Positions 1-64,000 of a DNA stretch of 64,000 nucleotides are shown piece by piece. How positions within the stretch are numbered: the first letter of the stretch is position 1; the number at the start of each line of letters is the position of its first letter. The notes beneath the pieces are model-generated. The model was given only the letters and a program-made list of their open reading frames with translations. It was not told the DNA's origin and searched no databases. Origin of the DNA: Campylobacteraceae bacterium (GTDB lineage Bacteria > Campylobacterota > Campylobacteria > Campylobacterales > Sulfurospirillaceae); NCBI GenBank assembly GCA_027050775.1, contig JALUBH010000026.1, positions 1 through 64,000 of the forward strand, in the 5' to 3' direction. A program made the position numbers and the translations under genes.

Positions 1-1
1 T

Positions 2-241
2 CTCTTGCCTTTTTTACCTCTACTTGCATATACAACTTTTGCTATCAATATTATAAAAGCATTTGATAGATTTGATTTAGCTCTATATGTACGATTAGTT
101 GGGGCTATTTTATTTTTTGTCTCTATTTATATTTTTTATCTATTACAATTTGATGCTAGTTGTGTTGTTTATAGTTTAGACCTTAGTTTTATTGGAATGT
201 TTTTATTGTCATATTTTTACAAACGAAGGTTATTATCATGA
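2..241 (+). CDS. C-terminal end of a probable polysaccharide/oligosaccharide flippase (partial)
   Basis: The open frame runs in from the left edge of the window, so the true start is outside. About 79 residues remain. They form at least two hydrophobic helices separated by short polar turns and end in a basic tail (YKRRLLS), as at the C-terminus of Wzx/MATE-like polysaccharide transporters. The stop overlaps the start of the next glycosyltransferase by four bases (ATGA), which places it in the same operon. The flippase call rests on membrane character and on its place ahead of glycosyltransferases; a membrane polymerase is an alternative. No catalytic motif is visible. Confidence 0.45.
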   Translation, partial: LLPFLPLLAYTTFAINIIKAFDRFDLALYVRLVGAILFFVSIYIFYLLQFDASCVVYSLDLSFIGMFLLSYFYKRRLLS

Positions 242-1302
242 ACATCCTCTTTATCCCCCATGTTCCAAATTTAAATGTAATAAATAGAGTCTATGAATTT
301 GCAAAAACTACAAATAGCTATTTTTTAAATTGGGAAATAGATAATGCAAATTTTAAGAACAAAGTGTTATCTCAATTCAACTCTTTACGATTTAAGCAAA
401 ATGGTAAAATAGTGCAAATTCCACTCCTTTTTAAGCCTGAAAATTTAGCTAAAAAATTTAATACATTTAATTTGAATAGATTGATTGATAAACTGCAGAT
501 AGATGTGGTGGTAAACGCTAATGCACTTCTTTTTGATATAGAAAACATAAAAGTTCCTGTTGTTTATGATTTGGTTGATGACCACTTAGAAGTAAATAAT
601 GATATTGGATTGAATAAAAAACGAGTAGAGAAGATAAAAAAAGATATAAAGAATTCTAGTAGCGTTATATGTGTAACTGAAATTTTGGAACAAAAAGTAA
701 GAAGTTTAGGATTACATGAAAATACGATAACTATAGAAAATGGCGTTTATATAGAAAAATTTCAAAAAGCAAAGAGCTTGAAAAAAAAGCTTGGGTTGGA
801 AGGTAAAAAAGTTTTTGGATTTGTTGGTGGTGTAGATGAGTGGACTGGAATCCAAAAAGCAATAGAGGAGTATCTACAAATCAAAGACGAGACAAATGCT
901 TTTTTAGTTGTAGGTGGTAACGATGGAGAGTTTTATAAGAATTTAGTGAAAAAATATGGTGATGATATTTTCTTTATTGGTAAAATAAAACCTGATTTAG
1001 TAGCAGACTATTTTAAAACCATTGATGTTGGGTTAATTCCTTTTGAATTAAATGATTTTACCCATAATGCCTTGCCTATAAAAGCATTAGAGTATGCTCT
1101 TGCTGGAGCAAATGTGATTGCAACACCACTCAACGGATTAAAAGCGAAACAATTTCCGTTTGTAGAGTTTTGTGATATAGAGGATTTTGTAGAATGTATG
1201 CAAAAAGAGTGTAAGAAGTTTGATTTTGACTTCAGCAAGATTAGTTGGAGAAAAAGGGCTAATAAATTAATAAATTTCATAGAAAGTATTGCAAATGAAT
1301 AG
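238..1302 (+). CDS. Glycosyltransferase, GT4-like
   Basis: A 354-residue soluble glycosyltransferase that probably adds one sugar of the lipid-linked glycan assembled by this operon. The C-terminal half has the GT-B nucleotide-sugar site: FGFVGGVDEW near residue 195 opens the Rossmann fold, and LPIKALEYALAGANVIATP near residue 280 holds the Glu-x7-type donor-binding helix typical of GT4. The N-terminal half is more divergent. The start overlaps the flippase-like gene by four bases and the end overlaps the next glycosyltransferase by eight, so translation is likely coupled. Donor and acceptor sugars cannot be read from the sequence. Confidence 0.8.
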   Translation: MNILFIPHVPNLNVINRVYEFAKTTNSYFLNWEIDNANFKNKVLSQFNSLRFKQNGKIVQIPLLFKPENLAKKFNTFNLNRLIDKLQIDVVVNANALLFDIENIKVPVVYDLVDDHLEVNNDIGLNKKRVEKIKKDIKNSSSVICVTEILEQKVRSLGLHENTITIENGVYIEKFQKAKSLKKKLGLEGKKVFGFVGGVDEWTGIQKAIEEYLQIKDETNAFLVVGGNDGEFYKNLVKKYGDDIFFIGKIKPDLVADYFKTIDVGLIPFELNDFTHNALPIKALEYALAGANVIATPLNGLKAKQFPFVEFCDIEDFVECMQKECKKFDFDFSKISWRKRANKLINFIESIANE

Positions 1303-2266
1303 AGAAAAAATACACCTGACAATATCTAAGAAACGTTACGGTGGTGGTATATACGGTAGTTATATTTCTAAACTTCCTAATATGAAAACTGAAGCATTGA
1401 TAGAGACTAATAGCAATAATAAATTTATAAAATTATTACAATTTGCAAATAACTTATACCGTTTTTCTATAAATCATAAGGAAGCAATAGTTATACGAAG
1501 CCTTGATGGTTGTTTTTTTATGAAAAAAAATCAGAAAAATATAGTTGTTTTTCATCATCATCATCCCATCGAATCAAACAAGCTTATAAATTTCTATCAA
1601 AAGTTCATATATTGGAATTTTATGAAAAAATTTTCTACGCTAGATAAGGTTGTAGTTGTTAGTAGATATTGGCAGGAGCATTTTGAAAAGTTAGGATATT
1701 ATAATACAAAATTGATATATAATCCATTTGAAATAAATCTCTATCAGAAGAAATCGAATAATACTTTGCAGAGTTTTCTTAAAAAATATCATCTTGATAG
1801 TAACAAGCCTATTGTGTATATTGGAAATCCACAAAGAGAAAAAGGGACAGATATTGCTTATGAGGCACTCAAGGATTTGGATATTCAGATGATTTCTACA
1901 GGTATTAAGCATATAGATTTACCAATTATACATCTTGAACTTTCTTTTGATGAATATATTATGCTTTTGCAAGTTAGCACCCTTAGTGTTTTGATGTCGC
2001 GCATTAATGAAGGCTGGAACAGAGTTGCATTAGAATCTGTGTTGTGTGGCACACCTGTTGTTGGTAGTGGAAAAGGGGGAATGGGTGAGTTGCTTATGGG
2101 TGCAAAACAACATATTTGTGATGACCCTGAAAAACTAAGAGAAGTTGTAGATAAAGTATTGAAAAACCCAGTTATTGATAGTGTATCTATCAAATATGCG
2201 TATTCTTTTTCTTTAGAGCGATTTAATAAGGCTTGGATAGAGATACTACATGAAGATAAGAAATGA
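1295..2266 (+). CDS. Glycosyltransferase, GT4-like
   Basis: A 323-residue glycosyltransferase. The C-terminal GT-B half is clear: KPIVYIGNPQREKGTDIAY starts the donor-binding domain, and NEGWNRVALESVLCGTPVVG carries the conserved acidic helix. Four consecutive His residues in VFHHHHPIES (about residues 88-91) are unusual but lie where GT4 proteins often have a His near the acceptor site. I prefer ATG 1295 (MNREKIHL) to the TTG two codons upstream. Either start overlaps the previous gene. A 32-base gap follows before the next glycosyltransferase. Sugar specificity is unknown. Confidence 0.78.
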   Translation: MNREKIHLTISKKRYGGGIYGSYISKLPNMKTEALIETNSNNKFIKLLQFANNLYRFSINHKEAIVIRSLDGCFFMKKNQKNIVVFHHHHPIESNKLINFYQKFIYWNFMKKFSTLDKVVVVSRYWQEHFEKLGYYNTKLIYNPFEINLYQKKSNNTLQSFLKKYHLDSNKPIVYIGNPQREKGTDIAYEALKDLDIQMISTGIKHIDLPIIHLELSFDEYIMLLQVSTLSVLMSRINEGWNRVALESVLCGTPVVGSGKGGMGELLMGAKQHICDDPEKLREVVDKVLKNPVIDSVSIKYAYSFSLERFNKAWIEILHEDKK

Positions 2267-2298
2267 TGTGCCGATTGTATAGAAAAGGTGTGTGAGTA

Positions 2299-3309
2299 AT
2301 GTCAAAAATATCAATAATAGTACCAATCTATAATGAAGAAAAATACATAGAAAATTGTATTGAGTCCATTATGGCGAGTGATTATAATAAAAATAGCATG
2401 GAAATACTTTTAATTGATGGTGGAAGTAGTGATAATACACTTAATATAATAAAAGAGTATCAGCAAAAATATGCTAATATTAAACTATTTCACAACCCAA
2501 AAAAGATAGTCCCTATTTCAATGAATATAGGCATTAAAGAAGCAAGTGGAGAGTATGTTATACGCCTTGATGCACATGCAAGTTACCCTAAAGAGTATTT
2601 TACGAAGCTTATCTATTGGCATAAAAAATTAGATGCTGAGAATATAGGTACTTTAATAGAAACAGAAGTTAAAAACTTAACACCTACATCAAGTGCTATA
2701 AAAAAAGTCTTATCAAATAAATTTGGAGTAGGAAGTGTTTTTAGAAGTGCTACAAATATAGAAAAACCAATCTTGGTTGATACTGTTCCTTTTGGGTGTT
2801 ATAAAAAAGATGTATTTGAAAAATATGGACTTTATGATGAGAGATTGATAAGAAATCAAGATATAGAGCTAAACAAACGCATTATCAATGGTGGTGGAAA
2901 GATATATTTGGTACCAGATGTCAAGTGTACTTATTTCGCTAGAGAAACCTATAAATCATTAGCAAAAAATAACTTTTCAAATGGGTTATGGAATATTTTA
3001 ACAGCATACTATACAAATTCATTTAACTCTTTATCTTTAAGACATTTTATTCCATTATTATTTATACTTGCTATAATTATGCCAATGATATTTTCTTTGT
3101 TTTATATGTCTATTATCTACATTGGTTTATTTGTGATTGCTTCATATCTTGCTTTAGTAGTATTTCAATCGATTAAGATGAATGACAAAGATGCTGGTAT
3201 ATTGAGCATAGTTAGGGCATTTTGTGTATTGCATATAGCCTATGGTGTTGGCTCATTGGTTGGAATATTTAAAGTGATAAAATTAAAATTTTTTAAGGAT
3301 AATGGCTAA
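2299..3309 (+). CDS. Membrane-attached family 2 glycosyltransferase
   Basis: A 336-residue GT2 (GT-A fold) enzyme. The N-terminus has the family signature ISIIVPIYNEEKYI, the nucleotide-binding DGGSSDNT near residue 50, and RLDAHASY near residue 90 in the position of the metal-binding DxD motif (here Asp-Ala-His). The last 90 residues contain two or three hydrophobic helices, so the enzyme is probably held at the inner membrane facing the cytoplasm. It overlaps pglB by eight bases. Enzymes of this shape often add a late sugar to an undecaprenyl-linked glycan before flipping; that role is inferred from position. Confidence 0.82.
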   Translation: MSKISIIVPIYNEEKYIENCIESIMASDYNKNSMEILLIDGGSSDNTLNIIKEYQQKYANIKLFHNPKKIVPISMNIGIKEASGEYVIRLDAHASYPKEYFTKLIYWHKKLDAENIGTLIETEVKNLTPTSSAIKKVLSNKFGVGSVFRSATNIEKPILVDTVPFGCYKKDVFEKYGLYDERLIRNQDIELNKRIINGGGKIYLVPDVKCTYFARETYKSLAKNNFSNGLWNILTAYYTNSFNSLSLRHFIPLLFILAIIMPMIFSLFYMSIIYIGLFVIASYLALVVFQSIKMNDKDAGILSIVRAFCVLHIAYGVGSLVGIFKVIKLKFFKDNG

Positions 3310-5416
3310 TATGAAAAATATATTTAGTACAGTAGAGGAAAATGTATCTATTAAAAGTTTGGTATTGTTGATGCTGATAGCTTATACATTTAGTGTGGCT
3401 ATTCGTTTGATTTGGGTATATCAATTTCATGGATATGCACCTTTTTATTGGCATGGTCAACTTATGATAAATACAAATGATGGATACTATTTTGCATCAT
3501 GGGTGCAGTCTATCTTGGATGGCGTTCATCAGTACAATCCCAGGATTGAAGACAATCCGTTTAGATATGCTATCGTGTTAGTTACTGTTGCTGCTGTTAA
3601 GCTCCTTGGTATATCTATAAATACGGCTATACTCTATATGCCGACAGTTATATCTAGTTTGGTTGTTATTCCGATTATCTTGATAGCTAGGCTTTATAAG
3701 CTCTCTATAGTTGGCTTTTTTGCGGCTCTTGTGGGGAGTGTTGCTTGGAGTTATTATAACAGGACTATGACAGGTTACTATGATACAGATATGTTTTCTG
3801 CTATGGCTCCTATGTTTATACTCTACTTTTTGATAAAGCTGATAGAACAAAATGAGATGAAAAATATACTTAATGCCTCTTTTATGATAGCAATATACCC
3901 GATACTTTATGACCAGGGTCAGGCTATAGTATATGCTATGGGGTTGATATTTATGGCATATATGGTTATTTTTCATCTAAAAAGCAAATTTACATACAAA
4001 TCCATCACTCTTGTCTCTATCGCACTTATGCCTCTGCCTTACCACATGCAAGTCTTACTGTTTGTTGTTGTTTTTTTGGTTTTTCTCAAAAGAGAGTTTG
4101 AATTGAAAACATTGATGATTGTATCTGCTGTTTTTGTATTGGCTTTTTTATTTTCAGGAGATGTTTTTGGGCTTATCATATCAAAAGTTGCCTCTTATGC
4201 GGTTCGTGGAACAGCGAGTAACGGTTTGCACTTTTTTGGTGTAAATCAAACAGTAAGGGAGGCTGGAAAGATACCTTTTTCTGTGATGGCAAACAGGATC
4301 AGTGGAAGTACGCTAGGTGTATTGGTGGCGCTTGTAGGCTATATACTTATGACACTAAGATACAAGCCATTTGTTTTAGCTTTGCCTCTTATCGGTATTG
4401 GAGTATTTTCACTTTGGGGTGGACTTAGATTTACAGTTTATGCTGTGCCTATTGCAGCTATGGGGGCAATCTATCTTTTTTATTTTTTAGCAAATTTTGT
4501 ATCGAATACCAAGATAAAATACACCATCATCTCTTTGCTGACTCTTGCTATGCTATATCCAAATATAACGCATATATTAGGATATAGGGTACCGACAGTT
4601 TTTACCAAAGCAGAGGTAAAAGTTCTCCATAAGCTAAATCAAATCTCATCTCCTAAGGATTATACGCTTACATGGTGGGATTACGGGTATCCTATATGGT
4701 ATTATAGCGATACAAATACGCTCATAGATGGTGGAAAACATGATGACGATAATTTCATAGTATCTAAGATTCTTACGACTACTTCTCAAGTTCAAGCAGC
4801 GAATTTAGCAAGATTATCCATAGAAACTTATGCTAAATACAAAGATGTAGTTGCAGATAGGATTTTTAAGGATAGACAAAAAAATCAGATAAATCCAAAT
4901 AAATTTTTGCAAAATTTGAAAAAACAGAATTATAAACTACCGGCAAAAACACGAGATATATTTTTATATCTTCCAAGTAGAATGCTAGGTATCTTTCCGA
5001 CTGTAAATATATTTTCAAACATAGATTTAGAGACAGGAAAGCAAAAAAGAAGACCATTTTTCTATGTTTCGAGGAGATTTAGAGATATAGATGGTACTAT
5101 AGATTTAGGCAATGGCATAAAATTACTCCAAAAATCAGATCGAATTCAAATAGGAAGACAAGAAATCAAGATAGATAAATTTGCAGTAACTTTTTATGAC
5201 AAAAAAGGCAAGCTTCACAAGCGAGTGCAAGTGGTAGATGAAAATTCACCAATCAGTGTAATTTATATGAAAAATTATAATACTTTTTTAGTATTGGATA
5301 AAAATATGTACAATTCGACATATATACAGCTGTTTGTCCTCGAAAACTACAATAAAAAACTATTTGAACCAGTGATTTTGACGCCACTTGCAAAAGTTTA
5401 TAAACTGAAAAAATAG
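3302..5416 (+). CDS. pglB: PglB-type oligosaccharyltransferase (STT3 family)
   Basis: This 704-residue enzyme transfers a lipid-linked glycan to asparagine in periplasmic proteins. The N-terminal half is polytopic. Catalytic features of bacterial PglB are in order: the metal-binding loop NDGYYFA (Asp60), the YDTDMF motif (161-163), and VNQTVREAGK, whose Glu320 matches the external-loop glutamate, followed by NRISGS with Arg332. The WWDYG sequon-binding motif is at 458-462, at the start of the periplasmic domain. Length is close to the 713 residues of Campylobacter jejuni PglB. It overlaps the upstream glycosyltransferase by eight bases, and pglC follows after three. Family assignment is secure; the glycan is not known. 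Confidence 0.95.
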   Translation: MANMKNIFSTVEENVSIKSLVLLMLIAYTFSVAIRLIWVYQFHGYAPFYWHGQLMINTNDGYYFASWVQSILDGVHQYNPRIEDNPFRYAIVLVTVAAVKLLGISINTAILYMPTVISSLVVIPIILIARLYKLSIVGFFAALVGSVAWSYYNRTMTGYYDTDMFSAMAPMFILYFLIKLIEQNEMKNILNASFMIAIYPILYDQGQAIVYAMGLIFMAYMVIFHLKSKFTYKSITLVSIALMPLPYHMQVLLFVVVFLVFLKREFELKTLMIVSAVFVLAFLFSGDVFGLIISKVASYAVRGTASNGLHFFGVNQTVREAGKIPFSVMANRISGSTLGVLVALVGYILMTLRYKPFVLALPLIGIGVFSLWGGLRFTVYAVPIAAMGAIYLFYFLANFVSNTKIKYTIISLLTLAMLYPNITHILGYRVPTVFTKAEVKVLHKLNQISSPKDYTLTWWDYGYPIWYYSDTNTLIDGGKHDDDNFIVSKILTTTSQVQAANLARLSIETYAKYKDVVADRIFKDRQKNQINPNKFLQNLKKQNYKLPAKTRDIFLYLPSRMLGIFPTVNIFSNIDLETGKQKRRPFFYVSRRFRDIDGTIDLGNGIKLLQKSDRIQIGRQEIKIDKFAVTFYDKKGKLHKRVQVVDENSPISVIYMKNYNTFLVLDKNMYNSTYIQLFVLENYNKKLFEPVILTPLAKVYKLKK

Positions 5417-5419
5417 TTC

Positions 5420-6007
5420 ATGAACAGCAAAAAGAGAATTTTCGATATACTGTTGTCTGTGATCGGGCTTGTTCTCACTCTTCCCATCATCCTAATCGCT
5501 TGGGTGTTGGCAACTATCGAGACCAAAAGCAATGGAATGTTTATGCAAAAAAGAGTAGGGAAAAATGCTAAGCTCTTTATTATATACAAGATAAAAACTA
5601 TGAAAAAAGTAGATGGAATCTCTACGAGCATAACTTCATCTACCGATGCAAGAATTACAAAAAGCGGTAAGTTTTTTCGAGATACAAAGATAGATGAGTT
5701 GCCACAACTTTTCAATGTCCTTATCGGAGATATGAGCTTTGTTGGTCCTCGTCCTGATGTTGAGGGCTATGCAGATAAATTAACAGGCGATGATAGAGTA
5801 ATTTTGACTATACGACCAGGTATCACAGGACCAGCTAGTCTAGCATATAAAAACGAGGAAGAGATTTTAGCCAAACAGACTAATCCAAAAGAGTATAATG
5901 ACACTATAATTTGGCCAGATAAAATAAAAATCAATAAAGAGTATATAAAAAATTGGTCTTTGAAAAAAGATATTGGGTATATTCTTAAAACACTTAAAAG
6001 AAGATAG
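5420..6007 (+). CDS. pglC: Undecaprenyl-phosphate sugar phosphotransferase (PglC type)
   Basis: A 195-residue monotopic phosphoglycosyl transferase that starts glycan assembly by moving a phospho-sugar from UDP onto undecaprenyl phosphate. One re-entrant hydrophobic segment lies at about residues 9-33. RVGKNAKLF is followed by the catalytic Asp-Glu pair in KIDELPQLFNV (Asp92, Glu93) and by FVGPRPDV, all conserved in the small PglC class. Its size matches PglC rather than the larger WbaP type. It lies three bases after pglB and six bases before the AlbA-like gene. With pglE and pglF downstream the substrate is probably a bacillosamine-like UDP-sugar; that is inference. Confidence 0.92.
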   Translation: MNSKKRIFDILLSVIGLVLTLPIILIAWVLATIETKSNGMFMQKRVGKNAKLFIIYKIKTMKKVDGISTSITSSTDARITKSGKFFRDTKIDELPQLFNVLIGDMSFVGPRPDVEGYADKLTGDDRVILTIRPGITGPASLAYKNEEEILAKQTNPKEYNDTIIWPDKIKINKEYIKNWSLKKDIGYILKTLKRR

Positions 6008-6013
6008 GTAAAG

Positions 6014-10297
<4,284 letters not shown>

Positions 10298-10309
10298 TAA
10301 AAATATGGA

Positions 10310-10315
10310 TATAAT
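10310..10315 (+). promoter_or_regulatory. Putative -10 box directly in front of nadK
   Basis: TATAAT ends six bases before the nadK ATG (spacer AACTCT), and no purine-rich ribosome site is present. Transcription starting the usual six to eight bases after a -10 box would begin at or next to the start codon, giving a leaderless message. Alternatively nadK is read from the upstream operon, and this AT-rich match is chance. Confidence 0.45.
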
Positions 10316-10321
10316 AACTCT

Positions 10322-11197
10322 ATGAAAGTAACAACTGAAAATGAGAAATTAACATCTGTAAAATGCGCAGGTCTTATCAGCAAACCAAAAGATACAAGTT
10401 TGGTTGAATTGTATTTGATTATTAAGCAAGCACTTTTGAAACATCAAGTTGAGCTTTTGGTTGATGAAAATAGTGCGAAAAATCTGAAGTGCAAGGGTGT
10501 GCCTTTTGATGATATGTGCCAAAAGAGCGATTTTTTGATTTCGCTTGGAGGAGATGGGACTCTTATATCTCTTAGTCGTAGAAGTTTTTACTATGATAAA
10601 CCGATTTTAGGTATCTATGCCGGTCAATTAGGTTTTTTGACAGATATAAAATCAGAAAATATTGATGATTTTTTAGATAAATTTTTTACGGGAAACTATA
10701 GAATAGACGAGAGAATGATGCTCGAAATTTCCCTACATGTAGAGGATAAAACAGTAAAGCTAGTAGCTTTTAATGATGCTGTTTTTGTCAGAGACAATAT
10801 CACTACCATGTCCACAGTTGAAGCTTTTGTAGAGGGGCAAATGATAAACTCATACCGAGGAGATGGGCTCATCGTCTCTACTCCTACAGGTTCAACCGCG
10901 TATAATATATCTGCAGGTGGACCTGTCGTGTATCCGTTAACACAGGCTTTGATTCTCACGCCTATTTGTCCACATTCACTAACTCAAAGACCTTTGGTCT
11001 TACCGGTGGATTTTGAGATAGAATTCAAAAGTGAAGATGATGTGCAGATTGTTATAGATGGTCAAGATCGTTACAGGATGAGAGATTTTGACAAGGTTAC
11101 GGTAAAAATTGCAACTAGAAGTGCGAAACTCATACATTCGCTTGAGCGAAACTATTTTGAAGTTTTAAAAACGAAATTAAATTGGGGAAATCTGTGA
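10322..11197 (+). CDS. nadK: NAD kinase
   Basis: A 291-residue NAD kinase that makes NADP from NAD and ATP or polyphosphate. The diagnostic SLGGDGTLISL lies at about residues 75-85. The NAD-binding stretch YRGDGLIVSTPTGSTAYN and AGGPVVYP come in the usual order, and NDAVFVRD fits the Asn-Asp/Glu motif. Family length is about 290. Only 24 bases separate it from pglF, yet it belongs functionally with recN, which overlaps its end by four bases (GTGA). There is no visible Shine-Dalgarno sequence. Confidence 0.95.
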   Translation: MKVTTENEKLTSVKCAGLISKPKDTSLVELYLIIKQALLKHQVELLVDENSAKNLKCKGVPFDDMCQKSDFLISLGGDGTLISLSRRSFYYDKPILGIYAGQLGFLTDIKSENIDDFLDKFFTGNYRIDERMMLEISLHVEDKTVKLVAFNDAVFVRDNITTMSTVEAFVEGQMINSYRGDGLIVSTPTGSTAYNISAGGPVVYPLTQALILTPICPHSLTQRPLVLPVDFEIEFKSEDDVQIVIDGQDRYRMRDFDKVTVKIATRSAKLIHSLERNYFEVLKTKLNWGNL

Positions 11198-12723
11198 TAG
11201 AAAGACTCTATTTGAGTGAGCATTTTTCATTTGGAACTTGTGAATTAAATTTTAAAGAGGGTTTGGTCGCTTTTACAGGTCCTAGTGGGGCAGGTAAATC
11301 TGTACTTATACAGGCTTTGCTGTCCCTTTTCGGATATGGTGATACAAATGCTGCTCTTGTAGAAGCTACTGTTGCAAAACATATAGATATGGATGACTTC
11401 GGAGTGCAGGGTGAGGATGTAAATATCTTCAGACTCGTCAAATCCAAAAGCACAAGATATTTTATAAACTCACAGAGTATATCTCGAAAAAACATAAATG
11501 AAATCTCCAGAAAACTCATAAACTATTTAAGTGTAAAAGATGATGGAGAGTTTGAAAATGAGAGATTATTAGAGTTGGTAGATGCTATAAGCTCTCAAAA
11601 AAATCCTCTACATGTAGAGGATTTAAAAGAGTTTAAAAAGAGTTATGTAGAGTTTAAAAAGCTTGATGCCGAACTGTCTATTTTGGTAGAAAAAGAGAGA
11701 AAAATTGAAGAATTAAAAGATTTTGCAAGATTTGAAATATCAAAGATAGATGAGGTAAACCCAAAAATAGGTGAAGACGAAGAGTTGCAAATACAGAAGA
11801 AAACTCTCTCAAAGAAAGAGAAGATAGGAGCTTTACTAGAAAAAGCAACGCAAATTTTTGAGATGGAATCTAGTATCGTAGAGACTCTAAATCTCATGGA
11901 CGAAGAGAGCTCTTTTTTTGATGAGTGTATGAATGAACTTAGAGCAAAGTTTGAATTTCAACAAGAAAGGCTTGATGAACTAGAGGACATAGATGTCGAA
12001 AGTTTGCTTGAACGCATAGAAAAGATAGCAGGCCTTAAGAAAAGATATGGGGATATAGAGGAGATTTTATCATATAAACTAAGAAAAATAGAAGAACTAA
12101 AAGAGTATGAAAATATAACTATTAAAAAAGATGAATTAGAAAAAAACTATAAAAAAGCAAAAATAAAAGTAGAAGAACTAGCGCAAAAGATATCCAAAAC
12201 AAGGACTCGAAATCTCTCAAATATGAACAATAGTATAAATGACTATCTTAAGGAGCTCTATATGCCGGATGTAAAACTCATGATAGTCAAAAAAGATTTA
12301 GATGAATTTGGACTAGACAAGATAGTGGTAAACTTAGGAGCCGTGGAGCTCAAAAAGATAAGTTCAGGCGAATACAATCGGCTAAGGCTAGCTTTTTTAG
12401 CCACAAGACACGAGTATTTGCAAGGAGATGGAGGAGTTTTGATACTTGATGAGATTGACTCAAACTTAAGTGGAAAAGAGTCTATGAGCGTAGCAAATGT
12501 ACTTCTAAAACTTTCAAAAAAATATCAAATTTTTGCAATTTCTCATCAGCCTCAGTTATCATCTCGTGCAGATATGCACTTTTTGGTAGAAAAAGATGGA
12601 AATATAAGCAGGGTCAAACTCCTAAATAAAAACGAAAGAGTTGAAGAGTTAGCAAGGATGGTAAGCGGAGAAGAGATACATGAAAAAGCACTAGAGTTCG
12701 CAAAATCTTTAATGACAAGGTAA
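11194..12723 (+). CDS. recN: DNA repair protein RecN
   Basis: An SMC-like ATPase (509 residues) that gathers double-strand breaks for recombination repair. Walker A FTGPSGAGKSVL is at residues 28-39. Long charged coiled-coil stretches occupy about 130-340. The ABC signature region KISSGEYNRLRLAFLA is followed by Walker B GGVLILDEIDSNLSG near residue 420. I take GTG 11194 (MIERLYLSEHFSF) as the start: it overlaps the nadK stop and follows TTGGGGA; a TTG at 11182 is the longer alternative. Campylobacterota RecN is somewhat shorter than the 553-residue E. coli protein, as here. The coiled coil contains the window's longest palindrome. Confidence 0.93.
   Translation: MIERLYLSEHFSFGTCELNFKEGLVAFTGPSGAGKSVLIQALLSLFGYGDTNAALVEATVAKHIDMDDFGVQGEDVNIFRLVKSKSTRYFINSQSISRKNINEISRKLINYLSVKDDGEFENERLLELVDAISSQKNPLHVEDLKEFKKSYVEFKKLDAELSILVEKERKIEELKDFARFEISKIDEVNPKIGEDEELQIQKKTLSKKEKIGALLEKATQIFEMESSIVETLNLMDEESSFFDECMNELRAKFEFQQERLDELEDIDVESLLERIEKIAGLKKRYGDIEEILSYKLRKIEELKEYENITIKKDELEKNYKKAKIKVEELAQKISKTRTRNLSNMNNSINDYLKELYMPDVKLMIVKKDLDEFGLDKIVVNLGAVELKKISSGEYNRLRLAFLATRHEYLQGDGGVLILDEIDSNLSGKESMSVANVLLKLSKKYQIFAISHQPQLSSRADMHFLVEKDGNISRVKLLNKNERVEELARMVSGEEIHEKALEFAKSLMTR
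11601..11624. repeat. 24-bp perfect palindrome containing CTCTACATGTAGAG (in recN)
   Basis: The core CTCTACATGTAGAG is extended by five further paired bases on each side (AAATC on the left, GATTT on the right), giving a perfect 24-base inverted repeat with no loop. In recN it reads Asn-Pro-Leu-His-Val-Glu-Asp-Leu within the coiled-coil part. It is the longest version seen and may be nearest to an ancestral element. Confidence 0.9.
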
Positions 12724-12734
12724 AATTGCACTAA

Positions 12735-12985
12735 AATTTGTAAAGTTTTTACACTTTCTTGGCGTAGCCATAGCTTTAGTAAAAAAAATAAAAATAGTAA
12801 TTTCTCTGCGACAGCAGTAGCTTTAGTCGTGAGGAATTTTAAAGGGGCTTTGCTAGATTGTGTAAGAATTTGTAAAACCTTTACACTTTCTTGGCGTAGC
12901 CATAGCTTTAGTAAAAAAAATAAAAATAGTAATTTCTCTGCGACAGCAGTAGCTTTAGTCGTGAGGAATTTTAAAGGGGCTTTGC
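12735..12985. repeat. Two near-identical 119-bp direct repeats between recN and the diguanylate cyclase
   Basis: Copy 1 (12735-12853) and copy 2 (12867-12985) are offset by 132 bases and differ at only three adjacent positions (12745-12747 against 12877-12879). Each copy contains two related sub-units built around GGCGTAGCCATAGCTTTAGT and TGCGACAGCAGTAGCTTTAGT. A degenerate relative lies at about 60477-60510. No gene with a credible start is seen in the 283-base gap 12724-13006. This is a recent local duplication of a non-coding element, possibly REP-like. Confidence 0.88.
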
Positions 12986-12991
12986 CCCTTT
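12973..12991 (+). promoter_or_regulatory. Hairpin in front of the diguanylate cyclase, with an alternative pairing over its ribosome site
   Basis: AAAGGGGC and GCCCCTTT pair perfectly (8 bp) around a TTT loop. The same CCCC (12985-12988) can instead pair with the GGGGG ribosome site at 12996-13000 of the next gene. No U-run follows on the plus strand, so a simple intrinsic terminator is less likely than a translation-control element, though it could also end recN transcription. Confidence 0.5.
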
Positions 12992-13006
12992 AAAAGGGGG
13001 ATAAAA

Positions 13007-14245
13007 ATGAAAGAAAGAATACTAATCATAGAAGACAATAAGGCTTTATCTAAAATAATAACCAAAAAGATGGAAAAAAATCTTGATTTTGAGGTTATTC
13101 AGGCATATACTTATGCGCAGGCTGAAGAGATTATAGGTGAAAATGACGATTTTTTTATCACTCTTTGTGATTTGAATCTACCTGATGCTCCAAATGGAGA
13201 GATTGTGGATTATGTTTTGTCTTGTGGCTTGCCCGTCATAGTTTTGACTGGTAGTATAGATGATGAACTAAGAGAAGAGATGCAGTCGAAGGACATAGTT
13301 GATTATGTTTATAAAGGAAATATTGAAGATGTAAATTATATATTTGCTCTAATTAAGAGACTCTCTAAAAACAGAGATATTAAAGTTCTAGCAGTAGATG
13401 ACTCTAGAGTTTTTAGAGGTGAGCTAAAGAGAATACTAAAGAGTCAAATGTTCAAAACACTCATAGCGGCTCATGGCGAAGAGGCTTTGAACTATTTGGA
13501 AAATAATACAGATGTAGAGTTGGTGCTTACAGATTTTAATATGCCTGTTGTGGATGGTGTGGAGTTAACAAAGCAAATAAGAGAGACATACAGCAAAGAG
13601 AAAATGATCATAATAGCTATGACAGGCAATAGTGAACATTTAATATCGGCAAAATTTTTGAAGATTGGTGCAAATGATTTTATAAATAAGCCTTTTAGCA
13701 AAGAAGAGTTGGTTTGCAGGATAAATAACTCTCTTGATGCAAAAGAACATTTGGATATGATGAGCGATATGGCACATAAGGATTTTTTAACAAAAGTATA
13801 TAATAGAAGGTATTTTTTTGAAGAGATAAAAGATTTTTACAATGAAAAAGCACCTTTTGCTATCTCTATGATAGACATAGACAAATTTAAAAAGGTAAAT
13901 GATACTTATGGGCATGATATAGGTGACAGAGTTATAGTTGCTCTATCAAATATACTCAAAAGAAATACAAAAGGGGCTGATCTTGTGGCAAGATTTGGTG
14001 GTGAAGAATTTTGTGTAGCCCTAAGAGATGTTGATAAGAAACAAGCTATTGCATTTTTTGTAAAACTAAGGAAGAATATAGCAGACCAATGCTTAAAAAT
14101 AAAAGAAAAAAATATAAGTTTTACGGTCTCTATAGGAGTCAGTTTTAGTGATGGAAGCAGCGTAGAAGAGTTGATAAAAAAAGCCGATAGGGCACTATAC
14201 AGAGCCAAAGAAGAAGGAAGAAACAGAGTGGAGATAGGTATATGA
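13007..14245 (+). CDS. Response regulator with two receiver domains and a GGDEF diguanylate cyclase domain
   Basis: A 412-residue PleD-like protein. Receiver 1 (about 3-118) has IIEDN and phospho-acceptor Asp55 in LCDLNLPD. Receiver 2 (about 125-245) has VDDSR, Asp176 in LTDFNMPVVDG, and Lys228-Pro229 in NKPF. The GGDEF domain (about 255-412) has active-site GGEEF at 331-335, so it should make cyclic di-GMP. The inhibitory I-site is altered: Lys322-x-x-Asp325 replaces Arg-x-x-Asp. A strong AAGGGGG ribosome site lies six bases upstream. The stop overlaps the tatD start by four bases. No partner kinase is adjacent. Confidence 0.92.
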   Translation: MKERILIIEDNKALSKIITKKMEKNLDFEVIQAYTYAQAEEIIGENDDFFITLCDLNLPDAPNGEIVDYVLSCGLPVIVLTGSIDDELREEMQSKDIVDYVYKGNIEDVNYIFALIKRLSKNRDIKVLAVDDSRVFRGELKRILKSQMFKTLIAAHGEEALNYLENNTDVELVLTDFNMPVVDGVELTKQIRETYSKEKMIIIAMTGNSEHLISAKFLKIGANDFINKPFSKEELVCRINNSLDAKEHLDMMSDMAHKDFLTKVYNRRYFFEEIKDFYNEKAPFAISMIDIDKFKKVNDTYGHDIGDRVIVALSNILKRNTKGADLVARFGGEEFCVALRDVDKKQAIAFFVKLRKNIADQCLKIKEKNISFTVSIGVSFSDGSSVEELIKKADRALYRAKEEGRNRVEIGI

Positions 14246-15030
14246 TTATAGATACACATACACACCTTGATGATAAAAGATACAAAAATGACCTAGATGA
14301 GGTTATAAAAAGAGCAAACAAGGGTGGAGTCAAAGGTTTCTTGATTCCAGGAGCCGATATAGATGATTTACCAAGAGCAAAAGAGATAGCACATAAATAT
14401 CCAAATATGTATTTTGCAGCAGGCATTCATCCGTACAATATAGATGGATATGATGAAGATATACTAAGAGAATACCTAGGAGATGAAAAGTGTATAGCAG
14501 TCGGAGAGTGCGGGCTTGATTATTTTAGGCTTCCTAAAGATGAAAAAGATATGAAAGAAGAAAAGAGAGCTCAAAAAGAGGTGTTCGTAAAACAGATAAA
14601 ACTGGCAATCGAAGTGAATAAGCCCTTAATCATTCATATTAGAGATGCAAATGACGACAGCAAGCAGGTTTTAATGGAAAATGATGCAAACAGAGTTGGC
14701 GGAGTGTTGCACTGTTACAACGCTTCAAGGCATCTTTTAGATTTAAGTGAGAGTGGATTTTACTTTGGAATTGGCGGAGTTTTAACATTTAAAAATGCAA
14801 AAAAACTTGTTGATATTTTACCCGAAATTCCAAATGAGAGATTGATTATAGAGACAGACTCACCATATCTCACTCCTCATCCACACCGTGGTGAGAGAAA
14901 TGAGCCTTTTTATACAACATTTGTGGCAAAAAAGATAGCTGAAATTTTGAATATGGATGAGAAAGAGGTTGAAGAGTTGACTACAAAAAATGCAAAAAAT
15001 CTCTTTAATGCTTTAAAAAGCGTAAATTAG
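14242..15030 (+). CDS. tatD: TatD-family metal-dependent deoxyribonuclease
   Basis: A 262-residue TIM-barrel amidohydrolase-type nuclease. Metal ligands are in place: DTHTHLDD at the N-terminus (His6, His8), GECGLDY near residue 90, LIIHIRDA near 130, LHCYNAS near 155 and ETDSPYLTPHP near 205. Length matches TatD/YcfH proteins. It is translated from an ATGA overlap with the diguanylate cyclase. TatD enzymes act in DNA quality control and repair; the exact substrate in this phylum is not established. The 34-base gap that follows carries the ribosome site of the lytic transglycosylase. Confidence 0.92.
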   Translation: MIIDTHTHLDDKRYKNDLDEVIKRANKGGVKGFLIPGADIDDLPRAKEIAHKYPNMYFAAGIHPYNIDGYDEDILREYLGDEKCIAVGECGLDYFRLPKDEKDMKEEKRAQKEVFVKQIKLAIEVNKPLIIHIRDANDDSKQVLMENDANRVGGVLHCYNASRHLLDLSESGFYFGIGGVLTFKNAKKLVDILPEIPNERLIIETDSPYLTPHPHRGERNEPFYTTFVAKKIAEILNMDEKEVEELTTKNAKNLFNALKSVN

Positions 15031-15064
15031 GTAGAATAATAACTATTTTTAAAAAAGGGGCATA

Positions 15065-16279
15065 ATGCTAAAATTTTTATTGGTTTTTATATTATTTATT
15101 CAAAGTAGCTATGCTTTTTTAGTAACACAAAATAACTATGAACAACAAGCATTAGTTCTCAAAAGCCTTGATATAGACTCAAGTTTTCTAAAAGATGAAA
15201 AATTTATGGTTATGAAAGACAATGTGGACAGATATAGAACCAGACACTTTTTAAAAGTTTTGAAAAATGGAAATAGGTTTGTTCCTTATCTTAGAAATCT
15301 CATTAGCGAATCCGGCATTCCCGAAGCATTTTTATATATGGCTATGGCTGAATCAAATTTTTCCCCAGATGCTTACTCAAAAGCAAGAGCTTCAGGAATG
15401 TGGCAGTTTATGCCCTATACCGCCAAAAAATTTGGTCTGAAAATCAACTCATATATAGACGAGAGAAGAGACCCTATAAAATCTACAGTTGCAGCTATAA
15501 AGTATCTCAAATACCTTCACGGTATATTTGGAAAGTGGTATCTGGCCGCTATCGCATATAATTGCGGTGAAGGAAGAGTGAAAAAAGCTATAAAAAGAGC
15601 TAAGACGGATAATTTAAGCGTATTGCTAAGCGCAAGAAAAAGATATCTTCCAAGAGAGACAAGACTTTATATAAGAAAAATTATTATGATGCAAAGCATG
15701 GCAAACAGTTCTGATTTTATTTTAGAAAATAATTCTGATTATCTACTAAACCAAGGTTCAGCTGAAACTTTTTCTAAGGTTATTGTTAAAGAGGGAACAC
15801 CCCTGAGCTCCATAGCTTCTAGTATAGGAATGTCAGCAAAAAAGTTAAAAGCATATAATCCTCAGTTAAGATACTATTTTGTACCACCAAAAAAAGGAAA
15901 ATATACTGTATATATTCCTTATAGTAAACAAGTGGATTTTATACAAAATTTTAAGCCTAGCAAATTAAATAACAGATTTTATGTCTATAGAGTAAAAAGA
16001 GGAGATTCCTTATATAAGATCAGCAAAAGATACGGTATTAAATACAGAGTCATCAGAGATTTTAACCATCTAAAATCAAATAGACTACGACTTAGACAAT
16101 CTTTGATAATACCTGTTCTAAAACCAACTATGATAAGCTATATCATAAAAAGAGGTGATACGATAGGCCGTATATCTAGAAGATTTAAAGTGGCGATAAA
16201 CGATATAATCAAATTTAATCACAAGAAAAACTCTATGGTAAGAATTGGTGAAAAGATTGTTATACCTCAAGTTAATTAA
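15065..16279 (+). CDS. MltD-like membrane-associated lytic transglycosylase with LysM repeats
   Basis: A 404-residue exported enzyme that cleaves peptidoglycan glycan strands. A Sec signal peptide covers about residues 1-17 (LVFILFIQSSYA). The transglycosylase fold follows with catalytic Glu96 in MAMAESNFSP, then SGMWQFMPYTAKKFGL and AIAYNCGEGR, all standard for family 1 enzymes of the MltD group. Three LysM-type modules lie at about 225-280, 305-350 and 356-402 (YRVKRGDSLYKISKRYG and YIIKRGDTIGRISRRF are the clearest) and should bind the wall. The 3' end overlaps rlpA by about 32 bases, so the two wall enzymes are probably co-expressed. Confidence 0.93.
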   Translation: MLKFLLVFILFIQSSYAFLVTQNNYEQQALVLKSLDIDSSFLKDEKFMVMKDNVDRYRTRHFLKVLKNGNRFVPYLRNLISESGIPEAFLYMAMAESNFSPDAYSKARASGMWQFMPYTAKKFGLKINSYIDERRDPIKSTVAAIKYLKYLHGIFGKWYLAAIAYNCGEGRVKKAIKRAKTDNLSVLLSARKRYLPRETRLYIRKIIMMQSMANSSDFILENNSDYLLNQGSAETFSKVIVKEGTPLSSIASSIGMSAKKLKAYNPQLRYYFVPPKKGKYTVYIPYSKQVDFIQNFKPSKLNNRFYVYRVKRGDSLYKISKRYGIKYRVIRDFNHLKSNRLRLRQSLIIPVLKPTMISYIIKRGDTIGRISRRFKVAINDIIKFNHKKNSMVRIGEKIVIPQVN

Positions 16280-17045
16280 ATTTGCATTTATACTTCCGGT
16301 AACAGTTGTATTTTTAGGATGCAGTAGCAGAAGTGTAAGTCCGTATCAAAACTACCAAAAGAGTGGTTATTTGCCAAAAAATGCTAGAATAAACAATTCT
16401 GGCAATATGTACAAAGCTACAATGAGACCGTATACGGTAGGCGGAAAGAGATACTATCCGACGACCGTGAGCGTAGGTGATACTTTCAGCGGGATTGCGA
16501 GTTGGTATGGAAGAGATTTTCATGGTAAAAAAACTTCAAATGGTGAGTATTACAATATGTATGATATGACCGCTGCTAGCAAAACACTGCCCATGAATAC
16601 AATGCTAAAAGTGACAAATTTAAACAACCTAAGAAGTGCAGTTGTGAGGATAAATGACAGGGGACCATTTGTAAAGACTAGAATCATAGATCTATCTTAT
16701 GCAGCAGCTACAAGATTAGGTATTGTGGCTCGTGGAACTGCTCCCGTGAGGCTAAAAGTGATTGGCTTTGGCGGTATTATAAATCGAAGCAAAACCAGAG
16801 TTCAGAGTGTCAGTGTCAGCAGTTATCTAGTTCAAATAGGTGCATTTAGAAGAGAATCCGGCGCTAAGATATACGCAAGTAGATACGCAAATACTCTTGG
16901 TAGATATAGAGCAGTTGTTAAAAGATATATGTTAGACGGTTATCCTATTTATAGAGTTTATTTAAGTGGATTTAGAAGTGAAAATGAGGCTCGAGATTTC
17001 ATAGCTAAGGGTATGTTTAGCGGAGCATTTATAGTAGGAAACTAA
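16248..17045 (+). CDS. rlpA: RlpA-like septal lytic transglycosylase lipoprotein with SPOR domain
   Basis: About 265 residues. A lipoprotein signal ends at VVFLGCSS, so it should be anchored in the outer membrane. The double-psi beta-barrel contains GIASWYGRDFHGKKTSNGE and RINDRGPF, the RlpA catalytic landmarks. The C-terminal SPOR domain starts at YLVQIGAFRRES and ends near SGAFIV; it binds denuded glycan strands at the septum. TTG 16245, GTG 16248 and TTG 16257 are all possible starts; each gives a proper signal peptide, and I choose the GTG. It overlaps the LysM transglycosylase, and hisB follows after 26 bases. Confidence 0.9.
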   Translation: MKRLLYLKLIKFAFILPVTVVFLGCSSRSVSPYQNYQKSGYLPKNARINNSGNMYKATMRPYTVGGKRYYPTTVSVGDTFSGIASWYGRDFHGKKTSNGEYYNMYDMTAASKTLPMNTMLKVTNLNNLRSAVVRINDRGPFVKTRIIDLSYAAATRLGIVARGTAPVRLKVIGFGGIINRSKTRVQSVSVSSYLVQIGAFRRESGAKIYASRYANTLGRYRAVVKRYMLDGYPIYRVYLSGFRSENEARDFIAKGMFSGAFIVGN

Positions 17046-17071
17046 GTATTTAAAAGCAAGAGGTGAAGATT

Positions 17072-17647
17072 ATGATAAAAGAGTTAAAAAGAGTGACAAA
17101 AGAGACGGATATAGAGATAAAGGCAGACCTTCAAGGAAGTGGAGTCTCGAAGATAGATACGGGAATCGGTTTTTTTGATCATATGTTAGAGGCTTTTTCA
17201 AAGCACTCTTTTATAGATTTAGAGATTACATGTAGAGGTGATTTACATGTTGATTTTCACCATAGTGTGGAAGATATTGGCATAGTCCTTGGTCAGATTT
17301 TAAAAGATTTGCTATATCCTTTGCAAAATGTAGAGAGATTTTCAAACAGCGTGGTTGTTATGGATGAAGCAGCTGTTGAGTGTGATATGGATTTGAGCAA
17401 TCGTGCTTATCTTGTATATGAGATAGAAGCCGATGGTAAGATTGGTGCTTTTGATGTAGAGCTTTGTGAAGAGTTCTTTAGGGCTGTTGTCGTAAATGCG
17501 GGAATCAGTATGCATTTGATAAAAAAACGGGGAAAAAACAAGCATCATATAATTGAAGCTGCCTTTAAAGCTTTTGCGCTGAGCCTCAGAAGAGCTTTGG
17601 TTAAAAACGATAGAGCAGGGACTCCAAGTACTAAAGGTGTACTATGA
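17072..17647 (+). CDS. hisB: Imidazoleglycerol-phosphate dehydratase
   Basis: A 191-residue monofunctional HisB catalysing the sixth step of histidine synthesis. The two half-sites are visible: FFDHMLEAFSKHSF and DFHHSVEDIG in the first half, and the matching KHHIIEAAFKAFA in the second; these His/Glu residues bind manganese. ATG 17072 is chosen because AGAGGTGA lies just upstream; a GTG at 17063 is the longer option. It overlaps kdsC by four bases. The hisB-kdsC-lptC-lptA-engB order is known in other Campylobacterota and seems to be one operon. Confidence 0.95.
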   Translation: MIKELKRVTKETDIEIKADLQGSGVSKIDTGIGFFDHMLEAFSKHSFIDLEITCRGDLHVDFHHSVEDIGIVLGQILKDLLYPLQNVERFSNSVVVMDEAAVECDMDLSNRAYLVYEIEADGKIGAFDVELCEEFFRAVVVNAGISMHLIKKRGKNKHHIIEAAFKAFALSLRRALVKNDRAGTPSTKGVL

Positions 17648-18138
17648 TAAAGCTTTTGGTCTTTGATGTTGACGGATGTATGACAAATGGATCTATAACT
17701 TACTCAAATGACGCAGAAGAGTACAAGAGTTTTAATGTCAAAGATGGTTTAGCTATAGCTTCATGGATTAAAATGGGACAAAAGTGCGCTATCATCACCG
17801 GAAGAAGCTCAAAGATCGTTGAAAAGCGGGCAAAAGAACTTGGTATCAGCTATCTTTTTCAAGGTGTCAAAAGCAAGATAAAAATACTAAATGAGATATT
17901 AGAAAGTGAAAAACTTACATATGAAAATGTAGCTGCAATTGGTGATGATTTGAATGATTACAGTATGCTTAAATGTGCAGGTTGGTCTTTTACGCCAAAG
18001 GATGGAAGCCACTTTATCCAAGAGATAGCAGATACAATTTTAGATGCAAGAGGTGGTGATGGAGCCATCAGAGAAATGATAGAAAGAATTTTAAAGAAAG
18101 AGGATAAAGTAGAGGAGTTATTAAAGCTTTGGCTGTAA
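17644..18138 (+). CDS. kdsC: 3-deoxy-D-manno-octulosonate 8-phosphate phosphatase
   Basis: A 164-residue HAD phosphatase that releases KDO for lipopolysaccharide core synthesis. HAD motif I is FDVDGCMTNG (Asp8, Asp10), motif II is AIITGRSS, and motif III/IV is AAIGDDLNDYSML. There is no cap domain, as expected for KdsC, which is a tetramer. It overlaps hisB by four bases and lptC by ten. kdsB, which uses the product, is at 51.4-52.2 kb on the other strand. Confidence 0.95.
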   Translation: MIKLLVFDVDGCMTNGSITYSNDAEEYKSFNVKDGLAIASWIKMGQKCAIITGRSSKIVEKRAKELGISYLFQGVKSKIKILNEILESEKLTYENVAAIGDDLNDYSMLKCAGWSFTPKDGSHFIQEIADTILDARGGDGAIREMIERILKKEDKVEELLKLWL

Positions 18139-18650
18139 GATTACTTAAATATTTTCTACTTTTTTTTGTATTGATTATGGTTTTTTTATTGACTAAAAAT
18201 CCGTATTCTCTGAAATACAATTCTAGCGGTGCAGATAGACCTGAAATAGAAATGTTCAATATGAAAAATTATGATATTTTGCCAACAGGAGTGAAAAGTA
18301 TCATATACGCAAAAAAAGTAGAAAGGTATAAAAATTATGATAAAATGTATGGTGTTGAGGCGCTTCATGAGGGAAAACTAAAGCTTATAGACTCTTTGAG
18401 GGCAGGCAGGGGAATGTTCACCAAAAATATACTATATCTTGATGATAATGTGAAATACATAAGAAGTGATAATTTGGAGCTTAATTCCAATTCTGTAAAA
18501 TATGATATTAAACATAAAATACTAAGCAGTAACATACCTTTTGAATTTATCAAAAAAAATGTAACAACACATGGAAGTTCATTTACCTATGATATGCAAA
18601 AAGGTATAATAAGAGCCAATAAAATAAAAACTGTTATAAGGACGGATTAG
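18129..18650 (+). CDS. lptC: Lipopolysaccharide export protein LptC-like
   Basis: A 173-residue protein with one N-terminal membrane helix (about 5-22) and a periplasmic beta-jellyroll-type region. LptC bridges the inner-membrane LPS extractor LptBFG and LptA. Sequence conservation in this family is low; the call rests on the single anchor, size, the alternating beta pattern (for example SIIYAKKVERYKNYDKMYGVEA), and a place between kdsC and lptA. The start is TTG 18129, ten bases inside kdsC. lptA begins two bases after the stop. Confidence 0.82.
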   Translation: MAVRLLKYFLLFFVLIMVFLLTKNPYSLKYNSSGADRPEIEMFNMKNYDILPTGVKSIIYAKKVERYKNYDKMYGVEALHEGKLKLIDSLRAGRGMFTKNILYLDDNVKYIRSDNLELNSNSVKYDIKHKILSSNIPFEFIKKNVTTHGSSFTYDMQKGIIRANKIKTVIRTD

Positions 18651-18652
18651 AA

Positions 18653-19111
18653 GTGAAATATTTGATATATTTACTGATTTGCGCAACACTGTTTGCCGGT
18701 GAAGTACAGATTACTGCAAATAAATTTACGGCCAACGAGGCAAAAGGTATTTCTATATTTACCGGTAAAGTTTATGTTATAAGGGGCAAAGACGACCTTA
18801 AAGCTGATAAAGTTGTTATAAAATTTGACAAAAATAAACAACCGACTCTCTATACTGCGACAGGAAATGTACAGGCAAAACTAAGCATAAAAAATAAGAG
18901 ATATTTTGCAAAAGGAGATACACTTATATATGACCCTCTAACCCTAAAATATACGATAGAAAAAAATGCTTTTTTACAAGAGCTAAATACAGATAAAAAA
19001 GTATATGGTAATAAAATTTGGGTTGATCAAGCTAGAGGATACTATGAAGTAGATGGAAAAAAAGACACTCCAGTAAAATTTATATTCAAATTAGAGGACA
19101 AGAAAAAGTGA
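18653..19111 (+). CDS. lptA: Lipopolysaccharide transport periplasmic protein LptA
   Basis: A 152-residue periplasmic protein with a signal peptide (ends near CATLFAGEV). The OstA/LptA fold is evident from ITANKFTANEAKGISIFTGK, KADKVVIKFDKNKQPTLYTA and TGNVQAKLSIKN. Molecules stack to form the bridge that carries LPS to the outer membrane. The start codon is GTG, and the end overlaps engB by four bases. Confidence 0.92.
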   Translation: MKYLIYLLICATLFAGEVQITANKFTANEAKGISIFTGKVYVIRGKDDLKADKVVIKFDKNKQPTLYTATGNVQAKLSIKNKRYFAKGDTLIYDPLTLKYTIEKNAFLQELNTDKKVYGNKIWVDQARGYYEVDGKKDTPVKFIFKLEDKKK

Positions 19112-19716
19112 TAAGAATAGTAGAATCACAATTTTTAACTTCTGCTCAAGGAGTGAAGGATTCTATGCCCGATGGAGTTAGTGAAGTAGTTTTTTTGGGG
19201 AGGAGCAATGTAGGTAAAAGCTCTATAATAAATGCTTTAGTAAATAAAAAAGGTTTGGCAAAAAGTTCATCAACGCCTGGCAAGACGAGACTTATAAACT
19301 TTTTTAGTGTAAAATTTATGAAAGACAAAGATATTTATACAGCAAGATTTGTTGATTTGCCTGGTTTTGGATATGCAAAAGTTTCGAAAAGTATGAAAAG
19401 TGAGTGGCAAAGAAATTTGACTGATTTTTTAAATAAGAGAAGCTCCATAAGGCTTTTTGTGCACCTTGTAGATTCGAGGCACAGAGCGCTTGACATAGAC
19501 AAGAGTGTTGACAAGTATATCTCTTCTTTGCTTAGGCCTGATCAAAAAATATTGAATATATTCACAAAAGCTGATAAATTAAATCAAAAAGAAAAAAGTG
19601 CCCTAAGGAAGGACTTCCCTGATGGACTGCTTGTTTCTAGTAGTAAAAAGAGCGGTATAGACAAAGCTTTAGTGGAGATTTTTAACTCACTTTTTCTAGA
19701 GGTGCCAAGTGATTAA
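19108..19716 (+). CDS. engB: Ribosome-biogenesis GTPase EngB/YsxC
   Basis: A 202-residue GTPase of the TrmE-Era-EngA-YihA class, needed for 50S ribosome assembly and often linked to division genes. G1 is GRSNVGKSSI, G2 lies around KSSSTPGKTRLINFF, G3 is DLPGFGYAK, G4 is TKADK and G5 is SSSKKSG. The start is GTG 19108, overlapping lptA. It overlaps the following acetyltransferase gene by eight bases. Confidence 0.95.
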   Translation: MIRIVESQFLTSAQGVKDSMPDGVSEVVFLGRSNVGKSSIINALVNKKGLAKSSSTPGKTRLINFFSVKFMKDKDIYTARFVDLPGFGYAKVSKSMKSEWQRNLTDFLNKRSSIRLFVHLVDSRHRALDIDKSVDKYISSLLRPDQKILNIFTKADKLNQKEKSALRKDFPDGLLVSSSKKSGIDKALVEIFNSLFLEVPSD

Positions 19717-20167
19717 TTATGTTGGTGCCACTCTTGAAGATATAAAGAAGATGCAGCTTTTAGTTGCTCCTGAAGTGCAAAACGGTATTATACTAGCAAG
19801 AAATGATGATGAAATAGCAACAAATATAAGATCATATATCCTAGCAAAAAGACAGAATGAATTATTGGGATTTGGTGCTCTGCATTTTCATACCAATAAA
19901 CTAGGTGAAGTAAGAAGCCTTATTGTGTTGTCCGAAGTAAGGGGAGAGGGTATTGGTAAAAATATAGTCATAGAACTTTTAAAATCCGCAAAAGAGTTAA
20001 AGGCGAAAAAAGTTTTTACTCTAACATACAAAAGAGAATTTTTTGAAAAATTAGGTTTTAATGAAATTTCAAAAGAAGATTTGCCGGCACATAAGATTTG
20101 GGCTGATTGTATAAAATGTAAATTTTTTCCTATATGCGACGAAATAGCACTAATACGAACTATCTAA
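19709..20167 (+). CDS. argA: Short N-acetylglutamate synthase-like GNAT acetyltransferase
   Basis: A 152-residue GNAT protein. The acetyl-CoA loop is in VLSEVRGEGIGKNIV. The C-terminal tail FFEKLGFNEISKEDLPAHK followed by a CIKCKFFPIC segment is typical of the short, kinase-less N-acetylglutamate synthases (ArgA/NAGS GNAT domain), where the Cys pairs are conserved. It would make N-acetylglutamate, the substrate of the argB kinase found at 53.6 kb. The start is GTG. A general GNAT role is the alternative, so the symbol is tentative. Confidence 0.75.
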   Translation: MINYVGATLEDIKKMQLLVAPEVQNGIILARNDDEIATNIRSYILAKRQNELLGFGALHFHTNKLGEVRSLIVLSEVRGEGIGKNIVIELLKSAKELKAKKVFTLTYKREFFEKLGFNEISKEDLPAHKIWADCIKCKFFPICDEIALIRTI

Positions 20168-20610
20168 AGCTATCTTTTTTTGCACTTTTTCTAGTGTTTA
20201 TTCAGATACTTTCAAATACATTTTTATTTATGCCCTCTTTTGTAGGTGTTTTTTTCGCATATATTGTTTTAAATATCCAAAAAGAAGAAAACTTCGCGTA
20301 TATTATACTCTGCTTTATTTATTTGAGTTTTTATGAGCTAAATAAAGGGTTTTTTCTATTTTCTTATGTTGTATTGTTTATTGTGTACTATTATATTTTT
20401 GATGAGAAGATTAGAAATTATTTTAAATGTAAAAATTGTATTATTTTTGTATATATTGTTATAGCTTATGTAGGAGATTTTTTTGTTAATGCCCTTTTTG
20501 CCTTTGTTTTAAATGAGCAGCTTCCAAATTTTTCGCTAGGATACTTTTATTATATAGCTTTTGATTTTATAGTGGCTACTATTTTGCTTGGGAGATATCT
20601 TGAAAATTAA
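20134..20610 (+). CDS. MreD-like integral membrane protein
   Basis: A 158-residue, very hydrophobic protein with about five transmembrane helices and few polar residues. No motif identifies it. It directly precedes, and by its position overlaps, the PBP2 gene, which is the usual place of mreD in rod-shape operons. MreD links the cytoskeleton MreC/MreB and PBP2; here that role is inferred from context and topology only. Its start lies 34 bases inside the acetyltransferase gene. Confidence 0.6.
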   Translation: MRRNSTNTNYLKLSFFALFLVFIQILSNTFLFMPSFVGVFFAYIVLNIQKEENFAYIILCFIYLSFYELNKGFFLFSYVVLFIVYYYIFDEKIRNYFKCKNCIIFVYIVIAYVGDFFVNALFAFVLNEQLPNFSLGYFYYIAFDFIVATILLGRYLEN

Positions 20611-22396
20611 AATTGCTTTGTCGATTTTTTTTACAATATGGATTGTTCTTTTGGCAAGGGTCTATTATATAAGTATAAAATCAAATGCTTATTACGAAGG
20701 TTTAGCAAAACAAAATGCTATAAGAACTGAAGATCTAGCTCCTCTAAGAGGCTCCATATCAGATATAAACGGTGAACCTCTAGCAGTAAATAAACTTGGT
20801 TTTTCGATAGGTATAACTCCTGGCTTAAGTTCTAAAAGATATATGCACAAACTAAATAAAGAACTGAGTTTTTTGCACTCAATCTTTCCTAAAATGGATA
20901 TTTCAGAACTAAGAAAACAATACTTAAAGCATGATTCTCCTTATGCTCATCAGTATGTAAAAGTTATCGATTTTATCTCATATAAAGATATCATAAAAGA
21001 TTTTGCTCGTTTGTCATTAGACAGAAACTTGAAAATCAAGATTTCATCTAAGCGATATTATCCAAATGGTGACTTGGCATCGCACTTGATAGGATATATT
21101 GGTAAATCAGATCTAAAAGAGATGGAAAATGACAATATAGCAAAACTGACAGATTATTCAGGAAAAACTGGTATAGAGAAATATTACAATAGACTTCTTG
21201 AGGGTGAAAAGGGTATCAAAAAAATAACAGTAACCGCGTTTAATAAAGAGATCGGGCTAATAAGCAAAAAATTACCTACTAGTAAGAATATTAAATTGAC
21301 TATAGACATAAGAGTGCAAAAGTATATTTCAGAGCTTTTTAAGGGTAAGAGTGGAGCCATTATAGTTATGAATGCAAGAAATGGTGATATTTTAGCTGCC
21401 GGGAGTTTTCCTGAATACAATCTTAATGGTTTCGTAAATGGAATCAGTCAAAAGAAGTGGAAAGTGCTCTCGAGAGACTTTAATCACCCTTTTACCAATA
21501 AGCTTATAAAAGGACTTTACCCTCCCGGTTCGATTATAAAGCCGGGGGTTGCGCTTGCATTTTTAAAATCAAAACTTATAACAAGAAAAACAACTTATTT
21601 TTGCAGTGGGAGCATAGAACTTGGAAAAAGAAAATTTAGATGTTGGAAAAAGAATGGACATGGGTATGTTAACATGGAAAAAGCGATTAGAGAGAGTTGT
21701 GATGTTTATTTTTATGATGGCAGTCTGAGAGTTGGCATAGACAAAATCTCGCCCGTGCTTAGAAGTTTGGGATTTGGAAAAAAAACAGGTATCGACTTGC
21801 CGGGAGAGTTTGTAGGAACAGTTCCGGGGCGAAAATGGAAGATGAATAAATACCAAAAACCTTGGTATCAAGGAGAGACACTTATAACATCAATAGGGCA
21901 GGGATATTTTTTGGTTACACCTATGCAAATAGCACGCTATACGGCTCTTATCGCAACAGGCTATGGTGTGACTCCGCACCTTATAAAAAGTGTAGATGGG
22001 TTGGGTGTGGATTATGGAAGGCAGACAAATATATTTACAAAAAGAGATAAAAGATATCTAAGATACATAAGAAAATATATGCGAGAAGTCACACACGCTC
22101 TTCATGGTACTGCAACATATCACATTAAAACAAAAGTAGATATAGCCGGCAAAACCGGTACAGCACAGGTTGTTGGCATTCCCCAAGGAGAAAAAAGGAG
22201 GATGAAAGAAGATGAGCTCAAGTATTTTAAACGCTCACATGCTTGGTTGACAACTTATGGACCTTTTAAAAATCCAAAATATGTTGTGACCGCTATAGTC
22301 GAGCATGGAGGACACGGTGGATCTGCAGCTGGTGGGATTATCTCTAAGATATATGATAAGCTAGTACAATTAAAGTACATAAAGTTAGCTAAATGA
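20600..22396 (+). CDS. mrdA: Penicillin-binding protein 2 (elongation transpeptidase)
   Basis: A 598-residue class B PBP that cross-links peptidoglycan during cell elongation. One N-terminal membrane anchor comes first, then the pedestal beginning RGSISDINGEPLAVNK. The transpeptidase domain has active-site Ser311 in PPGSIIKP (SxxK), the SxD motif at SCD (366-368, as in E. coli PBP2) and KTGT at 518-521. TTG 20600 with GGGAG about six bases upstream is preferred over TTG 20588. Convergent with the exchanger gene, whose end overlaps this one by 12 bases. Confidence 0.95.
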   Translation: MKIKIALSIFFTIWIVLLARVYYISIKSNAYYEGLAKQNAIRTEDLAPLRGSISDINGEPLAVNKLGFSIGITPGLSSKRYMHKLNKELSFLHSIFPKMDISELRKQYLKHDSPYAHQYVKVIDFISYKDIIKDFARLSLDRNLKIKISSKRYYPNGDLASHLIGYIGKSDLKEMENDNIAKLTDYSGKTGIEKYYNRLLEGEKGIKKITVTAFNKEIGLISKKLPTSKNIKLTIDIRVQKYISELFKGKSGAIIVMNARNGDILAAGSFPEYNLNGFVNGISQKKWKVLSRDFNHPFTNKLIKGLYPPGSIIKPGVALAFLKSKLITRKTTYFCSGSIELGKRKFRCWKKNGHGYVNMEKAIRESCDVYFYDGSLRVGIDKISPVLRSLGFGKKTGIDLPGEFVGTVPGRKWKMNKYQKPWYQGETLITSIGQGYFLVTPMQIARYTALIATGYGVTPHLIKSVDGLGVDYGRQTNIFTKRDKRYLRYIRKYMREVTHALHGTATYHIKTKVDIAGKTGTAQVVGIPQGEKRRMKEDELKYFKRSHAWLTTYGPFKNPKYVVTAIVEHGGHGGSAAGGIISKIYDKLVQLKYIKLAK

Positions 22397-23311
22397 GTGA
22401 CCTAACATCAGTACAATTATACTGAGCAAAACTATACCTGCTGGTTTGTTATACAATTTTGTAGCAGTTATATAGACGAGTATGATGGATGAAGAGATCA
22501 TGCACAAGACATCAAATCCACTTTTAGTCAAATCTACATGTAGAGGATTTACTAGAGCAGCTGACCCTAATACAACTGCAAAATTTGCGACATTGCTGCC
22601 TATTATATTTCCGATTGCCATATCGGTATTATTTTTTCTGACTGCTATGATGCTGACAACAAGTTCAGGTAGACTCGTACCAAATGCTATAAGTATTAGT
22701 GCTATAACCCACTCGCTTATACCAAAATTTAGTGCGATTTGTGAGGCGCTTTGTATGGTGTATTTTGCACCTACTATCACAAAAACAAAGCCGATTATGA
22801 GAAAAACTGATGTTTTTCCCCATGCAAATTTTTCTTTTATAATATCTTTATCTATGGAATTCAATAATATCTTTCTATCGTTATTTAAAAATAATAGATA
22901 TGCAAACATTAAGATAAAAAAGATGACTCCATCAAACCTGCTAAGCATACCATCATAAGACATCAAAAGAAAAAATAGAGGAGGTATTATTATCCAAACG
23001 CTGTCATTTTTATATATATCTCTTTTTGGCTTTAAATTTTTTGACAATAAAAATATAGCACCCAAAACCAAAGATATATTGAAAGTAACACTTCCTAATA
23101 CATTTGCAACTGCCATATCAGATTTTCCCTCATAGCTAGCCGTAACAGATGCTGCCATCTCAGGAAGGCTTGTGCCCAAGGCAATGACAGTAGCGCCAAT
23201 GATGAAAGACGGTATTTTAAAGTGCAAAGCTATCTTTTCCGATTGATTGACTATATGGTCAGCGCCATATATAAGAGCAGCCATAGATACTAAAAATATG
23301 ATATAGACCAT
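22385..23311 (-). CDS. CaCA-family Na+/Ca2+ exchanger (YrbG type)
   Basis: A 308-residue inner-membrane cation exchanger with two homologous halves of about five helices. The alpha repeats are GTSLPEMAASVTASYEGKSD in the first half and GTSLPELVVSIIAV in the second; each Glu is an ion ligand. Later LGSVTFNISLVLG and IGSNVANFAVVLG match as well. It may export calcium or exchange other cations; the ion is not determined. Its start touches the stop of ybeY. Near its 3' end lies a TCTACATGTAGA palindrome, read as Leu-His-Val-Asp. Confidence 0.92.
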   Translation of the reverse strand: MVYIIFLVSMAALIYGADHIVNQSEKIALHFKIPSFIIGATVIALGTSLPEMAASVTASYEGKSDMAVANVLGSVTFNISLVLGAIFLLSKNLKPKRDIYKNDSVWIIIPPLFFLLMSYDGMLSRFDGVIFFILMFAYLLFLNNDRKILLNSIDKDIIKEKFAWGKTSVFLIIGFVFVIVGAKYTIQSASQIALNFGISEWVIALILIAFGTSLPELVVSIIAVRKNNTDMAIGNIIGSNVANFAVVLGSAALVNPLHVDLTKSGFDVLCMISSSIILVYITATKLYNKPAGIVLLSIIVLMLGHSFS

Positions 23312-23736
23312 TAGACACTCTCCCTTGTTCTTACTATCAAACTTTTTGGCAAATCAAATTGTCTTATCGTTTTCTCCTCTTTTTCTCTCATCTCGCCATT
23401 GTCAATTTCATGGTCATATCCCAAGAGATGAAGTAATCCATGTATAAATAAAAGCGCCATCTCGTCATCTTTGCTATGAGAAAATTTATCTGTAGCTTCG
23501 ATTACTTTGTCCGCATTTATGACTATACTTCCAAGCGGTGTATGCTCCATGGGTTCAAGCGGAAAGCTTAAAACATCTGTGCTAGAATCAACTCCCCTTG
23601 CATTTTTATTGAGTTCTTTCATCTTTGCATTGCCTACGATCAGGAGTTCTATATCTTTATCTGAAAATTTATCGGCTATATTATGTATGATTCTATCATC
23701 AAATTTAAAGTTTATCTCGTTTTGAATCAAAAGCAT
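23311..23736 (-). CDS. ybeY: Endoribonuclease/rRNA maturation factor YbeY
   Basis: A 141-residue single-domain metalloprotein. The zinc site HGLLHLLGYDH (His99, His103, His109) is complete, and the preceding ADKVIEATDKF-type region and TDVLSFPLE fit the family. YbeY takes part in 16S rRNA 3'-end maturation and ribosome quality control. It lies between the MurF-N-like gene and the exchanger, with single-base junctions on both sides, so all three are likely one transcript. Confidence 0.95.
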   Translation of the reverse strand: MLLIQNEINFKFDDRIIHNIADKFSDKDIELLIVGNAKMKELNKNARGVDSSTDVLSFPLEPMEHTPLGSIVINADKVIEATDKFSHSKDDEMALLFIHGLLHLLGYDHEIDNGEMREKEEKTIRQFDLPKSLIVRTRESV

Positions 23737-24731
23737 TAAAACAAGCTCCTGTAAATTCGTTTTTTTGGCTCAAATATCTCTTTATAATTAGCTTTTGCTC
23801 CAAATACCAAAATATATCTAAAGTTTTTGCCTAATAAATCTTTTAATTCTTGAGCATCACTAAATAAAAAAATATTTTTGTAATGTGAAAAATAGTTTCT
23901 ATACCTTTTTGGTATGCAAGTGATAACCTCTTTTGAAAAGTCTGATAAATATTTTATTTCAAAATCTAAAAAATCCATATTTTCTTCAAATATGATGGCT
24001 TTCTCCCCTTGTCCAAAATCTTTTTTGTTTAAGTTATGATCTATAAAAAGAGGTGAAAAATGCCTATGCAGAGATAAATTGTGAACATTAAAAGATATAT
24101 TTTTATCTTTTAAAAAGTTTGTCATAATGCAGAGTTTTTCTATAAATATCGTTGGAATTTTTATCTCTTGACAAAAATTTCCGTTACATGTAAAAGATGA
24201 ATAAAAAGGGCTCTTTGACTTAAATTTTACTACATCGCATTTTGTATTTATCCTCTGCAAATCGGGATCTATACTCAAGGCAAGTCTCTCATCACTGCAG
24301 GTATATTTTATATTTTCACCAGATTTTTTGATTGCTATGAGAGTGCTGTAGACATTTGATGGCAACTCAACAAATTCATGACTTTTTGTTATACAATGTA
24401 ATATTTCTTGAGATATGTCATCTAAAAAAATAATTTTACTGTTTTTTCTACTGAATTCGTATCGGGAGAGTTTTATACAGGCAAGCCTTAGAGAATCAAC
24501 CTCTATCCAAGCAATTTCAGGATCTAAAATCTTATATATTTTTTCTGATATTATCGCAAATGCCCCATTTTCAAGAGCTACCTTTTGTTCCTGCTCCGAG
24601 TTATTTATGTCTAGATACAAATCTCCTCTTTTTACGAGAAGAGGGTTGATTTTGATGGACTCTGTTTGGTTGACAGATGGAAAATTTTGTAAAATTCCAT
24701 CTGTCAAGCGAATTGTATCTTCAATTCTCAT
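23736..24731 (-). CDS. Protein with MurE/MurF-type N-terminal domain but no ligase core
   Basis: 331 residues. Residues about 25-95 read like the UDP-substrate-binding domain of MurE/MurF: INPLLVKRGDLYLDINN, VALENGAFAIISEK and IAWIEVDSLRLACIKLSRYEF fall in the expected order. The ATP-binding GTNGKT motif that should follow is absent; instead KIIFLDDISQEILHCIT begins a domain I do not recognise. So it is not an active Mur ligase as it stands. It overlaps metG by four bases and ybeY by one. The function is unknown; binding of a cell-wall nucleotide precursor is a guess. Confidence 0.7.
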   Translation of the reverse strand: MRIEDTIRLTDGILQNFPSVNQTESIKINPLLVKRGDLYLDINNSEQEQKVALENGAFAIISEKIYKILDPEIAWIEVDSLRLACIKLSRYEFSRKNSKIIFLDDISQEILHCITKSHEFVELPSNVYSTLIAIKKSGENIKYTCSDERLALSIDPDLQRINTKCDVVKFKSKSPFYSSFTCNGNFCQEIKIPTIFIEKLCIMTNFLKDKNISFNVHNLSLHRHFSPLFIDHNLNKKDFGQGEKAIIFEENMDFLDFEIKYLSDFSKEVITCIPKRYRNYFSHYKNIFLFSDAQELKDLLGKNFRYILVFGAKANYKEIFEPKKRIYRSLF

Positions 24732-26653
24732 CCAACAGATGAACCGTTTTGTTTTTGTTTTTCAGGTCTCATTAGAGATAATCCCTCACTATCTTTTGCA
24801 GCTAGTAACATTCCCTCACTAACCAACCCCATGATTTTTGCCGGTTTTAGATTTGCTACAACACAAATCTGAGTATTTACCAAAGATTCAGGTGTATAAT
24901 ACTCTTTTATACCTGCAACTATCTGTCTTGGTTTTCCCTCGCCCAAATCCACCTGTAGCTTTAGAAGTTTTTTGCTTTTTGGAACTTCTTGTGCTTCCAT
25001 AACAGTTGCAATCTTTAATTTTGTTTCAAAAAATTGGTCTATAGTGATAAGTGAATCTTCTTGTTTTTTCTCTTCCTTTTTTGTTTCTAGTTTTTTGATA
25101 CTAGGTGCGGGTGTAAGTAGAAGCTCTGCTTCAATCTTCGGAAAAAGAGGAGGAACTTTTTGGATGATAAAATCATCTAGCAATTCACCATCCTCTATAA
25201 ATCTTCTATAACTTTCATAATTGATATCAAAATTCATAGCACTTGCTATTTTTTGGGTAGTTTTTGGCATAACGGGATGTAACAAAATGGAGACTCTAGC
25301 CAGTATATTTGCAACCATAGCAACAGTGGCAAAGGCAAAATCTTTATTGTTGTTTTTCATCTTGACCCAAGGTTCGTATATGGTAATTGATTGGTTTGCT
25401 ATAGTAAGAGCTCTCCAGAGTTCTTCAAGATATCTGTTTGTCTGTAAATCATTTAGATTTGTTTCGGAGATTTTTATATGTTCCATAACAGAAGCAAGCT
25501 CTTTTTTATGATAATCCAAGACATTTTTTGAAGATATGCTAAAATCACTATATTTGCCACTCATTCCGATGATTCTGTTTAAGAGGTTTCCAAGCTCATT
25601 GCTTAAATCTGAATTTATCCTATCTACAAGAGCTTTTTGAGAGAAATCTCCATCTTGTCCAAAAGGAACTTCTCGAAGCATAAAATATCTAAAATTTTCA
25701 AGTCCGTAGGCATCTGCCACCTCTTTTGGATTTACAACATTGCCTTTTGATTTGCTCATCTTTTCACCATTTCTAGTCCACCAACCGTGTGCTGCCACAT
25801 GCTTTGGTAAAGGAAGCCCAAGGCTCATCAAAAAAGCCGGCCAATAGATAGCATGAAAACGAAGTATATCTTTGCCGACAAGTTGTACGGATGCTGGCCA
25901 GTATTTCATATTTTTTTCATCATTACCGTAGCCTAGAGCAGTTATGTAGTTTAAAAGAGCATCTAGCCAAACATACATGACATGCTTATCGTCATTCATA
26001 TCGCTAGGGAGTTTTACTCCCCAGTCAAAACTTGTTCTAGTGATAGACAAGTCCCTTAGCCCATGCTTGACAAAGCTTATGACTTCACTCTTTTTTCCTT
26101 TTGGTAGTACGCATTTTTCATCATCACTGTACCATTTTAAAAGTTTCTCTTGATAGTTGGAAAGTTTAAAAAAGTAACTCTCTTCTTTAACTATTCTTGT
26201 CTCTTTTCCGCAATCAGGGCAGAGGTTTTCATCTATAAGTTGAGTATCGGTAAAAAATGTTTCGCAACTGACGCAATAGTGCCCTTCATATTCACCTTTG
26301 TATATGTCTCCACTATCAAACATTGTTTTAAAGGCTTTTTGAACTCCGACTTTATGCTCAATGTCTGTTGTTCTGATAAATTTGTCATAACTTATCTCAA
26401 ATTCATCCCAAAGCTCTTTAAATTTTCCGCTTATTTCATCTGCATATTCTTGTGGGGTTCTACCTCTTGAAAGGGCTGCTTCTTCAATTTTTTGACCATG
26501 TTCATCAGTACCTGTCAGAAAAAAAGTATCATATCCTTTTAATCTGTAGTATCTAGCCATAGTGTCGGCAATTATCGTAGTGTATGCGTGTCCTATGTGA
26601 GGAACATCGTTCACATAATAAATTGGTGTTGTAACAAAAGCTTTTTCACTCAT
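24728..26653 (-). CDS. metG: Methionyl-tRNA synthetase
   Basis: A 641-residue class Ia synthetase. HIGH is at 19-22 in NDVPHIGHAYTT, a zinc-type CVSCETFF...CPDCG knuckle lies in the connective domain, and KMSKSKGN is near residue 298. The C-terminal 110 residues form a tRNA-binding OB-fold (FFETKLKIATVMEAQEVPKS), giving the dimerising type. The start is ATG 26653, with a short gap from the 62-aa gene upstream. Its end overlaps the MurF-N-like gene by four bases. Confidence 0.97.
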   Translation of the reverse strand: MSEKAFVTTPIYYVNDVPHIGHAYTTIIADTMARYYRLKGYDTFFLTGTDEHGQKIEEAALSRGRTPQEYADEISGKFKELWDEFEISYDKFIRTTDIEHKVGVQKAFKTMFDSGDIYKGEYEGHYCVSCETFFTDTQLIDENLCPDCGKETRIVKEESYFFKLSNYQEKLLKWYSDDEKCVLPKGKKSEVISFVKHGLRDLSITRTSFDWGVKLPSDMNDDKHVMYVWLDALLNYITALGYGNDEKNMKYWPASVQLVGKDILRFHAIYWPAFLMSLGLPLPKHVAAHGWWTRNGEKMSKSKGNVVNPKEVADAYGLENFRYFMLREVPFGQDGDFSQKALVDRINSDLSNELGNLLNRIIGMSGKYSDFSISSKNVLDYHKKELASVMEHIKISETNLNDLQTNRYLEELWRALTIANQSITIYEPWVKMKNNNKDFAFATVAMVANILARVSILLHPVMPKTTQKIASAMNFDINYESYRRFIEDGELLDDFIIQKVPPLFPKIEAELLLTPAPSIKKLETKKEEKKQEDSLITIDQFFETKLKIATVMEAQEVPKSKKLLKLQVDLGEGKPRQIVAGIKEYYTPESLVNTQICVVANLKPAKIMGLVSEGMLLAAKDSEGLSLMRPEKQKQNGSSVG

Positions 26654-26662
26654 CTCTATCCT

Positions 26663-26851
26663 TTAAAATTCAAATCCGCCGCTTTGTCCCTTAGACATAC
26701 TTTTATAAACGGCATCTATATACTTTTTTCTTATCTCACAATCAAAGAGTTTTTCACAATCAAAACAGCTGGTTAAATCACGATTTCTTTGACACTCTTT
26801 CAACTTTTCAGTAGCATTTTTTAAATCTTCTTTGTATTTTGCATCATCCAT
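26663..26851 (-). CDS. Small conserved-looking Cys-rich protein
   Basis: 62 residues: charged, helical at the N-terminus, then CFDCEKLFDC, a compact four-Cys cluster that may bind a metal, and a Gly-rich end GQSGGFEF. It overlaps the small FBPase gene by eight bases and lies nine bases before metG, so it is expressed in that operon. I do not recognise a named family. The tight spacing and in-frame coupling argue that it is a real gene. Confidence 0.72.
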   Translation of the reverse strand: MDDAKYKEDLKNATEKLKECQRNRDLTSCFDCEKLFDCEIRKKYIDAVYKSMSKGQSGGFEF

Positions 26852-27680
26852 TATATTTTAAAACCAACTCTATCTCTTTTTTTGAGCCGAAATAACAAGG
26901 CGTTGTATCGTGAGGATGAGATGGTGTTAAATCCAGTAATCTACTTTTTCCATCAATAGCCTCTCCCCCGGCTTTTTCAAACATAAATGCAAATGGAAAT
27001 ACCTCAAAGATCATCCTCAGTTTTCCTATGGGCTTATCACTGGTGCTAGGATAAGAGAAGAGCCCGCCACCTTTTAAAAGTATTTGATGAAGATCAGGAA
27101 CCATCCCTCCTGAGTACCTCAGTCTGTGACCTCTCGAGTAAATCTCTTCAACTAGTTTTATATGTGATTTTGGCCAATTGCAATGAGTCGCACCTGTTGC
27201 ATTTATGTGCCCTTCATCGTTTAATTCCAAACTTTTTATAAATGTAAAATTGCCGTCATCATTTAGCTTGTACATACCGACATCTTCGTAAGCAGTAACC
27301 ATTTGAGTTGACGGTCCGTATACAACGTATACAGCAGCCACCATATCTTTTCCGCTGTAGCCATTTTTGTATATGCCGAAGATTGAACCCACGCTAAAGT
27401 TTACATTTAACAGGCTTGAGCCATCAAGGGGATCATAGCCTACTAGGTATTTGCCATTTTTATAGATAGGTGTTTTTCCATCTTTTTCTTCGCTAATTAT
27501 CTCTTTTACACTGCTGATTTTTTTAAACTCTTCTTCTATAACCAAATCACTTTTTATATCAAGTTTTAACTGCACATCGCCTGTGGCATTAATATTTTGT
27601 GAATATTCAGAATCGTCTTCTTCTATGAGTTTTTTGATTCTTACAGCCGATTTTTTTATAGCATCAAAAATTTCTACCAC
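26844..27680 (-). CDS. Class I fructose-1,6-bisphosphatase, short form
   Basis: A 278-residue sugar phosphatase of the FBPase/inositol-phosphatase superfamily. The metal site YDPLDGSS is near residue 84, with ISEEKDG before it and RYSGGMVPDLHQIL and EVFPFAFMFEKAGG after it. It is about 70 residues shorter than the second FBPase at 28.9-29.9 kb, with the allosteric N-terminal segment missing. The start is GTG. It may be the gluconeogenic enzyme or act on another sugar bisphosphate; both genes carry intact metal ligands. mobB is eight bases upstream. Confidence 0.85.
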   Translation of the reverse strand: MVEIFDAIKKSAVRIKKLIEEDDSEYSQNINATGDVQLKLDIKSDLVIEEEFKKISSVKEIISEEKDGKTPIYKNGKYLVGYDPLDGSSLLNVNFSVGSIFGIYKNGYSGKDMVAAVYVVYGPSTQMVTAYEDVGMYKLNDDGNFTFIKSLELNDEGHINATGATHCNWPKSHIKLVEEIYSRGHRLRYSGGMVPDLHQILLKGGGLFSYPSTSDKPIGKLRMIFEVFPFAFMFEKAGGEAIDGKSRLLDLTPSHPHDTTPCYFGSKKEIELVLKYNG

Positions 27681-27688
27681 ATTTTACC

Positions 27689-28186
27689 CTATTTAATTTT
27701 TTTGGCATTCTCAAATACCCATTTTATTATAGCATCTGTATCATTCAGGTCCAATATATCCAAATTTTTTGGTATATTGTATCTGTTTAAATCTATACTT
27801 TCATCTATGGCTATCGCATTTGAATATTCAAAATAACTCTCATCTATCTTGTCTCTAAAAATAGAAATTCTAGGTAGAGGAAGAGTTTTTAGGCCTTCTA
27901 CAATCAAAAGATCAAATTCATTAAAAATTCTTATAATTTCATCAAGCTCTTTTCTTTTTTGAGAAAATAATGTAGTCCTAGTTGGGCTTACGACTATGAC
28001 TTCAGCGCCTGTCTGTGCAAACTTCCAGCTATCTTTTCCATTTTGGTCAAAAGTTGCTTTATCGCCCGGGTCGTGTTTGACTATCACAACTTCATATTTT
28101 TGTTTTAATATATTTGATATCTTTACTATCAAAGAGGTTTTTCCGCTGTTTGAAGGACCACTAAAGGCAACTGCTAGTTGTTTCAT
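27689..28186 (-). CDS. mobB: Molybdopterin-guanine dinucleotide biosynthesis protein MobB
   Basis: A 165-residue GTP-binding adaptor. The P-loop is SGPSNSGKTSL near the N-terminus, then VVIVKHDPGDK and LLIVEGLKTLPLPRI, as in MobB. It assists MobA in making the Mo-bisMGD cofactor, which NapA at 36.4 kb needs. It is first in a minus-strand group with the short FBPase; a 137-base gap separates it from the divergent lipoprotein gene. MobB is helpful but not essential in E. coli. Confidence 0.9.
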   Translation of the reverse strand: MKQLAVAFSGPSNSGKTSLIVKISNILKQKYEVVIVKHDPGDKATFDQNGKDSWKFAQTGAEVIVVSPTRTTLFSQKRKELDEIIRIFNEFDLLIVEGLKTLPLPRISIFRDKIDESYFEYSNAIAIDESIDLNRYNIPKNLDILDLNDTDAIIKWVFENAKKIK

Positions 28187-28337
28187 TTTTCGCTTCTCCT
28201 GGATTTTGGGTAAATTTTACAACAGAATCGATTAAGCAAAATCTATTATTTTTGCAAAAAAGATAAATATAGTAAATTTCAGGGGATTATAGCTAAAATT
28301 TGTTTAGCTTTTAATGAGTTTGTTTGGAAAAAAATTT

Positions 28338-28343
28338 TATAAT
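28338..28343 (+). promoter_or_regulatory. Putative -10 promoter box for the lipoprotein gene
   Basis: TATAAT at 28338-28343, preceded by T- and A-rich blocks, 26 bases before the GTG start. TTGGGAG at about 28355-28361 can serve as ribosome site. Many promoters in this phylum rely on the -10 box and upstream periodic AT tracts rather than on a -35 box, so the match is reasonable but untested. Confidence 0.45.
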
Positions 28344-28368
28344 TACTCAAATATTTGGGAGTTGCTCG

Positions 28369-28863
28369 GTGAAGTATATTTTTTTACTCTTTGTCTTGAT
28401 CTTTAGTTCTTGCTCATATAAGCATGACAGTCTTTATGTGAGTAGTAAAAAAACTACAGAACAGGGTGTTGCAAATACTAAAAAAACACAGATTATGAAA
28501 AATGGTAAAGTAAAAATATTTGTGACGGTTACATATCTTGATTCCCTTAAAAATCAAAAGATTATAGACAAAAACAAAGAGCAGTTTGTAGTAGGTTTTT
28601 ATTTTGTAAATTTTGGCACAAAAGAGATAGAAAAAAAGCTGAGCGTAAAAGATATCAAATTTAGTATAGAAGATGATACACATCTTGTGAGTGTAAAAAA
28701 GCTGAAACCAAATAGTTCCATTTTGCAGATAATCCCTGCATCAAACCCTTGGAGTCAGTACTTTTTGGTACAAACCCCAAGGATATACAAAAATATTATA
28801 AAATTTACTCTAAAAGTAGATTCATATAAAAAAACTGTACTTGAGTTTGAAAAAAACTACTAG
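28369..28863 (+). CDS. Putative lipoprotein of unknown function
   Basis: A 164-residue exported protein. The signal peptide ends in LIFSSCSY, a lipobox-like cleavage site, so it should be lipidated. GTG 28369 is chosen as start because TTGGGAG lies just upstream and the signal peptide begins cleanly there; a farther ATG gives 15 extra residues ahead of it. The mature part is beta-rich (KVKIFVTVTYLD, QFVVGFYFVNFG) and may form an immunoglobulin-like fold. No family is recognised. It is monocistronic and its stop overlaps the convergent large FBPase gene by four bases. Confidence 0.7.
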   Translation: MKYIFLLFVLIFSSCSYKHDSLYVSSKKTTEQGVANTKKTQIMKNGKVKIFVTVTYLDSLKNQKIIDKNKEQFVVGFYFVNFGTKEIEKKLSVKDIKFSIEDDTHLVSVKKLKPNSSILQIIPASNPWSQYFLVQTPRIYKNIIKFTLKVDSYKKTVLEFEKNY

Positions 28864-29906
28864 TTTTTATGTTTCTTTAAAAAATCCACCGCTTCAAATA
28901 CTGTCTCTTTGTTCCCAATGATAAGAGGAGTTCTTTGGTGTATACCGGTGGGTTGGATATCAAGTATGTTTTTGCCTGTGTCATCCATCGCTGCTCCTCC
29001 TGCTTGTTCGGCTAAAAATGCCAAGGGAGCTGCTTCATAAAGAAGTCTCAGCTTTCCACTTTTTTTATTTGGGTCTTTTTTGTCTTTAGGATATAAAAAT
29101 ATTCCACCGCTTATAAGATTTCTATGAAAGTCGGCAACTAAAGAGCCTATGTATCTTGAGGATATTTCACTATCTTTTATGTGCTCTATATATTTTTGCA
29201 TATTTTTATCCCAGTGTCTGTAGTTTCCCTCATTTACACTTAGGTATTTGCATCTCTTTGGAATTTTTATGTTTTTGTGCGAAAGATAGAACTCGCCTAC
29301 ACTTGGGTCTAGTGTGAAGCCATTGACTCCATCTCCTGTGGTAAAAACCATCATAGTACTTGAGCCGTACAAGATATATCCGGCGGCTACTTGTTTGTTT
29401 CCTTTTTGCAAGAAATCATCGGCAGTTCCGGCAACATCATAAGATGATGCATCTGAGCTGGAAGTTATGCGTTTTTGTATAGAAAAAATTGTCCCTATGC
29501 TCACATTTACATCGATATTTGAAGATCCATCAAGTGGATCAAATGCGAGAGTATATTTTCCGCTATAACCTTCTTTAACAGGGATTACCTTTTCCTCTTC
29601 TTCGGAGACCATCGCACAAACATAGCCACAACTTTCCATTCGTTTTTTGATTGTGTTGTTTGTTAGTTCATCTAGATTTTGTACCTCTTCGCCTTGGATA
29701 TTTTTTTTGCCCGATTGTCCTAGTATGTCTGCAAGTCCTGCTTTATTGACTTCGGCATTGATAGTTTTCGCGGCAACTATGAGCTCATTTAAGAGTCCTG
29801 TTAAATCTCCTTTGGCTTCAGGAAACATATGTTGTAAATCCATAATGTATCTACTGACAGTGATACCTAAAGGTTTATCTACCATCTCATTACTCCTTGG
29901 TTTCAT
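28860..29906 (-). CDS. fbp: Class I fructose-1,6-bisphosphatase, full length
   Basis: A 348-residue FBPase, the committed step of gluconeogenesis and a Calvin-cycle-type reaction elsewhere. MVSEEEEKV gives the first metal-binding acidic residues, FDPLDGSSNIDVN lies near 124, then YILYGSSTMMV, RYIGSLVADFHRNLISGG and EAAPLAFLAEQAGG bind the sugar. The length is standard for the family. It is the second FBPase within 3 kb; the two are distant paralogues, not a recent duplication. The slt gene lies 21 bases beyond its start on the same strand. Confidence 0.95.
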   Translation of the reverse strand: MKPRSNEMVDKPLGITVSRYIMDLQHMFPEAKGDLTGLLNELIVAAKTINAEVNKAGLADILGQSGKKNIQGEEVQNLDELTNNTIKKRMESCGYVCAMVSEEEEKVIPVKEGYSGKYTLAFDPLDGSSNIDVNVSIGTIFSIQKRITSSSDASSYDVAGTADDFLQKGNKQVAAGYILYGSSTMMVFTTGDGVNGFTLDPSVGEFYLSHKNIKIPKRCKYLSVNEGNYRHWDKNMQKYIEHIKDSEISSRYIGSLVADFHRNLISGGIFLYPKDKKDPNKKSGKLRLLYEAAPLAFLAEQAGGAAMDDTGKNILDIQPTGIHQRTPLIIGNKETVFEAVDFLKKHKN

Positions 29907-29927
29907 TTTTCATATGGTACCATAAGC

Positions 29928-31541
29928 TTACTTTAAATCAGTTATTAAGCGGTTTAATGATACTTTTTCTCCCAAAAGTTGCATATATATTATGTAGTTT
30001 GCCAAGACTTTTTTGCCGTATTTTCTTGTCTGCGAGTAGCTTATCAACTCCATACTCAAAAAGGGTTCATACTCTCCTTTTGTAAAAAATCTTCCGGATT
30101 TTAGTATCCTTCTTGTGTATCCTATACCACCATTGTATGCGTATGCAACGAGAAGAGGGTGATGCAACTTTTTTACAAGGTAATTCAAATGAAGGTTTGC
30201 AAATTTATATGCAGTTTTAGGGTTGAACATATTATCGATATCAAAGTTTTTGATTTTTTGATTTTTTGCAGTCGCACGAGCTAAAAAAGGCATAAATTGC
30301 ATCATACCAAGTGCATAAGATGTAGAAACAGAAGCCGGTATAAATCTGCTTTCTTGTCTCGCAAGTGCAAGTATGAGTGCTTTTCTTTGCTTGGTGTAGC
30401 TGTTTAAAAAGCCATAAAAAGGCATAGGAAAGTAGTGAGTTTTATACCCGTTTGCTCTTTCTAGTAAAAATGTATATTGACCTATTGTATTTTTATATTT
30501 GAAATTTTTTGCTACCTTTTCTAATGAAGTTGAATTTTCATCTTTTATATTTCGCAAAAAAGTTGTCCATAAAAACGGGTCTTCTATGTTGTATTTTTTA
30601 TCCTTGTTTTTTATCCTTGGTGATTTGATATTATCAAACTTTATGGAGGATTTTTCGTGTGCATAAATTGTATATATATTTACATCAAAACTAGAATTTA
30701 ACTCTTTTATATATTTTTTGTCTTTTGTGATTAAATACTTCCAAAAGTTAATCTTATCTCTGTCAAACCTATAATAAGCCTTTTTATAAGCCTTATTGAG
30801 ATAATTTATGGCCAAAGTTTTTTGATTTTGTTCTAGTGCATTTAAACCGAGAAAAAAGAGTGATTTTTGTGTTAGATTTTGATTTGGCTCTACATGTAGG
30901 AGAGATTTTTGAAGATTTTCAAGCTCCCTCGCAGTGACTATGAGCTCTATAGTTTTGTTAAATCCTGGAAAATACGCAAGCTGGTTTATCTTATCTTTGG
31001 ATATCTCTTTATTGAATAATTTTTTTCTGTTTCTCTCTCCTGCCTTATTGAAAATTTCTATAAATTTTTTGTTTTTTTTAAGAGCCTCTTGCATTATATT
31101 TTTTTGGCTGATGATTTGAAGTGTTTCGTTTATATCTTTATACTTTTTTAGTCTTTTTGATAGGTTTTTTGTTGTGTTTTTATCAAGTGAAAGTGCATCA
31201 TAAATACTCAGACCTATCGCAATACACTCGTCATCTGTCTTTAAGAGAGAGGCAGTTTTTAACTTGAGGCACTTGGAAACTTTTTTAAAACCTTTATCAT
31301 TCAACCTCTTTGCAAAGGAGTAAAAAAGCTTGAAATTTACCCGTTTTGTTTGTTCTAAGAGCTTTTGCGCTTCACTGTTTGTTACATTTTTTTCATTTAG
31401 GTATCTGTATATATAGTAGTCTTTGGCTATACTTCTTGGAAGTTTATAAAAAGATGAAAAATTTTGCGGCATTTTAGCATACAAAATAAATGGCAAAACA
31501 AGGCACAAAAGTGATATTGTGCCCTTGAAATTAAACAGCAT
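29928..31541 (-). CDS. slt: Soluble lytic murein transglycosylase (Slt)
   Basis: A 537-residue periplasmic enzyme. A signal peptide precedes a long alpha-helical, superhelix-type region (about 30-370) that forms the U-shaped body. The catalytic domain has Glu in LALARQESRFIP near residue 393, then ALGMMQFMPFLA and LVAYAYNGG, standard for family 1A. Slt recycles peptidoglycan with AmiC/AmpG-type systems. It overlaps yggT by 11 bases; slt-yggT adjacency is shared with Campylobacter and Helicobacter. Confidence 0.93.
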   Translation of the reverse strand: MLFNFKGTISLLCLVLPFILYAKMPQNFSSFYKLPRSIAKDYYIYRYLNEKNVTNSEAQKLLEQTKRVNFKLFYSFAKRLNDKGFKKVSKCLKLKTASLLKTDDECIAIGLSIYDALSLDKNTTKNLSKRLKKYKDINETLQIISQKNIMQEALKKNKKFIEIFNKAGERNRKKLFNKEISKDKINQLAYFPGFNKTIELIVTARELENLQKSLLHVEPNQNLTQKSLFFLGLNALEQNQKTLAINYLNKAYKKAYYRFDRDKINFWKYLITKDKKYIKELNSSFDVNIYTIYAHEKSSIKFDNIKSPRIKNKDKKYNIEDPFLWTTFLRNIKDENSTSLEKVAKNFKYKNTIGQYTFLLERANGYKTHYFPMPFYGFLNSYTKQRKALILALARQESRFIPASVSTSYALGMMQFMPFLARATAKNQKIKNFDIDNMFNPKTAYKFANLHLNYLVKKLHHPLLVAYAYNGGIGYTRRILKSGRFFTKGEYEPFLSMELISYSQTRKYGKKVLANYIIYMQLLGEKVSLNRLITDLK

Positions 31542-31827
31542 TTGCCAATGAAAAAAGAAGTTTTACAGCAAATAAATCTAAAAATTGCAATCCTAAAATG
31601 ATGATGATAGGAGCCAAATCAATTCCGCCAATGACTGTAGGTATGTACCTTCTTATGAAGGCATATACGGGCTCAGTTAGCCTGTTTAGAACTTGCACTA
31701 TCGGATTGTAAGGATCTGGTTTTACCCATGTGATTAGAGCAGATATTATCACAACCCAGATATATATGTTTATGACCATGTGTAAAATTTGTGCTACTGC
31801 TTCTATGAGCGTTGAAAATACTATCAT
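31531..31827 (-). CDS. YggT-family inner membrane protein
   Basis: 98 residues with two or three hydrophobic helices. The family signature appears as TWVKPDPYNPIVQVLNRLTEP followed by a helix rich in Ile and Leu. YggT proteins are linked to osmotic stress, cytochrome maturation in plastids (CCB3) and cell division factors, but the molecular role is not settled. It is translated ahead of slt with an 11-base overlap. Confidence 0.88.
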   Translation of the reverse strand: MIVFSTLIEAVAQILHMVINIYIWVVIISALITWVKPDPYNPIVQVLNRLTEPVYAFIRRYIPTVIGGIDLAPIIIILGLQFLDLFAVKLLFSLANAV

Positions 31828-31866
31828 TTTGTTACCTTAATTATCCTAATTTTTTTGTGATTTTAT

Positions 31867-32010
31867 CTAAAATATTCTTGTAAGTATATTTAAAAACTTT
31901 TCCCACAGAGATTTTTTCTGTGGTTTGTAAATTTCTGTGGTTTTGTTTATGAGCCAGTCGAGATGCATTGAAGCATTTTGCAGGTTTATAGGTTCAAAAT
32001 CATTTTGCAT
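31867..32010 (-). CDS. Small coupled gene after the MotB-like gene (47 codons)
   Basis: A 47-residue frame starting at ATG 32010, eleven bases before the end of the MotB-like gene, and ending at 31867. The product starts MQNDFEPINLQNASMHLDWL and has an amphipathic basic C-terminal half (KKSLWEKFLNILTRIF) that could lie on a membrane. Overlap with the upstream gene suggests translational coupling. It fills most of the 172-base gap before yggT. No family is recognised; it could be chance. Confidence 0.45.
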   Translation of the reverse strand: MQNDFEPINLQNASMHLDWLINKTTEIYKPQKKSLWEKFLNILTRIF

Positions 32011-33013
32011 CTAAAATCCTCTCTATCTCTTTCATCGCATTTTGATTTTTTAGTGAAAATTTTATCTCTATCCTTCTTGAGGCATCTTTGTTTTCTGTGC
32101 CGTCTTTGTTGTAAATCGGATCAAGATATGACCTCCCACTTGCTATCATTAGAGATCTTATATGGTGCTTTTTCACAAAATTAAGACTTAAAAGATAATT
32201 CATCACCTCGTAGGCCCTTTTTTGAGAAAGCTCTAAATTGTATAAAAATCCACCATCGCTATCAGTATGTCCTTCGATGATAATTTTGTTTATATGATCT
32301 TTGATGTCTTTATTTCCTAAAAGCGCACCAACATACTCTATAAAGACTTTTTTCAGTTGTTTTTTTGAATTCTCTTTGAGGACGGCTTTTCCCTTGTCAA
32401 ACAGTATATTTGATGAAAATCTCAAGGATCCGTTTTTTGGATTAATCTCTATCTTGCTGCCAAGTATTTTTTTAAGTTCAGCGATAACCCTTATGCGAAT
32501 TCCTGTGAGATTTTTTATCTTTTCTTTGGTTTTTTGCATTTGAGCTACAAGTCTGTCATATCTAGTCTCTTTTTCTCCTAGAGTATCGAGAAGTTTTAGT
32601 AGCTGCTCATCTTTTAATTTTATTGCACTTTTTTTGTCATTTAGTTCATTTGAAAGGACTAAGACTTTTCCTTTGTAGTCATCTAGACTCTTCTGCTTTT
32701 CTAAAAGAGAAGCATTTACATCGTTTATGACTGATTGTAGAATGACTATTTTATTGCTAAAAGAGCTTAATTGTGTATTTCTCTTAAAAAGCATGGCTTT
32801 TAAATCTTGGATTTCGTCATTTTTCAAATCAAGTGCACTTTTCTTCTTTTGTAGTGAGCTTTCGCTTGAGACAAGATTGTGTTTTAAGATGATGGATTTT
32901 GTTACAATTGCACCTATGAGGAGGATAAAGACAAAAAGCAGTCCTGCCATTAAATCTGCGTAAGATATCCAAAAGTTTGTGATGTCATCGTTTTTATTTT
33001 TTTTAAAAATCAT
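32000..33013 (-). CDS. MotB/OmpA-family motor protein with long coiled coil
   Basis: 337 residues. The N-terminus has the MotB/ZorB-type channel helix with Asp20 in WISYADLMAGLLF, expected to carry protons (or sodium ions) with the partner TolQ/MotA-like protein. A coiled coil covers about residues 50-170. The C-terminal OmpA domain (about 200-325) has IIEGHTDSDG and LSQKRAYEVMNYL, which bind peptidoglycan. Its partner gene is seven bases upstream. The pair is not accompanied by flagellar genes. Candidate roles are envelope tension or outer-membrane pulling, or a ZorB-like function. Confidence 0.85.
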   Translation of the reverse strand: MIFKKNKNDDITNFWISYADLMAGLLFVFILLIGAIVTKSIILKHNLVSSESSLQKKKSALDLKNDEIQDLKAMLFKRNTQLSSFSNKIVILQSVINDVNASLLEKQKSLDDYKGKVLVLSNELNDKKSAIKLKDEQLLKLLDTLGEKETRYDRLVAQMQKTKEKIKNLTGIRIRVIAELKKILGSKIEINPKNGSLRFSSNILFDKGKAVLKENSKKQLKKVFIEYVGALLGNKDIKDHINKIIIEGHTDSDGGFLYNLELSQKRAYEVMNYLLSLNFVKKHHIRSLMIASGRSYLDPIYNKDGTENKDASRRIEIKFSLKNQNAMKEIERILDAK

Positions 33014-33020
33014 CTGCTTA

Positions 33021-34148
33021 TTATCTCTTAAACTGTCTTAACATCTCTTTGTGGTACTCCTCTAAATCTTGCAAGATTTTTTCATTATGACCATCTAAAA
33101 GATAGGCGAAATCAGCAAGCTTCACAACTATATCAGCTACTTCTTTATCTATTTTTCCAAAAGATGAATCTATATTGTTTGCTAGTTTGTCATTTACAGT
33201 TGAAATGGTATTATCAAGTGAATTTGTAGCGTTTGTAAACTCTTTTATCGTATTATCGAGGTTTTGTGTTGCATTCAATGCTTCACTAGAGTATTGCACC
33301 TGTGAAAGTGTTTCACTGAGTTTGTTTGCCGCATTGTTCATGTCTTCGGTTATGCCTGAAAAAGAAGTTGAAGTTGTCTCTATAATATCTTTAAAATTGT
33401 TTAGGTACTCTTCATTTAAAACTCTTACTTTATCGGCCGTAAATATCTCTTTTAGTGCATTTACAAGATTTTGATTTTCTATCTGCCTATTTTCATACTG
33501 GTATTTGTCGAGCTCGTTTTGACTCCAAACATATTTTGAGTAGAGGGTTTTTATGTATTCAAGTGTTTTAGTAATTTTGCTTATTCCTCTTTTTTCAAAA
33601 AACATCCACCATAAAGATAAAAATATACCATAGATAGATGCATAAAAAGCGGTACCTACCCCACTTAAGAGTACGCTGATTTCACGATCTAGTGCTGCTA
33701 CATTTTGAACTGAAAAATCAGGCATTGACATAGCTATAGATATAAAAGTACCCAAAATTCCCAGCATTGGGAAGACTGTCGTTGCTATGGTTGAAAAATT
33801 ATCATTTCTAAAGCCGTTTATGTATTTCTCTAAAAAATCATCTATATTTGATAGGGATTTTTTATTTCCATTTATGGAGAGTAAGTTTTGATTTAGATGT
33901 TCTTGTAGTTTATCTCCTATTTCGTAAAAAGAGTTTCTGAAGCTACAAGCAGCAAAATTGGCATTGTGCTTAACAAAAAATATAAATATAAAAAATATAA
34001 AACCCAGTATAGTCAATGTGTGTGCCTCTACTTTTAACGGCACATAGCCAAAAAAAGCACCTACCGCAGCACAAAATAGCAGAAAAGGAACTGAGAATAT
34101 AACTAAAAAATTTGGAAAACAGTTTGATGATTCTTCTGTTGATAACAC
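33021..34148 (-). CDS. MotA/TolQ/ExbB-type proton channel protein
   Basis: 375 residues. Two early helices (about 12-58) are followed by a cytoplasmic segment, then TTVFPMLGILGTFISIAM and SGVGTAFYASIYGIFLSLWW, the two conserved MotA/ExbB channel helices. A cytoplasmic tail of about 170 residues with coiled-coil character follows, much longer than ExbB. The start is GTG with AGGAGAC upstream. It is divergent from the Crp/Fnr gene. The long tail resembles ZorA, but no ZorC/ZorD genes follow; the system is an orphan pair. Confidence 0.85.
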   Translation of the reverse strand: MLSTEESSNCFPNFLVIFSVPFLLFCAAVGAFFGYVPLKVEAHTLTILGFIFFIFIFFVKHNANFAACSFRNSFYEIGDKLQEHLNQNLLSINGNKKSLSNIDDFLEKYINGFRNDNFSTIATTVFPMLGILGTFISIAMSMPDFSVQNVAALDREISVLLSGVGTAFYASIYGIFLSLWWMFFEKRGISKITKTLEYIKTLYSKYVWSQNELDKYQYENRQIENQNLVNALKEIFTADKVRVLNEEYLNNFKDIIETTSTSFSGITEDMNNAANKLSETLSQVQYSSEALNATQNLDNTIKEFTNATNSLDNTISTVNDKLANNIDSSFGKIDKEVADIVVKLADFAYLLDGHNEKILQDLEEYHKEMLRQFKR

Positions 34149-34182
34149 TATCGTCTCCTATATTATAAAACTACTAAAAAGT

Positions 34183-34220
34183 ATTATATCACAATTGATT
34201 AAATTTTTTTATGATAAAAT
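34183..34220. promoter_or_regulatory. Divergent promoter region between the motor pair and the Crp/Fnr gene
   Basis: On the minus strand TATAAT (34188-34183) lies about 35 bases before the GTG of the MotA-like gene. On the plus strand ATGATAAAAT (about 34211-34220) is a -10-like box ahead of CAGGA and ATG 34254. I see no clean TTGAT-N4-ATCAA Fnr site here. Confidence 0.4.
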
Positions 34221-34253
34221 ATACAAAAAGCAAAAAAAGTCAGGATTTTGTTA

Positions 34254-34904
34254 ATGCTGGAAAAACTACAATCTACTCCTTTACTTGGTTCTTTGCCTGT
34301 AGAGTTAGTAGAAGAGATTTCACTCTTTTGTAAAATAAAAAAATTTACAAAAAATGAAGTGCTTTTTTATGAAAATGATGAAGTGGAAACTATATACTAC
34401 ATACTTAAAGGATCTGTTAAATTTTACAAGGTTGACAGGTTTGATAATGAGATATTTTTATATAAGCTCTCCAAAAATTCTCTAATTTTTGATCTTTCCA
34501 AATTGTGCGATGAATACATACTCCAATGTTTTGCAAATGCTGAATTTATAGAAGAGAGTGAAATTTTAGCTATTGATGCAAAAAAGTTTAAAGCGTTGAT
34601 GAAAAAAGACCAAAAATTGATGCGAAGAATTATGAAAGAATCTTTTTTGATGATTCAACAGATGCAGTGTATTATAAGTCGGGATATTGTGTTTGACGGA
34701 ACAGCAAAGGTTGCCCACATGATAGATAATGATTTGAAAGATTTTAATATGCTTAAGAAACATGAAATAGCATATATGTTGCACATGCAACCAGAAACAC
34801 TCTCGAGGATTTTGAAAAAATTAACAAGAAACAGTATCATCAGGATGGAAAATAACCAAGTAGCAGTTCAGGACTCCAAAGAGCTGAAAGATATATATAG
34901 TTAA
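34254..34904 (+). CDS. Crp/Fnr-family transcription regulator
   Basis: A 216-residue regulator with an N-terminal cyclic-nucleotide-binding-like beta-roll (about 15-110; ENDEVETIYYILKGSVKFY) and a C-terminal winged helix whose recognition helix lies in MQPETLSRILKKLTRNSII. It has no N-terminal Cys cluster, so it is not an oxygen-sensing Fnr of the usual type. ATG 34254 is preferred (CAGGA eight bases upstream) to TTG 34248. It is 11 bases ahead of the PilJ-type sensor and just upstream of nap, so it probably controls nitrate respiration; this is inference. Confidence 0.85.
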   Translation: MLEKLQSTPLLGSLPVELVEEISLFCKIKKFTKNEVLFYENDEVETIYYILKGSVKFYKVDRFDNEIFLYKLSKNSLIFDLSKLCDEYILQCFANAEFIEESEILAIDAKKFKALMKKDQKLMRRIMKESFLMIQQMQCIISRDIVFDGTAKVAHMIDNDLKDFNMLKKHEIAYMLHMQPETLSRILKKLTRNSIIRMENNQVAVQDSKELKDIYS

Positions 34905-34915
34905 GGAATTTTACA

Positions 34916-36292
34916 ATGATTAAACCATCAGGCATAAACAATAAATTAAAATTAGTAGGAGGTTCTCTTACTTTTGTGGTGATTGCAACTATCATGATTT
35001 CATTATATATGAATATTAGAAGTAAAAAAGATGCACTTATCATCAATATAGCAGGAAAGCAAAGAATGCTTACACAAAAAATCAGTAAGGAGATTTTTTA
35101 TGATATACTTAAATATTCTACAGATTTTAGGATAGTTGATAGTGCTATGAGCACATTTGAAAATAATCTCCACGATCTTATCAACGGAAACAGTGCAAAA
35201 GGTATCTATCCGCCACAAAATAAAAAAATAACAGAAAAATTAAAACAGGTTCAAAAGATGTGGGTGCCTTTTAAACTACATGTCCAAGAGTTGGAAAAAA
35301 ATCTAGAAAAAATAAGCCCTAGTTTAGAAGTATTTACTATTAAAATCAATAAAATCCTATCTATGTCCGACAATATAGTAAAAACTATGGTAAAAAACAA
35401 TATGAAAGGTACATATATAGACTTATCTGGCAGGCAAAGAATGCTCTCTCAAAGAATGGGTCTATTTCTAAAGAGATATCTAAGAACTTCAAATAGAGAA
35501 GATTTTATAATATATCTAAACGCCAAGGATTTATATAACATGACGATTATAAACTTTTTAAACGATGAAAATATAAAAGATAATAAAGTGGTATATGCGG
35601 CTTGTAGAGCCACTTATGACGATTGGAAAAATTTTCAGAAATATGCAAATAAACTTATAAGTGAACAAGCAAACATAAATAAACTCACACAATATATATA
35701 TAAAAACAATGTTATAGTACTCAAAAATATGGATGAAGCCGTATGGCTTTTTACGGATTATAGCGAACAAAAAAATATGTTTTTCGTTTATATACAATTT
35801 ACGCTTTTGAGTTTGGGCTTAATTATGATTTTGTATAGTTTTTTACTTACAAAAGAGATCATAAACCATGTTAGGGATTTTATAGATAAAGCAAAAATGT
35901 TAGCCTCGGTCGATATAGCTCAAATCAATTCAAAAAATTTTAAACTTGCAGAAGCAAATGAAGATGAACTTAAAGAAGCCTCTAGCCATATAAATTCTTT
36001 TGTGCAAAAGGTAAATAATGCTCTAAATCATTCCCAAGATGCCATAGATAAGGCCGGAAGAGCCGTTGAAGAACTTGAGAGTCTCTCGGATGGTGCTAGC
36101 GAAGCACTATCTTCTTTGGAGTTTAATTGTAAGGATAAAAAAGGTTTTGACAAAAAGATAAGTGCCACAGAAGATATAGCAATAGAATCAACTGAAAACC
36201 TTCTACATGTAACAAAGATGCTTGAAAAATTAAAATCAAATCTAAATTCAATATCACGAATGGAACAAGAAAAAAGTGATAATTTGACTTAA
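34916..36292 (+). CDS. PilJ-type (nitrate P-box-like) membrane sensor without a recognised output domain
   Basis: 458 residues. TM1 (about 14-32) and TM2 (about 289-311) enclose a periplasmic helical region with two PilJ/NarX-like boxes: AGKQRMLTQKI (46-56) and SGRQRMLSQRMG (171-182). In NarX the equivalent box binds nitrate. After TM2 come about 145 cytoplasmic residues that look like coiled coil, with no histidine-kinase, GGDEF or clear chemoreceptor signalling tip. Its place between the Crp/Fnr gene and napA suggests nitrate or nitrite sensing; signal output is unknown. A degraded palindrome copy (36204-36211) lies near the end. Confidence 0.8.
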   Translation: MIKPSGINNKLKLVGGSLTFVVIATIMISLYMNIRSKKDALIINIAGKQRMLTQKISKEIFYDILKYSTDFRIVDSAMSTFENNLHDLINGNSAKGIYPPQNKKITEKLKQVQKMWVPFKLHVQELEKNLEKISPSLEVFTIKINKILSMSDNIVKTMVKNNMKGTYIDLSGRQRMLSQRMGLFLKRYLRTSNREDFIIYLNAKDLYNMTIINFLNDENIKDNKVVYAACRATYDDWKNFQKYANKLISEQANINKLTQYIYKNNVIVLKNMDEAVWLFTDYSEQKNMFFVYIQFTLLSLGLIMILYSFLLTKEIINHVRDFIDKAKMLASVDIAQINSKNFKLAEANEDELKEASSHINSFVQKVNNALNHSQDAIDKAGRAVEELESLSDGASEALSSLEFNCKDKKGFDKKISATEDIAIESTENLLHVTKMLEKLKSNLNSISRMEQEKSDNLT

Positions 36293-36305
36293 GTCATAGA
36301 ATTAT

Positions 36306-36354
36306 CCTCCTTTTAAATGATACTATCGAGATGATTAAAAATTTCAATAGGAGG
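36306..36354 (+). promoter_or_regulatory. napA leader with possible ribosome-site pairing
   Basis: The napA ribosome site AGGAGG (36349-36354, five bases before ATG) is fully complementary to CCTCCT at 36306-36311. A 6-bp stem with a 37-base AT-rich loop could mask initiation. The stem is short, so this is a hint rather than a demonstrated switch. Confidence 0.3.
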
Positions 36355-36359
36355 TAAGA

Positions 36360-39206
36360 ATGTCGCTTTCAAGAAGAGACTTTTTAAAGTCAACTGCTGC
36401 TGCTAGTGCAGCCGCCGCTGTAGGTATCTCTATCCCTGATGATATGCAAGCTGCTGCTACTGCAACGCAGGATAAATGGAGATGGGATAAGGCAGCTTGT
36501 CGTTTTTGTGGAACGGGTTGTGGAATTATGCTAGCCACCAAGGGTAAAGGATTAAATAGAAAGATTGTTGCGGTCAAAGGAGACCCGGCAGCTCCGGTAA
36601 ATAGAGGTCTTAATTGTATTAAAGGTTATTTTAATGCTAAGATTATGTATGGTGCCGATAGGTTAACAACACCATTGCTTAGGATGAATGCTAATGGTGA
36701 ATTTGACAAGTATGGTAAATTTGCACCTGTTAGTTGGAAAAGAGCATTTGACGAGATGGAAAAACACATCAGATATGCTTTAAAGAAAAACGGTCCTGAA
36801 GCAGTTGGTGTTTTTGCAAGTGGACAATATACTATCATGGAAGGCTATGCTGCTCAAAAAGTGATGAAAGCCGGTTTTAGAAGTAATGCTTTTGATCCGA
36901 ATGCAAGACACTGTATGGCTAGTGCCGTTGTCGGTTTTTATCAGACTTTTGGAATCGATGAGCCAAGTGGTTGCTATGATGACATAGAGTTGACAGATAC
37001 TATCATAGCTTGGGGTTCAAATATGGCAGAGATGCATCCGATCCTTTGGTCAAGATGTACAGATAGAAAACTTAGTGATCCAAATCATGTAAAAGTTGTC
37101 AGTATCCAGACATATATCAATAGAACTTGTGATTTAGCTGATGATACGATTATCTTCAGACCTCAAACAGATATGCTTTTATGGAATTATGTAGCAAGAG
37201 AGATTGTATATAATCATCCTGAAGCAATTGATTGGGATTTTGTAAAAAAACATATAATTTTTGCAGCCGGTCCTGTAAATATCGGTTATGGCATGAGAAG
37301 AAAGGGTGAACCTTCTTTGACTCCTGCTAGAAGTGACGGAAGCTCAGGACGATATGATGCAAAAGAGATGCAAACTATCAGTAAAGAGATGAGTAAAAAA
37401 GTAGGCTCGAGAGAAGCTCCTGCATTGGCGCCTTATGGTTACAATGAAGGTGAAGTTATGAAAAACAGTGCAGGTACTTTAAAGCACTGGCATATCAGTT
37501 TTGAAGAGTATAAAAAATCACTAGAACCATATACACTTGATTATGTAGCAAAAGTTTCAAAAGGTGATCCCGATGAGCCGTTAGATGCATATAAAGCAAA
37601 GTTAAAAAGATTAGCTGCTTTGTATATAGAAAAAGGAAGAAAAGTAGTAAGTTTTTGGACAATGGGTATGAACCAACACACTCGTGGTAGCTGGGTAAAT
37701 ACTTTGTCTTATAATGTTCACTTTTTATTAAACAAACAAGCAAAACCTGGAAATGGTGCTTACTCATTGACCGGACAACCAAGTGCATGTGGAACTGCAA
37801 GAGAAGTCGGAACATTTTGTCATAGACTACCGGCAGATATGATGGTCAAAGTCAAAAAACACAGGGTGATAGCAGAAAAAAGATGGCACATACCAGAAAA
37901 TACCCTAAATCCTATCGGAAATCAGCATATTATGAAAATCCACAGAGATATAGAAGATAGATTTATAAAATTTGCATGGGTAAATGTATGTAATGCTTAC
38001 CAAGATAGTGCAAGTGCAAAGCACTGGTTGAAAGCCGCAAGAGAGGTAAAAGATCTCTTCTTGGTTACAAGTGACGGATATCCCGGAATTTCTGCTATGG
38101 TTTCGGATCTTGTGCTTCCAAGTGCTATGATATATGAAAAATGGGGTGCTTATGGAAATGCCGAGAGAAGAAGTCAACACTGGAGACAACAAGTACTGCC
38201 CGTAGGCAATGCCATGAGTGATACTTGGCAGTGGGTTGAGCTTTCTAAAAGATTTACAGTTGATGACCTTTGGGGACCTTATACTCTAAGAAATGGTACA
38301 AAACTAGCTGATGTTAGAGGTGCTGCACAAGCTATGGGATACAAAGGCGATACAACTATGTATGAGATACTATTTGCAAATGATAGAGCCAAAACTTATA
38401 AAGCAGATAGAGTAAATGATCCAATTCAGCGAGGATATGATGATTCTGAAGTTTTTGGGGATGAAAGAAATGTTGTCGGAAGTGATGGAAAAGTCTTTAA
38501 GGGATACGGTTTCTTTATTCATAAATATTTATGGGAAGAGTATGCAGATTTTGGCAGAGGTCACGGTCATGACTTGGCTCCATTTGATGTTTATCAAAGA
38601 GTTAGAGGCCTTAGGTGGCCGGTTGTAAATGGAAAAGAGACACTTTGGAGGTTTAATGGCGAGTACGATCCTTATGTTAAACACTTCGCAGGTCCAAATG
38701 CAGATTTTGCATTCTATGGTCCGATAGCTAAAAATTTATTCCAAGGAAATCTAAGAGGAATGAACAAATCTCTTGGTAAAAAAGGGCTTAAAAATAAAGC
38801 GAAAATCTTTGCCCGTCCATATATGGATCCACCGGAAATGCCAGATGCCGAATATGATACTTGGTTGTGTACCGGCAGGGTGCTTGAACACTGGCATAGT
38901 GGAACTATGACTATGAGAGTTCCTGAACTTTTCCGTGCCGTTCCTGAAGCACTATGTTATATGAATCCAAAAAGTGCACAAGAAAAAGGCCTAAAAAGAG
39001 GTGATTTGGCATGGATTGAGAGTAGAAGAGGAAAAGTAAAAGTCAGAGTTGAAACAAGAGGAAGAAACAGACCTCCTAGGGGATTGGTTTTTGTGCCTTG
39101 GTTTGATGAAAAGATTTTGATAAATAAAGTTTGTTTGGATGCTACATGTCCTATGTCAAAGCAGACAGACTATAAAAAATGTGCCGTTAAGATATATAAA
39201 ATATAA
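36360..39206 (+). CDS. napA: Periplasmic nitrate reductase, catalytic subunit
   Basis: A 948-residue Mo-bisMGD enzyme that reduces nitrate to nitrite in the periplasm. The twin-arginine signal is [13 protein letters not shown]. The 4Fe-4S ligands are Cys47, Cys50, Cys54 and Cys86 (CRFCGTGC then GLNCIKG). The Mo ligand is Cys185 in [10 protein letters not shown]. The length of about 950 is typical of Campylobacterota NapA and exceeds the 828 of E. coli by internal insertions. A very strong AGGAGG ribosome site precedes it. First gene of napAGHBF-x-LD; the absence of napC is usual here because NapGH supplies electrons. Confidence 0.98.
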
Positions 39207-39217
39207 AAGGGTAAATT

Positions 39218-40099
39218 TTGAATCACAAACAAGAAAAGGTTAAGTCATATAGACAGCCACTAAGTAAGAGTAGAAGGGGATTTTTAGGTACAACTAGAAA
39301 TATCGGTCTAGCAATATTGGGTGGATTGACTTGGAGTGCTTATGTGGATGAAGCAAAGGCAAATAAGCTTTTGCTTAGACCTCCGGGAGCACTCAAAGAG
39401 AGTGATTTTCTTAAAACTTGCATCAAATGTGGTTTGTGTGTAGATGCTTGTCGAAACAGAAACGGAAATATCATCTTTGATGATAATGGCAAAAGAGTTG
39501 GCACGAAAGACCCGACTCTTAGACTGGCAGTTCCAGGAGATAACAAGCCACTAGGAAATCCATTTTTTATAGCAAGAGAAAATCCTTGTTTTATGTGTGA
39601 TGATATACCTTGTGTTCCAGCTTGCCCTAGCGGAGCTCTTGACATATTAAGTGTAACAAACAAAAAGACAAAAAAGCTAGATATCAATATGGCAAGAATG
39701 GGCTTGGCAGTTGTTCATAAAGAGAGCTGTATAGCTTATTGGGGACTCCAATGTGATGCATGCTATAGAGCTTGTCCTCTTATGGGAAAGGCTTTGAGCA
39801 TAAATATGCAGATGAACAAAAGAACAGGAAAACATGCATTTTTGCTACCCGTTGTTCATAGTGATATATGTACAGGTTGTGGACTTTGTGAAAAGGCTTG
39901 TATCGTTGAGAAAGCTGCCATTTTTGTTCTTCCTCGTGAGCTTGCGATGGGAAAGGTTGGAACTCACTATGTAAAAGGATGGGATAAAAAAGATCAGCAA
40001 AGAGTGGGGGTTGCCCAGTCAATCCATACCATAGACAAAAGAAGCGAGAAAAAAGCGATAGATAAACTAAATAACCCAGGAGGGCTGTTAGATGACTAG
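39218..40099 (+). CDS. napG: Quinol dehydrogenase ferredoxin subunit NapG
   Basis: A 293-residue periplasmic iron-sulfur protein with a twin-arginine-type signal (SKSRRGFLGTTRNIG) and several 4Fe-4S clusters: CIKCGLCVDAC near 68-78, CFMCDDIPCVPAC, CDACYRAC and CTGCGLCEKAC. With NapH it moves electrons from menaquinol towards NapB/NapA. The start is TTG, after AAAAGGG. It overlaps napH by eight bases. Confidence 0.95.
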   Translation: MNHKQEKVKSYRQPLSKSRRGFLGTTRNIGLAILGGLTWSAYVDEAKANKLLLRPPGALKESDFLKTCIKCGLCVDACRNRNGNIIFDDNGKRVGTKDPTLRLAVPGDNKPLGNPFFIARENPCFMCDDIPCVPACPSGALDILSVTNKKTKKLDINMARMGLAVVHKESCIAYWGLQCDACYRACPLMGKALSINMQMNKRTGKHAFLLPVVHSDICTGCGLCEKACIVEKAAIFVLPRELAMGKVGTHYVKGWDKKDQQRVGVAQSIHTIDKRSEKKAIDKLNNPGGLLDD

Positions 40100-40922
40100 A
40101 GTAAGATATCTTATAGCAAGAAGAGTTGTTCAAGTGGCTATTTTGTTGCTATATTTCGGAGGAAATTATTATGGATGGAAGATGCTTACAGGAGATCTCA
40201 GTTCATCATCAATATTAGGAACAGTGCCTCTAAGCGATCCTTATGCTGTGCTTCAAATGTTTGTAGCAGGAGCTGTTATATCATCAAATATTCTTATAGG
40301 AGCAGCGATTATTTTCTTATTTTATGCTCTTATCGGTGGTAGAGCTTTTTGCTCTTGGGTTTGCCCGGTCAATATCATAACTGATGCCGCAAATTGGACA
40401 AGAAGAAAGTTTGGTTTTGATATGGTTGCAAAAAAACAGCCCTCAACTAGACACTTGAGATATTGGGTTTTAGTTATAAGCTTGATTATCTCATTTTTTC
40501 TCGGACTTACTGCTTTTGAGTTTGTTTCACCTATATCTATGGTGCATAGAGGCATCATTTTTGGTATGGGATTTGGTTGGGCGGCTATGGCAATACTCTA
40601 TCTATTTGATCTTTTTGTGCTTAAAAATGGCTGGTGTGGACATATTTGCCCACTCGGAGGTTTTTATTCTATAATCGGAAAATTCAGATTACTAAAAGTT
40701 AAACACGATAGCGTTGCCTGCACAGGGTGTATGAATTGTAAAGTTGTATGTCCAGAATCGCAAGTTTTACATATGATAGACAAAGTTTCCGTTCCTGTAA
40801 CCTCAGGAGAGTGCACAAATTGTGGCAGATGCATAGATGTTTGTGAAGATAATGCCCTCGGGTTCTTTTTAAAAGTTAAAAATAATAATGAAGGAGAGAT
40901 AAATAATGAAAAAAATGAGTAA
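40092..40922 (+). CDS. napH: Quinol dehydrogenase membrane subunit NapH
   Basis: A 276-residue protein with four membrane helices. Cytoplasmic CSWVCPVN and CGHICPLGG motifs are the conserved Cys-x3-CP pair of NapH. The C-terminal domain holds two 4Fe-4S sites, CTGCMNCKVVCPE and CTNCGRCIDVCED. It takes electrons from menaquinol and passes them to NapG. The final 17 bases overlap napB. Confidence 0.95.
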   Translation: MTRVRYLIARRVVQVAILLLYFGGNYYGWKMLTGDLSSSSILGTVPLSDPYAVLQMFVAGAVISSNILIGAAIIFLFYALIGGRAFCSWVCPVNIITDAANWTRRKFGFDMVAKKQPSTRHLRYWVLVISLIISFFLGLTAFEFVSPISMVHRGIIFGMGFGWAAMAILYLFDLFVLKNGWCGHICPLGGFYSIIGKFRLLKVKHDSVACTGCMNCKVVCPESQVLHMIDKVSVPVTSGECTNCGRCIDVCEDNALGFFLKVKNNNEGEINNEKNE

Positions 40923-41529
40923 AATCGCTCTTAGCATCGTAGTTATCGGAATTTTTGCAGTAGGATGTGCTACTACAAACGGATCAGTAAGTGACGATTC
41001 TTTGAGTCTAAGAAAAGCCAACGTGCAAAACGAGAGTAGTATAACGCTAAAAAAGGTAAACTATACCAATGCAGCACCGGGTGAAGCAAAAAAGATAGAA
41101 AGATCTTATGACAATGCACCACCTCTTATCCCTCATAGTGTAGTAGGTTTGGTTCCTATTACTAGAAATAACAACTCATGTTTGGGATGTCATATGCCAG
41201 AAGTTGCGGCAAGTGTTCATGCAACACCGATTCCTAAATCACACTTCATGAACTTTAGGCCTACGGAAGTTATCGCTAAAAATGGTAAACTTATCAAAAA
41301 AGGTGATATAGTTGCTAGACCAAATGATGGATCAAATGATGTTTTTGCAACATCAACTCATGGTAAGTTGTATGCAGGAAGATATAACTGCACTCAATGT
41401 CATGTAGCACAATCAAATGCAAAACCATTGGTAGGTAACACCTTTAAACCAGATTATATGAATAAACAACAGATGAATCGATCAAATTTTGTAAATACAT
41501 ATGATCAAGGTATAAATACTGTAAAATGA
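40906..41529 (+). CDS. napB: Diheme cytochrome c subunit NapB
   Basis: A 207-residue periplasmic cytochrome that delivers electrons to NapA. The two heme sites are CLGCH (92-96) and CTQCH (162-166). Additional conserved His residues (for example in HMPEVAASVHA) would give bis-His ligation. The signal peptide ends GIFAVGCATT, where Cys21 could be lipidated. AAGGAG nine bases upstream supports ATG 40906. It overlaps napH by 17 bases and napF by four. Confidence 0.95.
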   Translation: MKKMSKIALSIVVIGIFAVGCATTNGSVSDDSLSLRKANVQNESSITLKKVNYTNAAPGEAKKIERSYDNAPPLIPHSVVGLVPITRNNNSCLGCHMPEVAASVHATPIPKSHFMNFRPTEVIAKNGKLIKKGDIVARPNDGSNDVFATSTHGKLYAGRYNCTQCHVAQSNAKPLVGNTFKPDYMNKQQMNRSNFVNTYDQGINTVK

Positions 41530-42020
41530 TACAAAAACGAGAGCTTTTCAGCTCTCTTGTGTCATCCTTTAAGAAAGGAGGTCAAGAGGGTGAAATTATT
41601 ATCCGACCTCCTTATTTTGACGATAAAGATGGTTTTTTAGCAAATTGTATAAAATGTGATGGAGTGTGTCAAAGTTTTTGTGAAGAAAAAATCATAGTTA
41701 TAAAAGATGATAAAACACCGGTTCTGGATTTTTCAAAGGGTGGTTGTACCTATTGTGATGAGTGTGCAAAAGCTTGTGAATTTGGTGTTTTGGATATAGA
41801 GCATAAGAGAGATATTCAAATAAGAGTTACCATAGATATGTTAAAATGTTTGAGCTGGGATAAAACGATGTGTTTTAGTTGTAAAGAGCCGTGTTTAGAA
41901 GATGCTATAAATTTTCTTGGACTCTTTAGACCTGAGATAGATACTGAAAGATGTACGAACTGTGGGTTTTGCATAAGTGCTTGCCCAACTAATGCGATTA
42001 AGGTAAAAAAATGGCAGTAA
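41526..42020 (+). CDS. napF: NapF-type ferredoxin
   Basis: A 164-residue cytoplasmic polyferredoxin. Cys clusters: CIKCDGVCQSFC, CTYCDECAKAC, CFSCKEPC and CTNCGFCISACP, enough for about four 4Fe-4S centres. NapF interacts with NapA during maturation before export by Tat. It has no signal peptide. Translation starts from an ATGA overlap with napB; it overlaps the 87-aa gene by ten bases. Confidence 0.9.
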   Translation: MIQKRELFSSLVSSFKKGGQEGEIIIRPPYFDDKDGFLANCIKCDGVCQSFCEEKIIVIKDDKTPVLDFSKGGCTYCDECAKACEFGVLDIEHKRDIQIRVTIDMLKCLSWDKTMCFSCKEPCLEDAINFLGLFRPEIDTERCTNCGFCISACPTNAIKVKKWQ

Positions 42021-42274
42021 AATTTGTATCAACTATCAAAGAAGATGGTATAGGCGGATGGTATATAGAACTTGTAGATACTCTTGATAACAGAGTTGCA
42101 ACCTGTAAAGATATAAAGCAGTATGAAGATGCGATAGAGCAGATGGGCGATGACTATGGAGCAGACATAGAGGTAGAGTGGAAAAAAGATGAAAATGTCA
42201 CAATTGCACATTTTGAAGAGGTGAGAATGGCAATATCCTCGTATCAAAAAAAGTATAATCAAGAAGCTATATGA
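42011..42274 (+). CDS. Small acidic protein of the nap operon
   Basis: 87 residues, soluble and acidic, with no Cys motif. The N-terminal stretch GGWYIELVDTLDNR is beta-like, followed by an acidic helix (EQMGDDYGADIEVEWKKDE). It starts inside napF and its stop overlaps napL by four bases, so it is part of the nap transcript. I do not recognise a named family. A chaperone or assembly role for NapA is possible from context only. Confidence 0.75.
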   Translation: MAVKFVSTIKEDGIGGWYIELVDTLDNRVATCKDIKQYEDAIEQMGDDYGADIEVEWKKDENVTIAHFEEVRMAISSYQKKYNQEAI

Positions 42275-43239
42275 TGAATTATTCGGTAAAAAAGCTTTTT
42301 GTTATTTTTGCTATTTTAACCATGCAACTTTTTGCAAAAGAGATTTCACCGACATATACTCTAAAGGCAGATGGAGAGATACTTAGTGCATTGATAGATT
42401 CTGGCAAAATTTATGTTTCCACAGATAGTAGCACGGTTGATATTTTTGATATAAAGAGTAGAACTGTTGAAAAAGTGATTAAGTTTGATAAGATAAAAGA
42501 TTTTCTTGGTGATATAAGTGATACAAGAGTTTTTTCAATAGATAAATTTGCAGACAGATTGCTATTTGTATCACAAGGTGAAGAGGGATTTAGTAGAGTT
42601 TATATATACGATGGCGGTAAAAAGAGGTTGCTTTTTGATAAAAAAGACAAATTGCCGGTAGTAAAAGCAAAATTTGTTTCAAAAGATAAGATTATTCTAG
42701 CACTTCTTAGTTCTCAAATACTTTTATATGATATAAAAAAAGCAAAATTTATATATAACAAGCAAATATCCGAATCAAAATTTTCTGATTTTGCATTAAA
42801 CAAGCAAAAGACAAAGATTGTTCTTGTGGACGAGAGTGGTAGTGCTACTTTGATTGATGTTTTTAGTGGAAAAATTATAAAAGTTTTTCAAGGGCAAAAC
42901 CTTGACAATGTATATCAAGTTGATTATAAAAATCATATAATAGCGATAGCTAGTAAAGATAGAAGGTGTGGTATATATAAAGATGATGGATCCATGGCTT
43001 ATTATAAAAAAGCAAGATTTATGGTTTATAGTACGGGTTTGAGTCCAGATGGAAGTATCTGTGCATATCCTAGTGATTTTGCAAACAATATAACAATTTT
43101 TGATGTGAACAGTAGAGAAAATTTGCATGAATTGATAGGTGATAAAAGTACAATTTCAAATATCATTTTTACCAGCGATACCACTCTTTTTACAACAAGT
43201 AAAAACAGGATAAAATTTTGGAGGTTAAAAAACAGATGA
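42271..43239 (+). CDS. napL: NapL, periplasmic beta-propeller protein
   Basis: A 322-residue exported protein with a signal peptide (IFAILTMQLFAKE) and repeated beta-propeller blades such as GKIYVSTDSSTVDIFDIKS and KTKIVLVDESGSATLIDV. NapL is found in nap clusters of Campylobacterota; deletion work in relatives suggests a role in NapA activity, but the mechanism is not known. It overlaps the 87-aa gene and napD by four bases each. Confidence 0.85.
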   Translation: MMNYSVKKLFVIFAILTMQLFAKEISPTYTLKADGEILSALIDSGKIYVSTDSSTVDIFDIKSRTVEKVIKFDKIKDFLGDISDTRVFSIDKFADRLLFVSQGEEGFSRVYIYDGGKKRLLFDKKDKLPVVKAKFVSKDKIILALLSSQILLYDIKKAKFIYNKQISESKFSDFALNKQKTKIVLVDESGSATLIDVFSGKIIKVFQGQNLDNVYQVDYKNHIIAIASKDRRCGIYKDDGSMAYYKKARFMVYSTGLSPDGSICAYPSDFANNITIFDVNSRENLHELIGDKSTISNIIFTSDTTLFTTSKNRIKFWRLKNR

Positions 43240-43619
43240 ATATATCAAGCATAGTAGTACAGACACTACCAAAGTATTTAGATGATGTAGTAGCGGAGTT
43301 AAAAGCCAGTGAAGTTTGTGATTATCATTTTCATGATGAAAGTGGAAAAATCATCATAACGATAGAGGGTGAAGATGTCTCAGAAGAGCTTAGCAAACTA
43401 AGAGTTGTAGAAGAGATAGTTCATGTTGTCTCAGCCGACATGCAGATGAGTTACAGCGAAGATGAACTAGACCGCCATATGAGAGTCTTGGAAAATGCTG
43501 ACGCTGTTCCAAAAGTTCTAGATCAAGATACAACAAAGATAGATCCAAGCACAGTTGTATATAATGGTGATTTGAAGAAAAAAGATATATATGAATATGC
43601 GGCAAAAACAAAAGTTTAG
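43236..43619 (+). CDS. napD: NapD maturation chaperone
   Basis: A 127-residue cytoplasmic protein. The N-terminal 80 residues have the ferredoxin-like NapD fold (ISSIVVQTLPKYLDDV, then SGKIIITIEGED). NapD binds the NapA twin-arginine signal peptide and delays export until the cofactor is in. The C-terminal 45 residues are extra compared with E. coli NapD (87 residues). ATG 43236 overlaps the napL stop (ATGA). Last gene of the operon. Confidence 0.9.
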   Translation: MNISSIVVQTLPKYLDDVVAELKASEVCDYHFHDESGKIIITIEGEDVSEELSKLRVVEEIVHVVSADMQMSYSEDELDRHMRVLENADAVPKVLDQDTTKIDPSTVVYNGDLKKKDIYEYAAKTKV

Positions 43620-43630
43620 AGATAATTTGT

Positions 43631-43636
43631 TATAAT
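43631..43636 (+). promoter_or_regulatory. Putative extended -10 box directly in front of the Fur-family gene
   Basis: TATAAT preceded by TG and one base (TGTTATAAT) ends seven bases before the ATG at 43644 (spacer CTTATTT). There is no Shine-Dalgarno sequence. As with nadK, the message would begin at or next to the start codon. Confidence 0.5.
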
Positions 43637-43643
43637 CTTATTT

Positions 43644-44012
43644 ATGAAAATAGAAGAGATTATAAAAAACAAAAATCTAAAACTTACACCTGCTAGAGTT
43701 GAGATTTTAGAGATATTGATAAAACAAAACAAACCTATCTCTTATGAAGATATAAGAGATAGGATATCTATGGATAAAGCTACTTTTTATCGTAATATCG
43801 CAAAATTTGAAGAAAATTCTATCATCCGAAGCTTTGAATCAAATGATAAAAAAAGATATTTTTCGCTAGAGCAAAATTTTCATCCACATTTTATCTGTAC
43901 GAGATGCAACACTATCTCGTGTCTTAGCGAAAAGAACTTGATAAACCTTCCAGGCTACAAGATAGAGAGCATAATCATAAAAGGCATATGCCCCTCTTGC
44001 TTAGGTACTTAA
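43644..44012 (+). CDS. Fur-family transcription regulator
   Basis: A 122-residue metalloregulator. The winged helix (about 10-70) contains KLTPARVEILEIL and MDKATFYRNIAKF. The metal-binding half has HPHFICTRC (His80, His82, Cys85, Cys88) and CPSC (Cys116, Cys119), the structural zinc site. It is shorter than Fur (about 150) and may be closer to Zur or PerR; which metal or signal it senses is not clear. It is convergent with the chalcone-isomerase-like gene and overlaps it by four bases. Confidence 0.88.
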   Translation: MKIEEIIKNKNLKLTPARVEILEILIKQNKPISYEDIRDRISMDKATFYRNIAKFEENSIIRSFESNDKKRYFSLEQNFHPHFICTRCNTISCLSEKNLINLPGYKIESIIIKGICPSCLGT

Positions 44013-44560
44013 ATTCCTAACATCTCTTTTTTTAGACTTTCTTGTGCTGGCTTATCACAAAACCAGATGCCAAATAGAGCTTTTTTGAACTCTAATCCTT
44101 TTATAGTAGTGATAAGTTTTGAATTTTTGAAGATTTTTATTCCAACTTGCGGTGCGTAAACAAAGTCGTAAATATCTCCGTCTTTTATCTCTTTTTTAAA
44201 AACATTGATAAACTTATCTATCTGCTTTTTTAGAGGTTTTATGTTGTCTTTTGTGGAGTTTTCAAAGCCTTCCATAGTCGCATCCATCATTTTTTGACTT
44301 GTTATCAGTGATGAAGTTATGTGTAGTTTTATAGCCATTGGCTCGTCTGCATTGATTATATGTAGAGCATCCGAGCTTCTGTTTTTAAGATACAAACCTC
44401 CAACATAAAGATCAAAGAAAAATTTACTTCTGATGCCCGCACCATTTAGTATCAATCCGTTTTGAAGGGTATCTGGCATATTTACACCTGAGATTTTAGT
44501 AGCTGAGCTAAAAGTTATAAAAAGAGTTAATATAGCAAAAATTTTTAAGATATTTTTCAC
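44009..44560 (-). CDS. Chalcone-isomerase-like exported protein
   Basis: 183 residues with a signal peptide (LTLFITFSSATK). NGAGIRSKFFFDLYVGGLYL is the characteristic first block of bacterial chalcone-isomerase-like proteins, and the C-terminus ends with FKKALFGIWFCDKPAQESLK, also typical. These proteins probably bind fatty acids or other lipids in the periplasm and are not flavonoid enzymes. The gene lies one base after the HD gene, in the same direction. Confidence 0.88.
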   Translation of the reverse strand: MKNILKIFAILTLFITFSSATKISGVNMPDTLQNGLILNGAGIRSKFFFDLYVGGLYLKNRSSDALHIINADEPMAIKLHITSSLITSQKMMDATMEGFENSTKDNIKPLKKQIDKFINVFKKEIKDGDIYDFVYAPQVGIKIFKNSKLITTIKGLEFKKALFGIWFCDKPAQESLKKEMLGI

Positions 44561-44561
44561 A

Positions 44562-45113
44562 TCAAAGTCCCAAACTTGGAGCTATCGCTCGGAGTGAAAG
44601 AATCGTTTCGCTTATAAGTTCATCAAGAGTGATACCAAGCATATCCGCACCCTTTCTCATCACTTCTCTGTCTGCTCCTGCCGCGAAAGATTTTTGTTTG
44701 AATTTTTTCTTGACGGATTTTAACTCCAAATCCATCACGGATTTAGATGGCCGCACAAGGGCACAAGCAGTGATGAGACCTGTGAGTTCATCAACCGCAT
44801 AAAGAGTTTTTTCCATCTTAGAGATAGGCTCAACATCCGTACAAATCCCATAAGCATGGCTCATAATAGCTCTGATAATCTCATCACTATATCCTAGAGG
44901 CTCCATTATCTCCTTGGTTTTATAGCAATGCTCATCTGGAAATTTTTCATAATCCAAGTCGTGAAGCAGACCTGTTATGCCCCACTTCTCCTCATCTTCT
45001 CCATCCTTTTTCGCAAAGTGTCTCATGGCTCCTTCAACCGCGAGCCCATGAGTTACCAAAGCATCACCGTTATACTCTTTGAGTAGTTTAAACGCATCTT
45101 CTCTGTTTGGCAT
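44562..45113 (-). CDS. HD-domain phosphohydrolase
   Basis: A 183-residue protein with the HD metal site: an early His (ALVTHGLAVE), the HD pair in LLHDLDYEKFPDEHC and a distal Asp in AVDELTGLI. The family includes small phosphohydrolases of unknown substrate, often annotated as HDIG or hydrolase. It is divergent from the DUF445-type gene and lies directly ahead of the chalcone-isomerase-like gene. Confidence 0.88.
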   Translation of the reverse strand: MPNREDAFKLLKEYNGDALVTHGLAVEGAMRHFAKKDGEDEEKWGITGLLHDLDYEKFPDEHCYKTKEIMEPLGYSDEIIRAIMSHAYGICTDVEPISKMEKTLYAVDELTGLITACALVRPSKSVMDLELKSVKKKFKQKSFAAGADREVMRKGADMLGITLDELISETILSLRAIAPSLGL

Positions 45114-45186
45114 ATATGCTCCTTAATTTTTGGCATATTTTAGCCAATTTTGTATATAATTGCAAAAAAATACAAGGACAATCAAT

Positions 45187-45900
45187 ATGAACAAAAGTTT
45201 GATGACAGATTTGATAAGTGTATTACTTATAATCATATCTCTGGTTTTGCCGGAACCATACAAAACCATTGTATTGTACGCAGGTCTGTTTGCCTTTTCA
45301 GGTGCCGTCACAAATCAGATAGCAATTCACATGCTTTTTGAAAAAGTTCCATTCTTTTACGGCTCAGGTGTGATTGAGATGAGATTTGAAGCTTTCAAAG
45401 AGTCTATAAAAAATCTTATGATGAATCAATTTTTCACAAAAGAGCAGATAGATAACTTTTTTCAAGGTGAGGAGAAAAATTTGGATCTTTCTCCTATTAT
45501 AGAGCAGAGTGATTTTACTCCTGCATATGATGCACTTGTCATAACAGTGATGGAGTCATCTTTTGGAGGCATGCTTGGTATGTTTGGCGGTGAAACAGCT
45601 TTAGAGTCTTTAAAAGAGCCTTTTAGTATAAAACTCAAAGAGGCAGTTTTAAAAATCTCACAAAGTGAAGCTTTTATAAAGAGTTTACAAAACTATACAA
45701 AAGTTTCTGGTGTAAGCGAAGATATGCTAAGCACCATAGAGACGATGATAGATAAAAGGCTAGATGAGCTAACACCAAAAATCGTAAAAGAGATGGTACA
45801 AGACTTCATAAAAGAACATCTTGGCTGGTTAGTTGTTTGGGGCGGATTTTTTGGAGGACTCATCGGTATAGTTTCAGCATTGGTTCTGTATGGAGTGTAA
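45187..45900 (+). CDS. DUF445-type membrane protein
   Basis: 237 residues. Two N-terminal helices (about 7-50), then VTNQIAIHMLFEKVPFFYGSG, the conserved block of DUF445 proteins, a soluble helical middle part, and a final membrane helix (about 215-235). ATG 45187 has ACAAGGA upstream and a TATAAT box at about 45155-45160. The function of the family is unknown. Its end overlaps trmA by 11 bases. Confidence 0.82.
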   Translation: MNKSLMTDLISVLLIIISLVLPEPYKTIVLYAGLFAFSGAVTNQIAIHMLFEKVPFFYGSGVIEMRFEAFKESIKNLMMNQFFTKEQIDNFFQGEEKNLDLSPIIEQSDFTPAYDALVITVMESSFGGMLGMFGGETALESLKEPFSIKLKEAVLKISQSEAFIKSLQNYTKVSGVSEDMLSTIETMIDKRLDELTPKIVKEMVQDFIKEHLGWLVVWGGFFGGLIGIVSALVLYGV

Positions 45901-46993
45901 ATACTTTGGAGAGTGCGGCAGTTGTCGCCTGTATGATTTGAGTTATGATGAAGAGACTAAACTAAAAAAAGAGCGAATAAAAGAACTTTTTAGCGGGTAC
46001 GATATAGGTAATTTTGAATTTTTTAGCTCAAGAGATGAGTACTATAGAAACAGAGCGGAATTTAGAGTCTGGCATGAAAGAGATAGGATATACTATGGTA
46101 TGCATAAACTTGTCGGCAAAGGGATATTGAAGATAGAGAGTTGTCCTAAGGTTGATGAAAATATATATGCAATCATGCCAAAACTAAAAGAGTATATAGA
46201 GGCAAACAGCGAGCTTAGAAATCGACTCTACTCTATAGAATTTTTATCGAGTAGGGAAGCACTTTTACTGACACTTATATATCATAGACCTATAAGAAAC
46301 GAGTGGGTTAATGAGGCAAGAAAACTTGAAGAGAAATTTGGTATATTTGTTATAGGCAGAAGCAAAAAGATAAAAGAGGTCGTAAGTCAAGACTTTGTGA
46401 TAGATGCTCTACATGTAGAGGGTATGGAGTACAGATATAAGATACTTGAGGGAAGCTTTTCCCAACCAAATACAGTAGTAAATGAGAAGATGTTGAGTTG
46501 GGTTTGCTCACATATTCAAAATCCAAAAGATTTGCTTGAGCTTTATTGTGGGCATGGAAATTTTACTATGCCTTTGAGTCGAAAATTTCGTAAAGTTTTG
46601 GCTACGGAGATATCTAAGAGTTCTATAAAATCAGCAAATTACAATTGTGAGATAAATGGTGTGAAAAATATAGAATTTTTAAGGATGAGTGTTGAAGAGT
46701 TAACGAGTGCGATGAAAAAAGAGCGAGAGTTTAATCGTCTAAAAGAGATAGACTTGGATAGTTTTGACTTTTCACATGTTTTGACTGACCCGCCAAGAGC
46801 CGGTATAGATGCTAAAAGTTTGGAGTTTATAATGCAGTTTGAAAATATAATATACATATCTTGCAATCCAGAAACACTAAAGAGAGATTTGGATATATTG
46901 AGCAGAGAGTTTAAGATAGTGGATTTTGCACTATTTGACCAATTTGTCCACACAAACCACATAGAAAGTGGTATAATTTTGAGAAAAATATAA
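45890..46993 (+). CDS. trmA: tRNA (uracil-5-)-methyltransferase TrmA-like
   Basis: A 367-residue SAM-dependent enzyme that makes m5U54 in the tRNA T-loop. The N-terminus carries Cys3, Cys9 and Cys12 (CKYFGECGSC). LLELYCGHGNFTMPL binds SAM, DPPRAG lies near residue 300, and the catalytic Cys is in YISCNPETL near 325. It starts within the DUF445-type gene. An exact CTCTACATGTAGAG palindrome lies inside, read as Leu-His-Val-Glu. Confidence 0.93.
   Translation: MECKYFGECGSCRLYDLSYDEETKLKKERIKELFSGYDIGNFEFFSSRDEYYRNRAEFRVWHERDRIYYGMHKLVGKGILKIESCPKVDENIYAIMPKLKEYIEANSELRNRLYSIEFLSSREALLLTLIYHRPIRNEWVNEARKLEEKFGIFVIGRSKKIKEVVSQDFVIDALHVEGMEYRYKILEGSFSQPNTVVNEKMLSWVCSHIQNPKDLLELYCGHGNFTMPLSRKFRKVLATEISKSSIKSANYNCEINGVKNIEFLRMSVEELTSAMKKEREFNRLKEIDLDSFDFSHVLTDPPRAGIDAKSLEFIMQFENIIYISCNPETLKRDLDILSREFKIVDFALFDQFVHTNHIESGIILRKI
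46407..46420. repeat. Exact copy of CTCTACATGTAGAG (in trmA)
   Basis: Perfect 14-base inverted repeat, read in trmA as Ala-Leu-His-Val-Glu-Gly at the junction VIDALHVEGMEYRY. Confidence 0.9.
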
Positions 46994-47003
46994 AGGAGCA
47001 GGT

Positions 47004-47438
47004 ATGGAATGTCCAATGCCAACCATAAATACAAACGATGCCAAAGAGATTAAAAAGATATTAGAAGATGTAAAAACCATAGCAATAATCGGACTCTCAC
47101 CAAATGAAACCAAAGAGAGTAACATGGTTGGGAAATATCTCCAAAGCGTTGGCTATAAAATAATACCCGTTTATCCAAAAGAGGAGTATATACTAGGAGA
47201 GAGGGTATATAGGAGTCTTAGCGAGATACCAGAGCGTGTTGATATGGTGGATATGTTTAGAAAACCCTCTATCGCTGATAGTCTGCTTGAAGAAGTGTTA
47301 AAAAGAGATGATGTAAAGGTATTTTGGTTGCAACTTGGTATAGTGAACAATGAAGCTTGCCAAAGAGCTAAAGAAGCAGGATTGAAAGTCGTGCAAAACA
47401 GATGCTCGAAGATAGAGCATCAAAGGTTGATGAAGTGA
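47004..47438 (+). CDS. CoA-binding domain protein
   Basis: A 144-residue Rossmann-fold protein of the YccU type. VKTIAIIGLSPNETKESNMV is the nucleotide/CoA-binding loop, then YKIIPVYPKEE, VDMVDMFRKPS and FWLQLGIVNNEA, all matching the family. The precise role is unknown. It overlaps ilvA by four bases with the GTG start I prefer, or by 37 with the ATG. Confidence 0.9.
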   Translation: MECPMPTINTNDAKEIKKILEDVKTIAIIGLSPNETKESNMVGKYLQSVGYKIIPVYPKEEYILGERVYRSLSEIPERVDMVDMFRKPSIADSLLEEVLKRDDVKVFWLQLGIVNNEACQRAKEAGLKVVQNRCSKIEHQRLMK

Positions 47439-48646
47439 TAGAATTAAGTGAAATAGTACAGGCAAGAAGGTTGATAAGTGATGTGGTTTTAAAGACTCCA
47501 TTTGTTTATGCTCCGCTTTTGAGCGAGAGAGTTGATGCAAATATATTTTTAAAAAAAGAGAATTTGCAACTAACGGGCGCCTATAAGATAAGAGGCGCAT
47601 TTAATAAGATAGCATCTTTGAGTGAGGAAGAAAAAGCCAATGGCGTAGTAGCGGCGAGTGCGGGAAATCATGCCCAAGGAGTTGGTTACAGTGCCAAACA
47701 TTTTGGTATAAAAGCTGTAATTATCATGCCTGAAGCCACACCTCTACTAAAAGTCACTGGTACAAAAGCTCTTGGAGCCGAAGTGATTTTGCATGGTGAT
47801 AATTATGATGAAGCATATGCTTATGCGCTAAAATATTCAAAAGATAACTCTTTGACTTTTATACACCCTTTTGAGGATGAGAAGATTATAGCAGGACAAG
47901 GAACTGTCGGCTTAGAGATGATAGATGAAGTGAAAGATTTAAACACAATCTTAGTGCCAATCGGTGGAGGAGGGCTCATCACCGGTATTGCTTCAGCTGT
48001 TAAACAGATAGACCCAAGCATAAGAATCATAGGTATAGTCTCGAAAGGTGCACCGGCTATGTATAATTCTTACAAGGCTGGGGATATACAAAACTCAAAA
48101 AGCGTCAGGACTATAGCGGACGGTATAGCCGTTAGGGACGTGAGTCCAAAAAATCTGAAACACATATTGGGTTGTGTTGATGATATAGTAACAGTTGATG
48201 ATGAAGAGATAGCTACTGCTGTATTGTATCTACTGGAGAGACAAAAGATAGTAGTAGAGGGTGCAGGAGCGACTGGAGTGGCTGCAGTGATACACAAAAA
48301 ATTTGAGTTTAAAAAGGGTGAAAATATCGGGATAGTCCTCAGTGGTGGAAATATCGATGTTCAAATGCTCTCTGTTATCATAGAAAAAGGTCTCATAAAA
48401 TCACATAGAAAGATGAAGCTACTCATCACGCTTATCGATAAGCCGGGAGCTTTGATGTATCTTACAGATATATTAAGAGATGCAAATGCAAATATCATAC
48501 AGATTGATTATGACAGGACTTCTACAAAACTAGCTTATGGAGATGCTAAAATCACCATAGTTCTTGAGACAAAAGGAAAAGAGCACCAAGAGCATATAGG
48601 TGAGATGTTGAGCAATAACGGCTATCTTTTTGAAGAAGAGGTGTAG
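47435..48646 (+). CDS. ilvA: Threonine ammonia-lyase (threonine deaminase)
   Basis: A PLP enzyme of about 403 residues that converts threonine to 2-oxobutanoate for isoleucine synthesis. The PLP lysine is in ENLQLTGAYKIRGAF (Lys51), the phosphate loop is PIGGGGLITG and the C-terminus is one ACT domain (LLITLIDKPGALMYLTDIL). One ACT module is the short form, as in catabolic or single-ACT biosynthetic types. GTG 47435 overlaps the upstream stop as GTGA; an ATG at 47402 would add 11 residues. pfkA follows without a gap. Confidence 0.92.
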   Translation: MIELSEIVQARRLISDVVLKTPFVYAPLLSERVDANIFLKKENLQLTGAYKIRGAFNKIASLSEEEKANGVVAASAGNHAQGVGYSAKHFGIKAVIIMPEATPLLKVTGTKALGAEVILHGDNYDEAYAYALKYSKDNSLTFIHPFEDEKIIAGQGTVGLEMIDEVKDLNTILVPIGGGGLITGIASAVKQIDPSIRIIGIVSKGAPAMYNSYKAGDIQNSKSVRTIADGIAVRDVSPKNLKHILGCVDDIVTVDDEEIATAVLYLLERQKIVVEGAGATGVAAVIHKKFEFKKGENIGIVLSGGNIDVQMLSVIIEKGLIKSHRKMKLLITLIDKPGALMYLTDILRDANANIIQIDYDRTSTKLAYGDAKITIVLETKGKEHQEHIGEMLSNNGYLFEEEV

Positions 48647-49612
48647 ATGTCTATAGCAATATTAACTTCAGGCGGAGATTGTGCAGGTATGAATCCTGCT
48701 ATCAAAAAGTTTGTAGATTACTGTTTTGACAGAGGTGCGCAGCCATATCTTATATATGATGGACTAGAGGGCTTGATAGACGGCACCATAAAAAAGGCAA
48801 AACATAGTGATGTAGCAGGCATCATACATGAAGGTGGAACGAGGCTTAGATCATCTAGGTCAAAGAGATTTTTTGATTATGAGTACAGAAAAAGGGCTTA
48901 TGAAAATTTGCAGTCTCTAGGCATAGATAAGCTTGTCATTTTAGGTGGAGACGGTTCTTTTAGAGCGTTAAAACAGTTTTATGATGATTTTGGTGTCAGT
49001 TTTGTAGGGATTCCCTCTACTATAGATAATGATATATTTGGTACGGATTATTGTCTTGGTGTGGATACTGCGCTAAATATGATACGCTGGGCAACTGATG
49101 CAGTAAGGGATACTTCGGCATCTTTCAAAAGAGGTTGTGTGATAGAGACCATGGGAAGAAACTGTGGTTATCTCGCTCTTGTTTCAGCGGTTACATGTGG
49201 AGCTGAGGTTTGTGTGATTCCTGAACTTGAGTATGATTTACAGAGTCTTTGTGTAAAACTGAGGAAACAACTAGATGAAGGTAGAAAATACATAGTGGCT
49301 GTTGTGACAGAAGGAACCAAGAAAACCGATGCTTTAGTGAAGTGGTTGGAAGATGAGGTTGGTATAGAGACAAGGGCTACTATATTGGGACATATACAAA
49401 GGGGTGGAAATCCAACAGTATATGACAGATTGATGGCTACAGAGTTTGTTATACATGCAGTAGATAGATTAATACAACAAAAATCAAATGACGGCTTAGT
49501 TATAGTATATGCAGATGCAAAATTTAAATTTATCTCTATCGATTATGTCAATTCTAGAAAATTTGAGATAAAAGAGGAGCTTCTTTCTTTGGCGGCAAAG
49601 ATGGTGAAATAG
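48647..49612 (+). CDS. pfkA: ATP-dependent 6-phosphofructokinase
   Basis: A 321-residue glycolytic enzyme. TSGGDCAGMNPA binds nucleotide, LGGDGSFRAL has the GGDG-Ser form expected for ATP rather than pyrophosphate use, STIDNDIFGTD carries the catalytic Asp, and METMGRNCGYLAL-type (ETMGRNCGYLAL) and HIQRGGNPTVYDR residues bind the substrate. The length is normal. It starts directly after the ilvA stop. Campylobacter jejuni and Helicobacter lack PFK, so its presence is notable next to two FBPases. Confidence 0.95.
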   Translation: MSIAILTSGGDCAGMNPAIKKFVDYCFDRGAQPYLIYDGLEGLIDGTIKKAKHSDVAGIIHEGGTRLRSSRSKRFFDYEYRKRAYENLQSLGIDKLVILGGDGSFRALKQFYDDFGVSFVGIPSTIDNDIFGTDYCLGVDTALNMIRWATDAVRDTSASFKRGCVIETMGRNCGYLALVSAVTCGAEVCVIPELEYDLQSLCVKLRKQLDEGRKYIVAVVTEGTKKTDALVKWLEDEVGIETRATILGHIQRGGNPTVYDRLMATEFVIHAVDRLIQQKSNDGLVIVYADAKFKFISIDYVNSRKFEIKEELLSLAAKMVK

Positions 49613-49717
49613 TCTGTTAGGTACTTATAATTTAATTTAAAAAAATATTTTCATATAAAATTCATTTTATTTTAGTATTATTGTATTGTCAAAAATTTTT
49701 TACAAAGTAATAAAAAA

Positions 49718-51397
49718 ATGTCATATTATCAAAAACATCTATATTTTAAAAAAATTGCTTTTATAATGTCAGTCATTTGGACGATTATAACGCTTGTATT
49801 TTTTGTGTATCAACTCCAAAATGAAAATAAACATATACTTCAAAATAGTATAGCCAAGGTACGAAATGCCACAAATCAAGCACAATATGTTATAAATTGG
49901 ATATATGCTCAAAAAGTTAAAAATAATGAACATAGAAAAAAGGAGAACCTAAGTCTAAATTTCTCACTTAAAGATTTGATTTATAATATGAATAGTGATA
50001 TAGGTGTTCATATAAAGATAAACAATATAAAAGCCGAGTCAGAAAATACGAAAAACAGTAAAATTCTCAAAAATACTATAGCTAAGATGCAAACAACAAA
50101 AAAAGAGCAATATGCTCTTTATAAGTCAGAAGAAAAAACATATATTTTTTACATAAAGCCACTATTTGCTGATAAGAGTTGCCTAAGATGTCACATACAT
50201 ATCAATAAACACAGAGGCGAGATTTTAGGAAGTATAAATGCTGTGGTACAGATTCCTAAGTTTATAAAATTCAACAAAGATAGCTATATATTTTTGATTT
50301 TTATCTATATTACAACTTGGCTTGTTGGGCTTTTTATCATATGGTATGCCAGATATAAGAGTAAGATATATTTTGATGAAAAATTAAAAAATTACGAAGA
50401 GAGTATCTATGGTCTTGTTGAGATGATGGAAAAAAGAGACAGTTATACAGCTGGTCACAGTCGTAGAGTTGCTAAATATTCTGTATTGATTGCAAAGAAG
50501 CTTGGATTAGAAAAAGATGAGATTGATTTGATTTTTAGAGCCGCTATGCTTCATGATATTGGAAAAATGAATATACCAGATGCAATACTTTTGAAACCAG
50601 AGGCGCTGAGTGATGATGAATATGAACTTATAAAAAATCACTCTATATTTGGATATGAACTGCTCCGACATGGTCCGTTTAAAGAACTTTCAAAGATAGT
50701 TTTATATCATCATGAGAGATATGATGGTAAAGGATATCCACATGGATTAAAAGGTGATGAAATTCCCAAAATGTCGCAAATTATATCTATAGCTGACGCC
50801 TTTGATGCCATGACAACAAATCGTGCTTATAAAGAGGCTTTTAGCAAAGAAGAGGCGCTTGGAAGAGTGAAAGAAAACAGCAAAACACAATTTAATCCAT
50901 ATCTTGTGAAAATCGCATTAGACGCATTTAGGGATATAAAAATTCCCAAAAACACAACACAGATGCCAAAAAATGAGCTTGAGGAGATGAGGTTTTGTTA
51001 CTATCTTAAAGACCAATTGACAGGTTGCTACAATATAAATTATCTAAAGTATATATTATTATACAAAGAAAAATATAAAAAAGCAAATATTTTTTATATC
51101 GGGTTAAATGATTTTTCAAATTACAATAAATCACATGGTTGGAGATCTGGAGATGATGTTTTGAAAATAGTTGCAAAAACTCTACTTCAACATCATAAAA
51201 ACTCTATCGTCATTCGTTTGTTTGGTGATAGTTTTTTAATTATTTGCACAGATAAAAACTGTAGTTTTAAAGCAGATATACTAAAACTAGAATTAAACAA
51301 ATATAATCTAAAATTTCACTATAATCAACTAGATATGATGAACGAGGATATATCGACTATAGAGGAATTTGAAAATATTGCTTTGAGATTCAAATAA
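49718..51397 (+). CDS. Membrane HD-GYP phosphodiesterase with periplasmic heme-binding sensor and degenerate GGDEF
   Basis: 559 residues. TM1 (about 12-31), a periplasmic DUF3365/Tll0287-like domain with a CxxCH heme site at 155-159 (SCLRCHIH), then TM2 (about 190-210). The HD-GYP domain (about 230-410) is complete: MLHDIGK with HD at 279-280 and HHERYDGKGYP at 331-341, so cyclic di-GMP hydrolysis is likely. The last 130 residues keep a GGDEF fold (DQLTGCYN, GLNDFSNYN) but the active loop reads LFGDSF, so it should be inactive. No Shine-Dalgarno sequence is obvious. It probably senses redox state or a gas ligand. Confidence 0.88.
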   Translation: MSYYQKHLYFKKIAFIMSVIWTIITLVFFVYQLQNENKHILQNSIAKVRNATNQAQYVINWIYAQKVKNNEHRKKENLSLNFSLKDLIYNMNSDIGVHIKINNIKAESENTKNSKILKNTIAKMQTTKKEQYALYKSEEKTYIFYIKPLFADKSCLRCHIHINKHRGEILGSINAVVQIPKFIKFNKDSYIFLIFIYITTWLVGLFIIWYARYKSKIYFDEKLKNYEESIYGLVEMMEKRDSYTAGHSRRVAKYSVLIAKKLGLEKDEIDLIFRAAMLHDIGKMNIPDAILLKPEALSDDEYELIKNHSIFGYELLRHGPFKELSKIVLYHHERYDGKGYPHGLKGDEIPKMSQIISIADAFDAMTTNRAYKEAFSKEEALGRVKENSKTQFNPYLVKIALDAFRDIKIPKNTTQMPKNELEEMRFCYYLKDQLTGCYNINYLKYILLYKEKYKKANIFYIGLNDFSNYNKSHGWRSGDDVLKIVAKTLLQHHKNSIVIRLFGDSFLIICTDKNCSFKADILKLELNKYNLKFHYNQLDMMNEDISTIEEFENIALRFK

Positions 51398-51446
51398 AGC
51401 TTTTGTAATTTTCAAATCCCCTGTTTTTGTCAGGATTAATATAAAC

Positions 51447-52166
51447 TCAGTGACTGAAAAACTCTAGAGCTCTTTGTAAATCCTCTTTTGTATCTATGCC
51501 AAAACTTTGGCTTTCTACTTTTATCATGGCTATTTTTTTGCCATGATATATGGCTCTTAATTGTTCTAATTTTTCTATGTTTTCAAGAGGGGATGATGGT
51601 AGTGCGCAAAATTCCTGTAGAGACTTTTTCGTAAAGCCGTATATGCCCAAGTGTCCATAGTATGAATTATGCTCTTCTCTGTCAAAGGGTATTTTACTTC
51701 TTGAAAAGTATATGGCATAGTTTTTTGCATTTGTGATGACTTTGACATAATTTGGGTCATTTGCATCATTTTTATTTATGAGTTTATAGCAGCTTGTCAT
51801 CATTATATTTTCACTATTTTCCACTGATTGTTTCACTCTTTTCTTAACTTCTTGGACTATTTTAGGCTCTATAAAAGGCTCATCAGCTTGGACATTTATG
51901 ATGATCTCATCATCACTTAGATCTAGTTTTTGAGCCGCTTCATTTATCCTGTCGGTTCCGCTTTTATGTTTATCGCTTGTCATAACAGCCTTGAAGCCAT
52001 AATCGCTTGCTAAGTTCACTATCTCTTGTGAGTCTGTGGCGATAGCAACCTCATCGATACCACTGACCGCTCTAGCAGTTGCTATAACCATAGGGTAGCC
52101 GTTTATGTTTGCTAAAACTTTGTTTGGAAATCTATTAGATGCTATTCTTGCCGGTATGATTATCAT
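51447..52166 (-). CDS. kdsB: CMP-KDO synthetase
   Basis: A 239-residue cytidylyltransferase that activates KDO for lipopolysaccharide core synthesis. IIPARIASNRFPNKVL is the nucleotide-binding start, then SGTDRINEA and NVQADEPFIEP, both family marks. It lies two bases after thrC in a minus-strand operon. The plus-strand gene kdsC at 17.6 kb makes its substrate. Confidence 0.95.
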   Translation of the reverse strand: MIIIPARIASNRFPNKVLANINGYPMVIATARAVSGIDEVAIATDSQEIVNLASDYGFKAVMTSDKHKSGTDRINEAAQKLDLSDDEIIINVQADEPFIEPKIVQEVKKRVKQSVENSENIMMTSCYKLINKNDANDPNYVKVITNAKNYAIYFSRSKIPFDREEHNSYYGHLGIYGFTKKSLQEFCALPSSPLENIEKLEQLRAIYHGKKIAMIKVESQSFGIDTKEDLQRALEFFSH

Positions 52167-52168
52167 TT

Positions 52169-53638
52169 TTAAGCCTTGATGAAATTTAAAATCTCTTTTT
52201 CTATGTCTCGTTTTTCTATGACTTGGTTATGTATGATATCCTTGTAAAAAAGTTTATTTATGCTTTTTGGTATCTCTACATGTAGAGCTTCACTGAACTC
52301 TTTTAATGCTATCTCATCACTATATGTTTTGTTGTCATTTTTGATTGCATTTAGCATAGTTGGTGCAAATTTTGTCCATTGGGCGGTTGAGCAGGCGATG
52401 GATGGTAGATTTTCATCTCTTAGATTTTCATAAGCACTGAGTGTAGTGGCAGTATGCGGATCCATTATATACCCTTTTTTAGCATATCTTTTGATTATCT
52501 GCTTTGCAAATTCATCATCACAATATACCGCGTCAAAATCCTCTCTTAAACTTTTTAGTTCATTTTTGCTCAGTTCATAAAACTTTTTTTCTCTTAAATC
52601 ATCCATCAACTCTTTACATCTGCTTGCTCCAAACTTATCGTATAGAACTCTCTCGACATTTGATGATATCAGTATGTCCATGGCGGGAGATGTTGTTTTG
52701 AGAAGCTTTCTGTCGCGTAAATCGTAGATACCTTTATTTATGAGGTCGCTTAAGATATTGTTTATATTTGAAGCTATTAGGATTTTTTTGATAGGAAGTC
52801 CCATCTTTTTGGCATAATATGCCCCAAGAGCATTTCCAAAGTTTCCGCTCGGTACTATACTGTAAAATTTATCTGCATTTTGCTCTTTTAAAAGAGATAT
52901 ATAGCCAAATATATGGTAAATTATCTGAAATATGATTCTGCCAAAATTGACAGAGTTTGCGGCACTTAATTTGATATTTTGCTTTTTTAGTTCATCTATA
53001 AATGATGGTGAAGCAAGTAGAGATTTGAGTGCATTTTGAGCATCATCAAAATTTCCTACGATTCCTAAAACTTTGAGATTTTTACCCTCTTGGGTTGTCA
53101 TTTGTAATTTTTGTACATCACTTGTGCCGCCATCTGGGTACATACAGGCTACTTTGATATTCTCTTTGTTAGCAAAAGTATCCAAGGTTGCAGGACCGGT
53201 ATCTCCACTAGTTGCTGCTAGGATAAGATAGTTTTGTTTTTGCTTTTTTGCCAAATTTGAGAGTATATATCCAAAAGGTTGAAGCGCCATATCCTTAAAA
53301 GCTTTAGTAGGTCCGTGATATAACTCGTTTATATATAAATCATCTTCTATTTTTTCCAAAGGAACAGGGTTGTTCGGATCCTCAAAATTGTCATACAGAG
53401 CTAAAGCTTCATCTATAACATCATTATCTATATCGATATCAAATCTGCTTAGCAGCTCTTTCGAAAGTTCTTTGTAATTTTTATTTTTTGCTTCTTTAAA
53501 GAAATTTTCATCTAGTTTTGGTAATTCTTTTGGTACATAAAGTCCGCCAAAACTTGCTATTGGGTTTAAAATAGCGTATGAAAATTTAACCTCTTTTGGT
53601 TTTTGTTTGTCATTTCCTCTAGTTTCTACAAATGTCAT
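52169..53638 (-). CDS. thrC: Threonine synthase
   Basis: A 489-residue PLP enzyme converting phosphohomoserine to threonine. The PLP lysine is Lys115 in HGPTKAFKDMALQ; AATSGDTGPAT binds the phosphate and PSGNFGNALGAYYAKKMG follows. Its length fits the long bacterial/fungal form. It overlaps argB by four bases. The palindrome CTCTACATGTAGAG lies near its 3' end and is read as Leu-His-Val-Glu. Confidence 0.95.
   Translation of the reverse strand: MTFVETRGNDKQKPKEVKFSYAILNPIASFGGLYVPKELPKLDENFFKEAKNKNYKELSKELLSRFDIDIDNDVIDEALALYDNFEDPNNPVPLEKIEDDLYINELYHGPTKAFKDMALQPFGYILSNLAKKQKQNYLILAATSGDTGPATLDTFANKENIKVACMYPDGGTSDVQKLQMTTQEGKNLKVLGIVGNFDDAQNALKSLLASPSFIDELKKQNIKLSAANSVNFGRIIFQIIYHIFGYISLLKEQNADKFYSIVPSGNFGNALGAYYAKKMGLPIKKILIASNINNILSDLINKGIYDLRDRKLLKTTSPAMDILISSNVERVLYDKFGASRCKELMDDLREKKFYELSKNELKSLREDFDAVYCDDEFAKQIIKRYAKKGYIMDPHTATTLSAYENLRDENLPSIACSTAQWTKFAPTMLNAIKNDNKTYSDEIALKEFSEALHVEIPKSINKLFYKDIIHNQVIEKRDIEKEILNFIKA
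52274..52287. repeat. Exact copy of CTCTACATGTAGAG (in thrC)
   Basis: Perfect 14-base inverted repeat, read on the minus strand as Ala-Leu-His-Val-Glu-Ile in SEALHVEIPKSI. Confidence 0.9.
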
Positions 53639-54447
53639 TTTATTTTAGTTCCTATTCCGTCTTTTGTAAATATCTCTAGGAGTATAGAGTGTTCAATTCT
53701 GCCATCTATGATGTGAGCACTGTGAACTCCGCCATCAAGTGCATTAAAGCAAGCATCTGTTTTTGGTATCATACCGCCATTTATAACATTATCATTTTTT
53801 AAAATAGTTATTTCATCTTTATTAAGAGTAGATACTAACTCTTGGTTTGCATCCAATATACCAGGTGTATCGGTAAGAAATACAATTTTCTGAGCATTTA
53901 TAGCCACTGCTATTTTACTCGCAGCTAAATCAGCATTTATGTTAAATCCAGGATGATTTGTACCGCCGCTTGCTATTGGAGCGATGACGGGGATGAAGTT
54001 TTGTTCTATCAAATCTTCGATAACTTTATGATCTATCTTTGTGATTTCTCCTACGAGTCCGTATTTATCGCTATTTAGTGCTTTTGCTTCGATAAAACTT
54101 GCATCTTTACCCGTGATTCCTATGGCTTTTGCGCCGTGATGATTGAGAAGATTTGTAATCTCTTTATTGATTTTTCCACCAAGCACCATCTCAACCACTT
54201 CCATGACACTTTCGCTAGTGACTCTCAATCCATCAACAAATTTACTTTTTATTTTCAATTTGTCTAATAGATCGTTGATTTTTTTGCCGCCACCGTGTAT
54301 GATGACAGGTTTTATACCAACAAGATACAGAAGTACAATATCTTGTGCAAATTTCTCTTTTAATTCAGGATTTTCCTGAGCTGAGCCACCATATTTAATA
54401 ACCACGATTTTTTTATTAAAATATTTTATATATGGCAGAGCATCCAT
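53635..54447 (-). CDS. argB: Acetylglutamate kinase
   Basis: An amino-acid-kinase-fold enzyme phosphorylating N-acetylglutamate in arginine synthesis. VIKYGGSAQENPEL, IHGGGKKINDLLD and the GGMIPKTDACF block are present. The first standard start codon is ATG 54447, giving 270 residues, but no ribosome site precedes it. The reading frame continues upstream for eleven codons that look like the family N-terminus (EKKIQQARTL) to ATC 54480-54478, which has TAAGGAG six bases upstream. The real start may therefore be that AUC codon, at 54480 (281 residues). It overlaps thrC by four bases. Confidence 0.92.
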   Translation of the reverse strand: MDALPYIKYFNKKIVVIKYGGSAQENPELKEKFAQDIVLLYLVGIKPVIIHGGGKKINDLLDKLKIKSKFVDGLRVTSESVMEVVEMVLGGKINKEITNLLNHHGAKAIGITGKDASFIEAKALNSDKYGLVGEITKIDHKVIEDLIEQNFIPVIAPIASGGTNHPGFNINADLAASKIAVAINAQKIVFLTDTPGILDANQELVSTLNKDEITILKNDNVINGGMIPKTDACFNALDGGVHSAHIIDGRIEHSILLEIFTKDGIGTKIK

Positions 54448-54514
54448 AAGAGTTCTGGCTTGTTGTATCTTCTTTTCGATATTATGCTCCTTAAAAGTTA
54501 AATTGAGTACGATT

Positions 54515-55459
54515 TTATCTAAAATTTGTTAAAAATGTATTGATTTTGTTTTTAATTTCATCTTTAATTTCTAGTCTAAGTTCTAAAATGCAGAGGTTTA
54601 AATTAAATTTTTCCATCTTTACGGCATCTTTTTGGGTGGTGAGTATAGATGATGCTTTATACTTTTTTGCTAAAGTTTCCAATTCTAGTTTTGTAAATAT
54701 ATGGTGGTCTTCAAAATATATCTTTTTTTTGACACCATCGGGTAAAAAAACATCTAGTCTCTTTGGCTTTGATATACCGGTTATTAGTATCATCTCTTTT
54801 GTTGGATTTGAGACTTTAACTACTCTTTTAAAATCATAATTCTCTTTTAGTACCAAATCAGCACTTCTATATAGATATTTTGGTTCTCTGTATGCTCCGC
54901 TTGGTAGGCAAAATGGCAGGGTTGGCTCGCTGTTTGGACGAATCAGTATATCAAATTTTTTTATATAAGATTTGCTAAATCCATCATCTAAAAACATCAC
55001 TTTGCATGTAAGAGATTTTGCATACTCTATAGCTTCGCTTCTGTCTTCGCTGACTATCACTGTAGCATTTGGCAAAGATTTTGCATAAAGCATAGCTTCG
55101 TCGCCACTTTGATGAACATCACAGAGTATCTTCTGTTTGTGCGACACTAAAACTAAGCCTTTGCTCACTCTTCCGTACCCTCGCAAAATGATTGCACAAT
55201 CTTTTTGCTCTTTTGCTAACTCTATGGTTAAGGGTGTTTTTCCACTTCCCCCGAGAGTTAAATTTCCTATGCTTATGATAGGAATTTTAAAATCTCTCTC
55301 TTTGGAAAATACTCTTTTTGAAATGACAATGATGCAATATAAAAAACTGACAGGAAGAAGAAGAAATGAGAGTAAAAATTGTAAAAAACCTCTTGGATAG
55401 AAGAGAAATTCTTCTATCCAAGAGATTAAAGAGGTTTTTTCAGACACGGGTTTTAGCAA
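54515..55459 (-). CDS. lpxK: Tetraacyldisaccharide 4'-kinase
   Basis: A 314-residue membrane-associated P-loop kinase that completes lipid IVA, a precursor of lipid A. An N-terminal membrane helix (about 28-48) is followed by SIGNLTLGGSGKTPLTIEL with the P-loop at 70-75, then ILRGYGR and VMFLDDGFSKSYIKK. It overlaps the aminotransferase gene by 20 bases. argB starts 34 to 67 bases further on, depending on its start codon. Confidence 0.93.
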   Translation of the reverse strand: MLKPVSEKTSLISWIEEFLFYPRGFLQFLLSFLLLPVSFLYCIIVISKRVFSKERDFKIPIISIGNLTLGGSGKTPLTIELAKEQKDCAIILRGYGRVSKGLVLVSHKQKILCDVHQSGDEAMLYAKSLPNATVIVSEDRSEAIEYAKSLTCKVMFLDDGFSKSYIKKFDILIRPNSEPTLPFCLPSGAYREPKYLYRSADLVLKENYDFKRVVKVSNPTKEMILITGISKPKRLDVFLPDGVKKKIYFEDHHIFTKLELETLAKKYKASSILTTQKDAVKMEKFNLNLCILELRLEIKDEIKNKINTFLTNFR

Positions 55460-56585
55460 TCCCTTTTATCTGCTCACAGATATAGTACACATCTTTATCG
55501 CTAAGACCTGGATATATAGGCAAGGAGAGAATTTTTTGGTAGTTGTTTAGAGCATTTGGAAAGTCATTTACCCTCATATTGTATTTTTTTCTATAGTATG
55601 TCAAGAGATGAATAGGTATATAGTGAAGTGCGGTGTTTATACCTTTTTCTTTTAGTTCTCTTGCAAAACTATCCCTGTTTTTATCAACTTTTATGATGTA
55701 TTGGCTAAATGTATGCTCCCTTTTTTCTACAGGTGTGCTTACATGTCCACACCCTTTTAGCTCTTCATCGTATATCTTTGCTATTTGTTGCCTTCTTCTG
55801 ATAAACTGTTCATTTTTCTCAAGTTGTCCAAGGGCGTAGGCTGCATTTAGTTCATTCATGTCATATTTCAACCCAATATCTATAACATCATAAACATATC
55901 CTAGGTTTCCATAAGCATCCCATCCGTCATTTATGATAGCATGATTTCTAAGCAAGGTTGCTCTATCTTTTAGGTTTTCATTGTTAGTGCTTAGTATTCC
56001 TCCGCTCGCAACTGCGTGCTTCATCTGAGGTGAAAATCTAAATGTAGTTATATCTGCTTTGAGTCCTCCTATTCTAGCACCGTTGAATGTTGCTCCTAGT
56101 GCTTCCGAGGCATCTTCTACAATTTTTATGTCGTATAATTTTGCTATTTTATAGAGCCTGTCTAGCTGAGTAGGTTGACCGGCTATATGGTTTATAAAAG
56201 CACCTTTTAGCTTTTTGCTTCTGTTTTGTTCGAGTAGTTTTTCAAAAGTATCCAAATCTATGTTAAAATCATCCTCGTCTATATCAACAAAGATTGGTTC
56301 TGCATCAAAATGTCTAATGACTTCTGCAACAGATGGAAAAGAGTTTACGGAACAGATGATTTTATCACCTCTTTTGAGGTCGAGCGCGCACATAGCAAGA
56401 TGCATGGCAGAAGTACCGTTGTTTGTAGAGATGGCATATTTACTGTTTATATAATGACTAAAATCATTTTCGAGTTTTTCCACTTTATTTGCTTTTTTAA
56501 GTTCTAACACTTCGCTTATATAGTCTTTTTCTCTTTTATCCATGTAGGGCTTGTAAAACGGTATCTCTTTTTTGCTCGCATTCAT
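55440..56585 (-). CDS. DegT/DnrJ/EryC1/StrS-family sugar aminotransferase
   Basis: A 381-residue PLP enzyme. NNGTSAMHLAMCAL binds the PLP phosphate, IVEDASEALGATFNG provides the Asp for the ring nitrogen and FRFSPQMKHAVASGG holds Lys189. It is a distant paralogue of pglE. Its amino-sugar product cannot be told from sequence; surface polysaccharide or lipid A decoration are both possible given the lpxK overlap (20 bases). nadE is 12 bases upstream on the same strand. Confidence 0.88.
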   Translation of the reverse strand: MNASKKEIPFYKPYMDKREKDYISEVLELKKANKVEKLENDFSHYINSKYAISTNNGTSAMHLAMCALDLKRGDKIICSVNSFPSVAEVIRHFDAEPIFVDIDEDDFNIDLDTFEKLLEQNRSKKLKGAFINHIAGQPTQLDRLYKIAKLYDIKIVEDASEALGATFNGARIGGLKADITTFRFSPQMKHAVASGGILSTNNENLKDRATLLRNHAIINDGWDAYGNLGYVYDVIDIGLKYDMNELNAAYALGQLEKNEQFIRRRQQIAKIYDEELKGCGHVSTPVEKREHTFSQYIIKVDKNRDSFARELKEKGINTALHYIPIHLLTYYRKKYNMRVNDFPNALNNYQKILSLPIYPGLSDKDVYYICEQIKGIAKTRV

Positions 56586-56597
56586 ATTTCTATCCTT

Positions 56598-57401
56598 TTA
56601 TAATTTTATATCTCTAGCATATAGAAAATCGTGACCGATTGTTCTGTGACTTATTTTTGCAATTATTGGTAATTTTCTTTTAAATTGATTTTTATATATC
56701 TTATTTTTTATCAGTGTTATAAGTTTTAGCTCAAATCCTGCTTTCAGCATTTCGTCTTCATTCATCCTCCTGTCGACAAATGCCTCCAGAGCTTTGTCGA
56801 TAACTTCATAAGAAAAGCCAAGATCTTCTTCGTCGCTTTGTCCTTCCCACAGGTCAGCTGATGGTGGTTTTGAAATTATCTCTTTTGGTATCCCTAGGTA
56901 TCTAGCAAACTCAAAGATTTGTGATTTATACAGATCGCCTATAGGGTTTAGCGCACTAGCAAGATCACCAAAGAGTGTACCGTATCCCAAAAGAAGCTCG
57001 CTTTTATTGCTTGTGCCCAAGACTAGTGCTTTTTGTCTAGCTGAAATATCATACAGTACAGACATCCTAGCTCTTGCACTAAAATTGCCAATTCTTAAAT
57101 TGTCTGCATCTTGATTTTTAAAATAAGCTTCTAATATAGGAGCTATTGAAATTTGTTCAAATGCTATGTCAAATTTATCGCATAGTTTTAGTGCGTCATC
57201 AAGGCTGTTTTGACTAGAGTATAAAGAGGGCATCATAACACCCAAAACATCTTTTTTGAAAGCCTTTTTTGCAAGGACGGCAACAACTGCAGAGTCTATG
57301 CCTCCACTTATGCCAAGGACTACGCTTTTTAAACCACTTTTATAGACCTCATCTTGTAAAAATTTGATAAGATAAGACTCTATAAGTTGATATTTTTGCA
57401 A
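56598..57401 (-). CDS. nadE: NAD synthetase (ammonia-dependent)
   Basis: A 267-residue enzyme for the last step of NAD synthesis. PP-loop ISGGIDSAVV is at 31-40, then SARARMSVLYDISARQ, LLLGYGTLFGD and KPPSADLWEGQSDEEDLG. There is no glutaminase domain, so ammonia is the nitrogen source. The family's usual length is about 250-275. It is first in the minus-strand group reaching kdsB; a TATAAT box is at 57438-57433. Confidence 0.95.
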   Translation of the reverse strand: MQKYQLIESYLIKFLQDEVYKSGLKSVVLGISGGIDSAVVAVLAKKAFKKDVLGVMMPSLYSSQNSLDDALKLCDKFDIAFEQISIAPILEAYFKNQDADNLRIGNFSARARMSVLYDISARQKALVLGTSNKSELLLGYGTLFGDLASALNPIGDLYKSQIFEFARYLGIPKEIISKPPSADLWEGQSDEEDLGFSYEVIDKALEAFVDRRMNEDEMLKAGFELKLITLIKNKIYKNQFKRKLPIIAKISHRTIGHDFLYARDIKL

Positions 57402-57432
57402 AAACTACCCTTTTGTGATTAAGATTGCTAAA

Positions 57433-57514
57433 ATTATACTAAAGAATGCTTTAATTAATTCTTTTAAATATAACTAAAATTTTTAAGGTTTAAATAATTT
57501 TGTTATTATATTAT
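57433..57514. promoter_or_regulatory. Divergent promoters between nadE and the hydrolase gene
   Basis: The 139-base gap is very AT-rich. For nadE (minus) TATAAT is at 57438-57433, 32 bases before its ATG. For the plus-strand hydrolase a TATTATATTAT run at 57504-57514 is the likely -10 region, with TAGGAG just before the GTG start. Confidence 0.45.
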
Positions 57515-57540
57515 CATTGTAAATTTTTTAGGAGTCAACA

Positions 57541-58137
57541 GTGATAGATATAAAACAAAAGCCATGTGGCATGTATATGACTAATTGCTATATAGTGAAG
57601 GTTGATGGCGAGGAGTTTATCATCGATCCTGGTGTTGATGCAACTAAATGGGTAAGAGATAATGTAAAAAATCCTGTAGCTATATTAAATACTCACGGTC
57701 ATTTTGATCATGTCTGGAGTAATGCAGAGCTTAAAGAGTTTTTTAATATACCCATTTACACACCAAAAGATGATGTTTTTATGCTTTTGAGTGATCCTTT
57801 TTCTCAGGGAACACCACCGAGCACTCCGGATATTGAAGTGGTTGGAGATGAAGAGTTAAAGATAGATGGTGTAAAAGTAAAATATATTTTCTTCCCGGGA
57901 CATACTCCCGGATGTAGTGCTATTTTGATAGACGATGTACTTTTTAGTGGAGATTTTATCTTTAAAAATTCTATAGGTAGGGTTGATTTTCCATATAGCA
58001 ATCCGCAAGATATGAAAAATAGTATAGAAAAGTTTATGAAAATAAAAGAAGATTATAGAGTTTTTCCTGGACATGGAGAGAGCACAACTGTTGCACAGGA
58101 GCAAAAAACACTACCCGCTTGGTTGAACTATATATAG
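57541..58137 (+). CDS. Metallo-beta-lactamase-fold hydrolase (glyoxalase II-like)
   Basis: A 198-residue metalloenzyme. The metal motif THGHFDH has His52, His54, Asp56 and His57; FPGHTPGC, SGDFIF and FPGHGEST give the remaining ligands. Size and motif spacing resemble small glyoxalase II-like or persulfide dioxygenase-like proteins, but the substrate is unclear. The start is GTG with TAGGAG upstream. It is convergent with the hotdog gene, four bases apart. Confidence 0.9.
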   Translation: MIDIKQKPCGMYMTNCYIVKVDGEEFIIDPGVDATKWVRDNVKNPVAILNTHGHFDHVWSNAELKEFFNIPIYTPKDDVFMLLSDPFSQGTPPSTPDIEVVGDEELKIDGVKVKYIFFPGHTPGCSAILIDDVLFSGDFIFKNSIGRVDFPYSNPQDMKNSIEKFMKIKEDYRVFPGHGESTTVAQEQKTLPAWLNYI

Positions 58138-58141
58138 AGTT

Positions 58142-58699
58142 TTATCTTGCGTGATAGTTTTTATTTATGTTTTTGAGTTTTGTTTTTAGGATATGATTTT
58201 CAAGTATAACAGCTTGGTAAGTACCTTCAAATATCTTGATTTCATTTATTTCACCGATTACTTTTACTTCTCTTTTTCTAGCATCTTCAAATTTTGCTTT
58301 TGCCTCAAACTCTATCAAGTCACCATTTTTTGCTGGTGCTAAAAATTTTACTTTTGATGATATGATTACAAGATTCTCTTCATTGATAGCAGAAACAGCA
58401 GCATACTCGGCAGCCCCAAAAATAAATCCGCTATGTATTAGACCTAGCATATCGACAGCCATATCATTTGTTGTCTGGAGTGTTGTTTTAGAGTGCCCTT
58501 TTTCTAAAAATATGACATTTCCGCAAAGACTTTTTTTGATATTCTGATGAGTATTTAAGTTGTCTTCATCCTCTATGCGATTATTTTCATTAAAAATATT
58601 TTCTTCATCTTCATCTTTTATGTCTTTGCTAAAATCTTCTTCGTGGGATTGTATTTTTTCTATCTCTTCTTGGGCTAAATTTTTAGCACTCTTTGCCAT
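58142..58699 (-). CDS. Hotdog-fold thioesterase-like protein with acidic N-terminal extension
   Basis: 185 residues. The first 60 are highly charged (NIFNENNRIEDEDN region) and probably disordered. The rest forms a hotdog fold: MLGLIHSGFIFGAAEYAAV is the central helix, then SSKVKFLAPAKNGDLIEFEA. Similar proteins are PaaI/YbgC-like thioesterases or FapR-like ligand domains; a catalytic residue cannot be assigned. cmoB starts further upstream on the same strand. Confidence 0.78.
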   Translation of the reverse strand: MAKSAKNLAQEEIEKIQSHEEDFSKDIKDEDEENIFNENNRIEDEDNLNTHQNIKKSLCGNVIFLEKGHSKTTLQTTNDMAVDMLGLIHSGFIFGAAEYAAVSAINEENLVIISSKVKFLAPAKNGDLIEFEAKAKFEDARKREVKVIGEINEIKIFEGTYQAVILENHILKTKLKNINKNYHAR

Positions 58700-58744
58700 T
58701 TTAATTTCCTTGCAAAATCAGTTATTATCCCTAATATCGGTAAA

Positions 58745-59644
58745 TCATTTTCTAAGTTTAACATACACTCTTTTTGGAGCAGGGTAACCCTCTATCGTCA
58801 AAGATTTATCATTTGGATCTAGAAAATTTTCCAAACTTTCACCTTGTATCCATTTGGTCTTTCTTTGCTCATTCAAATCAGTTTTTTTGATCTCTAATAT
58901 TTCGAATGATTTAAATTTTGCTCTTTTACACCAGTTCTCGAGTGCGGATATGGAAGGCACAAAATAGACATTTGGGATTTTTGAGTATCTATCTTGCGGA
59001 GTGAGTGCATAAGGTTCGCTTCCGTCAATCATAAAGGTATCGAGTATCACATATCCATCATCATTCAATCCATTTTTTAAAGCTTTTAACGCATTTATAG
59101 GATCACTTCTATGATATAAAACACCCAAGCAAAAGATAACATCAAATTTGTTTTCGTAAAAAGGGAGATGTTCTATCCCCAAAAGTTCAAACTCTATAGA
59201 GGTCTCTAGAAAATGATTTATAAAGTCAAATTGTGTTTTATAGTGCATAGAAGGGTCAAAGCCGACAAGTTTTTTTGGTTGAAGTTTAAGCATTCTAAAG
59301 AGATAGTATCCGTTATTGCACCCGATATCGGCTACGCATTTGTCTCTTAAATCAAAATGTGGCTCTAGTAAATTGTATTTTATATAGCTTTTCCACTCAC
59401 TGTCTATATATGTTCCAAATAGATCAAACGGTCCTTTTCTCCAGGGGCGGAGCTCCCATGCTAACTCTTTTATCTGAGTCAGAGTTTGTGAATTTATATC
59501 TTTCGAGGAGATTTTTATGCTATCTTGGAGTGAATATCTTACATCTTTAATCTTTGGGATTTTTTTTAGAGATTCTCTGAGAATTTTTATATTTTTCCAC
59601 TCTTGCCACTTGAGTCTCTCGACTCTTATCTTTTTTAAATTCAT
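58745..59644 (-). CDS. cmoB: tRNA U34 carboxymethyltransferase CmoB
   Basis: A 299-residue SAM-fold enzyme that uses carboxy-SAM to make cmo5U34 in t[17 protein letters not shown] precedes the fold; the binding motif is [16 protein letters not shown] near 115, then [13 protein letters not shown], family-specific. Its start abuts the small lipoprotein gene. No cmoA is present in the window. Confidence 0.92.
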
Positions 59645-59866
59645 CTAATTACTGACTGCTTTTTTTGTTTCGTTGTAGATTTTTTTGATGCCATTTTTCA
59701 CATCTTTGAATTCTACAATATTTTTTTTACAATCTTTATGATAGATACCCATGGAGTCATAATATTCGTGGCAGCCATTATAGTAATTTTCAGATATACC
59801 TCTGTCATTGACATATAGACAGCCACTAAAAAGAATCGTAAAGATAAATATTAATAGTATTTTCAT
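59645..59866 (-). CDS. Small putative lipoprotein
   Basis: A 73-residue protein. The signal peptide ends ILFSGCLY, a good lipobox, so the mature protein would be a lipid-anchored peptide of about 58 residues with two further Cys (GCHEYYD and DCKKN). The family is unknown. It lies directly upstream of cmoB and is divergent from lemA. No Shine-Dalgarno sequence is seen before its ATG. Confidence 0.65.
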   Translation of the reverse strand: MKILLIFIFTILFSGCLYVNDRGISENYYNGCHEYYDSMGIYHKDCKKNIVEFKDVKNGIKKIYNETKKAVSN

Positions 59867-59915
59867 ACGATTATGATAACATTACATTTATGATACACTA
59901 CTTAAAGGAGCTGTT

Positions 59916-60473
59916 ATGTCTGTGTTGTTGATAGTTATAGTTATAATTGTATTTGCTATTATATTGATGTACAATTCGTTGATTTCCAAAAAAAACCAAG
60001 TCCAAAATATCTTTGGAAGCGTGGATGCCGTGCTCAAAAAAAGATACAACCTTATACCGAATTTGGTGGCAAGTGTACAAAAATACATGGAACACGAAAA
60101 ATCCATATTAAATGATATAACCGAGCTTAGAAGCAAGGCAAACAAACCAAACTTGAGCGATGATGAAAAGATAGAGCTGGATAAAAAAGTGAGTTCGGCA
60201 CTTCGATCTATAATGATAGCTGTAGAGAACTACCCAAATCTAAAAGCAAATGAAAATATGATGCAACTACAAAGATCTCTAAATGAGATAGAGGAGCAAA
60301 TCAGTGCAGCAAGAAGAGCTTATAATCAAGCCGTGACTGACTACAACAACGCGATAGAAATGTTTCCGACAAATTTTATGGCAAGTGCAATGAATTATAG
60401 GAGAAAAAGAGTATTTGAGATAGAAGAGGGCGAGCGAAAAAATGTAAATGTAAAAGATTTGTTTGAAAAGTAA
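59916..60473 (+). CDS. lemA: LemA-family protein
   Basis: 185 residues. One N-terminal membrane helix (about 2-22) then the LemA helical bundle: NSLISKKNQVQNIFGSVDAV and KKRYNLIPNLVASVQKYM are characteristic, and ISAARRAYNQAVTDYNNAI lies near 130. LemA proteins are tied to envelope and TPM-domain proteins; the molecular function is unknown. AAAGGAG lies before the ATG. It is followed by the DUF3137 and EI24 genes in an apparent cluster. Confidence 0.93.
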   Translation: MSVLLIVIVIIVFAIILMYNSLISKKNQVQNIFGSVDAVLKKRYNLIPNLVASVQKYMEHEKSILNDITELRSKANKPNLSDDEKIELDKKVSSALRSIMIAVENYPNLKANENMMQLQRSLNEIEEQISAARRAYNQAVTDYNNAIEMFPTNFMASAMNYRRKRVFEIEEGERKNVNVKDLFEK

Positions 60474-60476
60474 ATT

Positions 60477-60510
60477 TTTGGCGACAACTAAAGCTTTAAT
60501 CATGATAAAT
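60477..60510 (+). repeat. Degenerate relative of the recN-downstream repeat
   Basis: The sequence TTGGCGACAACTAAAGCTTTAATCATGA resembles the sub-units of the 119-bp repeats at 12.7-13.0 kb (GGCG, then AGCTTTA, then TCGTGA-like end). The gap 60474-60545 between lemA and the DUF3137 gene holds little else. The match is by eye and partial. Confidence 0.45.
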
Positions 60511-60545
60511 CTTTTAGCAGTTTACTCCTAAAAAAAGGATATAAG

Positions 60546-61490
60546 ATGAAATCCTTAAGTGAACTCACCGAATTTTATTATAAAAATCTTCATCCTGTTT
60601 TAGAGGATTTGGAGAAAAAGAGAGAAAAAGTAAAATTTAGAGTTATTTTATTTGGAATTTTTATTTTGTTGGTAGATTTTATGTGTTTTTCACTTTTTAA
60701 AAATAACCTAGATTGGTTGTTTGTTGCAAATGTTATAGTTGGAGGACTGCTTTATAAGTTTTTAACCAAAGACTATACAAACGAATTTAAAAATAGAGTG
60801 ATAGAGCCATTGATTTTGGCTATTGATGAAAATTTGAAATATGCAAAAGATACTCATATTCCCAAGTTTAAGTTTATAAACTCCGGACTTTTCAACTCTG
60901 TGCCTGACAAATTAGAAGGAAATGACTATATATCCGGATCGATTGATGGTATAAAAATAGAACTTTCAGATATGCATGCACAGAAAAAACACGAAAATCC
61001 CAAAGGTCAAAGTAGTTGGAGTACTATATTTCAAGGTCTATTTATCATATCAGAGTTTAGTAAAAATTTTAGTGGAAAAACAGTAGTTTTGCCGGACAGT
61101 GCACAAAATTCATTCGGTGATTTAATAGGGAATTGGCTACAATCACACAATATAAACAGGGATGAACTTATAAAGATGGATGACCCCGAGTTTGAGAAAG
61201 AATTTGTAGTGTATGGTAGTGATCAGATTGAAGCTAGATATATCCTTAATCATACACTCATGAAAAGGCTATTGGAATTTAAAAAAAGATCCAAACATAA
61301 ACTTTATATATCATTTGTCTATAGCCAAATCTATATAGCTATAGACTATGGCAAAGATTTGTTTGAAGCATCTGTATTTAGGACACTTTTGGATTATAAA
61401 GTGGCTATGGAGTATATTGGCACTTTGCATTTGGCGACAGGTGTTGTAGAAGAGCTAAAATTAAATAATAAAATATGGAGTAGAGAGTGA
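60546..61490 (+). CDS. DUF3137 membrane protein
   Basis: 314 residues. Two membrane helices at about 32-72 follow a charged N-terminus. The rest is soluble with YISGSIDGIKIELSDMHAQ and FQGLFIISEFSKNFSGKTVV, the typical blocks of DUF3137 proteins that often neighbour lemA. The function is unknown. AAAAGGAT lies before the ATG. It overlaps the EI24 gene by four bases. Confidence 0.85.
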   Translation: MKSLSELTEFYYKNLHPVLEDLEKKREKVKFRVILFGIFILLVDFMCFSLFKNNLDWLFVANVIVGGLLYKFLTKDYTNEFKNRVIEPLILAIDENLKYAKDTHIPKFKFINSGLFNSVPDKLEGNDYISGSIDGIKIELSDMHAQKKHENPKGQSSWSTIFQGLFIISEFSKNFSGKTVVLPDSAQNSFGDLIGNWLQSHNINRDELIKMDDPEFEKEFVVYGSDQIEARYILNHTLMKRLLEFKKRSKHKLYISFVYSQIYIAIDYGKDLFEASVFRTLLDYKVAMEYIGTLHLATGVVEELKLNNKIWSRE

Positions 61491-62272
61491 ATTTATTTGC
61501 ATTGAGTGTCAAAGATTTTTTTACAGCAAAAATGTTAAAGTGTGCGATTATGCCATTTGTGACAACATTGGTGATTATGTATGTGCTATTTTTTATGGCG
61601 GCAGGTTCAGGACTAGAGAGTATGCATTCAAGTTTAACTGTTCATACTACCAAAACAGTCATAGAAAATGGTATACCGCATACACAAAATTTTTCTGCAC
61701 ATGTACAAAACTCTTCAATCATAAAATTTTTAATGCAGTACTCGATAACTTCTTGGCTCGCAGTATTTTTGGTTTATGCCATAGGTGGTTTTTTTATCCT
61801 TTTTGCTTCTATCTTTATAGCTATTATTATCGTAGGCTTTATGACCCCTTTTGTCTTAAAAGAGCTACACGCAAGGCACTATAGTGATGTAGATATGATA
61901 GGGTATTCAAATGCATTTGAAGGTTTGTGGTTAGTTGTAAAATGGGCTTTTGTTATGTTGATACTCTTTTTTCTTTTGATACCGTTTTATTTTATACCTA
62001 TTTTAAATATAGTAGCATTCAACCTGCCTTTGTACTACTTTTTTCATAAAATACTTATACATGATGTTAGCTCGAATATAAGCACCAAAGAGGAAAATAG
62101 TAAGATAAAGTACTTTAAAAGAGGCACGCTAAGAGCCAAAACTTTACTTTTATATCTCATATCTCTTATTCCCTTTGCCATATTTTTTGGTGCGATTTTT
62201 TATGTGATATATATAGGTAATACATATTTTATACAAGTAAGAAAACTAAGAAATGAGGAGAAAACCAAATGA
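61487..62272 (+). CDS. EI24/CysZ-like membrane protein
   Basis: 261 residues with about four or five hydrophobic helices. The EI24 (CysZ) pattern is visible as VVGFMTPFVLKELHARHY-type residues (IVGFMTPFVLKELHARHY) and LLIPFYFIPILNIVAFNLP. CysZ carries sulfate in some bacteria, but epsilon EI24 proteins may serve another role. The start is GTG, overlapping the DUF3137 stop as GTGA. It overlaps the region ahead of the peptidase gene. Confidence 0.82.
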   Translation: MNLFALSVKDFFTAKMLKCAIMPFVTTLVIMYVLFFMAAGSGLESMHSSLTVHTTKTVIENGIPHTQNFSAHVQNSSIIKFLMQYSITSWLAVFLVYAIGGFFILFASIFIAIIIVGFMTPFVLKELHARHYSDVDMIGYSNAFEGLWLVVKWAFVMLILFFLLIPFYFIPILNIVAFNLPLYYFFHKILIHDVSSNISTKEENSKIKYFKRGTLRAKTLLLYLISLIPFAIFFGAIFYVIYIGNTYFIQVRKLRNEEKTK

Positions 62273-62294
62273 AATCATACAAAGGGGATATGAG

Positions 62295-63569
62295 ATGAAA
62301 GATGTAGAGTATTTTTTTGAACAGATAACTGCTATTCCGCGATGTAGCCATAATGCAGATAAACTAAAAGAGTATCTTGTGCAGTATGCCAAAGAGAAAA
62401 ATTTTGAAGCCAAAACAGACAAAGCTGGCAATGTGTTGTGCAAGAAAGGTAATCCGAAAGTCTGTTTGCAATCTCACTATGATATGGTTTGTTTGGGAGA
62501 TGCTCCAAAAGTTGAACTTCTCAAAGAGGGAAATATCCTAAGAGCAAAAAATTCAACATTAGGAGCAGACAACGGCATGGGAGTGGCGATTATGCTCTGC
62601 TGCATGCAAAAATATGACGATTTAGAGTGTCTGTTTACCGCTGATGAGGAAGTAGGTCTCATAGGTGCATCAAATCTTGAGCTAGAAATCACTGCACCAA
62701 ATATCCTAAATATCGACTCAGAAGATGAGGGCGCGATATGTATAGGTTGTGCAGGCGGAAGTGATGTCGTGAGTGAAAAAAAAGTAAAGTTTAAAAAGAT
62801 ATCTAAAAATGATAAAATCTACAGGGCTGTCGTAGAGGGCTTGCCAGGTGGTCACAGTGGTGTAGATATAGACAAAAATGTACCCTCGTCCATAAAGATA
62901 TTAGCTAGGTTCTTAGCTCGACACAATTGTAAATTGATAGATATCAAAGCAGGAGAGAGAAGAAATTCCATCGCAAGAGGGGGAGTTGCAATTTTTACAT
63001 GTAGAGATGATTTGGAAAACGAAGAGCATATCAAAGTAGAGCAAATAGAGGACAATAACCATAAAAAGATAAAAAATTCACAAAAAATCATAAAAATGCT
63101 AGATGCCTTTTCACAGGGAGTCAGAGCTTGGAACAAAGAGTTAGGCATACCCGAAGATAGTGCAAATCTTGGAACAGTTGAAGTTAAAGACGGTGTTTTT
63201 CAAGTAGTTATCTCATTAAGGACGATGGATGATAAAAGTATGGATAGGTTAGAAGCCCAAACAGAGTCGTTTTTTGATCTTTGCGGTTTTAGCGTGACTT
63301 TTCCATCTCGCCATGATGTATGGACTCCTTACATCGGTGATTTTTCAAAAAAAGTCAAAATGATCGCATCAAAGTATATACCGGACATAAAGTTTGAAGC
63401 GATACACGCAGGGTTGGAGTGTGGCATATTGATAGCCAAACAAAAAGAACCAAAAGAAGCTGTATCGATAGGACCAAATATAAGATTTCCTCACTCAACA
63501 AGAGAAGAGTGCGATTTGGACTCAGTAGGGAAGATAACAAAAGTAGTTGAAGAGATTATCTCCACATAG
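62295..63569 (+). CDS. pepD: M20-family aminoacyl-histidine dipeptidase (PepD-like)
   Basis: A 424-residue zinc peptidase. Metal residues: LQSHYDMVC, GADNGMGVAIML, FTADEEVGLIGA and the C-terminal FPHSTREE. Length and the N-terminal FFEQITAIPRCSHN fit PepD (about 485 in E. coli; somewhat shorter here). ATG 62295 follows AAAGGGG and starts at the expected N-terminus; ATG 62253 would add 14 residues. Last complete gene of the plus-strand group. A degraded palindrome copy (62996-63003) is inside. Confidence 0.88.
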   Translation: MKDVEYFFEQITAIPRCSHNADKLKEYLVQYAKEKNFEAKTDKAGNVLCKKGNPKVCLQSHYDMVCLGDAPKVELLKEGNILRAKNSTLGADNGMGVAIMLCCMQKYDDLECLFTADEEVGLIGASNLELEITAPNILNIDSEDEGAICIGCAGGSDVVSEKKVKFKKISKNDKIYRAVVEGLPGGHSGVDIDKNVPSSIKILARFLARHNCKLIDIKAGERRNSIARGGVAIFTCRDDLENEEHIKVEQIEDNNHKKIKNSQKIIKMLDAFSQGVRAWNKELGIPEDSANLGTVEVKDGVFQVVISLRTMDDKSMDRLEAQTESFFDLCGFSVTFPSRHDVWTPYIGDFSKKVKMIASKYIPDIKFEAIHAGLECGILIAKQKEPKEAVSIGPNIRFPHSTREECDLDSVGKITKVVEEIIST

Positions 63570-63574
63570 AGGTT

Positions 63575-63650
63575 CTGGACTTTTGACTAAAATCTTGCAA
63601 TTGAAAGCAAAAAATCAAATATAGCAAAAAGTCAAAAGTCAAATCCAGAC
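63575..63650. repeat. Imperfect inverted repeat after pepD
   Basis: TCTGGACTTTTGACT (63575-63589) pairs with AGTCAAAAGTC plus TCCAGA (63631-63650) across a 41-base AT-rich loop, with a 3-base insertion in the right arm. It may act as a bidirectional terminator or be the remnant of a small element. No gene is seen between 63570 and 63760. Confidence 0.5.
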
Positions 63651-63742
63651 TCCTACTCAATGGTACACTATATTAAAATTTTATCATAAAAAGTGGAGAT
63701 TGAACGACAGGGGTGTGGAATACACGAACAACGACTGAGTTG

Positions 63743-63775
63743 AGAAATATTTGAGCCACAGGGTCAAATATTTCT
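63743..63775. repeat. Perfect 12-bp inverted repeat
   Basis: AGAAATATTTGA (63743-63754) and TCAAATATTTCT (63764-63775) are exact reverse complements around a 9-base loop. No run of T follows on either strand. It overlaps the stop codon of the small minus-strand fragment at 63764-63832. Confidence 0.7.
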
Positions 63776-63832
63776 ATCCAATGATTTGTCATACTTCTTG
63801 TAATTTTTTTCTCTATCTTTAATGGTGCTCAT
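63764..63832 (-). pseudogene. Short antitoxin-like fragment (BrnA position)
   Basis: A 22-codon frame (MSTIKDREKNYKKYDKSLD and three more residues) whose ATG overlaps the end of the BrnT-like fragment by 14 bases. In brnTA modules the antitoxin gene follows brnT with such an overlap. It is far too short to be a whole antitoxin and stops in the arm of an inverted repeat. The identity is by position only. Confidence 0.35.
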
Positions 63833-63920
63833 AGAACTTCCTTTCTTTTTGATTTGCTTTTCTCGCACTAATTATTCGGATAATTTCCTCACCATTGTCA
63901 TTAAAAAATATATTTGTTAT
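63819..63920 (-). pseudogene. BrnT-toxin C-terminal fragment
   Basis: 33 codons without a start codon: NDNGEEIIRIISARKANQKE is the conserved C-terminus of BrnT ribonuclease toxins (RIISARKA block), followed by RKFYEHH and stop. The N-terminal two thirds of a BrnT protein are missing or replaced; directly upstream in the same frame is a TAA. It is a broken gene. Confidence 0.6.
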
Positions 63921-64000
63921 TTATTGATAGCTACCCTGTCTATGTAAAACTCTACCAATTACTAATGTATCATCCAATACATCAAATAATATTCTATAAT
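63921..64000 (-). CDS. C-terminus of a ParE/RelE-like toxin, or upstream part of the broken brnT (partial)
   Basis: The frame enters from the right window edge and ends at TAA 63923-63921. The 25 residues YRILFDVLDDTLVIGRVLH followed by RQGSYQ resemble the last beta-strands of ParE/RelE toxins. It lies in the same frame as the BrnT-like fragment, separated by the one stop, so it could also be that gene with an internal stop. The sequence beyond the window would decide. Confidence 0.4.
   Translation of the reverse strand, partial: YRILFDVLDDTLVIGRVLHRQGSYQ

Follow-up and report, generated by a model that had tools for sequence, protein, structure and literature searches.

McpN, the nitrate chemoreceptor of Pseudomonas aeruginosa (structure 6GCV), binds nitrate through an arginine in the N-box of its PilJ domain, and the P. 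aeruginosa protein PilJ, which has two PilJ domains and no N-box, does not bind nitrate (both according to the consulted part of PMC6381276). NarX and NarQ are kinases that sense nitrate by means of periplasmic helices, have two transmembrane (TM) segments and a HAMP domain, and control the genes of nitrate respiration. Among transcription regulators, the closest counterparts are the Crp-Fnr proteins NssA, NssB and NssC of Wolinella succinogenes, the shared features being a Crp/Fnr protein near nap and boxes before nap and nrf; the literature examined, as far as its consulted portions extend, mentions no membrane partner for them, and a review, in the text available from it, calls the mode of nitrate sensing by NssA open. 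We describe here a membrane protein and propose, with a probability of about 60%, that it serves as the receptor in a two-protein nitrate switch spanning the membrane, its partner being an NssA-type Crp/Fnr regulator that it controls through direct contact.

The window analysed here is a 64,000-nucleotide stretch of DNA from a Campylobacteraceae bacterium, and the sensor ORF within it (34916..36292, plus strand) encodes 458 aa from an ATG, arranged as TM1, two PilJ domains, TM2, a HAMP-like stretch and a helical hairpin. The PilJ family (PF13675 in Pfam) gives two matches in the protein (E=6.2e-27), is present in 63 of 63 diverse relatives and has no other representative in the genome, and hydropathy places the two TM segments at about residues 11-31 and 287-313. 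Like McpN, the sensor has an N-box, a four-helix bundle and the nitrate arginine in the same place, and like NarX and NarQ it combines a periplasmic helical sensing region with two TM segments, a HAMP-like stretch and a link to nitrate respiration genes. Unlike McpN, it has a second PilJ domain and no MCP signalling domain, the MCPsignal tip finding no match in Pfam at E up to 1; unlike NarX and NarQ, it has no kinase domain, neither dimerisation/phosphoacceptor nor ATPase models matching at E up to 1 in Pfam and NCBIfam, and its constant partner is a Crp/Fnr protein. More generally, kinase, MCP signalling, GGDEF, PAS and HAMP models from these two collections yielded no match in the sensor even at E=1, and neither an MCP signalling nor a kinase catalytic domain is among the 25 most-matched families listed for the 63 relatives; a DegS match in one of the 63 (E=5e-4) is taken to be a chance match of a helical stretch. 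The sequence-only reading of this DNA had described the sensor as lacking a recognisable output domain and had named in advance a C-terminal kinase or chemoreceptor tip as the finding that would speak against its suggestion of signalling by direct contact; the profile searches of the C-terminus recovered no output domain of these or other kinds, and the relatives agree. Its further description of the part after TM2 as only coiled coil holds in that no known output domain is present, but it misses a HAMP-like stretch and a conserved EDIAIES motif.

The periplasmic region contains two nitrate boxes when scanned with the published N-box pattern, [IVL]-[ND]-x-A-G-x-Q-R-M-L-[ST]-Q. Box 1, INIAGKQRMLTQ (35042..35077, plus strand, residues 43-54), is an exact match, and its Arg50 is the counterpart of R61 in McpN; box 2, IDLSGRQRMLSQ (35417..35452, plus strand, residues 168-179), has Ser in place of Ala. 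These are the boxes that had earlier been placed at residues 46-56 and 171-182, and they are real, with positions near enough. A structure predicted from the 63 diverse relatives (mean pLDDT 84, with blocks of 88-98 for residues 11-310 and about 42-72 from residue 321 onward, the cytoplasmic part thus being poorly modelled) aligns in its periplasmic portion with PilJ (7zjr, Z 18.4) and McpN (6gcv, Z 16.8, rmsd 1.9 over 126), and over residues 4-370 with sensor-TM-HAMP fragments of NarQ (5iji, Z 14.5). The nitrate arginine is retained in 56 of 57 nap-linked sensors versus 1 of 20 nosZ-linked ones, a contrast whose Fisher test treats related sequences as if they were independent. We infer from these sequence and structural likenesses that nitrate is the likely ligand of the sensor, and the receptor half of the proposed switch is well supported. 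Some sensors (L121-L125 and L129) have a degenerate box 1 with box 2 intact or almost so, and one of these loci (L122) has acnB, an aconitase gene, upstream of its sensor-Crp/Fnr pair. A separate 563-aa protein (L240, 377-2068) has four N-box-like repeats and no obvious TM segment past its N-terminus, and is possibly a periplasmic nitrate-binding protein.

Pfam HAMP does not match the sensor, but chemoreceptors match it weakly inside residues 280-447, at their own true HAMP, and the NarQ alignment runs through HAMP; together, these indicate that TM2 is followed by a HAMP-like stretch (about residues 312-367, 35849..36016, plus strand, limits approximate) and then by two helices. In the model, these helices span residues 350-400 and 405-457, within the low-pLDDT region, and the second bears the motif EDIAIES (residues 419-425, 36170..36190, plus strand), which we propose as the output surface. 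Among 154 sensors, this motif appears as ED..I in 135, EN..I in 7 and EY..I in 6, and it is kept also in sensors whose nitrate box is lost. The low-confidence cytoplasmic part had no trusted fold match in a structure list that barely probes that part.

The partner gene (34254..34904, plus strand) encodes a Crp/Fnr-family regulator of 216 aa from an ATG, with an alternative TTG start at 34248. Its superfamily assignment is secured by cNMP_binding (E=2.8e-12) and HTH_Crp_2 (E=1.7e-8), both over the Pfam cut-off, and only two Crp-type HTH matches over the cut-off occur in the window's genome. The recognition helix QPETLSR is nearly invariant in 150 paired Crp/Fnr homologues. In the same 150 proteins, there is no invariant cysteine of the FNR Fe-S type, the best columns reaching 0.63 and 0.61, and no conserved cofactor site, cysteine columns being at most 0.63 and histidine columns at most 0.70. 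The intervals given by the sequence-only reading are confirmed: the Crp/Fnr ORF ends at 34904, 11 bases before the sensor, and napA starts at 36360, 67 bases after it. Divergent from the pair, on the minus strand of the window (32000-34148), are two ZorA/ZorB-like genes of the MotA/ExbB and OmpA types, whose scores fall short of the curated Zorya cut-offs; both recur beside the pair in L061, L062 and L085.

A profile search with E<=1e-30 recovered the sensor in 91 of 397 genomes of the phylum, distributed over 28 of 68 genera, and a Crp/Fnr ORF lay immediately upstream in each of the first 30 loci. Dropped before counting were the loci L031-L060 (repeats) and L166-L174, sensors of identical sequence, and those shorter than 280 aa or containing X (6 of 160), which left 154 full-length distinct sensors, and the upstream count was restricted to the 151 of these with at least 150 bp of upstream DNA. 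In 150 of the 151, a Crp/Fnr ORF precedes the sensor on the same strand at -62 to +63 bp (64 overlap), the lone exception (L095) being a truncated ORF that lies 427 bp downstream of a Crp/Fnr ORF. The relationship also holds in reverse: among the matches listed, to about E=1e-50, we took 49 Crp/Fnr genes that belong to the clade of the paired regulators and had given no sensor hit in the first pass (L175-L223), and directly downstream of 44 of them there is a sensor (in one case cut off at a contig end, in another split into two ORFs), versus none of eight more distant Crp/Fnr controls (L224-L231). The other five listed genes (L189, L196, L203, L204 and L208) have no intact sensor downstream, so the regulator may act without it in some species; L196 retains a 65-aa sensor remnant, and one of the five directly precedes napA. 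The trees of the two proteins agree, with a distance correlation of 0.71 over 57 representative pairs (at most 0.22 in 999 permutations), and both place the nosZ-linked pairs without an N-box in a single clade; part of this co-divergence is owed to shared species history. Adjacency, reciprocity and co-divergence strongly support, at the level of gene order and sequence, a functional partnership, and to this extent the earlier suggestion that the sensor works with the neighbouring Crp/Fnr protein stands.

The pair is also carried by Sulfurospirillum species. In one contig scan, which gives weak evidence because it used two peptide patterns from this very sensor family, all 45 loci are labelled Campylobacterota save one (Proteobacteria). 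Plasmid relatives amount to a single record in 72,556, from Sulfuricurvum kujiense. This plasmid (pSULKU01, L251) carries the nap cluster followed by a PAS protein gene, the Crp/Fnr gene, the sensor gene and moaA, with a recombinase gene near, and a box sits between sensor and moaA.

In the window, the sensor is followed on the plus strand by napA (36360..39206), the first gene of a nap cluster (36360-43619) with the order napAGHBF, an 87-aa ORF and napLD, a tblastn comparison with the annotated nap cluster of S. kujiense serving as the check on the gene names. The 87-aa ORF (42011-42274, between napF and napL) is unnamed. The gene directly downstream (same strand, within 1.3 kb) is napA for 57 sensors, nosZ for 20 and a nor gene for 6; pairs also precede norCB, and a few further sensors lie near nrfA. 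No nap, nos, nor or nrf gene was found in the available flanks, some as short as 1.5 kb, of 57 of the 154 sensors. The tie to nap drawn by the sequence-only reading is hence real, but nap is one of several targets, alongside nosZ, norCB and the nrfA neighbourhood. A predicted Crp/Fnr operator, TTGACTTAAGTCAT (36284..36297, plus strand), lies 62 bp before napA and overlaps the stop codon of the sensor. Of the 57 napA-linked loci, 54 have a TTGA-N6-TCAW box in front of napA (shuffled mean 0.76), and all 20 nosZ-linked loci have one in front of nosZ (shuffled mean 0.3); in three genomes searched whole, including two without napA beside the pair (G024 and G060), the box precedes napA in 3/3 and a gene pair containing nrfA in 3/3, other hits being intragenic or at unrelated genes. 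The boxes are probably bound by the Crp/Fnr partner. We rejected a single large regulon in the window's genome, where of 10 strict-box places, several of them intragenic, only that of napA is clearly meaningful, and general autoregulation, the 200 bp or so in front of the Crp/Fnr gene containing a box in a minority of 17 of 148 (shuffled mean 2.9, maximum 8). A second sensor-Crp/Fnr pair (L190-L194, L209-L223 and L160), which in most cases immediately precedes nosZ, no longer has the nitrate arginine of the N-box but retains the cytoplasmic motif; counted over the nosZ-linked sensors, the arginine is lost in 19 of 20, with motif and Crp/Fnr partner kept.

We propose that periplasmic nitrate would bind to the N-box within a four-helix PilJ bundle, probably where two subunits of a dimer meet, as in McpN and NarQ, and that TM2 and the HAMP-like stretch would relay the change to the short cytoplasmic hairpin with its ED-x-A-I motif. 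The hairpin would in turn control the neighbouring NssA-type Crp/Fnr protein through direct contact, with neither phosphotransfer nor a second messenger, and the regulator would then bind TTGAC-N4-GTCAW boxes, which stand in front of napA here and also of nrf and nos genes in other members. The sign of control has two options, namely that the regulator would be held at the membrane until nitrate arrives or that it would be activated by contact.

Direct contact is suggested by exclusion, from the missing output domain, the pair-bearing genomes without CheW or without a class III cyclase over the cut-off and the lack of conserved cofactor ligands in the regulator, the CheW and cyclase searches having been run on 40 genomes chosen by hand from those bearing the pair. 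The pair could instead be functional with its signal travelling via a small molecule, such as cAMP or c-di-GMP, or via a third partner, as might be expected from the cNMP-type fold of Crp/Fnr proteins and from the single class III cyclase domain that passes the cut-off in the window's genome. However, such a domain is over the cut-off in only 13 of the 40 genomes (the cyclase search covering class III), its absence at that cut-off from the other 27 makes an obligate cAMP relay by class III cyclases unlikely, and no other gene for which the loci were searched matches the constancy of the pair; we regard an intermediary as possible but unlikely. Slightly less probable still is that the Crp/Fnr protein itself senses the signal (NO or redox), the membrane protein merely modulating or localising it. 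The clade members without a sensor would fit such a role, as would the response to NO of the related Nss/Dnr regulators (stated in the consulted parts of PMC6682613 and PMC11539149), but the absence of a conserved cofactor site from the 150 paired proteins argues against it.

That the sensor is a shortened chemoreceptor working in chemoreceptor arrays and co-transcribed with the regulator by chance appears very improbable to us, even though its HAMP-like stretch resembles a chemoreceptor HAMP and a public record labels a homologue a type IV pili methyl-accepting chemotaxis transducer N-terminal domain protein. The MCP signalling domain is absent from the sensor and from the families listed for the 63 members, the Crp/Fnr adjacency of 150/151 is hard to reconcile with chance, and 5 of the 40 pair-bearing genomes, two of them single-contig (G215 and G230), are without any CheW domain, on which ground we reject an array role as the main function. 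For the preferred reading of a contact-controlled nitrate switch, one point counts against nitrate: the Nap of S. multivorans is seemingly not nitrate-regulated, according to the consulted part of a review (PMC6682613), although the pair occurs in species of Sulfurospirillum. On balance, the pair is probably a nitrate-sensing switch for nitrate respiration in the source bacterium and across the phylum.

Crp/Fnr matches number exactly three in the genome that we take to be that of W. succinogenes (G208). One of the three forms a pair with a sensor close to napA, and boxes precede napA and nrf in this genome. The best reading of the partner is an NssA-type Crp/Fnr regulator, orthology with NssA itself being a candidate relationship only. 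Control of a gene regulator through protein contact with a sensor is known from NasS-NasT and FecR-FecI, whose sensor and regulator families are unrelated to those of the PilJ sensor and Crp/Fnr. The parts of the present system are of known kinds, and what is new is the coupling of a PilJ receptor to a Crp/Fnr protein; in agreement with the earlier remark that such an arrangement had not been described, we found no such pair in the literature searched, most subscription journals lying outside it.

A broader and rather doubtful extension is that these pairs form a phylum-wide modular class, in which inputs are exchangeable and a transmembrane receptor devoid of catalytic domains would act by contact on a Crp/Fnr activator; the nosZ clade would then sense another signal and possibly be the missing N2O sensor. 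For the question of how NssA senses nitrate, the pair supplies a receptor candidate together with a putative contact surface and a site on DNA, and the question thereby becomes testable by one deletion and one point mutation. The pair suggests that a membrane receptor can drive Crp/Fnr regulators, and its nosZ-linked version offers a lead to N2O sensing that bears on N2O-consuming bacteria.
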